A stretch of DNA of 34,551 nt from Prevotella sp. GTDB lineage: Bacteria; Bacteroidota; Bacteroidia; Bacteroidales; Bacteroidaceae. How positions within the stretch are numbered: the stretch's first letter is position 1; each line of letters opens with the position of its first letter. This document shows positions 1 through 34,551 of this stretch, one piece after another. A program made the position numbers and the translations under genes. The notes under the pieces are model-generated. The model made no database searches, was not told the DNA's origin, and saw only the letters and a program-made list of their open reading frames with translations. The stretch is from contig JAFPEE010000228.1 of assembly GCA_017389705.1 (NCBI GenBank), positions 1-34,551 of the forward strand, given 5' to 3'.

Positions 1-210
1 ACACGCTGAGCGTCTGCCTGATGAGTCGTGAGTCCTACATTTACGACTATAAGACCAATCGCCCTTATCTTTCTATACTCAACAACTACAACGTTGGCTA
101 CGAGCAGTGCGATTTCCACAAACTGACGGGTTGGGGCCGCTTGGCTCAACACGAACCTGCAGGAGCTGTACTGCAATCCGCAGCAAGGTGGTGGTGGCAA
201 GCTAGAATAA
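1..210 (+). CDS. 3' end of an unrecognised gene, probably frameshifted
   Basis: The window opens inside a reading frame that runs from base 3 and reads like normal protein up to about base 140 (for example YIYDYKTNRPYLSILNNY). After that the frame gives an unlikely tail rich in Trp, Arg and rare codons, ending in a TAG near 225-227. If one T of the TT at 141-142 is removed, the frame instead continues as GRWLNTNLQELYCNPQQG and so on, with ordinary codon use, and stops at TAA 208-210, a natural distance before the next gene at 259. I therefore think the true end is 210 and that a one-base insertion (biological or a sequence error) is present. The family is not recognised, and the N-terminus lies outside the window. 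Confidence 0.45.
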
Positions 211-258
211 TCCGGTGTGGGATATAGTGCTGTCAATGAATAACTCAAAAATACTATT

Positions 259-1848
259 ATGAAAACAAGAATGATGCAATGGTTGATAGCGGGCATTCTG
301 CTGTTCTGCGGTGCGAGTGTTTTCACGGCATGCAACAGCGATGACAATGCCGTCGATTCAATCGATCCTAACGAGTCTGAGATGGCTGACTATGCTATCC
401 TTTTTTATGGCTATGGTGGCGGAAATCTGGACTACGACATTTTGAATAACATCAAGCAGTTCTATGCTGCCGACCCTGCCAGCTACGACAAGGTGAAGAT
501 TGCCGTGCAGTATAAGTTCAGCAGTCAGGAAGAATTCGAGCAGCTGTTGGATTATTATGATCCCGATGACTATGATGACCCGCAAGACAAGGCCGACGTC
601 ATTGAATATCTGGAGGAAATGAAGTTATGGATTGCGAAATGGCAGAACCGATGCCGTTTCACCTTCCGATTCACCGTCGATCCAAAGAAGACAGTGGAAC
701 AGCAGATGGTGGCCGACAACGTACACGGCTGCAACAACGACCATATCGCCAACGCCGACTCGCTGACCAGTTTCATCAACTGGGCTACCAAGGTTTGTCC
801 TGCCAAGCACTACGTGCTGCTGCTGAGCGATCATGGCTCAGGCTACATGCCCAACGAAGACCTGCCCTATAGCCCCACGAACACGACGCGGTCGTTCCTG
901 ATTGACAACAACAAGAGCGAACGGCTCACCATCAACGCGCTGAGATACGCCATTGCCAATGCCAGCATCAAGCCGCAGGTGGTCTATTTCGATGCCTGCC
1001 TGATGAACTGCTTCGAGAATCTGTTTGAACTGAAGGATCAGACCGACTACATCATTGCCTCGTCGTTCCTGGTGCCAGGATGGGGCGGCAACTATACAGA
1101 GCTCACCAACAAGCTTGCGGGCTGCAACGAGGACACGGAGAGCGCGCTTAAAGCCTACAACAAGGCCTGCGTGGAGCAATGGGACAAGAACTTTGGCGAC
1201 GAGACCGTAGAGTCGTTTACCGACATGACGGTCGTACGCACCCGTGGCCTCGACGCTTTCGGTCAGAAGGTCCGCGTGTTCACCGACATCCTTCTCGACG
1301 CATATCAAAGCAGCGACGAGAAGCGCAGCGCTATCGACACAGCCACGGTCAACGCCATGAAGATTTACAGGGACACCCCGCTCTACGACCTGTTTATCTA
1401 TGGGGTTACGCTGGCAGCCAAGGCACCGGAACTGGAAACCCCCTATTTTGAGATGAAGCGATGCTACGACGACGAATGCCTCGTAGCACATCAGACGTGC
1501 GCCTACCTGAGAGCGCAGGGCATCAATGGCTCGGTGCTGCTGGGTTGGGATGGCCAGTACGAAGAGATTCTCTGGAAGTACGGCAAGGAAGGCTGGGCTT
1601 TCACCGAGGCTGTCGTGTTCAAACCCGACGGCAAGGCTTTTGTATATGGTGAAGAAGCGGAAGAAGAGGCGGAAGAGGAGGCACGCTGGGCAAGCACCTT
1701 CGCCGACACCTATGAGCAGACGGCTTTCGACAAGGCCACGGGCTGGAGCCGCTGGATCAAGGCCAACAAGCAGCGCCCTGCTACGATGAGTGTCTTCACG
1801 GAAGGCTACAATGCCAACGAACCCCGAAAGAAATCAAGAACAAAATAA
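259..1848 (+). CDS. Clostripain-like (peptidase family C11) lipoprotein
   Basis: A 529-residue putative cysteine protease of the clostripain family, which cleaves after basic residues in characterised members. The N-terminus is a lipoprotein signal with lipobox FTAC (Cys25) followed by NSDDN, an acidic signature of the kind that sends Bacteroidetes lipoproteins to the cell surface. The catalytic pair is visible: His192 in LLLSDHGSGY and Cys247 in FDACLMNC, with the family-typical YGGGNLD near residue 52. A run of Glu/Ala (about residues 464-475) is an acidic low-complexity insertion. Only 9 bases separate it from the next lipoprotein gene, whose leader is similar, so the two are likely co-transcribed. 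The substrate is unknown; C11 assignment is confident, surface location is inferred. Confidence 0.88.
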   Translation: MKTRMMQWLIAGILLFCGASVFTACNSDDNAVDSIDPNESEMADYAILFYGYGGGNLDYDILNNIKQFYAADPASYDKVKIAVQYKFSSQEEFEQLLDYYDPDDYDDPQDKADVIEYLEEMKLWIAKWQNRCRFTFRFTVDPKKTVEQQMVADNVHGCNNDHIANADSLTSFINWATKVCPAKHYVLLLSDHGSGYMPNEDLPYSPTNTTRSFLIDNNKSERLTINALRYAIANASIKPQVVYFDACLMNCFENLFELKDQTDYIIASSFLVPGWGGNYTELTNKLAGCNEDTESALKAYNKACVEQWDKNFGDETVESFTDMTVVRTRGLDAFGQKVRVFTDILLDAYQSSDEKRSAIDTATVNAMKIYRDTPLYDLFIYGVTLAAKAPELETPYFEMKRCYDDECLVAHQTCAYLRAQGINGSVLLGWDGQYEEILWKYGKEGWAFTEAVVFKPDGKAFVYGEEAEEEAEEEARWASTFADTYEQTAFDKATGWSRWIKANKQRPATMSVFTEGYNANEPRKKSRTK

Positions 1849-1857
1849 GGACACCCC

Positions 1858-3714
1858 ATGAAAAGAATGATTCAATGGGTGGTGGCTGCCACCCTCGTAT
1901 GCGGTCTGACTGTCTTCACAGCATGCAGCAGCAATGATGATAATTCGGATACGCCCGCAGCCACACAGGGAAAGTTAGTGACGCTCCCGCAGGGCGTGGT
2001 GAGCAAGGGCTACACCATGCAAACGGTCAGAACCGTGAATACGATAGACGGAGAGCAGACGATCTATGAAAAGAAGAACGTACAGGCGGCCTTCGACGGA
2101 CAGAATGTCTATGTCTCTGGCTTCTCCTCATCGTTCCCCGAGAGTTTTGTGAAGGGCACGCTGACCAGCACTGGCACCTGTCGGTTCAAGAGCGGACAGT
2201 ATGTCGGCGAGGACAAGACGGGCGAGAAGTATGTCGTCGGCATCATGGGCACAGGCGACAAGGCGAATCAGCTGACCGACTTCGAGTGTACTTACGATCC
2301 AGAGATGCACATCCTCAGCATTCCTGAGGATGCGAAATTCGCTATTGCAGAGTCTGATGCACCCAGCCATACCCAAGTGACGAACATCCTTCAGAACGTC
2401 ACCGTGATGCCGGGCTCGTTCAAGGAGCCATCCGTCTTGACGCCACCGGAAGGGCTGACCACCCAACAGTGGTATTTTACGGGTGCCAGCGACAAAAGCT
2501 ACTGTCTAAACTACGGCATAACGTTCGCTTTCGACGGAAATGACGTCTATGTGCAGGGACTGTTCAATCAGTATCCGCAAACCTGGCTGCGAGGCCGTCT
2601 GGAGGATGGCATCATCACCTTTAAGAAAGGACAGTTCCTGGGTTATTACAAGGAATGGCAAGAGATGTGTTTCGCGGTTTCTGGCGAAACAAGTCTAACC
2701 GACCTGAAACTTTCCTACGATGCCGAGAAGGGCATCATGTCAACTGACGACTGTATCAACATGATTGACATCGACAAGAAAAGCGTTACGGACTATTTAT
2801 ACCAAGTTTACATCACCAGGCAACGCTATGTTGTTCCTGACCCCATCATTCCGCCTGCCGGCGTGACCTACGAGGCGTACCGCTTTGATTTCGAGAGTTT
2901 AGTCATTGAAAACGGTAAGTTGGTGAAAGATGAAGATGTCGTCGATGAAGTCTTCGTCGCTATAGACGGCAGCGATTTCTATATGAAGCTGTTCACAGTC
3001 AATGCCAGCGGCTGGGCAAAGGGCAAGATCGGCTCCGACGGACGCACCGTCACCTTCCCTTCCCTCCAGTATATCGGCACATGGCAAGGAAAAAATGTTC
3101 ACGAGGACTACTATCTGACGGCGTTTACCGATATAGGCCAATGCGATTTTGTGCCCGTCGATCTTGTGCTGGACTACAACGCCGAAGATGGCATCATCAG
3201 TTGCAGTCAGCTGGCGGGCATCAGCAGTTCCTATCGCTTGGTTAGTTGCTTCACGGGGAGTACCTTCGGGAATGCACGGTTCACGAAAAAGAAGGAGGTG
3301 GCTGCAACACCTGCGGCTCCCGAGGTTGAGTTGGAATACAACGAGCTGAGGAAATTTATCATCGTGAACCTGAAGATATCCCTCTTTGGAGTCAACGGTG
3401 CTGACCTGCTCACCGAGAAACTGAGCTACAAGCTCTGGTATGAGAAGGACGGCCAGCCGCACGAATTGGTATTCCGGGCTGACGAACAGAAGGAGCTGAA
3501 TACCGATATGGTGGAATTCTCCTACAGATTCCATACATACTCTGAATTTACCCCTGAAGGCAGCCACATAGAGATACACAAAGCCCTCGACGAGGTGCTC
3601 AGCTGGACTAAGATCGGCGCCCAGACTATCTACCGTGGTGGCGGCGAAGAGCATGCCTCGGACATCACCTGGGTTGATGCCGCCAGTTACTACCAAGAAA
3701 AAGGAATAGAATAA
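1858..3714 (+). CDS. Surface lipoprotein with three related beta-rich repeats, unknown function
   Basis: A 618-residue lipoprotein with lipobox FTAC (Cys23) followed by SSNDDN. Three related units can be read by eye: about residues 40-150, 200-305 and 325-460. Each starts with a proline-glycine phrase (LPQGV, PPEGL, PPAGV), then has a F/I-D-G-x-D/N-V/F-Y strand (FDGQNVYV, FDGNDVYV, IDGSDFYM), a W/F-x-K/R-G-x-L/I segment, a F-x-x-x-Q-Y/F-x-G strand and a late Y-D/N-x-E-x-x-I pattern. A distinct C-terminal domain (about 480-618) follows, ending with IGAQTIYRGGGEE. No catalytic motif was recognised; a binding or adhesin-like role at the cell surface is possible. It sits directly downstream of the C11 protease, which may process it or act on the same target. 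Function is not assigned. Confidence 0.8.
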   Translation: MKRMIQWVVAATLVCGLTVFTACSSNDDNSDTPAATQGKLVTLPQGVVSKGYTMQTVRTVNTIDGEQTIYEKKNVQAAFDGQNVYVSGFSSSFPESFVKGTLTSTGTCRFKSGQYVGEDKTGEKYVVGIMGTGDKANQLTDFECTYDPEMHILSIPEDAKFAIAESDAPSHTQVTNILQNVTVMPGSFKEPSVLTPPEGLTTQQWYFTGASDKSYCLNYGITFAFDGNDVYVQGLFNQYPQTWLRGRLEDGIITFKKGQFLGYYKEWQEMCFAVSGETSLTDLKLSYDAEKGIMSTDDCINMIDIDKKSVTDYLYQVYITRQRYVVPDPIIPPAGVTYEAYRFDFESLVIENGKLVKDEDVVDEVFVAIDGSDFYMKLFTVNASGWAKGKIGSDGRTVTFPSLQYIGTWQGKNVHEDYYLTAFTDIGQCDFVPVDLVLDYNAEDGIISCSQLAGISSSYRLVSCFTGSTFGNARFTKKKEVAATPAAPEVELEYNELRKFIIVNLKISLFGVNGADLLTEKLSYKLWYEKDGQPHELVFRADEQKELNTDMVEFSYRFHTYSEFTPEGSHIEIHKALDEVLSWTKIGAQTIYRGGGEEHASDITWVDAASYYQEKGIE

Positions 3715-3722
3715 GTCGCAGG

Positions 3723-3881
3723 ATGAGAAGAATGAGGCGATGGCTACGGGTTGTGCTGTTCATCGGCGCCGTGGGCTGGTTTGTGTCGTGTTCCACCGAT
3801 GACGACTGGTACACCCTCTTCGGTGTCGAGCCCAGCGATAAGCTCTACATAAAGCCCGAAGACAGGGTGAAGATTTGGTAA
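3723..3881 (+). CDS. Small lipoprotein, 52 residues
   Basis: A short open frame starting 8 bases after the previous stop. It encodes an Arg-rich start (MRRMRRWLR), a hydrophobic stretch, and a lipobox-like GWFVSC with Cys23 followed by STDDDW, the same acidic post-Cys pattern as its two upstream neighbours. The mature peptide would be about 30 residues (YTLFGVEPSDKLYIKPEDRV and two or three more). The conserved leader layout and tight spacing argue that it is a real third member of this lipoprotein operon and not a chance frame. Function unknown; it could be an accessory subunit of the larger lipoprotein or a degraded remnant of one. Confidence 0.65.
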   Translation: MRRMRRWLRVVLFIGAVGWFVSCSTDDDWYTLFGVEPSDKLYIKPEDRVKIW

Positions 3882-3918
3882 ATACAAATAAGAATGATGG
3901 TAGTTTGACTTTTTTTGT

Positions 3919-3926
3919 TACCTTTG
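3919..3926 (+). promoter_or_regulatory. Bacteroidetes -7 element for rmuC
   Basis: TACCTTTG matches the TAnnTTTG consensus and lies about 68 bases ahead of the rmuC start. No good TTTG box is seen at the usual distance upstream. A second, weaker TACCTTCG occurs at 3981-3988, too close to the start codon to be the main promoter unless the message is nearly leaderless. Confidence 0.5.
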
Positions 3927-3993
3927 CCGATAGAAAATAAATTTGTTACACTGTTTCTATGGTAGTTCGGTTTTTTTTCGTACCTTCGCAGCC

Positions 3994-5289
3994 ATGATGA
4001 CAGTGCTATATATAATAATAGGTATAGCCCTTGGGGCGATGGTGGTCTACTTTGTGATGAATCCGAGGCAGGCTCGGCTGGTGGTTGAGCTGGCTAAAAA
4101 GGAAACGGAGATGCAGATGCTGTCGCAACAGCGCAAGGAGGAACAGCAGAAGGCTGAACAGCGACTGGCTGAACAGCTGTGCAACCAGCGTGAGATGTTT
4201 GACGAGCAGCTGAAGACTAGCAAGGAGCAGTTGCAGAATATGGCCCGCCAGCTGATGGACAGTCAGGCGCAGAAGCTGAAGGAGGAGAACCGTGAGTCGA
4301 TGGGCACCATCACACAGCCTTTGAAGGAGGCCATCTCTGAGATGCGCAAGGCCATCAGCGACAATACGAAGGACCATACGGCCCAAACGGCGTCTCTGAA
4401 GGAACAGCTGCGGCTGATGATGGAGACTGGTCGTGAGATGAGTGAGAAGGCTGAGGGCTTGGCTAATGTGCTGCGGCGCGACAATAAGGTGTCTGGCAAT
4501 ATGGGCGAGATTATCCTGGGTGACCTGCTGTCGTCGCAAGGTCTGACGGAGGGCATTCACTACGAGGTGCAGGCCCGGCTGCGCGACGAGCAGGGCAGGC
4601 CTTTGAAGAACGACGAGACGGGACGTGAGATGCAGCCTGACGTCATTCTGCACTATCCGCAGGGACAAGATGTGGTCATCGACTCGAAGGTATCGCTGGT
4701 GGCCTATCAGCGTTATGTCAATGCTGACTCGCCAGAGGAGAAGGATCGTGCCCTGCAGGAGCACATCCGTTCGGTGCGAAGTCACGTGACGGAGCTGGCG
4801 CGCAAGGACTATTCCAAATACATCAAGGCACCTCGCGAGGCTGTCGACTTTGTCATCATGTTTGTGCCTTTTGAATCGTCGTTGCAGCTGGCGCTGGTGA
4901 ACGACCCGTCGCTATGGCGTGAGGCTTTTGAGCGCAAGGTGTTCATCACTGGTGAGCAGAACTTGCTGGGCATTCTGCACATGATACACATTGCCTGGGT
5001 GCAGAACCAGCAGGCTGAGAATCAGGAGAAGGTGTTTGGTGTGGCTGAGCAGTTGTTGGACCGTCTAGGCGACTTCATCCAGCGATATACGAAGGTGGGC
5101 GAGCAGCTGGACCAGGCCCGTAGGGCTTTCGACTATTCTACCAACAAGCTGAATGAGGGACGCCAAAGTGTGGTGCAGAAGGCTAATGAGCTGAAGTCGC
5201 TGGGTGCCAAGGAGAACCCGAACCGAAGGATCCCTTCTGCCATAGACTCAGAGATAGGGTTAGGAGCTGAGTATGATTTATCTGAATGA
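3994..5289 (+). CDS. rmuC: DNA recombination protein RmuC
   Basis: A 431-residue protein with one N-terminal membrane segment (MMTVLYIIIGIALGAMVVYF), a long Glu/Gln/Lys-rich coiled coil (about residues 25-170) and a C-terminal RmuC domain, recognisable from phrases such as GNMGEIILGDLL, VIDSKVSLVAYQRY and FVIMFVPFE. The domain has a restriction-endonuclease-like fold in the family and the protein limits recombination at inverted repeats. The start at 3994 is chosen over an upstream ATG at 3943 because the intervening bases look like promoter and leader sequence and because the membrane segment then sits at the N-terminus. The 3' end overlaps the next gene by 17 bases, implying translational coupling. 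Confidence 0.9.
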   Translation: MMTVLYIIIGIALGAMVVYFVMNPRQARLVVELAKKETEMQMLSQQRKEEQQKAEQRLAEQLCNQREMFDEQLKTSKEQLQNMARQLMDSQAQKLKEENRESMGTITQPLKEAISEMRKAISDNTKDHTAQTASLKEQLRLMMETGREMSEKAEGLANVLRRDNKVSGNMGEIILGDLLSSQGLTEGIHYEVQARLRDEQGRPLKNDETGREMQPDVILHYPQGQDVVIDSKVSLVAYQRYVNADSPEEKDRALQEHIRSVRSHVTELARKDYSKYIKAPREAVDFVIMFVPFESSLQLALVNDPSLWREAFERKVFITGEQNLLGILHMIHIAWVQNQQAENQEKVFGVAEQLLDRLGDFIQRYTKVGEQLDQARRAFDYSTNKLNEGRQSVVQKANELKSLGAKENPNRRIPSAIDSEIGLGAEYDLSE

Positions 5290-5833
5290 CGATATAGCCG
5301 GTTTCGATTTCGAGGCTGCTTTGCCGCAGTTGTCGGAGCAGCGCCGTGAGCAAGCCCTGAAGTTCAAGTTCGAGCTGGGGCGCAAGACGTGTGCGGCTGT
5401 CTATCTGCTGTTGTGTGAGGGCCTGCGTCGTGAATACGGCATCATGGAGCCTCCAGTCTTCGAGTATGGCGAGCACGGCAAGCCGCACCTTGTAGGTCAT
5501 CCTGACATCCACTTTAACATGAGCCATTGTCGCGAGGGGGCCCTTTGTGTGCTGAGTAACCGTCCTGTAGGTGTTGACATAGAAAGTGTGCGTGAGTTTA
5601 AGGACAGCCTGGTGCGCTACACCATGAACGAGCAGGAGGTGCGGCAGATAGAGCAGGCTGAGCGTCCCGACGTGGAGTTCATCCGTCTGTGGACCATGAA
5701 GGAGGCTGTGCTCAAATACTCAGGACGGGGCATTGTCGACGACTTGAAGCATGTGTTGGATGAGATAGACGCGTCGATGTTGACTACGGTCGTCGGCCCT
5801 GAAGCACGTTATGTGTATAGCATTTACCAATAA
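5273..5833 (+). CDS. 4'-phosphopantetheinyl transferase superfamily protein
   Basis: A 186-residue Sfp/AcpS-type enzyme predicted to move the 4'-phosphopantetheine arm of coenzyme A onto a conserved Ser of carrier proteins. Family motifs are clear: HFNMSHCREGALCV, the metal-binding GVDIE, and WTMKEAVLKYSG where the Glu and Lys contact metal and CoA. The length suits a single-domain bacterial enzyme. It overlaps the end of rmuC by 17 bases, so the pair is presumably one transcript although no shared function is evident. Which carrier protein it serves (fatty-acid ACP or another) cannot be told from the window. Confidence 0.88.
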   Translation: MIYLNDDIAGFDFEAALPQLSEQRREQALKFKFELGRKTCAAVYLLLCEGLRREYGIMEPPVFEYGEHGKPHLVGHPDIHFNMSHCREGALCVLSNRPVGVDIESVREFKDSLVRYTMNEQEVRQIEQAERPDVEFIRLWTMKEAVLKYSGRGIVDDLKHVLDEIDASMLTTVVGPEARYVYSIYQ

Positions 5834-5881
5834 AATAAATTGCAATTTATTTTGCATTTTGCTTGCTTATTCGTAACTTTG
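5832..5881 (+). promoter_or_regulatory. 22-bp perfect palindrome plus consensus promoter
   Basis: Bases 5832-5853 form a perfect AT-rich palindrome with half-site AAAATAAATTG, beginning at the end of the preceding gene. The TTTG box (5851-5854) overlaps its right edge, and after a 19-base spacer comes TAACTTTG (5874-5881), 42 bases before the cytidylate-kinase-like gene. The palindrome could terminate the upstream message or act as an operator over the -33 box. Confidence 0.7.
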
Positions 5882-5923
5882 TCGGCAAAATAGATGGCTT
5901 AAACCAAAAAACTATAAAAGAAG

Positions 5924-6568
5924 ATGAATAGGACAGACCAGTTTGTGATTACCATCAACCGCGAGGTAGGGTCTGGTGGGCGTACTATTGGTAGGAAGCT
6001 GGCAGAGCAGTTGGGCGTTAACTTCTATGACAAGGCCCTCGTCAAGGCTCTTCAGGAGAAATACCAGCTGGGCGTCGAGGAAATAGAGAAGCTGAAAGGT
6101 CGTAAGCATGGCTGGCTGGAAGACGCCAAGCGTGTGATGTCTATAGGTCCAGGCACGATGGGCATGCAGTATTATCAGACGTCAGTAACGGTGAAGCCCG
6201 ATTTGCTGACCACCGACGAGATGTTCAAGGCGGAGAAAGAGATACTGGAGTCTATTGCCGGGAACGAGTCGTGTGTCATTGCAGGGCGCTGTGGGTTCTA
6301 TGTGTTCCGCAACCATCCCAATCATCTGAGCATCCTTATTCTGGCTCCTATGGAGTATCGTCTGCAGCGCTTGCAGCAGAAGCAGGGCTTAAGTCGTGAG
6401 GAGGCAGAGAAAACCATCAAGAAGATCGACCAGATGCGTGAGAACTACGTGAAGAACTACACGAAGACGTCACGTTACGACACGCGCAACTATGATATGG
6501 TTATCAATATGAACGGGCTGACAGAAGACCAGGCCGTGCAGATGATTCTGGACTATATTGGCAAGTAA
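5924..6568 (+). CDS. Cytidylate kinase-like family protein
   Basis: A 214-residue nucleotide kinase-like protein. The start has the family's P-loop variant, ITINREVGSGGRTIGRKLAE (about residues 10-29), followed by FYDKAL, and later the CVIAGRCGFYVF and RLQRLQQKQGLS segments that match the lid and the arginine-rich region seen in cytidylate-kinase-like proteins (Cytidylate_kin2 type). It is distinct from the housekeeping cmk, and the substrate in this subfamily is not well established. It has its own consensus promoter and is followed after 39 bases by the metallopeptidase gene, with which it may share a message. Confidence 0.82.
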   Translation: MNRTDQFVITINREVGSGGRTIGRKLAEQLGVNFYDKALVKALQEKYQLGVEEIEKLKGRKHGWLEDAKRVMSIGPGTMGMQYYQTSVTVKPDLLTTDEMFKAEKEILESIAGNESCVIAGRCGFYVFRNHPNHLSILILAPMEYRLQRLQQKQGLSREEAEKTIKKIDQMRENYVKNYTKTSRYDTRNYDMVINMNGLTEDQAVQMILDYIGK

Positions 6569-6607
6569 AAAGAAGAACGGACAAACAATCAATAAAGACT
6601 ACAGATT

Positions 6608-7495
6608 ATGAAATTAAACGGAAGACGCGAAAGCTCGAATGTGGAAGACCGCCGTGGTATGAGCGGTGGCGCCAAGGCCGGTATGGGTATCGGCACAATT
6701 ATTGTAGTGGCACTGATGGCATGGCTGACGGGTGGCAACCCGTTGCAGGCTGTCATGCAGACAGTGGCAGAGAATGGTGGACTGGGTTCGCTGACAGGTA
6801 CCAATGCCGAGGTGAACCAAGGTCAGCGTGAGTTTACGGAAGAGGAGCAGGCTCTGGCCAAGTTCTCTACCCAGATTCTTGCAGGTACGGAAGATGTATG
6901 GTCGGAGATTTTCCGCCAGAACGGTGCCCAGTACCAGACACCTACGATGGTGCTCTATACCGATGGCACGCAGACTGCCTGTGGACAAGGCTCCGCAGCC
7001 ATGGGGCCTTTCTATTGCTCTGGCGACCAGAAACTCTATATCGACCTGTCGTTCTTCACCACGATGAAGAAGCAGCTTGGTGCTGACGGCGACTTTGCCT
7101 ATGCCTATGTCATTGCCCATGAGGTGGGCCACCATGTGGAGTACCTGACGGGAACCCTTGAAAAGGTGCACCAGCAGATGGCTCGTCTGTCGCAGGCCGA
7201 AGCCAACAAACTCAGTGTTCGTCTGGAACTGCTGGCAGACTTCTATGCCGGTGTGTGGGCTCATCATGACAACAAGCGTTTTGGCTCGTTGGAGGATGGT
7301 GACATTGAGGAGGCCATCAACTGCGCCCAGAAGATAGGCGACGACTACCTGCAGACCAAGGCCCGTGGCTATGCTGTCCCAGAGTCGTTCAACCATGGCA
7401 CATCCAAGCAGCGCATGAAGTGGTTCAAGCTTGGCCTGGAGACGGGAGACATTACGAAGGGTACCACCTTCCAGTGCTCTGACGCAGAGCTTTAA
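6608..7495 (+). CDS. Neutral zinc metallopeptidase, YpfJ/KPN_02809 family
   Basis: A 295-residue protein with the family layout: a polar N-terminus (KLNGRRESSNVEDRRG), a glycine-rich membrane segment (about residues 18-40, MSGGAKAGMGIGTIIVVALM), and a C-terminal domain with the HExxH zinc motif, IAHEVGHHVEYL (His171, Glu172, His175), followed by LELLADFYAGVWA that supplies the third ligand region. The family is widespread, membrane-anchored and poorly characterised; proteolysis is inferred from the motif. A strong bidirectional terminator follows immediately. Confidence 0.88.
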   Translation: MKLNGRRESSNVEDRRGMSGGAKAGMGIGTIIVVALMAWLTGGNPLQAVMQTVAENGGLGSLTGTNAEVNQGQREFTEEEQALAKFSTQILAGTEDVWSEIFRQNGAQYQTPTMVLYTDGTQTACGQGSAAMGPFYCSGDQKLYIDLSFFTTMKKQLGADGDFAYAYVIAHEVGHHVEYLTGTLEKVHQQMARLSQAEANKLSVRLELLADFYAGVWAHHDNKRFGSLEDGDIEEAINCAQKIGDDYLQTKARGYAVPESFNHGTSKQRMKWFKLGLETGDITKGTTFQCSDAEL

Positions 7496-7499
7496 AAAA

Positions 7500-7535
7500 A
7501 AGAAGAAAGCATCCACACGGATGCTTTCTTCTTTT
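7500..7535. terminator. Bidirectional intrinsic terminator
   Basis: GAAGAAAGCATCC (7502-7514), loop ACAC, then GGATGCTTTCTTC (7519-7531). The T-run on the minus strand (from the A-run at 7494-7501) ends the ATPase gene, and the T-rich right side serves the metallopeptidase gene. Confidence 0.9.
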
Positions 7536-7556
7536 CCTTTCCAAATGTTGATTACA

Positions 7557-9146
7557 TTATTTAATTAAGTTGCCTAGGATGTCGCGGGTAAGCTCCTTGG
7601 TGATGGTTCTGGTGGCGGCACTGGTGGCATTCTTCACCACACGCTCCTTGGCTGACTTACGTGACTTGGAGGTCTTGCCACTGACTTTGTCGCTGACCCA
7701 GGCACCCAGGACGGCAGCCAACGTAGAGGTGATAGCTGTCATCACGGCTTTAAGCACCTTCGACATGATGCCGGGCTTCTGCTTTTCGGCTTTTTCCTTT
7801 TTCTCTGAAGACTCTGAGGTCTCAGCAACCTCTGTGTTCTTGGAGGCTTCAGCCAGCGCAGTCTCGGCTTCTGCTACCAGCACCTCAAAGGCACTCTCGC
7901 GGTCTACTGGCGTATCGTACTTGCCATAGATGCGACTCTGCTTGATGATGTCCAGGCGCTGCCCCTCGGTGACAGCCCCAATCTGCGACAGCGGGAACAG
8001 AATCTTGGCACGCTCCACCATATTGGGAGCACCCTTCTCGTCGAGGAAACTGACAAGGGCCTCACCTGTTTCCAAGTTCATGATGGCTTCGTCAGTCTTG
8101 AAGCCTGGATTGGCACGGAAGGTGTCTGCGGCTGTCTTGACGGCTTTCTGGTCTTTCGGGGTGTATGCACGCAGGGCATGCTGTACACGGTTGCCCAGCT
8201 GTCCGAGGATGTTCTCGGGAATATCTGTGGGGCTCTGTGTGATGAAGTAGATGCCGACGCCCTTGGAGCGGATGAGACGGATGACCTGCTCTATCTTGTC
8301 CAACAGGGCTTTTGAGGTGTCGGTAAATAGCATGTGGGCCTCGTCAAAGAAGAATACGAGTTTCGGCAGTGGCAGGTCGCCAACCTCTGGCAGAGTAGTG
8401 TAGAGTTCACTCAGGAGCCACAGCAGGAAGGTGGAGTAGAGCTTGGGTTGCAGCATGAGCTTGTCGGCAGCCAGCACATTCATCACACCCTTGCCCCCTT
8501 CACACTGCATCAGGTCGTTGATGTCGAAGGAGGGCTCTCCGAAGAACTTGTCGGCACCTTGATTCTCCAACTGCAACAAGGCACGCTGGATGGCGCCAAT
8601 GGTTTGGACGGAGATGTTGCCGTACTTCGTGGTGTACTCCTTGGCATGCTTCGACACCCAGTCGAGCATGGAGCGCAGGTCCTTGATGTCGATGAGCAGC
8701 AGCCCGCGCTCATCGGCTATGCGGAATACGATGTTCAGCACGCCGTCCTGTGTCTCGTTAAGCTGCATCAGACGCGAGAGCAGCTGTGGACCCATCTGCG
8801 AGATGGTGGCACGCATGGGGTGCCCCTGCTCGCCAAATACGTCGAAGAAGCGGACTGGGCATGCCTGGAACTCAGGATTCTCAATGCCGAACTCAGGCAT
8901 ACGCTTCTCTATGAAGCCACTCAGTTTTCCTACTTGTGAGATACCGCTGAGGTCGCCTTTCATGTCAGCCATGAAACAGGGGACGCCAGCTTGGCAGAAT
9001 GTCTCAGCAAGTACCTGCAGGGTAACGGTCTTTCCTGTACCCGTGGCACCAGCGATGAGTCCATGGCGATTGGCCATCTTACCTGTAATGGAGAGCGCTC
9101 CGTTAGCGCAATGGGCAATATAAAGCCCGCGTTCTTTGTCGTACAT
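7557..9146 (-). CDS. HerA-like/DUF853 (YjgR-type) ATPase
   Basis: A 529-residue P-loop ATPase of the HerA-FtsK group, DUF853/YjgR type. Walker A is GATGTGKT (residues 33-40), the DMKGDLSG segment follows, and Walker B is [12 protein letters not shown], with a [22 protein letters not shown] motif typical of the family. The C-terminal 100 residues are Ala/Lys/Glu-rich with a hydrophobic stretch ([20 protein letters not shown]) and a basic tail. The role of this family is not settled; DNA or protein translocation has been suggested from fold. It is transcribed divergently from the thioredoxin-hydrolase gene through a palindromic promoter region. Confidence 0.88.
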
Positions 9147-9166
9147 AATGGAAATGGTTTAGTTAT

Positions 9167-9219
9167 TTTTCTGCAAAAGTACGAATTTTCTGAGAATAAA
9201 ATTGTACTTTTGCAGAAAA
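9167..9219. promoter_or_regulatory. Divergent promoters forming a 16-bp inverted repeat
   Basis: Arms 9167-9182 (TTTTCTGCAAAAGTAC) and 9204-9219 (GTACTTTTGCAGAAAA) are perfectly complementary and separated by 21 bases. Each arm contains one TACTTTTG -7 element: minus-strand for the HerA-like gene, plus-strand (9205-9212) for the thioredoxin-hydrolase gene. The leaders are 15-25 bases. Confidence 0.8.
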
Positions 9220-9233
9220 TTATCGAGTTAGCT

Positions 9234-10529
9234 ATGAAGAAACTATTCATTTTGGCCTTGTTGGCGGTGGTTACCACAGCAAAGGCACAGTTTGGTCCAG
9301 AGCCAGACTTCGACAGTAAGTATGCGACAGAGTTAGTGAAGCCAGGGAACGTTGCTCCTGACTTCAAGATGAAAACCTTAGACGGCAAGACCTTTAAGCT
9401 GTCCCAGCTGAAAGGCAAGACGGTGGTGCTTGACTTCTGGGCCTCCTGGTGTCCAGATTGTCGTAAGGATGCTCCTGAGGTGGTGAAGATGCAGAAGGAG
9501 TACGCCCAGCAGGGAGTAGAGTTTGTCGGTGTGTCAATGGACACGGATGTGGAGGCTTGGCGTAAGGCCTGCCAGCAGTTCGGCATCACCTACACCCAAG
9601 TGTCGGAGCTGAAGAAATTCAAGGAAACAGACATTGCCAAGGCCTATGGCGTGAAGTGGATTCCCTCTATGGTGGTCATCGACAAGGACGGCAAGGTGGC
9701 ACTCTCTACGGTGTTGACCTACAAGGTGGACAAGTATCTGAAGGAGTTGCGTCCTACGGGTTTCCAGCCTGTCAAGGAGAAACTGACCCTTGACGGTGAC
9801 CATGGCAAACTGGCTGCCGTCATCCAGAAGCCAGCTCTGAAGCCAGGCGAGCAGTGTCCTATGGTTGTGTTCTGCCATGGCTTTGGCGGACGCAAGGAAG
9901 GTCCTCTCTTTGAGCTGGTGTGTGACTCTCTGCAGAAGCATGGCATTGCCAGCATCCGTTTTGACTTCAACGGGCACGGCGAGAGTGAGGGCGCCTTCCA
10001 GGATATGACTGTCCCCAACGAGATAGAGGATGCCAAGAAGGTTCTCGAATATGTACGCGACCTGCGCTATGTCAGCAAGGTGGCATTGGTAGGTCATTCG
10101 CAGGGTGGGGTAGTAGCTTCGATGACTGCCGGTGAGCTGAATCCGGACATTGCTGCGGTAGTGCTGATGGCACCTGCTGCTGTGCTGCGTGATGATGCTA
10201 TCCGTGGCAATACGATGGGTAAGATGTATAACCCGCTGGATCCTCCTGAGTTCGTGGAGCTGTGGGGTGGCATTAAGCTGGGCCGCAAGTATATCAAGAC
10301 AGCTTTCTCGCTGCCTATCTACGAGACTGCTGCCAAATACCAGGGACCGGCTCTTGTCATCCACGGCAATGCAGACCGTGTGGTGCCCTACACCTACGGA
10401 GAACGCTACCACCTGCAGTGGCCTGGCAGCCAGTATGTGTTGCAGGAGTACTTCGACCACGGTTTCTCGCAGAATGTCTACAGGACGACGGATATCGTCA
10501 GCGACTTCCTCATCAGAACACTGAAATAG
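9234..10529 (+). CDS. Thioredoxin (TlpA-like) domain fused to an alpha/beta hydrolase
   Basis: A 431-residue exported fusion protein. A signal peptide (MKKLFILALLAVVTTAKAQ) is followed by a TlpA/AhpC-type thioredoxin domain (about 35-170) with VLDFWASWCPDC (Cys73, Cys76) and the cis-proline region WIPSMVVIDKDG, then a serine hydrolase domain (about 180-431) with FCHGFGG (oxyanion region), nucleophile elbow GHSQGG (Ser289), Asp381 in GNADRVVP and His409 in FDHGFS, a complete triad. The start at 9234 is chosen because it gives a signal peptide right after the -7 element; longer frames to 8991 run through the promoter and the divergent gene. Such a fusion suggests a periplasmic esterase or peptidase tied to thiol redox control. 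The substrate is unknown. Confidence 0.88.
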   Translation: MKKLFILALLAVVTTAKAQFGPEPDFDSKYATELVKPGNVAPDFKMKTLDGKTFKLSQLKGKTVVLDFWASWCPDCRKDAPEVVKMQKEYAQQGVEFVGVSMDTDVEAWRKACQQFGITYTQVSELKKFKETDIAKAYGVKWIPSMVVIDKDGKVALSTVLTYKVDKYLKELRPTGFQPVKEKLTLDGDHGKLAAVIQKPALKPGEQCPMVVFCHGFGGRKEGPLFELVCDSLQKHGIASIRFDFNGHGESEGAFQDMTVPNEIEDAKKVLEYVRDLRYVSKVALVGHSQGGVVASMTAGELNPDIAAVVLMAPAAVLRDDAIRGNTMGKMYNPLDPPEFVELWGGIKLGRKYIKTAFSLPIYETAAKYQGPALVIHGNADRVVPYTYGERYHLQWPGSQYVLQEYFDHGFSQNVYRTTDIVSDFLIRTLK

Positions 10530-10531
10530 AA

Positions 10532-10561
10532 AAAAGCGCTTCCACTGACGGAAGCGCTTTT
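10532..10561. terminator. Bidirectional intrinsic terminator
   Basis: AAAAGCGCTTCC (10532-10543), loop ACTGAC, GGAAGCGCTTTT (10550-10561). It separates the convergent thioredoxin-hydrolase gene and alaS and can work in both directions. Confidence 0.9.
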
Positions 10562-10587
10562 GCTATGCTGTTATCTTTTCTCTCTTC

Positions 10588-13257
10588 TTAGAGGTTGGCC
10601 AGCTCGATGACCTTGTCTACCGCGGCAGCCAGTCCGTCGATATTCTTTCCGCCAGCTTGGGCATAGTGAGGCTGACCACCACCGCCACCCTGAATGAGTT
10701 TGGCAGCCTCGCGAATCATCTGACCTGCATTCAGTCCGTGGTCCTTCACCATGTCGTCACTCATCATGATACTGAGCATGGGCTTTTCCTGGAATCTGGA
10801 GCCGATGGCACAGAGGAAGGGCGCAGGCACAGCGGCACGCAACTGGAAGACGAGGTCCTTGGCAGAGGCAGGCTGCATGTCAACCACACGGGAAATGACA
10901 TTCACGCCATTAATGGTGCGTACCTCTGTCAGCAGATAGTTCTTCGTGCGCTCTACGGCCTGGGCATGGAACTGCTCTATCTCCTTCTTCATCGTGTCGT
11001 GCTCGTCAATATACTTCTGGATGACAGCCTCCAGGTCCTTGGCATTGTTGAACAGGGCCTTGATGGCTTTCATGTGGTCTTCCATTACGTACATCAGGTC
11101 TTCGCACTCTTGACCCGTCTTGGCCTCAATGCGGCGTATGCCTGCAGCGACACTGCTCTCGGCAATGATCTTGAAGAAACCGATGCGGCCTGTTGAGCTG
11201 GCGTGGATACCGCCACAGAACTCACACGACGGACCGAAGCGTACCACACGTACCTTGTCGCCATACTTCTCGCCGAAGAGGGCGATAGCTCCCAGCTTCT
11301 TGGCTTCCTCGAAAGGCACGTCACGATGCTCGTCGATGTGGATGTCCTGACGGATCATGCTGTTGACCATACGCTCTACCTGGCGCAGCTCCTCGTCGGT
11401 AACCTTCTGGAAGTGGGAGAAGTCGAAGCGTAGCGTGTCAGGGCTGACGAAAGAGCCCTTCTGCTCTACGTGGTCGCCCAGCACCTGCTTCAGGGCATAG
11501 TCCAGCAGGTGGGTAGCGGTATGGTTGGCGGCAGAGGCATTGCGCTTGTCGGTATTCACACAAGCCATAAACTCGGCTGTGGGATCCTTGGGCAGCTGCT
11601 TAACGATATGCACGCTCTGGTTGTTCTCGCGCTTGGTGTCTATGATGTCAATGGTTTCCTGCTCGTTGACCAGCACACCGCAGTCGCCTACCTGTCCACC
11701 CATCTCTCCATAGAAGGGAGTGCTGTCGAGTACCAACTCGTAGAACTCATTCTTCTTTTGGGTTACCTTGCGGTAGCGCAAGATGTGGCAGTTGTACTCC
11801 GTATAGTCGTAGCCTACGAACTGCTGCTCACCAGGTTTCAGCTCTGTCCAATCGCTGTTCTCTACTGCTGCGGCATTGCGGGCACGCTCCTTCTGCTTCT
11901 GCATCTCTACATTGAACTGGGCCTCGTCGACGGTGAAGCCATTCTCGCGGCAGATGAGCTCCGTGAGGTCGAGGGGGAAACCGTAGGTGTCGAACAGGCG
12001 GAAAGCCTGTACGCCATCCAGCTCACTCTTGCCTTCGCCCTTGAGCTTCTCCATGGCGTCATTCAGCATCTGGATACCCTTCTCCAAGGTACGCAGGAAG
12101 GATTCTTCCTCCTCTTTGATAACCTTGGTAATGAGCACCTGCTGGGCTTTCAGCTCAGGGAACGCATCGCCCATCTCGTGTACGAGGGTGGGAACCAGCT
12201 GATAGAGAAATCCCTCCTTCTGTCCCAGGAAGGTGTAGGCATAGCGTACAGCACGGCGCAGAATGCGACGGATGACGTAGCCTGCCTTGGCATTTGAGGG
12301 CAGCTGACCGTCAGCTATTGAGAAGGCCACGGCACGCAGGTGGTCTGCGCAGACGCGCATGGCTACGTTGATGTCGTTCTGGCTCTTGGAAATTGGCTCT
12401 TGGCTGTTTTCCTCATCCTCAAAGGTGGTATATTTCAGTCCCGTAATCTGCTGCTCGGCCTTGATGATAGGCTGGAAGACGTCGGTGTCGTAGTTAGAGT
12501 GCTTGCCCTGCATCATGCGCACCAGGCGCTCAAAGCCCATACCGGTGTCGATGACATTCATGGACAGCTTCTCCAGACTGCCGTCAGCCTTGCGGTTAAA
12601 CTGCATGAACACGAGGTTCCATATCTCGATGACCTGTGGGTCGTCCTGGTTGACGAGTTCACGGCCACTCTTGCCACTGGCAGCGCGCTGCTCGGGGGTG
12701 CGGCTGTCGACATGTATCTCAGAACAAGGACCACAGGGACCCGTATCGCCCATCTCCCAGAAGTTGTCGTGCTTGTTACCGTTGATGATGTGGTCCTCAG
12801 GCACGTGCTTGGCCCAATACTTGGCGGCCTCGTCGTCACGGGGGATATTCTCCTCTGGAGAGCCCTCAAAGACGGTGACATATAGGTCTTCGGGATTCAG
12901 CTTCAGCACGTCCACCAGGTATTCCCATGCCATATCGATGGCACCCTCCTTGAAGTAGTCGCCAAACGACCAGTTGCCCAGTATCTCGAACATAGTGTGG
13001 TGGTAGGTGTCGTGGCCTACCTCCTCTAGGTCGTTGTGCTTGCCGCTGACGCGCAGACACTTCTGCGTGTCGGCACGACGGCGTGGCTCAGGGTCACGTG
13101 TCCCTAATATAATATCCTTCCACTGGTTCATTCCCGCGTTGGTGAACATCAGCGTGGGGTCGTCCTTGATGACCATCGGTGCAGAGGGCACGATGGCGTG
13201 TTGCTTTGACTCGAAAAACTTCTTGAATGAGTCGCGAATCTCGTTGGCTGTCATCAT
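10588..13257 (-). CDS. alaS: Alanine--tRNA ligase
   Basis: An 889-residue alanyl-tRNA synthetase, the usual length. The class II core opens with [20 protein letters not shown] and [11 protein letters not shown]; the editing domain shows the zinc motif [11 protein letters not shown] and [16 protein letters not shown]; the C-Ala domain ends with a glycine-rich [14 protein letters not shown] and a short Leu-rich tail. Two ATGs in a row open the gene (13257 and 13254). It charges tRNA-Ala and clears mischarged Ser/Gly. It has its own consensus promoter, which overlaps the terminator of the GH2 gene upstream. Confidence 0.97.
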
Positions 13258-13300
13258 AACAATTTTCTATTTGACCATTTACTATTTTTACTTTGGCGTG

Positions 13301-13332
13301 CAAAGTTACGAAGAAAAAGTGAGCTGACCAAA
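13301..13332 (-). promoter_or_regulatory. alaS promoter
   Basis: Read on the minus strand: TTTG (13332-13329), a 20-base spacer, TAACTTTG (13308-13301), about 43 bases ahead of the alaS start. The TTTG box sits in the loop of the upstream gene's terminator hairpin. Confidence 0.8.
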
Positions 13333-13347
13333 AAGTCAGCCCACTTT
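13316..13347 (-). terminator. Terminator of the GH2 gene
   Basis: A 13-bp stem (13316-13328 with 13335-13347, one A-C mismatch) with an A-rich loop. On the minus strand it is followed by TTTTTCTTCG. Confidence 0.8.
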
Positions 13348-13356
13348 CTTCGAAGC

Positions 13357-15183
13357 TTATTTCCCTTTATACCACTCTTGCAGCACGTAGAAGGCTTTCT
13401 TCTTCTCGCCCTTGTCAGAGTAGAGGCCCTTGCGGTTGTAGTAGTCCTGGATGCCGTCCAGCACACGGCGTGGAGAGCGGAAATCCTTCAGCACCCATGG
13501 TGTGGTGCCTGCAAGCCCCTCTATCTTGTCCAACATAGCCAGGTTCTGGCGGTACAGGTTCTCCTGGAACTCCTCCGTCCAACGCTGGTTCTTGGCACCA
13601 TGCAGACCGTACTTGGCACCTCCTCCGAACTCGCTGACGATGACGGGTTTGTCGTAGGGAATCTCCCATACCATCTTCGGTGCGTCGTTGACGTCACGGT
13701 ACCAGCCTATATACTGGTTGAAGGATACCACGTCCACATATTCATGCATGTTGTCTTGCAGCTTGTTATGGTAGTTCGATGCCGATGTCACCTCCATGGC
13801 CATGGAGATGAGTCGGGTGTCGTCCAGTTTTTTGGCATGCTGAGCCAGGCGGCTTAGGAACAGGTCACGCTCCTTCGAGTGTGGCGTCTCGTTGGCAATA
13901 GACCAGATGATGATGTTGGCGCGGTTCTGGTCTCGGGCTATCATGTCAGTCAGCTGATGCTCTGCAGAGGCGTAGGTGTCAGGATTAGTCCATTCTATGG
14001 TCCAGTAGCAGGGCAACTCACTCCATACCAGTATTCCCATGCGCTCCGCCTCGCGGATGGCATATTCGTTGTGCGGATAGTGGGCCAGGCGTACGAAGTT
14101 ACAGCCCATGTCCTTGGCCCAGGTCAGCAGCGTGTGGGCGTCGGCTGTCGAGTTGGCGCGACCTCCGCCGTTGGGCTTCTCCTCATGCATGCAGACACCC
14201 CGAAGGAAGATGGGCTCACCGTTCAGAAGCAGTTGCTTGCCACGGGCCTCAATGGTTCGGAAACCAATAGAGTCAGAGAGCACGTCACCACTCTTGCCTT
14301 CCACTCCGCTCAGCGCCACAGTCACCTGGTAGCGCTTGGGGGTCAGGGGCGACCAGCGCTGCAGCTTCCTGGCTTTTACCGTGGCTGTCGCCGTGCCGTC
14401 AGCTGCCGTGGTCACTTTCGTCTTCACCTTGAGTTCAGGAATCTCCAGCACCACCTCGCGGCCTGCCACCTGCTGGTTCAGACGCACACTGAAGTTCAGC
14501 TGCTGCGGCTGACGCTTGTCCAGCGCCAGCTTGTAATTCTCGATATACGTTGGCGGCACTCTGACCAGCATCACGTCGCGTGTGATGCCTCCATAGTTCC
14601 ACCAGTCGAAAATCTGCGTGGGGACATACTCTGCCCGCCGCTTGTTGTCAACCTTGACTATCACTACGTTGTCGCCATTCTGCAGCAGGTCGGTGACGTC
14701 GAAGTTGAAAGGCGTGAAGCCTCCGATGTGGTGGCCTGCTTCTTTGCCGTTGACCCATACACGACAGTCGTAGTTGACGGCTCCGAAATAGAGTAGCGTG
14801 CGAAAGTTCTCAATGGGGACCTGGGCCTGGAAGCTGGTCTTGAACCATACGGTGCCTTCGTAGAAGAACAGACGCTCGTCTTGTGTGTTCCAGTCACCAG
14901 GCACTTTCATGGTGGGTGCCTTGTCGAAGTCGTATTCTATCAGGTCTTCTGGCCTCTGTGGTTTGGCATTACGAAAGAAGCCCCACGGCGTGGGCTTCCT
15001 ACGGTAGTCGTAGTAGCCCTCCTCCTGCACGTCGACGATGTAATGCCAGTCGCCATTCAGCGACATGGACTCTCGTGCCAGCACATTGGCAATCTGAGGC
15101 ACCTCATGCTGTGCCAGGACTGTCTGCCAGGGCATGAGGCAGAGGCAGCAAAACGCGGTAAGTCTTTTCAAGGTCTTTTTCAT
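13357..15183 (-). CDS. Glycoside hydrolase family 2 enzyme (beta-glucuronidase/beta-galactosidase type)
   Basis: A 608-residue secreted GH2 hydrolase. It has a signal peptide ending LPWQTVLAQ-like (MPWQTVLAQ), a sugar-binding jelly-roll domain (about 30-210, with VPGDWN and VWVNGKEAGHHIGGFTPF), an Ig-like domain (about 212-310) and a TIM barrel (about 315-608). The acid/base is Glu432 in IIWSIANETPHS and the nucleophile is Glu518 in PVIVSEFGGG. The compact size and the IFLRGVCMHEE phrase resemble Bacteroidetes beta-glucuronidase-like GH2 members; the exact sugar cannot be fixed by eye. It is divergent from the pectate lyase/pectinesterase gene, so release of glucuronate or galactose from pectic side chains is a reasonable inference. 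Confidence 0.88.
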   Translation of the reverse strand: MKKTLKRLTAFCCLCLMPWQTVLAQHEVPQIANVLARESMSLNGDWHYIVDVQEEGYYDYRRKPTPWGFFRNAKPQRPEDLIEYDFDKAPTMKVPGDWNTQDERLFFYEGTVWFKTSFQAQVPIENFRTLLYFGAVNYDCRVWVNGKEAGHHIGGFTPFNFDVTDLLQNGDNVVIVKVDNKRRAEYVPTQIFDWWNYGGITRDVMLVRVPPTYIENYKLALDKRQPQQLNFSVRLNQQVAGREVVLEIPELKVKTKVTTAADGTATATVKARKLQRWSPLTPKRYQVTVALSGVEGKSGDVLSDSIGFRTIEARGKQLLLNGEPIFLRGVCMHEEKPNGGGRANSTADAHTLLTWAKDMGCNFVRLAHYPHNEYAIREAERMGILVWSELPCYWTIEWTNPDTYASAEHQLTDMIARDQNRANIIIWSIANETPHSKERDLFLSRLAQHAKKLDDTRLISMAMEVTSASNYHNKLQDNMHEYVDVVSFNQYIGWYRDVNDAPKMVWEIPYDKPVIVSEFGGGAKYGLHGAKNQRWTEEFQENLYRQNLAMLDKIEGLAGTTPWVLKDFRSPRRVLDGIQDYYNRKGLYSDKGEKKKAFYVLQEWYKGK

Positions 15184-15223
15184 TTTTTTTCGCTTAACTA
15201 TAGTTTTGGTGATTTATCGTCTG

Positions 15224-15255
15224 CAAAGTTACGAAATAACGAGAGGAATACCAAA
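15224..15255 (-). promoter_or_regulatory. Promoter of the GH2 gene
   Basis: Minus-strand TTTG (15255-15252), 20-base spacer, TAACTTTG (15231-15224), about 40 bases before the start at 15183. Confidence 0.8.
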
Positions 15256-15260
15256 TTTTT

Positions 15261-15284
15261 CACTTATCACTTCTCACTTCTCAC
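15261..15284. repeat. Short direct repeat in the divergent intergenic region
   Basis: About three copies of a 7-8 base unit reading CACTTATCACTTCTCACTTC followed by TCAC, between the two divergent promoters. It spaces the promoters and may be a slippage-prone microsatellite. Confidence 0.6.
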
Positions 15285-15294
15285 TTTTTTTTTG

Positions 15295-15302
15295 TACCTT
15301 TG
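15295..15302 (+). promoter_or_regulatory. -7 element for the PL10-CE8 gene
   Basis: TACCTTTG after a long T-run, about 23 bases before the start codon. No TTTG box is seen at the standard spacing. Confidence 0.6.
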
Positions 15303-15325
15303 GCGCCAGAAACTAAAACAAACAC

Positions 15326-17464
15326 ATGATGAAAAGACTACTTGCTATTGTATTGACCTTGTTGCTGACGGTGCTGACCGTCAGTGCCCAGCAGGAACGT
15401 TGGGGCAAACGACTGCCTAACCGCGAGAAGCCCGAGTTCTATAAGACCGACGAGGCACGGCGCATTGGCGACCAGGTGCTGCTTTATCAGCGAGTCACCG
15501 GTGGCTGGCCCAAGAACATCAATATGTCGCGTCCCCTGACAGACGAGGAACGTGCCCAGGTGCTGAAAGACAAAGAGCGCCTCGACGACTCGACTACTGA
15601 CAACGAAGCCACCAATATGCAGATGACCTACCTGGCACTACTCTATCAGGCCACAGCCGACGAGCGCTACAAGGAAGGTTTCGTCAAGGCCGTCAACTAC
15701 CTGCTCAGCGGACAGTACGCCAATGGTGGCTGGCCTCAGTTCTGGCCTAAGATGCGAGACTACCAGATACACATCACCTACAACGACGGTGCCATGGTAA
15801 ATACCATGAACTTACTGCTCAACGTAGCGCGCCAGAAGACTCCCTATCAGGGGCTCGCCGACGAGACCCTGCGACAGCGTTGCATGGACGCTTTTAATAA
15901 AGGCGTGGAGTGCATCCTTGCCACCCAAATACGAAATGAGGATGGCGAACTCACGGTATGGTGCCAGCAGCACGACCGCGAGACCCTCGCCCCTGCACCA
16001 GCCCGAGCCTACGAGCTGCCAGCCTACTGCACATCCGAGAGTGCCGGAATTACCAGGCTGCTCATGAATCTGCCCCATCCTGACGACCGTGTGAAGCAGG
16101 CCGTACATGCCGCCATGAAGTGGTTCGACAAGTACAAGCTTACCGGACTGCGCGTAGAGCGCCCAGGGCCAGGGACAAGCAAGGAGTTCGATACCCGTCT
16201 GGTGGAAGACCCACAGGCAGAACCCATCTGGGGACGCTATTACGACCTGAAATTCTGTGAGCCCTACGTCTGCGACCGTGACGGTCTACCCCGCCGCCGT
16301 TTGGAAGACATCGGGCCGGAACGCCGCAACGGATATGGATGGTTCAACAACAGCGCTGCAGGGCTCTATGCCAAATACGAAAAGTGGGCTGACAAGTACG
16401 ACCCCCAGCATAAGGTTGCTATCAGCCTTACCACGAAGGGTGCCAACGAGAATGGCCTCATTGAGATGTTCCGTCAGCCCAAGCGTGATCTGAACGACTT
16501 TGATGCCATCGTCAGCCCTGGTCAGAGCATACAGGCTGCTATCGAGCAAGCTCCCCAGCAGCCTGCACAGCCCTATAAGATCTTCATCCGCAAGGGCACC
16601 TATCAGCAGAAAGTCATCATTGACCGTCCAAACATCGTCCTCGTAGGCGAGCAGCGCGACAGCACTGTCATCGTGTTGGCAGAGACCCAGAACACCCGTA
16701 CCGTCACCGAATACCACGGACAGCCCGTCCATCATGGTGTCGTAGTGTTGCAGGAGGGAGCTGACGACTGCGTCATCAGCGGCCTCACTATCTATAACAA
16801 CTATGGCACAGTAGTAGAGCCAGGGAATACCACCCACCAAATGGCAGTCTTCGGGCGCGCCACGCGAACCATTATTCTTAATAGCAATATCTGGGCCGAC
16901 GGCAACGATGCCCTCTCGCTGTGGTCCCAACAGGGAGGAATGTACTACCATGCCGATCTGTTCTTGCGCAGCTGGGGTGTCGACTTTCTCTGTCCTCGCG
17001 GCTGGTGCTATGTCACCCGCTGCCGCTTCCTGGGCGATGGTCATGCCATCATCTGGCACGACGGACGTGGCAACCCCGACATGAAGCTCGTCATCACCAA
17101 TTCAGAGTTCGATGCCAAGACACCCACACCACTCGGGCGCTATCACCACGACTCCCAGTTCTATCTCGTCAGTTGTAAGATGTCGCATAACATCCTCGAC
17201 CAGAACATCGAGCACGCTTATAAAGGCCGTACTGCCGAGGAGATGGCCAAGGAGGGAAAACGTCTGGACCCCTGCCCCATGGGCCAGCGCGTCTACTACT
17301 ATGGCAACAAGCGTGAGGGAGGTCACAGCGGCTGGCTTGCCAATAATCTCAGCACTGCCCCCGGCAGTCCCGCCTATCACACCACCACAGCCTTGTGGAC
17401 CTTCGGCGGCAAGTGGGATCCCGAGCAGCACATCCGCGACTTGTGGTATGTGTTAGCCTATTAA
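15326..17464 (+). CDS. Pectate lyase (PL10) fused to a pectinesterase (CE8)
   Basis: A 712-residue secreted bifunctional pectin enzyme. After a signal peptide (about 1-21) comes a PL10 domain (about 28-350) with family phrases VTGGWPKNINM, DDSTTDNEATNMQM, YANGGWPQ, ITYNDGAM and ARAYELPAYC. The CE8 domain (about 385-712) begins IVSPGQSIQAAIEQAP and has the beta-helix pattern of pectin methylesterases. Canonical GxQDTL is here GNDALSLW (Asp528), and the second acid is Asp552 in WGVDFLCPRGWC; the usual oxyanion Gln just before the first Asp is Asn527. De-esterification followed by beta-elimination of polygalacturonate in one chain makes biochemical sense. Either of two adjacent ATGs (15326, 15329) could start it. 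Confidence 0.88.
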   Translation: MMKRLLAIVLTLLLTVLTVSAQQERWGKRLPNREKPEFYKTDEARRIGDQVLLYQRVTGGWPKNINMSRPLTDEERAQVLKDKERLDDSTTDNEATNMQMTYLALLYQATADERYKEGFVKAVNYLLSGQYANGGWPQFWPKMRDYQIHITYNDGAMVNTMNLLLNVARQKTPYQGLADETLRQRCMDAFNKGVECILATQIRNEDGELTVWCQQHDRETLAPAPARAYELPAYCTSESAGITRLLMNLPHPDDRVKQAVHAAMKWFDKYKLTGLRVERPGPGTSKEFDTRLVEDPQAEPIWGRYYDLKFCEPYVCDRDGLPRRRLEDIGPERRNGYGWFNNSAAGLYAKYEKWADKYDPQHKVAISLTTKGANENGLIEMFRQPKRDLNDFDAIVSPGQSIQAAIEQAPQQPAQPYKIFIRKGTYQQKVIIDRPNIVLVGEQRDSTVIVLAETQNTRTVTEYHGQPVHHGVVVLQEGADDCVISGLTIYNNYGTVVEPGNTTHQMAVFGRATRTIILNSNIWADGNDALSLWSQQGGMYYHADLFLRSWGVDFLCPRGWCYVTRCRFLGDGHAIIWHDGRGNPDMKLVITNSEFDAKTPTPLGRYHHDSQFYLVSCKMSHNILDQNIEHAYKGRTAEEMAKEGKRLDPCPMGQRVYYYGNKREGGHSGWLANNLSTAPGSPAYHTTTALWTFGGKWDPEQHIRDLWYVLAY

Positions 17465-17497
17465 AGTGTACTTTCGCTCAAGAAAACTCAAATAAAA

Positions 17498-17529
17498 TTT
17501 GGTTTTCTCTTCGCTTATTCGTACCTTTG
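17498..17529 (+). promoter_or_regulatory. Promoter of the MerR-type regulator
   Basis: TTTG (17498-17501), 20-base spacer, TACCTTTG (17522-17529): a full consensus, 20 bases before the start codon. Confidence 0.85.
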
Positions 17530-17549
17530 CGCTCAAATACGAAAGAGCT

Positions 17550-17900
17550 ATGGCACTGAATTTAGACAAGAATCTGAAACAGTATTACTCCATCAAGGAG
17601 GTGGCAACTATGTTTGGAGTCAACGAAAGTACGTTGCGCTATTGGGAGAAGGAGTTCCCCTTTCTCAAGCCGAAGAACACGGGACAGGCTAGGATTCGCC
17701 AGTATCAGGAGAAAGATATTGAACAAATTCGCCTTATCCACAATCTGGTGAAGGTGCGTGGCTTCAAGCTTGCGGCAGCCAAGAAAATTATCAACTCCAA
17801 CCGCAATGGTGCTGACCGTGGAGCAGAGGTGCTGTCCAAGCTCATTGATATACGTACAGAATTGCAGGCTCTGAAACACCAGCTGGACTATCTGACATAG
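17550..17900 (+). CDS. MerR-family transcriptional regulator
   Basis: A 116-residue DNA-binding protein. The winged-helix MerR head is clear: YYSIKEVATMFGVNESTLRY (residues 10-29) then WEKEFPFLKPKNTGQ, RIRQYQEKDIEQIRLI and RGFKLAAAKKII, and a short coiled-coil tail (about 92-116) for dimerisation. There is no effector-binding domain, so this is the minimal HTH type common in Bacteroidetes, whose targets are generally unknown. The start at 17550 is chosen because upstream bases are the promoter. The flanking CAZyme genes may be targets, but nothing in the sequence proves it. Confidence 0.88.
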   Translation: MALNLDKNLKQYYSIKEVATMFGVNESTLRYWEKEFPFLKPKNTGQARIRQYQEKDIEQIRLIHNLVKVRGFKLAAAKKIINSNRNGADRGAEVLSKLIDIRTELQALKHQLDYLT

Positions 17901-17910
17901 TCTGAACCTG

Positions 17911-17934
17911 GTCTTTCAGCTGTGTTACCTCACG
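17911..17934. repeat. 24-bp exact repeat, copy 1 (intergenic)
   Basis: Starts GTCTTTCAGC and ends TTACCTCACG, lying just after the merR stop. An identical copy is at 22577-22600, inside the N-terminal coding region of the second GH2 gene in the same orientation. Confidence 0.9.
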
Positions 17935-17969
17935 CGCTCTGATTTGATAATAGTTTTTCGTGGGTAAAC

Positions 17970-18006
17970 GCCCCTCTACACGTTTTTTCGTAGGGGGGGC
18001 TTTTTT
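17970..18006 (+). terminator. Intrinsic terminator after the MerR gene
   Basis: Stem GCCCC..CTAC (17970-17979) with GTAG..GGGGC (17990-18000) around a T-rich loop, followed by TTTTTT. It ends the regulator transcript before the mannanase promoter. Confidence 0.75.
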
Positions 18007-18020
18007 CTCCAAATTTTTTG

Positions 18021-18028
18021 TAACTTTG
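18021..18028 (+). promoter_or_regulatory. -7 element for the GH26 gene
   Basis: TAACTTTG, about 41 bases before the start at 18069, directly after the preceding terminator. No TTTG at standard spacing. Confidence 0.65.
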
Positions 18029-18068
18029 CACCGAAAAGAACTAAAAACAATTTTAAAATGGCAATAAC

Positions 18069-19247
18069 ATGAAACAGCTCGTCATCTTTTTATACCTGTC
18101 AGCATTTGTCATGGGTAATGTCCTGGCACAGACAGCACCTCAACACTCTGATGAGGCAGAACAGTTAATCAAGTGCCTGAAAACCATTGAAGGCCAGAAA
18201 ACCATCTCAGGTGCAATGGCTTGTGTCAACTGGAACTTGAACGAGGCCAAGTGGGTGCATCAACATACCGGGAAATGGCCGGCACTGAATGGTTTCGACT
18301 ATATCCATCATCCTTTTGCCTCTAAGGGTGGATGGATTGACTATACCAACATTAGTGAAATCACCTCATGGAATAATGAGGGGGGGATTGTCACCATCAT
18401 GTGGCATTGGAACGTTCCTGCCAACATGGCTGGCGAATACTCGTTCTACTGGGGTACTGAGTCGGACAAGACCACATTCGATGTGCGTAAAATTTTCAAC
18501 CCGGAGAGTAGCGAATACAAACAGATGATGAAGGACCTCGACCAGATAGCTGGGTATCTGAAACTGCTGAAAGATGCCAAGATTCCTGTCCTCTGGCGTC
18601 CGCTCCATGAGGCTGGTGGCATGTGGTTCTGGTGGGGCCGTGATCCCGATGCCTGTAACGAGCTGTGGCGTGTGATGTATCGACGTTTTCAGGAAGCAGG
18701 CCTCGACAACCTGATCTGGGTGTGGACACAGTCTTCAGCGTGGGGCAAGCCCTATAACGATGGTTACCGATGGTATCCTGGCGATGAGTATGTGGACATT
18801 GTGAGCATAGATGTCTACAACAACAACAATGCCAACAGTATCTATACTTCCTGCTACAAGTTCCTCCATGACTACTCTCCGTCTAAGTTTGTGGCGCTGA
18901 CGGAGTGTGGCAATGTGCCAAACATCAGTAAGCAGTGGAATGCAGGGGCGAAGTGGCTCTTCTTCATGCCTTGGTATGACTACGGACGCACCAACAATCC
19001 TAGCAGTCCCGACTTCAAGAGTGCCAGCCACAGCTGTTGCGATGCGGCCTGGTGGAAGGAGGCATTCTCGAACGACTTCGTGCTCACTCGCGGCGACATG
19101 AAGGCATTACGTCAGAGCACTTCTGGAATCGCTCCCGTTGTTTCCCATAGGAGAGGGGAGGGAGCCTACACTCTGAGCGGCACGCGTGTTGCAAATCCTA
19201 AACACGGTCTCTACATCATTGATGGTAAAAAGGTATCGATCAAATAA
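18069..19247 (+). CDS. GH26 beta-mannanase with a C-terminal tail
   Basis: A 392-residue secreted glycoside hydrolase of clan GH-A, family 26, which cleaves internal beta-1,4-mannosidic bonds. A signal peptide ends at NVLAQ (residue 21). The catalytic acid/base is Glu181 in LWRPLHEAGG, the nucleophile Glu279 in VALTECGN, and WHWNVPA and WVWTQSS are family-typical. The last 27 residues (GAYTLSGTRVANPKHGLYII and DGKKVSIK) resemble the tail found on many Prevotella secreted enzymes and loosely resemble type IX secretion C-terminal signals. The linker before the tail is encoded by a GC-rich imperfect palindrome (19131-19165). A four-codon frame at 18058 precedes the true start. Confidence 0.9.
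   Translation: MKQLVIFLYLSAFVMGNVLAQTAPQHSDEAEQLIKCLKTIEGQKTISGAMACVNWNLNEAKWVHQHTGKWPALNGFDYIHHPFASKGGWIDYTNISEITSWNNEGGIVTIMWHWNVPANMAGEYSFYWGTESDKTTFDVRKIFNPESSEYKQMMKDLDQIAGYLKLLKDAKIPVLWRPLHEAGGMWFWWGRDPDACNELWRVMYRRFQEAGLDNLIWVWTQSSAWGKPYNDGYRWYPGDEYVDIVSIDVYNNNNANSIYTSCYKFLHDYSPSKFVALTECGNVPNISKQWNAGAKWLFFMPWYDYGRTNNPSSPDFKSASHSCCDAAWWKEAFSNDFVLTRGDMKALRQSTSGIAPVVSHRRGEGAYTLSGTRVANPKHGLYIIDGKKVSIK
19131..19165. repeat. GC-rich imperfect palindrome within the GH26 linker
   Basis: GCTCCC (19131-19136) and GGGAGC (19160-19165) flank TTTCCCATAGGAGAGGGGAG. It encodes APVVSHRRGEGA between catalytic domain and tail, and resembles the insert at 30437-30472. Confidence 0.5.
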
Positions 19248-19251
19248 AAAA

Positions 19252-19280
19252 CCTCACAAAGTGGAAATCCCTTTGTGAGG
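19252..19280 (-). terminator. Terminator of the minus-strand unit
   Basis: CCTCACAAAG (19252-19261) pairs with CTTTGTGAGG (19271-19280). The T-run lies on the minus strand only (A-run 19244-19251 on plus), so it serves leftward transcription and not the GH26 gene. Confidence 0.8.
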
Positions 19281-19318
19281 CGTTGTTGAAAATGCAACTT
19301 GACGATAATAGTGCGTAG

Positions 19319-19384
19319 GAACAGGGGAAAAGGTACGGGCAAACAGGGGACGAGACGGCATGAAACAGGGAGCGAGACGGCTTC
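19319..19384. repeat. 22-bp tandem repeat, first set (three units)
   Basis: Units 19319-19340, 19341-19362 and 19363-19384. The last two share AAACAGGG.. and ..CGAGACGGC; the first is more diverged (GAACAGGGG start). Confidence 0.6.
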
Positions 19385-19398
19385 TTGCTTGATTCGGG

Positions 19399-19442
19399 CG
19401 GCCGCCCTTATATATTGGAGCGCCCGCCCTAATATGCTGGAG
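19399..19442. repeat. 22-bp tandem repeat, second set (two units)
   Basis: Units 19399-19420 and 19421-19442 agree at 18 of 22 positions (CG.CCGCCCT.ATAT..TGGAG pattern); a degraded third unit follows from 19443. A perfect 12-bp palindrome, GGGCGGCCGCCC, spans 19396-19407. Confidence 0.65.
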
Positions 19443-19516
19443 CGGTCGGTCATAACCGAGTTTTATTCCTTAGAAGCATCTTTCTTTGTGAAGTAGAGCC
19501 AGCGGCGGTTTTGATG

Positions 19517-19548
19517 CAAAGTTACGAAAAAACGGCGAATAATCCAAA
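19517..19548 (-). promoter_or_regulatory. Consensus promoter pointing into the repeat region
   Basis: Minus-strand TTTG (19548-19545), 20-base spacer, TAACTTTG (19524-19517). No protein gene lies downstream before the terminator at 19280-19252. Confidence 0.75.
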
Positions 19549-19556
19549 TAATTTCG

Positions 19557-19564
19557 TATCTTTG
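19557..19564 (+). promoter_or_regulatory. -7 element for glycerate kinase
   Basis: TATCTTTG, 19 bases ahead of the ATG at 19584; overlaps the region of the divergent minus-strand promoter. Confidence 0.65.
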
Positions 19565-19583
19565 CACCATTATTTTGAATAAG

Positions 19584-20645
19584 ATGAAAATAGTAGTTGC
19601 AATAGATTCATTCAAAGGGTGCCTGACTTCAAAAGAAGCTAATCAGGCTGCAGCAGAGGGTATACGGACTGCGTTGCCGGAGGCGGAAGTTGTACAAGTG
19701 CCTGTCAGCGATGGAGGCGAGGGCTTCATGGAGGCTTTTCATGCAGCCATCGGTGGTGAGCTGGTAGAGTTGACAGTACGCGATCCTCTGATGAGGCCCG
19801 TCTCTGCCCAATATCTGCTGCAAGAAAAGTTAGCCGTGATAGAAATAGCACAAGCCAGCGGACTGACATTGCTTGCCAGAGAAGAACGGAATCCGATGGT
19901 GGCTACCAGTTACGGTACGGGCCAGTTGGTGGCTGATGCAGTCCGAAGAGACGCAAAGCATATCATCGTAGGACTTGGCGGCAGCGCAACCAGTGACGCT
20001 GGTATCGGGATGCTTCGGGCACTCATCGACAGTTTTGCAAAGCATGGCGAGTGGGATGATATCGAGGAGCTGAAGCATGTCCGTTTCACCATTGCTTCCG
20101 ATGTCAAGAATCCGCTGTGCGGTGAGAATGGAGCGGCTCATGTGTTCGGGCCGCAAAAAGGTGCGAAACCAGAGATGGTTCTTCAACTCGATGAACGCGC
20201 CAGGAAGTTTGCAGAAATCTCCGCCAAGCATTTCGGCTATGACCGCTCTGAACAGGAGGGGGCTGGAGCTGCTGGCGGCTTGGGGTATGCTTTCCTGCAA
20301 TATATGAATGCCGACTGCAAGCCTGGCATTGAACTGCTGCTGGACACCATCAAGTTTCAAGATATAGTCAATGATGCCGACCTCGTTATCACAGGTGAAG
20401 GCTCTGCTGACCGTCAGACCTTGATGGGTAAGCTCCCCATGGGAATCCTGAAACAATCAGGCCATGTGCCTGTGTGTCTGATAGCAGGCAAAATCAGTGA
20501 CCGCGAGCATCTGCTAAAGTCTGGTTTCGCCAAGGTGGAGTGCATTAATCCGTCAGTTATCGCATTAGAAGAGGCCATGCGTAAGGAGGTTGCCCAGCGC
20601 AATATCAGCCAGACGGTGAACAGAATCGTATTATCATTTTCTTAA
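19584..20645 (+). CDS. Glycerate kinase (GlxK/GarK family)
   Basis: A 353-residue cytosolic kinase that phosphorylates D-glycerate, giving 2-phosphoglycerate in most members of this family. Recognisable segments: KIVVAIDSFKGCLTSKEANQ at the start, VPVSDGGEGFMEAF, YGTGQLVADAV, IIVGLGGSATSDAGIGML, GAAGGLGYAFLQY and VITGEGSADRQTLMGK. ATG 19584 is chosen over a TTG three codons upstream since the family begins M-K-I/V-V. It feeds sugar-acid carbon (for example from galacturonate or glucarate) into glycolysis, which fits the pectin-degrading neighbours. The stop overlaps the convergent GH2 stop by four bases. Confidence 0.92.
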   Translation: MKIVVAIDSFKGCLTSKEANQAAAEGIRTALPEAEVVQVPVSDGGEGFMEAFHAAIGGELVELTVRDPLMRPVSAQYLLQEKLAVIEIAQASGLTLLAREERNPMVATSYGTGQLVADAVRRDAKHIIVGLGGSATSDAGIGMLRALIDSFAKHGEWDDIEELKHVRFTIASDVKNPLCGENGAAHVFGPQKGAKPEMVLQLDERARKFAEISAKHFGYDRSEQEGAGAAGGLGYAFLQYMNADCKPGIELLLDTIKFQDIVNDADLVITGEGSADRQTLMGKLPMGILKQSGHVPVCLIAGKISDREHLLKSGFAKVECINPSVIALEEAMRKEVAQRNISQTVNRIVLSFS

Positions 20646-22657
20646 TTAACCGCCCCGTCGAGTCTTTCATCATTAATAGGTTGTTTCTGTCGCTTGTTAC
20701 CATTTAGGATGCAGGTACACTCGTCTGAGAGCTTACCGGAGGTGACACGGATGGTGTTCTCGCCCTCGAGGAGCGTGACATCCTTGAAGACGATGCGACC
20801 TATTTCATCTTTGCGAGCTTTGCCGATACGTTTGTCGTTTAAGTAGAGCGTTGCCTGAGGCTGATTGGTGTACACCTTGACATCGGTCTTGGCGTCGGTA
20901 CGTTGCGTATAGCGGCGGGCTGCGATGTAGAGTACGGGCTCGCTGCTCCAGTTGGCCTTGTAGAAATAGTAGGCATCCTTGCGCACTGTTCGGTCGTAGC
21001 TAACGATGCCCTTGTCATTCATGCCACGCTGGTCGCCCTCGTCGCGAATGCTACTGGGGTTGTCGGCATACTGCCAGATGAACTTACACCATGCATAGTC
21101 TCTCGTATGCATGTCGCGCCAGTTCTCTTCATGTACGCGGGCCTGATTCTCTTCGTAGTGAATCTTGTTGGTAACCTTGGGCTCAAAACCATGCTGCAGA
21201 TGACTGCCTGCGGCGCCGTATTCGCAGAGTCCGATGGGCTGCAAACCTGCCTCTTTGTGGGCCTTATCCATGAAATCGCCCACGCCACCTTTTTTCTCGT
21301 AATAGCCGAAATATTTGTTCCATCCGATGCAGTCAGTGATGCCTTGGAACTTGTCCTGATCATAGCAGATGGCGAGGGTGGTCAGTCGCTGGGAATCCAG
21401 CTCTTTCGCCTTTTCGTGCAGACGACGCAGAAAGGTGGCCGGCTCATCGTACTTGAACGACAGTTCGTTGCAGAGGCTCCAGAAGCAGATGGCTGGCGAG
21501 TTGTAGTGTTGCTTCACCATCTCGATCAGGTTCTGCATGACGTTCGCCTCCAGCTGAGGATTCTTCATGTAGCCCGGCGAGTTGTAGCCTCCGGGGCCTG
21601 CGAGGTTCAGTTCCTGCCACACCACGATGCCGCGTTCGTCATATTGCTGTACGTCGTATTTCGAATGCGGATAGTGTACAAAGCGCACGCCCGTACACCC
21701 CAGCTCGCTGATGATGTCGGCATCCTGTCGCATGGCTGCTTCGTTGTAAAGACCACCCGTCCGATAGCCCTCCTCATGACGGCAGACGCCATGCAGGTCC
21801 AAGTGCTGTCCATTGAGGAAGAAACCCTTCTCGGCGTCCAGCGAGAAATAACGCACTCCCGTCTGTTCCGCAACACAGTCTATTACCTTGCCATTTTGCA
21901 GTAGTTCTACGCGCACCTTATATAAATAAGGGTTCTTTCTGCCATTCCAAAGGATTGGATTCTTCAGCTTCACTTTGTCGTCATTAGTTTCTGCGACTAC
22001 CTTACCGTCCTTGTCAACTATGGTGATTCGTAATTCGCTATTCTGAGAACTTTTCTGCGACAGCACAGTCTCTATGCGGAGATCAACCTGCTCTGGAGTC
22101 ACCTTGTCCTGATGGATATATACACCGTTGCTGCCATAGTCAAGTGGCGAGATGCAGTCCTGTCCCGTCACAATGAGCCACACGGGCCGCGTGATGCCGC
22201 CATACATATTGAAGTCTCCTGCCAGCGGTGCCACATCCGTCCGGTAGGCATTGCTCACCACTACGCTCAGCTTGTTGTCACCGGTTTTTAGCTTATCCGT
22301 TATCTCCAGCGTGAAGGCTGTATATCCTCCGGCATGCTGTCCCACGTACTGTTGATTGACAGCCACCTCAGCAAACGAGTTCACACCGTCGAAGCGAAGG
22401 AAGAATCGCTTGTCCTTCCGCTGATTGTCGCTCAGTGTCAGCATGCGTTCATACACATACGTACCGCGTTCGTACTTCATGTCGTCGAACACGTCTGTCA
22501 TGTTCCAAGTATGTGGCACCGTCACGTCCTCCATCTTTGGTTTTCTGTTGACATCGTAGGCTGGATAGAACTTCCAGTCTTTCAGCTGTGTTACCTCACG
22601 AGCCAGCATGCCCTGTGCCGACAATAATAGACCGATTAATAGTAAGAAGTGCTTCAT
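20642..22657 (-). CDS. Glycoside hydrolase family 2 beta-galactosidase-like enzyme
   Basis: A 671-residue secreted GH2 hydrolase: signal peptide (MKHFLLLIGLLLSAQGMLAR), jelly-roll domain (about 22-165, with VPHTWNMTDVF and GVNSFAEVAVN), Ig-like domain (about 170-268), TIM barrel (about 272-560) and a C-terminal Ig-like domain (about 590-660, DAKTDVKVYTNQPQATLYLN). Acid/base Glu398 in CFWSLCNELS and nucleophile Glu479 in IGLCEYGAAG. The 13-codon extension upstream to 22693 is rejected because the signal peptide starts at 22657. Bacteroidetes homologues act on galactosides, but specificity is not readable here. No consensus promoter is seen ahead of it. Confidence 0.88.
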   Translation of the reverse strand: MKHFLLLIGLLLSAQGMLAREVTQLKDWKFYPAYDVNRKPKMEDVTVPHTWNMTDVFDDMKYERGTYVYERMLTLSDNQRKDKRFFLRFDGVNSFAEVAVNQQYVGQHAGGYTAFTLEITDKLKTGDNKLSVVVSNAYRTDVAPLAGDFNMYGGITRPVWLIVTGQDCISPLDYGSNGVYIHQDKVTPEQVDLRIETVLSQKSSQNSELRITIVDKDGKVVAETNDDKVKLKNPILWNGRKNPYLYKVRVELLQNGKVIDCVAEQTGVRYFSLDAEKGFFLNGQHLDLHGVCRHEEGYRTGGLYNEAAMRQDADIISELGCTGVRFVHYPHSKYDVQQYDERGIVVWQELNLAGPGGYNSPGYMKNPQLEANVMQNLIEMVKQHYNSPAICFWSLCNELSFKYDEPATFLRRLHEKAKELDSQRLTTLAICYDQDKFQGITDCIGWNKYFGYYEKKGGVGDFMDKAHKEAGLQPIGLCEYGAAGSHLQHGFEPKVTNKIHYEENQARVHEENWRDMHTRDYAWCKFIWQYADNPSSIRDEGDQRGMNDKGIVSYDRTVRKDAYYFYKANWSSEPVLYIAARRYTQRTDAKTDVKVYTNQPQATLYLNDKRIGKARKDEIGRIVFKDVTLLEGENTIRVTSGKLSDECTCILNGNKRQKQPINDERLDGAVN
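22577..22600. repeat. 24-bp exact repeat, copy 2 (in GH2 coding region)
   Basis: Encodes REVTQLKD at the start of the mature GH2 enzyme (minus strand). Identical to 17911-17934. Confidence 0.9.
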
Positions 22658-22759
22658 ATATAATATGACGTTCCTACTGCTTATTTGTCTCAATCGTCCG
22701 TACGAAGGGGGTTAGCGGCAATGCCGTAGATGTCGGTGTTCATGGTTAGACAAAAGAAA

Positions 22760-22793
22760 AATCGCTAAGTACTTCTTCAGCTGCTTAGCGATT
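22760..22793 (-). terminator. Terminator of the tRNA transcript
   Basis: AATCGCTAAG (22760-22769) pairs with CTTAGCGATT (22784-22793); on the minus strand it is followed by TTTCTTTTG. It insulates the GH2 gene from the tRNA promoter. Confidence 0.85.
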
Positions 22794-22801
22794 CTCTTTG
22801 T

Positions 22802-22871
22802 TGGGGTACCCGGACTCGAACCAGGAAAGGCAGGACCAGAATCTGCAGTGTTACCATTACACCATACCCCA
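22802..22871 (-). tRNA. tRNA-Gln (anticodon CUG)
   Basis: A 70-base cloverleaf: acceptor stem TGGGGTA/TACCCCA, D-arm GTGTAATGGTAACAC, anticodon arm GCAGA-TTCTGGT-CCTGC, T-arm CCTGG-TTCGAGT-CCGGG. The loop has T33, anticodon CTG and G37, which decodes CAG. The anticodon stem closes with an A-C mismatch at 31-39. CCA is not encoded. Confidence 0.92.
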
Positions 22872-22935
22872 ATTTTAAGGGTGCTTGGATGGAGTTGAAA
22901 CTCATCTTCGCAGTGCATTTTCTCGAAATGCGCTG

Positions 22936-22966
22936 CAAAGGTACGACTTTTTTTGAATACAACAAA
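22936..22966 (-). promoter_or_regulatory. Promoter of tRNA-Gln
   Basis: Minus-strand TTTG (22966-22963), 19-base spacer, TACCTTTG (22943-22936), about 65 bases before the mature 5' end. Confidence 0.8.
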
Positions 22967-23037
22967 AAAAAAAGGAGTTTTTTTATAAAAAATTGCAAAA
23001 AATGTTTGTTAGTCACGCTTTTGTCAATATAATCATG

Positions 23038-23045
23038 TATCTTTG
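23038..23045 (+). promoter_or_regulatory. -7 element for the rsfS-ftsH-cdsA operon
   Basis: TATCTTTG, 30 bases ahead of the rsfS ATG. TTTG boxes upstream (23020, 23005) are not at consensus spacing. Confidence 0.6.
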
Positions 23046-23075
23046 TACCCTATAAATACACATTATTATATATTA

Positions 23076-23435
23076 ATGGAACAAACAACACAGCTAGTTG
23101 AATCAATTACCAAAGGAATACAGGAGAAGAAGGGCCAGCACATTGTTGTGGCTGACCTGAAGAGTATCGAGGGGGCCATATGCCGTTATTTCGTCATCTG
23201 CCAGGGCAATTCACCGTCGCAGGTGGAGGCGATAACGGAGTCGATAGGCGAAATGGCCCGCAAGGAACTGGGTGAGAAGCCTGCCACGGTGGCAGGGCTT
23301 GAGAATGCGCAATGGGTGGCCATGGACTACGGTGACGTGCTGGTGCATGTCTTTCTGCCCGATGTGCGTGCTTATTACGACCTGGAGCACTTGTGGGACG
23401 ACGCCGCGCTGACGGAGATTCCCGACCTGGACTAA
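23076..23435 (+). CDS. rsfS: Ribosome silencing factor RsfS
   Basis: A 119-residue RsfS/Iojap-family protein that binds ribosomal protein uL14 and blocks subunit joining when nutrients are short. Family pattern: IVVADLKSIEGAICRYFVIC, SPSQVEAITESI, then AQWVAMDYGDVLVHVFLPDV and YYDLEHLWDDA. The ATG at 23076 is used because the earlier one lies in the promoter. It precedes ftsH by 38 bases, a gene order common in Bacteroidetes. Confidence 0.95.
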   Translation: MEQTTQLVESITKGIQEKKGQHIVVADLKSIEGAICRYFVICQGNSPSQVEAITESIGEMARKELGEKPATVAGLENAQWVAMDYGDVLVHVFLPDVRAYYDLEHLWDDAALTEIPDLD

Positions 23436-23473
23436 ATATGGTATAAAAAAGTAAAAATGGTAAAACAGTAAGA

Positions 23474-25540
23474 ATGGAGAACAGACAACAACCCAACAAT
23501 AAGCCTCAGATGAACATGCCGAAGTTCAACATGAACTGGATTTACGGTTTGGTGCTTATTACGCTTATCATGCTCTATTTCACTACGGGGCAGGAGAACT
23601 CGAGTGTCAAGACAGAGACATCCTATTCGGACTTCAAGACGATGGTCATGAAGGGCTATGCAGAGAAGATAGAGGTCAACAAGTACTCAAATACGCTACA
23701 GATGTATGTCAAGCCGGAGCATATCCGCGACGTTTTTCACCAGGGTGTGCAACAGACGGGCAAGAATCCGAGTGTGACGGTGGCCATAGGCAGCGTGGAC
23801 CAGGTGGAGCAGTTCGTCAACCAGGCCCGTGAACAGGAGAAGTTTACGGGTAAGTTCTCGTACGACAATTCGAAGGACAATGAGTTCTTCAGCTCGTTGC
23901 TGATGAACATCCTGTTCTTTGGCGGCATCATCATGGTGTGGATGTTCATCATGCGCAGGATGGGCGGAGGCTCAGGCATGGGCATGGGCGGCGGCATCTT
24001 CAACGTAGGTAAGTCGAAGGCTCAGATGTACGAGAAAGGCGGCGATCTGGGCATCACGTTCAAGGACGTGGCCGGGCAGGCTGGTGCCAAGCAGGAGATG
24101 CAGGAGATAGTGGATTTCCTGAAGAATCCGCAGAAGTATACTGATCTGGGCGGTAAGATTCCCAAGGGTGCCCTGCTGGTTGGTCCTCCGGGAACAGGTA
24201 AGACACTGTTGGCAAAGGCTGTGGCCGGCGAGGCCGGGGTTCCCTTCTTCTCGATGTCGGGTTCAGACTTTGTGGAGATGTTTGTGGGTGTAGGTGCTTC
24301 GCGTGTACGTGACCTTTTCGAGAAGGCGAAGCAGAAAGCTCCCTGTATTATCTTCATTGACGAGATTGACGCCGTGGGCCGTGCCCGTTCGAAGAATCCT
24401 TCCATGGGCGGCAACGACGAGCGCGAGAATACGCTGAATGCGCTGCTGACGGAGATGGATGGTTTTGGCACCAATAGTGGCATCATCACGCTGGCAGCTA
24501 CCAACCGTGCTGATATGCTGGACTCGGCACTGCTGCGCGCAGGCCGTTTTGACCGTCAGATACATGTTGACCTGCCTGACCTGAACGAGCGCAAGGAAGT
24601 ATTTATGGTGCACCTGAAGCCGCTGAAGCTGGACAATACGGTGGATGTGGACTTCCTGGCCCGACAGACTCCGGGTTTCTCAGGTGCGGATATTGCCAAC
24701 GTCTGCAACGAGGCGGCGCTGATAGCAGCGCGCTTCAACCGTGAGAAGGTCGGCAAGCAGGACTTCCTGGACGCTGTAGACCGCATCATAGGCGGTCTGG
24801 AGAAGAAGACCAAGGTGATGACGGATGCCGAGAAAAAGTCGATAGCCATCCATGAGGCTGGCCATGCCACCATATCATGGTTCACCGAGTTTGCCAACCC
24901 GTTGGTAAAGGTAAGCATCGTACCTCGCGGACGAGCCTTGGGAGCAGCCTGGTATCTTCCTGAGGAGCGTGTGCTGCAGACCAAGGAGGCCATGCTGGAC
25001 GAGATGTGCTCGCTGCTGGGCGGTAGGGCTGCCGAGGAGCTGTTTATAGGGCATATCTCAACAGGTGCCATGAACGACCTGGAGCGTACCACCAAGCAGG
25101 CTTACGGTATGGTGGCCTATGCTGGTATGAGTGACAAGCTTCCCAATCTGTGCTACTACAACCAGCAGGAATACTCGTTCCAGAAGCCTTACTCGGAGAC
25201 GACGGCGAAGATTATGGACGACGAGGTGCTGAAGATGGTGAACGAGCAGTACGAGCGCGCTAAGCAGATACTGACGGAGCACAAGGAGGGTCATGCCCAG
25301 CTGGCTCAGCTGCTGGTGGAGCGTGAGGTCATCTTTGCCGACGACGTGGAGAAGATATTCGGCAAGCGTCCGTGGACCAGCCGTGCCGAGGAACTGCTGG
25401 AGGCTCAGCAGCGTGCCGAGGCTGAGGCCATGGCAGAGCGCAGGGCGAAAGAGCTGGGACTCATCCCCGAGACTCCTGAGACTCCCGAAACCCCTGAATC
25501 CTCCGAGCCTTCTGATAAAGAACCGGAAACTAAAAACTAA
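23474..25540 (+). CDS. ftsH: ATP-dependent zinc metalloprotease FtsH
   Basis: A 688-residue membrane AAA+ protease that degrades misassembled membrane proteins and regulators. Two membrane segments (about 21-38 and 140-160) flank a periplasmic domain; a Gly/Met-rich linker follows; the AAA domain has Walker A GPPGTGKT (237-244), Walker [10 protein letters not shown], and the second region of homology [20 protein letters not shown]; the protease zinc site is HEAGH (460-464). The tail has repeated ETP units ([17 protein letters not shown]). It is the middle gene of the rsfS-ftsH-cdsA block; cdsA starts 6 bases downstream. Confidence 0.97.
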
Positions 25541-25546
25541 AGCGTT

Positions 25547-26395
25547 ATGAAGAACTTGATTGTAAGAACCGTAACAGGTGTGATTTTTGTTGCAGCTATT
25601 GTGGCCTCGTTCCTGAGACCTGAGGCTATGGTGTTGCTGTTCAGCATAGTGACAGGACTGACGGTCTGGGAGTTTACCGGACTGGTGAATGAACGCCCGG
25701 AGGTGACGGTGAATCGCTTCATCTGTACGGTGGCTGCTGTCTATTTCTTCTATGCGATGACATACTTCTGCAGCGACCTCTATGGCGGTGCAGCAAAGTC
25801 GGTGGTGTTCATACCTTATCTGGTGACGGTAGTGTATCTGCTGGTGGCCGAGCTGTATGCCAAACAGAAGGATCCTATCAATAATTGGGCGTACACTATG
25901 CTGTCGCAGATGTATATAGCACTGCCTTTCTCGCTGCTGAATGTGCTGGCCTTCACGACGACGCCTGAGGGTCGTGTGAGCTTCAACACGCTGCTGCCTC
26001 TGTCGGTGTTCGTCTTCCTGTGGACCAACGATACAGGTGCCTACTGTGTGGGCTCGTTGCTGGGACGCCATAAGCTATTCCCCAGAGTATCGCCAGGAAA
26101 GTCGTGGGAGGGAAGCATTGGCGGTGCCGTCTTTGTGTTGGCCATAGCCTACGCCATCTCGTACTTCCTGGATGGTGTGATGCTGACAACGCTGGAATGG
26201 TTGGGACTGGGACTCGTCGTCGTGGTCTTCGGAACATGGGGCGATCTGGTGGAGAGCCTCTTCAAGCGTACCCTTGGCATTAAGGACAGCGGCAGCATTC
26301 TGCCTGGACATGGCGGCATGCTGGACCGTTTCGACTCGTCGCTGCTGGCCATTCCCGCAGCGGTGGTCTACCTGTATACGCTGTCGCTGTTCTAG
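25547..26395 (+). CDS. cdsA: Phosphatidate cytidylyltransferase
   Basis: A 282-residue integral membrane enzyme making CDP-diacylglycerol from phosphatidic acid and CTP, the branch point to bacterial phospholipids. About seven to eight hydrophobic segments are visible. The C-terminal CDP-alcohol signature region is present: SPGKSWEGSIGGAVF, WGDLVESLFKRTLGIKDSG and LPGHGGMLDRFDSS. It follows ftsH by 6 bases. No clear terminator follows. Confidence 0.95.
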   Translation: MKNLIVRTVTGVIFVAAIVASFLRPEAMVLLFSIVTGLTVWEFTGLVNERPEVTVNRFICTVAAVYFFYAMTYFCSDLYGGAAKSVVFIPYLVTVVYLLVAELYAKQKDPINNWAYTMLSQMYIALPFSLLNVLAFTTTPEGRVSFNTLLPLSVFVFLWTNDTGAYCVGSLLGRHKLFPRVSPGKSWEGSIGGAVFVLAIAYAISYFLDGVMLTTLEWLGLGLVVVVFGTWGDLVESLFKRTLGIKDSGSILPGHGGMLDRFDSSLLAIPAAVVYLYTLSLF

Positions 26396-26435
26396 TATAA
26401 ATATAGAATAATACATTAATCAATAACTAAAAAAT

Positions 26436-26441
26436 AAGGAG
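26436..26441 (+). promoter_or_regulatory. Shine-Dalgarno-like site before the GH5 gene
   Basis: AAGGAG two bases before the ATG region (AAGGAGAAATG), unusually SD-like for a Bacteroidetes gene where AT-rich leaders normally suffice. No TAnnTTTG box lies in the 48-base gap after cdsA. Confidence 0.5.
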
Positions 26442-26443
26442 AA

Positions 26444-27412
26444 ATGAAAAAGATTAGCAAAAGGTCACTGATTTTGTTTTATATGCTGTCGTTGATGTTC
26501 TGCCATGCGATGGCACAGGATCCGGTGAAGAAGTGGGGACAGCTGCAGGTGAAAGGCTCTCAGCTGTGCGACCAGCAGGGACGTCCCGTCATTCTACGTG
26601 GCGTGAGCCTGGGCTGGCACAACCTGTGGCCGCGCTTCTACAACAAGAAAGTGGTGCAGACGCTGAAGCAGGACTGGAACTGTTCTGTGGTTCGCGCTGC
26701 CATGGGCATCATGATAGAAGACAACTACCTGGAGAATCCTGACTATGCCATGAAGTGCATGACACCTGTCATTGAGTCGGCCATCAAGCAGAACGTCTAC
26801 GTCATCATAGACTGGCACTCGCACAACATGAAGCCCCAGGAAGCTAAGGAATTCTTTGCGCGCATGGCCAAGAAGTATGGCAAGTATCCGCACGTCATCT
26901 ACGAGATTTTCAACGAGCCGGTAGAGGATACGTGGGCTGACCTGAAGAAGTATGCTGCCGAGGTGATTGGCGAGATACGCAAGTACGACCCAGACAATGT
27001 GGTGCTGGTGGGTTGTCCCCACTGGGACCAGGACATCCATCTGGTGGCCGAGAGTCCGTTGCAGGGTTTTGACAACGTGATGTATACCGTCCACTTCTAT
27101 GCTGCCACACATGGAGACTACCTGCGTCAGCGTACCGAGGAGGCTGTCAAGAAGGGAATTCCCGTCTTCATCTCCGAGAGTGGAGCCACAGAGGCTTCCG
27201 GCGACGGAAAGATTGACCCCGAGAGTGAGGAGGAGTGGATAAAGATGTGTGAGCGCCTGGGCATCAGCTGGATATGCTGGAGCATCTCTGACAAGAATGA
27301 GAGCTGCTCGATGTTGCTGCCCCGTGCTACTGCTACAGGTCCTTGGGCTGACGATGTCATCAAGGAATACGGTAAGTTAGTGAAAGGCCTACTGAAGAAA
27401 TACAACAAATGA
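26444..27412 (+). CDS. GH5 endo-beta-1,4-glucanase (cellulase)
   Basis: A 322-residue secreted GH5 enzyme, closest in layout to subfamily 2 endoglucanases: signal peptide to AMAQ (about 25), KWGQLQVKGSQLCDQQGRPV then LRGVSLGWH at the barrel start, YVIIDWHSHN, acid/base Glu158 in YEIFNEP, active-site His217 in YTVHFYA, nucleophile Glu245 in VFISESGA, and WICWSISDKNES late in the barrel. No carbohydrate-binding module is attached. Its stop overlaps the sigma-factor start (ATGA), so the two are translationally coupled. Confidence 0.93.
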   Translation: MKKISKRSLILFYMLSLMFCHAMAQDPVKKWGQLQVKGSQLCDQQGRPVILRGVSLGWHNLWPRFYNKKVVQTLKQDWNCSVVRAAMGIMIEDNYLENPDYAMKCMTPVIESAIKQNVYVIIDWHSHNMKPQEAKEFFARMAKKYGKYPHVIYEIFNEPVEDTWADLKKYAAEVIGEIRKYDPDNVVLVGCPHWDQDIHLVAESPLQGFDNVMYTVHFYAATHGDYLRQRTEEAVKKGIPVFISESGATEASGDGKIDPESEEEWIKMCERLGISWICWSISDKNESCSMLLPRATATGPWADDVIKEYGKLVKGLLKKYNK

Positions 27413-27966
27413 TGCAACGCGACGAACTGATAACGAAGAATATGGGCTATGTAGTGACGCTGGCGCGTCAGTACAAGAGTGACATACTGAGCACTGACGA
27501 CTTAGTCAACGAGGGTGTGATAGGCCTGGTGAAGGCTGCCGAGAAGTACGATGCCTCGCGAGGCAAACCCTTCGTTACCTATGCCGCCCCTTATATCCGC
27601 AAGAGCATAGAGACTGCCATCAGCCGTCTGGAAACGTCAACGAATGTGCGCTCTACGGATGAGTCGCTGCCCGTCGGAAGCCGTAACAACTACACGCTGC
27701 TTAACGTCTTGGAGGACAAGAGCGCAGAGAAGGCTGACATAGTGGTGGAGGAGAATACACTCTCTGAGGATCTGCTCCGCTATCGTGATACGCTGAATGA
27801 GCGCGAGCAGCGAGTGATCAATCTCTATTACGGTATCGGATATGAGCGCCAGACCATGGCAGAGATAGGCGAGGTGTTGGGCCTGAAACGTGAAAGGGTA
27901 CGGCAGATTCGCAATACAGCGTTACGCAAGCTCCATAAGGCTGCCAGAAAGGAGACCGAGGCATGA
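27409..27966 (+). CDS. Short sigma-70 family RNA polymerase sigma factor
   Basis: A 185-residue sigma factor made of region 2 (about 8-70: DDLVNEGVIGLVKAAEKYD, FVTYAAPYIRKSIETAI), a short region 3 and region 4 (about 127-178: LNEREQRVINLYYGIGYE, IGEVLGLKRERVRQIRNTAL). Region 4.2 closely resembles primary sigma factors and not ECF factors, but region 1 is absent and the protein is much shorter than the housekeeping Bacteroidetes sigma (about 287 residues). Either ATG 27409 or 27412 may start it. It overlaps the GH5 stop and the next gene's start by four bases, giving a coupled trio. No anti-sigma gene is adjacent. Confidence 0.88.
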   Translation: MMQRDELITKNMGYVVTLARQYKSDILSTDDLVNEGVIGLVKAAEKYDASRGKPFVTYAAPYIRKSIETAISRLETSTNVRSTDESLPVGSRNNYTLLNVLEDKSAEKADIVVEENTLSEDLLRYRDTLNEREQRVINLYYGIGYERQTMAEIGEVLGLKRERVRQIRNTALRKLHKAARKETEA

Positions 27967-28790
27967 GGCTTAAGCTGCTTCTGTTCTTCAGTCTTCTTGC
28001 CTTCCTGCCGTTACAGGCCAAGCTCATCAAGGTGCTGGCCATAGGCAACAGCTTCTCGGAAGATGCAGTAGAGCATTATCTCTACCAGCTGGCAAAGGCA
28101 CAAGGCGACTCGCTGGTCATAGGCAATGCCTACATACCAGCCTGCACTATCAGCATGCACATGTCTTTCCTTAACGCATCAGTCAATAAATATGCCTACC
28201 GCAAGATTGTCGGTGGCGAGAGGACTGAGGAGAAGAGAGTGAACCTGCAACGCATCATCCTGGACGAGCCGTGGGATATCATCACCCTGCAACAGGGCAG
28301 TCTCTGCTCAGGACTCCCCGAGACCTACAAGGACCTGCCTACCTTTAAGCGTGCTGTGAAGCTGCTGGCAACCAACCCCAATGTGCAGATATGGTGGCAC
28401 ATGACGTGGTCTTATTCCAAGAGCTTCAAGAGTGACAAGTTTGAAGTCTACGGCAACGACCAGCGTAAGATGTATACAGGCATCGTCAATAGTGTGCGTA
28501 ACGAGGTTCCCAAGGCCCATATCACCCGTATCATACCCTCAGGCGTTGCTATCAGACTGATGCGTCTGAACAGAGGCGATGTCCTCAATCGCGACGGACA
28601 GCACCTCTCTTTTACCTTAGGTCGGTATACTGTGGCCTGTACCTGGTGCGAGATGCTGACAGGGAGGAATGTTGACGGCAACAGGTATTATCCGGAAAAT
28701 ATGAAAGCAGAGGATGTACGTCTGTGCCAGCAAGAAGCTCACGAGGCAGTCTTCATGCAGCAGCTGAGCCAATACGATGTGTTGTTATAG
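27963..28790 (+). CDS. DUF4886 family protein (SGNH-hydrolase-like), exported
   Basis: A 275-residue exported protein with a signal peptide (MRLKLLLFFSLLAFLPLQAK) followed at once by VLAIGNSFSEDA (GNS at 28-30), the serine block of SGNH-type hydrolases, PWDIITLQQGS as a second block, and LNRDGQHLSFTLGRY (Asp211, His214) as the late Asp-x-x-His block. This matches the DUF4886 pattern; an esterase or deacetylase acting on carbohydrates or cell surface polymers is a reasonable guess. The gene overlaps the sigma factor stop by four bases (ATGA) and is 18 bases ahead of the ABC importer, so they may share a transcript. Confidence 0.85.
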   Translation: MRLKLLLFFSLLAFLPLQAKLIKVLAIGNSFSEDAVEHYLYQLAKAQGDSLVIGNAYIPACTISMHMSFLNASVNKYAYRKIVGGERTEEKRVNLQRIILDEPWDIITLQQGSLCSGLPETYKDLPTFKRAVKLLATNPNVQIWWHMTWSYSKSFKSDKFEVYGNDQRKMYTGIVNSVRNEVPKAHITRIIPSGVAIRLMRLNRGDVLNRDGQHLSFTLGRYTVACTWCEMLTGRNVDGNRYYPENMKAEDVRLCQQEAHEAVFMQQLSQYDVLL

Positions 28791-28808
28791 GCGTCTTAAA
28801 AAGATAGT

Positions 28809-31529
28809 ATGATAAACAGTATAATAGAAAGTTTTTTCAATAACCTGATAGCCGAGGATCGCTACAAGATGATTCTCGACGGTTTGCAGGTGACGTTGCT
28901 CATAACACTCTGTGCCGCTCTGCTGGGAACGCTGCTTGGTGGACTGGTGTGCTGGATGCGCATGAGCCGTCGCAAGTGGCTGCAGCATGTGGCCAAGGTG
29001 TATATTGAGCTGATGCGCGGCACGCCCGTGCTGGTGTTGCTCATGCTGATGTACTACGTGGTGATGGCACCGCTGGATGCTACGGGCATCATAGTGGCCA
29101 TCGTCACCTTCGCCATGAACACGGCGGCCTACATCAGCGAGATGCTGCGCACTACCATTCAGGGCATAGACCGCGGGCAGACGGAGGCCGGACTGGCCTT
29201 AGGTTTCACTCAGCGACAGACGTTCTTTAAGATTGTGCTGCCACAGGTGGTCAAGGCGGTGATGCCTGTCTATCAGGGCGAGGTGGTGAGTCTGCTAAAG
29301 GGCACGAGCATCGTGGGCTACATTGCCGTGGCCGACATGACGCGAGCCTCCGACTTGATACGCTCGCGCACGTTCGACGCCTTCTTCCCCCTCATCGTGA
29401 CAGCCATCATCTACTTCATCATGGCGTGGCTCATCGGACTGCTGCTGCAGAGTCTCGTTCAGCGCAAGCGTGTGAAAGCCATCACCGCGGCTGTGGTGCT
29501 GGCATTGTTTGGCATGATGGGTTACGTGTCGGAGCTCTGTTCTCACCAGCCAATGGCCAACGGCCAACAGCCAACGGCCAACTTGAACGTTCCTCCTGCC
29601 TTCCAGGCACTTAACGGCATGAATGTGGCTGTGATTATCGGCAGCATACAGGACATTGCCGTCACCGATATGGCTCCCGATGCCAACATCCTGCGCATGA
29701 CCAGTCAGACCGACCTGCTGGCAGCCTTAGAGAACGGCAAGGTAGACGCTGCAGGTGGTGAAAGCCTGACGCTGATGTTCAACAAGGAGCTGCTTGAAAA
29801 GGTGGATTCTGTGGGTGCAGGACTTACGCCAATTCCCATAGGAGCCTGTTTCCGACTTGACAATACCGAATTGCAGCAGGACTTCAACAGCTTTCTGGCC
29901 GAAATCCGCAGTGACGGCACCTACCAGAAGATTCTGGATCGCTGGAGCAATGCCGCTGACCCCTCGGCTCTGGACATTCCCCAGCAACGCGGCACGGGAC
30001 GCATCCTGCGTGTGGCCACCTATCCGGCTATGCCTCCGTTCAATTTCATTAATTTCGGAAAACCATCAGGTCTGGAACCGGAACTGCTGACGGAATGGGC
30101 CAATCGACGTAACTGGCAGTTGGAGCTCCTCATCATGGACTTCGCCGCACAGATACCTGCTGTGCAGACGGGCAAGGCCGACATGGCTCTAGGGGCTATC
30201 AGCATCACCGAAGAGCGACAGAAGCAGGTGCTGTTCTCCGACGGCTATATCGATTCGCATATCGTGCTGATGACCCGAAAGGGCGAGGCCGACATACTTA
30301 CTAATCCCGTGCAGCTGAAGGCTTCGGAGAATGAGGAAATTCAATGGCTGTGGGCCGTGACTCTCCTGATGATCATCATAGGCGGTGGCGCATGGCTTAT
30401 CCTTCGTCGTCGCAAACACAGTATTGCAATACATACCACTTCCCTCTCTAGCAGGGAGGGGCAGGGGGAGTGTCTTCTTCATATCTCCCACCTCAAGAAA
30501 AGCTATGGCAGTCTCGATGTATTGCGCGACATCAATACTGAAGTACATCGCGGCGAGGTCATCTCCATCATCGGACCTTCAGGCACGGGCAAGAGTACTT
30601 TCCTGCGTTGTCTGAACCTGTTGGAGCAGCCCACCGGCGGCAGCATCATCGTCGATGGGGAGAATATCCTTGCTAAGGGCTATCCCGTCAACAGGCTGCG
30701 CCAGAAGATGGGCATGGTGTTCCAGAGTTTTAATCTCTTCGAACATAAGACCGTGCTGGAGAATGTCATCTTCGCCCCCTGCCAACTGCGCCATGAGTCT
30801 GAAGAGACGGCATGCGAGGAGGGACTGGCACTGTTGCGCAAGGTAGGACTGGCTGAGAAGGCCGACGTCTATCCGTCGAGCCTCTCCGGTGGTCAGAAAC
30901 AGCGTGTAGCCATCGCCCGTGCCCTGGCTATGAAGCCCGACGTCATCCTCTTCGACGAGCCGACGTCGGCTCTCGACCCCACGATGGTGGGCGAGGTGCT
31001 CAGCGTCATCCGCCAGTTGACCAAGGAGGGCATGACCATGCTGATTGTCACCCACGAGATGAAGTTTGCCCACGACGTCTCGACTCGTCTCTTCTTCATG
31101 TACGATGGCTATATCCACGAGGACGGCTCGCCAGAGCAGATCTTCGAGAATCCTGTCCATAGCGCCACTAAGGCCTTCATCCAGCGCATCCGCAAGGAGG
31201 TGTTCGAAATCGAGGGCCCCGACTTCGACTTCCTGGGCATGCACTCTACCATGGGTGCCTTCTGCCACAAGTACGGCATCGCCGAGAAGCAGGAAACAGC
31301 AGATCGGCTGACAGACAAGATGCTCGACGGTGCGATGGCCCCCTACCGCCCCATCACCGTGCGCATCACCCACAGCGAACTGTCGGGCATCACCGCTCTC
31401 GACTTCATGGTGGAGAAGATGACCGCCACGCCACTGAGCGACGCACAGCGTACAGAGTTCTCTAATGAATGTCGTCAGGTGATAGAGGAACCCACTAAAC
31501 GAGGCTTCCGTGTGAAACTGATCATATGA
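28809..31529 (+). CDS. Single-chain amino-acid-type ABC importer with circularly permuted binding protein
   Basis: A 906-residue fusion. Residues 1-220: HisM/GlnP-type permease with EAA loop (EAGLALGF, 126-133). A membrane helix (about 224-242) follows RKRVK. Residues 264-382 match lobe 2 and the C-terminal helix of GlnH-like binding proteins (ALNGMNVAVIIGS to SDGTYQKILDRWSN); residues 397-492 match the N-terminal lobe (ILRVATYPAMPPFNF, ISITEERQKQVLFSDGYI). So the binding protein is in permuted order. A helix (512-533) ending RRRK leads to the ATPase: Walker A GPSGTGKS (589-596), LSGGQ (692-696), VILFDE (712-717), His749. Residues 796-906 form an unassigned domain. By analogy with GlnH, Arg470 and Glu318 would hold the amino-acid carboxylate and amino groups. 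A homodimer would be a complete importer. Confidence 0.9.
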   Translation: MINSIIESFFNNLIAEDRYKMILDGLQVTLLITLCAALLGTLLGGLVCWMRMSRRKWLQHVAKVYIELMRGTPVLVLLMLMYYVVMAPLDATGIIVAIVTFAMNTAAYISEMLRTTIQGIDRGQTEAGLALGFTQRQTFFKIVLPQVVKAVMPVYQGEVVSLLKGTSIVGYIAVADMTRASDLIRSRTFDAFFPLIVTAIIYFIMAWLIGLLLQSLVQRKRVKAITAAVVLALFGMMGYVSELCSHQPMANGQQPTANLNVPPAFQALNGMNVAVIIGSIQDIAVTDMAPDANILRMTSQTDLLAALENGKVDAAGGESLTLMFNKELLEKVDSVGAGLTPIPIGACFRLDNTELQQDFNSFLAEIRSDGTYQKILDRWSNAADPSALDIPQQRGTGRILRVATYPAMPPFNFINFGKPSGLEPELLTEWANRRNWQLELLIMDFAAQIPAVQTGKADMALGAISITEERQKQVLFSDGYIDSHIVLMTRKGEADILTNPVQLKASENEEIQWLWAVTLLMIIIGGGAWLILRRRKHSIAIHTTSLSSREGQGECLLHISHLKKSYGSLDVLRDINTEVHRGEVISIIGPSGTGKSTFLRCLNLLEQPTGGSIIVDGENILAKGYPVNRLRQKMGMVFQSFNLFEHKTVLENVIFAPCQLRHESEETACEEGLALLRKVGLAEKADVYPSSLSGGQKQRVAIARALAMKPDVILFDEPTSALDPTMVGEVLSVIRQLTKEGMTMLIVTHEMKFAHDVSTRLFFMYDGYIHEDGSPEQIFENPVHSATKAFIQRIRKEVFEIEGPDFDFLGMHSTMGAFCHKYGIAEKQETADRLTDKMLDGAMAPYRPITVRITHSELSGITALDFMVEKMTATPLSDAQRTEFSNECRQVIEEPTKRGFRVKLII
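29550..29582. repeat. 7-bp tandem repeat in the importer linker
   Basis: Four and two-thirds copies of CCAACGG-like units (CCAATGG, CCAACGG, CCAACAG, CCAACGG, CCAAC). The total, 33 bases, keeps the frame and encodes the start of the periplasmic linker (about residues 248-258). Confidence 0.8.
30437..30472. repeat. GC-rich REP-like palindrome in the importer linker
   Basis: CACTTCCC (30437-30444) and GGGGGAGTG (30464-30472) flank a second inverted pair (CCCTC..GAGGG). At 36 bases it is in frame and encodes TTSLSSREGQGE between the second tether helix and the ATPase. Confidence 0.6.
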
Positions 31530-31556
31530 TATTCAGGCATTGGTTGAGCTGACGCA

Positions 31557-32675
31557 TCAGGGGGTTGCGCTCGGGTCCTCAGGCCACGGCTCAAACTCCA
31601 GTTCCAGCTCGACCCATGCCTCCCGGCGAGAGGCCAGCCCCGCGTTGGTCGGGGAACTGCCCGGATTTGACACACCCAAGCCCAACAAGCGGATGGGGTG
31701 GGAGTGGAACTCTACGCTCTGCATCAGCTGTTTTGCCAAGGGAAGAATCTCGTCCTTGGTTCGCAAGATGTGGTCGACAGTCATGCTGCGGGTAATCTGC
31801 TGGAAGTCCAGAAATTTGACCTTCAGCGTCAGCGTGCGTCCCTCAAAGTCATTCTTCTCAATACGTCTGACCAGTTCCAACACCGTTTGATATAGGTGGA
31901 TGGTGACGTCTGAGTTCTTGCTGATGTCCGACTTGAAAGTCTGCTCGCAGCTGACGGACTTGCGCTCCCACTCAGAGATAACGGGTCTGTCGTCAATTCC
32001 TCGCGAGAAGTCGTAGAACAGCTGCCCCATCTTACCAAACTCCTGTGTCAGCCGTGTGAGTGACATGTTTCTCAGATCCTGACCAGTGAAGATACCCATC
32101 CGGTGCATCTTCTCAGCAGTCTTCTGCCCAACACCCCATATCTTCTCTATCCTCAGCTGGGCGATGAAGTCCAAAGCCCTGTCAGGATGAATGACCGTCA
32201 GACCATCCGGCTTGCGCCAGTCGGAGGCAATCTTCGCCAGGAACTTGCAATAGCTCACACCTGCCGATGCCGTCAGCCCTGTAGTCTCACGAATGCGCTG
32301 CTTAATCTCTCGGGCTATGTCAACGCCCAGTTCGATACCCTTCTTGTTCTTAGTCACATCCAGGAATGCTTCATCGAGTGAGATGGGCTCAATCAGGTCG
32401 GTATAGTCATGAAAGATTTCGTGCAACTGTGCCGACACCTCCTTATACCGCTGGAAGTGTGGCTCCACAATAATCAACTGTGGACACAGACGCTTGGCCA
32501 CCTGGATGGACTGTGCAGAATGCACGCCGAACCGACGGGCCTCGTAGCTCGCCGTCGATACCACACCACGTTCAGCATCGTGACCAACCGCTATCGGCTT
32601 GCCCTTCAGTTCCGGATTGTCGCGCTGCTCCACAGCGGCAAAGAACTGGTCCATGTCCACATGAATGACCTTCAT
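31557..32675 (-). CDS. dinB: DNA polymerase IV (Y family)
   Basis: A 372-residue translesion polymerase. The N-terminus KVIHVDMDQFFAAVE and later PISLDEAFLDVT supply the catalytic acidic residues, with GVVSTASYEARRFGV and SAGVSYCKFLAKIASDWRKP between; the thumb HhH region is KIWGVGQKTAEKMHRMGI; the little-finger domain is about 240-372. Three ATGs open the frame (32681, 32678, 32675); the last fits the family start. The C-terminal end carries an unusual segment (SNPGSSPTNAGLASRREAW) before VELELEF. It performs error-prone bypass synthesis. Confidence 0.95.
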   Translation of the reverse strand: MKVIHVDMDQFFAAVEQRDNPELKGKPIAVGHDAERGVVSTASYEARRFGVHSAQSIQVAKRLCPQLIIVEPHFQRYKEVSAQLHEIFHDYTDLIEPISLDEAFLDVTKNKKGIELGVDIAREIKQRIRETTGLTASAGVSYCKFLAKIASDWRKPDGLTVIHPDRALDFIAQLRIEKIWGVGQKTAEKMHRMGIFTGQDLRNMSLTRLTQEFGKMGQLFYDFSRGIDDRPVISEWERKSVSCEQTFKSDISKNSDVTIHLYQTVLELVRRIEKNDFEGRTLTLKVKFLDFQQITRSMTVDHILRTKDEILPLAKQLMQSVEFHSHPIRLLGLGVSNPGSSPTNAGLASRREAWVELELEFEPWPEDPSATP

Positions 32676-32735
32676 CATCAATCATTTTCAGGCAGCACGA
32701 TATTTATCACATCGTGAGCCCGCATCTTTCTGATG

Positions 32736-32743
32736 CAAATTTA
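32736..32743 (-). promoter_or_regulatory. -7 element for dinB
   Basis: TAAATTTG on the minus strand, about 61 bases before the start. No LexA-type site was recognised. Confidence 0.5.
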
Positions 32744-32859
32744 CAAAAAATATTCAGAAGTGCTTAACTTTTCTGTAAACATCTTCAACGATATGGATAA
32801 ACAAGTGAAAAGAAACTCGTTATACGTATAAACATGTGTTCTAATTGAAATGTTTTTCG

Positions 32860-32867
32860 TATCTTTG
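32860..32867 (+). promoter_or_regulatory. -7 element for the small repeat protein gene
   Basis: TATCTTTG, 50 bases before the ATG at 32918. Confidence 0.6.
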
Positions 32868-32917
32868 CAAGCAGAACTTTCGAAAGTTGAATAAACAAAT
32901 TAAATAAATACAGCATT

Positions 32918-33109
32918 ATGTCAAGACAAACATTAAGAGACCGTAACCAGCATGTCATTGGTTACATCGACGTAGAGTTCAGCGGACGCCAGTGTCTGCG
33001 TGACAGTAACAACCATGTTCTCGGCTATTACGAGCCCAGTCGCGACCAGACCGTCGACTCCAACTACCACGTTATTGGCAACGGTAATCTCCTTACCACA
33101 TTGTTATAG
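32918..33109 (+). CDS. 63-residue repeat protein, possibly a 4-fold beta flower protein
   Basis: A small protein of three near-identical turns: LRDRNQHVIGYID (6-18), LRDSNNHVLGYYEP (27-40) and VDSNYHVIGNGN (46-57), spaced by about 20 residues. Each is a D-x-N-x-H-V-I/L-G hairpin. This rhythm recalls the small 4-fold beta flower proteins, a remembered and unverified match; a fourth strand pair would need the N- or C-terminal residues. There is no signal peptide. The gene has its own promoter and a hairpin after it, so it is monocistronic. Function unknown. Confidence 0.8.
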   Translation: MSRQTLRDRNQHVIGYIDVEFSGRQCLRDSNNHVLGYYEPSRDQTVDSNYHVIGNGNLLTTLL

Positions 33110-33135
33110 TGGTGGTACATAGCCATTCAGCAAAA

Positions 33136-33165
33136 GCCCCCTGGCCTCGTAACAGGACAGGGGGC
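33136..33165 (+). terminator. Likely terminator after the repeat protein gene
   Basis: GCCCCCTG (33136-33143) pairs with CAGGGGGC (33158-33165). The following bases (CTTACTGTTATTT) are only moderately T-rich. Confidence 0.6.
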
Positions 33166-33502
33166 CTTACTGTTATTTGCAGCGGATTTACACGATTGCA
33201 TTGCGACGCCACACTCTGCTTGCAGAGAACGCCACACTCGCAAAACGAGAACTATCACGGGAGCCCGAAAAAGTCCGCTGTCGTCCGCTGCTGAAAAATC
33301 TTGCAGCGCTGGTTAGGATGCTTAGGCTTATCGGGAAAACACGTAGTACGTATCTGTCTATTAGTAAAGAAGGGAATGACTCGAATTGGCTTTGTATAAA
33401 CTTTTTATCTCTATATGAACCCGATAGAAAAAAGTGGCATAAAACTTTGAATTTTTTTCGAAAGAGTCTATATTATCTCTGTAACGCTAAAGAAAAGAGA
33501 TA
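33166..33502. other. Non-coding stretch with short repeats
   Basis: No credible gene. It holds two copies of ACGCCACACTC (at about 33208 and 33231), a TCTGC..GCAGA inverted repeat between them, and CAGCGGA (33179) facing two copies of TCCGCTG (33270-33290), so the segment could fold. A 108-codon frame here has no recognisable features and ends over the next ATG. Confidence 0.5.
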
Positions 33503-33862
33503 ATGAAGAAAGACATGATGAAGATGCCCACATTGCTGCAGGCCGTGGAGCGAGTAGTTGAGTTGTCACGTGACTCGAAGCTGAGCGATGAGTTTATGAA
33601 GGAAGCCTCATTGGAGGTCGGATTTTTGGCTGAAAGCTTTGGTATTACGGAACGGCAAGCTGTGTTGTTCTGCGTTTGTATGGAGAAAGGTCCGCATCGC
33701 GTAGGCTTTGACGACTTGGCAAACTTTCTCGATGTGAATAACATCCGCATATTAAGCTATGCCAGCGACATCGACGCACTGGTACACCGTCGTCTGTTGC
33801 GCTACCGCGATGTAAACGATGAGGACCAGTTCGATGTGCCTAGTACTAATAAGTATAAATAG
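33503..33862 (+). CDS. Short protein resembling the N-terminus of Bacteroidales AAA-ATPases, probably truncated
   Basis: A 119-residue protein: LLQAVERVVELSRDSKLSDE, ASLEVGFLAESFGITERQAV, LFCVCMEKGP, VGFDDLANFLDVNNI and LSYASDIDALVHRRLLRYRD, DEDQFDVP. From memory this is the helical N-terminal domain of a long (about 700-residue) AAA-family ATPase found in Bacteroides and Prevotella. Here the frame ends with STNKYK right after FDVP, and no ATPase sequence follows before the dnaK terminator. It is either a 3'-truncated remnant or a stand-alone N-terminal domain. The comparison is from memory and needs a search. No clear promoter was found. Confidence 0.6.
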   Translation: MKKDMMKMPTLLQAVERVVELSRDSKLSDEFMKEASLEVGFLAESFGITERQAVLFCVCMEKGPHRVGFDDLANFLDVNNIRILSYASDIDALVHRRLLRYRDVNDEDQFDVPSTNKYK

Positions 33863-33964
33863 GTTGCATCTTGTCGCAAATTTAGTCGCGTCACAGGAAT
33901 GTCGCAAAAATGGGATAAACAATGGCATAATAAAGACATAGCAAACATGAGGATACAAAAAACA

Positions 33965-33997
33965 AATAGCGTGTAACTCGTTGAGCTACACGCTATT
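33965..33997 (-). terminator. Terminator of dnaK
   Basis: AATAGCGTGTA (33965-33975) pairs with TACACGCTATT (33987-33997). On the minus strand a T-rich run (TTTGTTTTTT) follows; weaker T-run on plus. Confidence 0.85.
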
Positions 33998-34031
33998 TTG
34001 TTGCGTTTTGTTATGTCTTTGCCTATCGGTG

Positions 34032-34551
34032 TCATTTAACCTCCTCGAAGTCGGCATCCTGGATGTTGTCATCCTTGGGAGGCTCCTGGGTACCACCAGA
34101 CTGCTGGTTGTAGAAGGGGCCTTGCTGCTGCTGGTCAGCGCCGGGCTGAGAACCTGCCTGGGCACCTTGATACATCTGCTGTGAAGCGGTCTGCCAAGCG
34201 GTGTTAAGGGCATTCATAGCCGTGTCGATAGCTGCGATGTCGCCAGCCTTGTGGGCGTCCTTCAGCTGCTGCAGGGCCTGCTCGATGGCGGGCTTGTGCT
34301 GAGCAGGAATCTTGTCGCCAATCTCCTTCAGCTGATTCTCGGTCTGGAAAATCATCGAGTCAGCCTGATTCATCTTGTCTATGCGCTCGCGCTCCTTCTT
34401 GTCGTTCTCGGCATTCTGCTCAGCCTCGGCCTTCATGCGGTTGATCTCGTCCTGAGAGAGACCTGAAGAAGCCTCGATACGGATGGCCTGCTCCTTGCCA
34501 GTGGCCTTGTCCTTGGCGCTGACCTTGAGGATACCGTTGGCGTCAATGTCG
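34032..34551 (-). CDS. dnaK: Chaperone DnaK, C-terminal part
   Basis: The last 172 or so residues of Hsp70; the rest lies beyond the window edge. The end of the substrate-binding beta domain is recognisable ([34 protein letters not shown]), followed by the helical lid ([20 protein letters not shown]) and a disordered Gln/Gly-rich tail ending DADFEEVK, the acidic tail that binds co-chaperones. It folds proteins with DnaJ and GrpE, neither of which is seen here. Confidence 0.96.

Follow-up and report, generated by a model that had tools for sequence, protein, structure and literature searches.

A predicted one-gene amino-acid importer from Prevotella sp. with a circularly permuted binding domain between permease and ATPase

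A single gene in a 34,551-nucleotide stretch of Prevotella sp. DNA (contig JAFPEE010000228.1, the whole of which is called the window here) very probably encodes a self-contained homodimeric Type I amino-acid importer with a circularly permuted, tethered binding domain. An earlier note on this DNA had proposed one polypeptide with a permease, a permuted and doubly tethered binding protein and an ATPase, and this proposal fits the domain assignments, the swapped matches to known structures, the topology signals and the homologues presented below. The host is a rumen-type bacterium with a seemingly complete nutrient importer in one gene, the function of which is probably ordinary and the build unusual.

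The open reading frame at 28809-31529 of the forward strand, on which all parts of the gene described below lie, is intact and comprises 906 codons (906 aa) with no internal stop. Its domains follow the order permease, helix, lobe 2, lobe 1, helix, ATPase and C-terminal extension, and the residue ranges given in the earlier note proved correct within a few residues. The permease domain, of the polar-amino-acid type, spans residues 1-226 (28809..29486) and matches PF00528 (BPD_transp_1) at residues 40-220 (2e-21, 77 bits versus a cut-off of 26.4). By hydropathy, an extra transmembrane helix (residues 225-243, 29481..29537) leads out to the binding domain. The outside linker that follows (residues 244-263, 29538..29597) is fast-evolving by dN/dS and contains a direct repeat of 18 nt at 29544-29582, the two copies of which are 89% identical; a 14-mer from this repeat has a single occurrence in the source assembly. 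In Pfam searches the binding region matched SBP_bac_3 split over two stretches (4.5e-32). Structure-sequence matches delimit lobe 2 plus the native C-terminal part (residues 264-385, 29598..29963), with E318 at the position of GlnH D157, and lobe 1, the native N-terminal half (residues 397-495, 29997..30293), with R470 at the position of GlnH R75. Between them lies the join from native C-terminus to native N-terminus, assigned by landmark spacing (residues 386-396, 29964..29996). A second outside linker, assigned by dN/dS (residues 496-513, 30294..30347), precedes the second extra transmembrane helix (residues 514-532, 30348..30404; hydropathy), which runs back to the cytoplasm. The GlnQ-like ATPase occupies residues 556-796 (30474..31196); PF00005 (ABC_tran) matches at residues 572-720 (4e-35), and the best NCBIfam model is GlnQ, with 298 bits, under the model's cut-off of 379. 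The linker ahead of the ATPase is G-rich at 30453-30470; one further site in the source assembly matches it with 2 mismatches, so that no repeat family is evident. With a BPD_transp_1 permease and a GlnQ-like ATPase, the gene resembles polar-amino-acid Type I ABC importers in both components and departs from them in the lobe order of the family 3 binding protein, both lobes of which are there in swapped order.

The C-terminal extension (residues 797-906, 31197..31526) belongs to no recognised family and was delimited by comparison with other ATPase ORFs: every closed one in the list, fused or separate, continues past the ATPase for 83-127 residues. It may be a regulatory domain. An extension profile gave 2 PDB matches up to an E-value of 10 (the best, NrdI, at 0.36), and a Pfam scan of 21 members gave six families, each in one member, with a best E-value of 0.068; a degenerate GHKL-type ATPase fold found no support in these searches.

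The swapped lobe order is evident from matches to solved structures. Used as a query, the region 29559-30400 matched 88 distinct PDB sequences at E ≤0.001. In AncQR (PDB 4zv1), residues 10-109 aligned with query residues 145-246 and residues 112-231 with query residues 15-130 (i-E-values of 8e-14 and 1.4e-8). As these halves are contiguous natively but swapped in the importer, this indicates a circular permutation that opened the chain where lobe 1 crosses over to lobe 2. Profile A1, built from 18 permuted relatives, matched 483 PDB sequences. Among the 60 of these listed, a best stretch running from lobe 2 into lobe 1 was seen only in 6h30 (GlnPQ SBD1-SBD2) and 4q0c (BvgS). The 6h30 alignment shows native domains in tandem, so that its match crosses the border between SBD1 and SBD2, and 4q0c presumably consists of native domains in tandem, too. 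No solved structure of the permuted kind was found among the 60 of 483 matches listed. Likewise, no name of the MglB-like (Type I fold) kind appeared among the 60 of 88 matches listed for the importer query or the 60 of 483 for the profile; the listed matches were GlnH, HisJ, LAO and their kin plus BvgS, MltF and dehydratase relatives, all of which we take to be Type II folds. At the level of sequence, the binding region is thus confirmed as a circularly permuted two-lobed binding protein, and its two halves would be expected to fold into one two-lobed domain.

Hydropathy averaged over an alignment of 45 proteins revealed seven helix-like stretches ahead of the ATPase, among them 225-243 and 514-532, which flank the binding region. 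A weak eighth stretch (730-748) sits within the ATPase and was discarded as a membrane helix. The net charge (K+R minus D+E), taken over 12 flanking residues, goes from +3.2 to -1.3 across helix 225-243 and from -0.4 to +3.7 across helix 514-532. The charge pattern at both helices places the binding domain outside and the ATPase inside, in agreement, over 45 proteins, with the orientation put forward previously. A lipobox-like motif ahead of the permease in 16 of 53 closed permease-unit-ATPase ORFs is in keeping with an N-terminus on the outside; the motif is a rough home-made pattern applied to stop-to-stop frames, and the importer ORF itself is not claimed to carry one. The second tether and the fused ATPase are not universal, because in two relatives (L094 and L095) the protein ends no more than 5 residues past lobe 1; no ATPase ORF was found in the stretches examined around these two loci.

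Homologues of the same domain order, for which a search had been suggested in the earlier note, are plentiful. Short peptide patterns, which reach close relatives only, were scanned against 84,980 species genomes and yielded 59 loci recorded as Prevotella, Xylanibacter, Prevotellaceae, Bacteroidaceae, Bacteroidales and Bacteroidia, plus one uncultured bacterium; records titled Xylanibacter ruminicola D31d and X. ruminicola Ga6B6 as well as Prevotella sp. tf2-5 are included, and part of the ORFs are cut by contig ends. Both lobes lie within one ORF at 58 of the 59 loci, with lobe 2 ahead of lobe 1 in 58 of 58; at the sole exception, L097, the frame is interrupted between the lobes. Both lobes are under purifying selection comparable with that on permease and ATPase. 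Median dN/dS values between the importer and 44 relatives are 0.115 for the permease, 0.167 for lobe 2, 0.084 for lobe 1 and 0.105 for the ATPase; the two linker-helix stretches have medians of 0.616 and 0.514, defined in just 35 and 33 of the 44 pairs. In a genus sample, residues 1-544 found matches at 1e-20 in 34 of 200 genomes, 15 of which, including the source genome, had a single match over at least residues 4-535. In a family sample, 15 of 201 genomes matched, again with the source genome included.

Within a few kb of the importer, none of its six neighbour genes recurred at any of the 59 loci, the importer itself being found at all 59 as positive control, and the largest flanking gene cluster occurred at 11 of 56 loci. 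The data over these few kb thus give no conserved neighbourhood from which the substrate might be guessed, and as there is no common neighbour gene, none is at hand within this range to supply a missing importer part. Just upstream of the importer and in the same direction, at 27409-28790, lie two genes, one for a short sigma-70-like factor with regions 2 and 4 and one for a protein of the DUF4886 kind, neither of which was found within a few kb of the importer in the 59 relatives. Native-order family 3 binding-protein ORFs lie near the importer at two loci (L041:5913-6815 and L053:1960-2829) and are close in the tree to the native-order SBP_bac_3 ORF of the source genome (L172), which is on another contig. 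These proteins are possible partners of the importer, or their position is due to chance.

The permuted domain is not confined to the importer and characterises a family in Bacteroidales and Chlorobiaceae. Even samples of 295, 295 and 395 genomes were searched at the level of order, class and phylum, with limits of 1e-15 for order and phylum and a stricter 1e-25 for class. Profile A1 matched 23 of 295 genomes in the order sample (18 over both lobes, 5 over one lobe only) and 55 of 395 in the phylum sample (43 over both lobes, 12 partially), the source genome being among the matches in both; in the class sample, at 1e-25, the source genome itself was the one match in 295. A single family (code f136) accounts for 38 of the 43 both-lobe phylum genomes. 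It is taken as Chlorobiaceae because the Fenna-Matthews-Olson protein (PF02327), presumably a marker of green sulfur bacteria, was present in 5 of 5 of its genomes tested versus 0 of 8 others. Units occur stand-alone, as one to three copies before a permease, or as one to two copies between permease and ATPase. Among distinct closed ORFs, central layouts comprise permease-unit-ATPase (53), permease-unit (2) and permease-two units-ATPase (1), and N-terminal layouts comprise unit-permease (19), two units-permease (12), three units-permease (3) and unit-permease-ATPase (4). Stand-alone permuted units make up 23 closed ORFs, mostly of about 265 aa and many in Chlorobiaceae, and the native-order closed ORFs collected number 21 without a permease and 8 fused to one. 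This tally leaves out 4 closed one-lobe ORFs and 40 cut by the locus end, and as loci were chosen by best match its counts are not frequencies. At five loci of the family taken as Chlorobiaceae (L136, L151, L154, L164 and L165), ORFs with three permuted units before one permease adjoin stand-alone permuted units. Beyond the phylum, two plasmid protein searches matched 352 and 1717 records, 15 and 10 of which were listed. From the first, 8 of the 15 listed matches cover more than 90% in two pieces and 7 are single pieces covering 37-74%; from the second, all 10 are in two pieces. Permuted order was not seen in the three plasmid stretches inspected, which are no survey of phyla: lobe 1 precedes lobe 2 in all three, and two of them (Shinella and Microvirga), although matched in a single piece across the lobe border, still have native order.

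Tandem arrays raise the question of which lobe pair is the unit. All 169 permuted units have a landmark spacing of 22-28 residues between lobe 2 and the lobe 1 that follows; in the central units it is 23 residues in 63 of 66 and 24-25 in the other 3. From lobe 1 to the next lobe 2 in tandem arrays it is 27-47 residues (30 junctions). Native lobe 1-lobe 2 spacing is 23-25 in 8 of 8 permease fusions; among 17 non-fusion proteins it is 22-26 in 11, 28 in one and 35 in five. The spacing lends support, short of proof, to lobe 2-lobe 1 as the unit over a native lobe 1-lobe 2 pair hidden in the tandems, with 6 of the 25 native values falling within the tandem range and related sequences sharing their lengths. 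The stand-alone single units are the stronger argument for the permuted pair.

Three other readings of the importer were weighed against these data. We give hardly any credence to the idea that the binding region consists of two unrelated degraded fragments or stems from a frameshift or assembly join. The source assembly is fragmented (265 contigs, 85.8% complete) and the L097 frame is broken, but the same order recurs in many other assemblies, those of X. ruminicola and Prevotella sp. tf2-5 included. The earlier note had itself named degraded fragments or a frameshift as grounds for refutation, and the intact ORF, the 58 concordant loci and the low dN/dS of both lobes, which retain their binding residues, oppose both; constant lobe order together with purifying selection makes artefact or decay very unlikely. 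Decidedly unlikely, too, is a domain swap in which the lobes pair across the homodimer, each lobe 2 with the lobe 1 of the partner chain, giving two native-like sites between the chains, so that the single chain itself would not be a permuted domain. Type I importers are dimers, and intra- and inter-chain pairing would leave the same trace in the sequence, but stand-alone lobe 2-lobe 1 ORFs exist, and the lobe 2-lobe 1 join is near-constant in length when the tandem lobe 1-lobe 2 links are longer and variable.

The attachment of both helices at the hinge would also suit a sensor or transport-coupled receptor, in which closure pulls the helices and signals to the ATPase, much as lobe closure acts in glutamate-receptor channels, and transport is secondary. 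The attachment points do resemble those of five receptor-channel-like ORFs of the same phylum. However, the gene retains both a permease and an ATPase, on each of which purifying selection acts, the fast-evolving linkers oppose a finely tuned mechanical link and Pfam detected no signalling domain, and we regard this reading as quite unlikely. A related proposal, that a single old permutation founded a separate Type II class in which tethering at both ends couples lobe closure mechanically to permease and ATPase, is rather unlikely as well.

The importer reading agrees with the binding residues. Arg occupies the GlnH R75 position in 66 of 66 central units, and at the D157 position Glu (59 units) predominates over Asp (4), Asn (2) and Leu (1). 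In GlnH these two residues bind the carboxylate and the amino group of the amino acid, respectively. An amino acid or a close relative is thus the likely ligand. The importer has Tyr at the position of GlnH D10 and Met at that of F13, so the ligand is probably not bound the way GlnH binds glutamine. In N-terminal units, Arg is kept at the R75 position (45 of 47 first and 27 of 27 later units) and Asp occurs at the D157 position in just 26 of 47 first and 14 of 27 later units; this loss makes amino-acid binding less sure across the wider family. In the proposed mechanism, one polypeptide would form each half-transporter and two chains a homodimer, every chain contributing a permease half, an ATPase on the inner side of the membrane and, on the outer side, a permuted Type II (cluster F) domain with a helix as anchor at either end. 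The lobes would close on the amino acid by means of the conserved carboxylate-binding Arg and the acidic residue that occupies the amino-group position. The domain, once closed, would dock on the dimeric permease, and the amino acid would be driven inward as ATP is bound and hydrolysed. Since the domain begins and ends at the crossover between its lobes instead of at the native termini, the tethers would grip the hinge side and leave both lobes free to move.

For phylogeny, 169 distinct permuted units were thinned to 58 (<62% identity) and combined with 31 native units. The tree of these 89 units holds the native proteins on one branch (support 84) together with one permuted row, the distant stand-alone unit L115. 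Two native rows on very long branches were left out of the clade test, which set the 58 permuted units against 29 of the 31 native ones. With the permuted units constrained to stay together, the tree improved on the free one by 5.16 log units (p-AU 0.649). This is no proof of a clade; as the held-together tree outscored the free search, one permutation event is not rejected, fits best and would be the simplest reading. The first units of tandem arrays partly cluster across Chlorobiaceae and Bacteroidales (L105, L106 and L102 with L129, L131, L136 and L151), in a group that also takes in two second and two third units, and the first units of L100 and L107 fall elsewhere. From this mixed grouping the arrays look old, exchanged or reshuffled. 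The earlier note had traced the permutation to a tandem duplication with loss of the outer halves. Such an origin may hold for the permuted family but would not have taken place in the importer gene, the units being compatible with one older origin; if right, the duplication would predate the permease-unit-ATPase layout, since the permuted family is wider. The lipobox-like motifs hint at an ancestor of the form lipoprotein unit-permease. Going by L094 and L095, the fused ATPase may be a later addition; these two could instead be decayed versions. By score, the ATPase plus extension (30474-31526) falls into two types, with 41 and 22 of 63 proteins, four of the 22 being simply divergent. Well-supported branches in the tree of the remaining protein force at least two changes of type, which suggests that the ATPase module was repeatedly exchanged. 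The type disagrees with that tree at L010, L053, L055, L075 and L159.

Among known systems, GlnPQ of Lactococcus lactis resembles the importer in that its binding domains, of cluster F, are joined to a permease of the polar-amino-acid type, GlnP, and its SBD1-SBD2 border gave the best match of the permuted profile among the PDB matches listed. Its binding domains precede the permease, each in native lobe order according to the 6h30 alignment, and its GlnQ ATPase is a separate subunit, a layout that the importer does not have. According to PMC8025302, GlnP and GlnQ together make up a homodimeric transporter. The importer has its binding domain after the permease on an anchor helix, as in OpuA, which is a likeness of layout only and not homology. 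OpuA is a glycine betaine importer with native lobe order, one tether and a separate ATPase. In the L. lactis protein, a hydrophobic anchor helix and an 11-residue linker tie the binding domain to the permease (PMC11065425).

Among the matches listed in a literature search that covered few subscription journals was neither a permuted family 3 (Type II) binding protein nor one placed between permease and ATPase. The earlier note, too, knew of no permuted binding protein in that place; the gene is not unique, however, and belongs to a wider family. The one precedent for a natural permuted ABC binding protein among the literature matches listed is TpMglB-2 (Tp0684) of Treponema pallidum, designated 'Type Ic / cluster Bc', which PMC4990184 describes as a natural circular permutation that still binds ligand. 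It and the importer both have a circularly permuted two-lobed binding protein, in our case as judged from sequence. TpMglB-2 differs in having a glucose-binding fold of Type I, in which the first three strands of the N-lobe now stand at the C-terminus, and in being a lipoprotein with its own separate permease and ATPase; the PDB matches listed for the importer do not point to such an MglB-like fold.

The permuted units thus offer a natural family in which an amino-acid binding protein has its chain ends relocated to the hinge and tethered there, and which can be compared across layouts: stand-alone, N-terminal, tandem and central. The effect of tether position on ligand binding, docking and transport, studied in GlnPQ and OpuA, becomes directly testable, and a one-gene importer would be convenient for structural work. 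GluR0-type bacterial ionotropic glutamate receptors, too, have GlnH-like lobes joined to the membrane at the lobe 1-lobe 2 crossover, but in native order, with a potassium-channel-like stretch between the lobes and without permease or ATPase. A PF00497 search found five receptor-like ORFs (L180-L183 and L187), of which four belong to the presumed Chlorobiaceae and one to a different family of that phylum. Their lobe order is native, with about 110 residues, a TVGYGD motif among them, between lobe 1 and lobe 2. No TVGYG-like pore stretch separates the lobes of the importer, where lobe 1 leads to the helix and the ATPase. The five ORFs have landmark-to-helix spacings of 30-31 and helix-to-landmark spacings of 21-23; in central permuted units these are 21-41 in 59 of 62 measured (58, 264 and 292 in the others) and 13-38 in 64 of 64. 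Bacterial glutamate receptors descend from binding proteins and potassium channels, as stated in PMC3483616. The parallel is one of layout, not descent, and the importer may represent a second evolutionary route to hinge attachment as in glutamate receptors; were the mechanical coupling true, an attachment geometry much like that of glutamate-receptor channels would yet be driving a pump.
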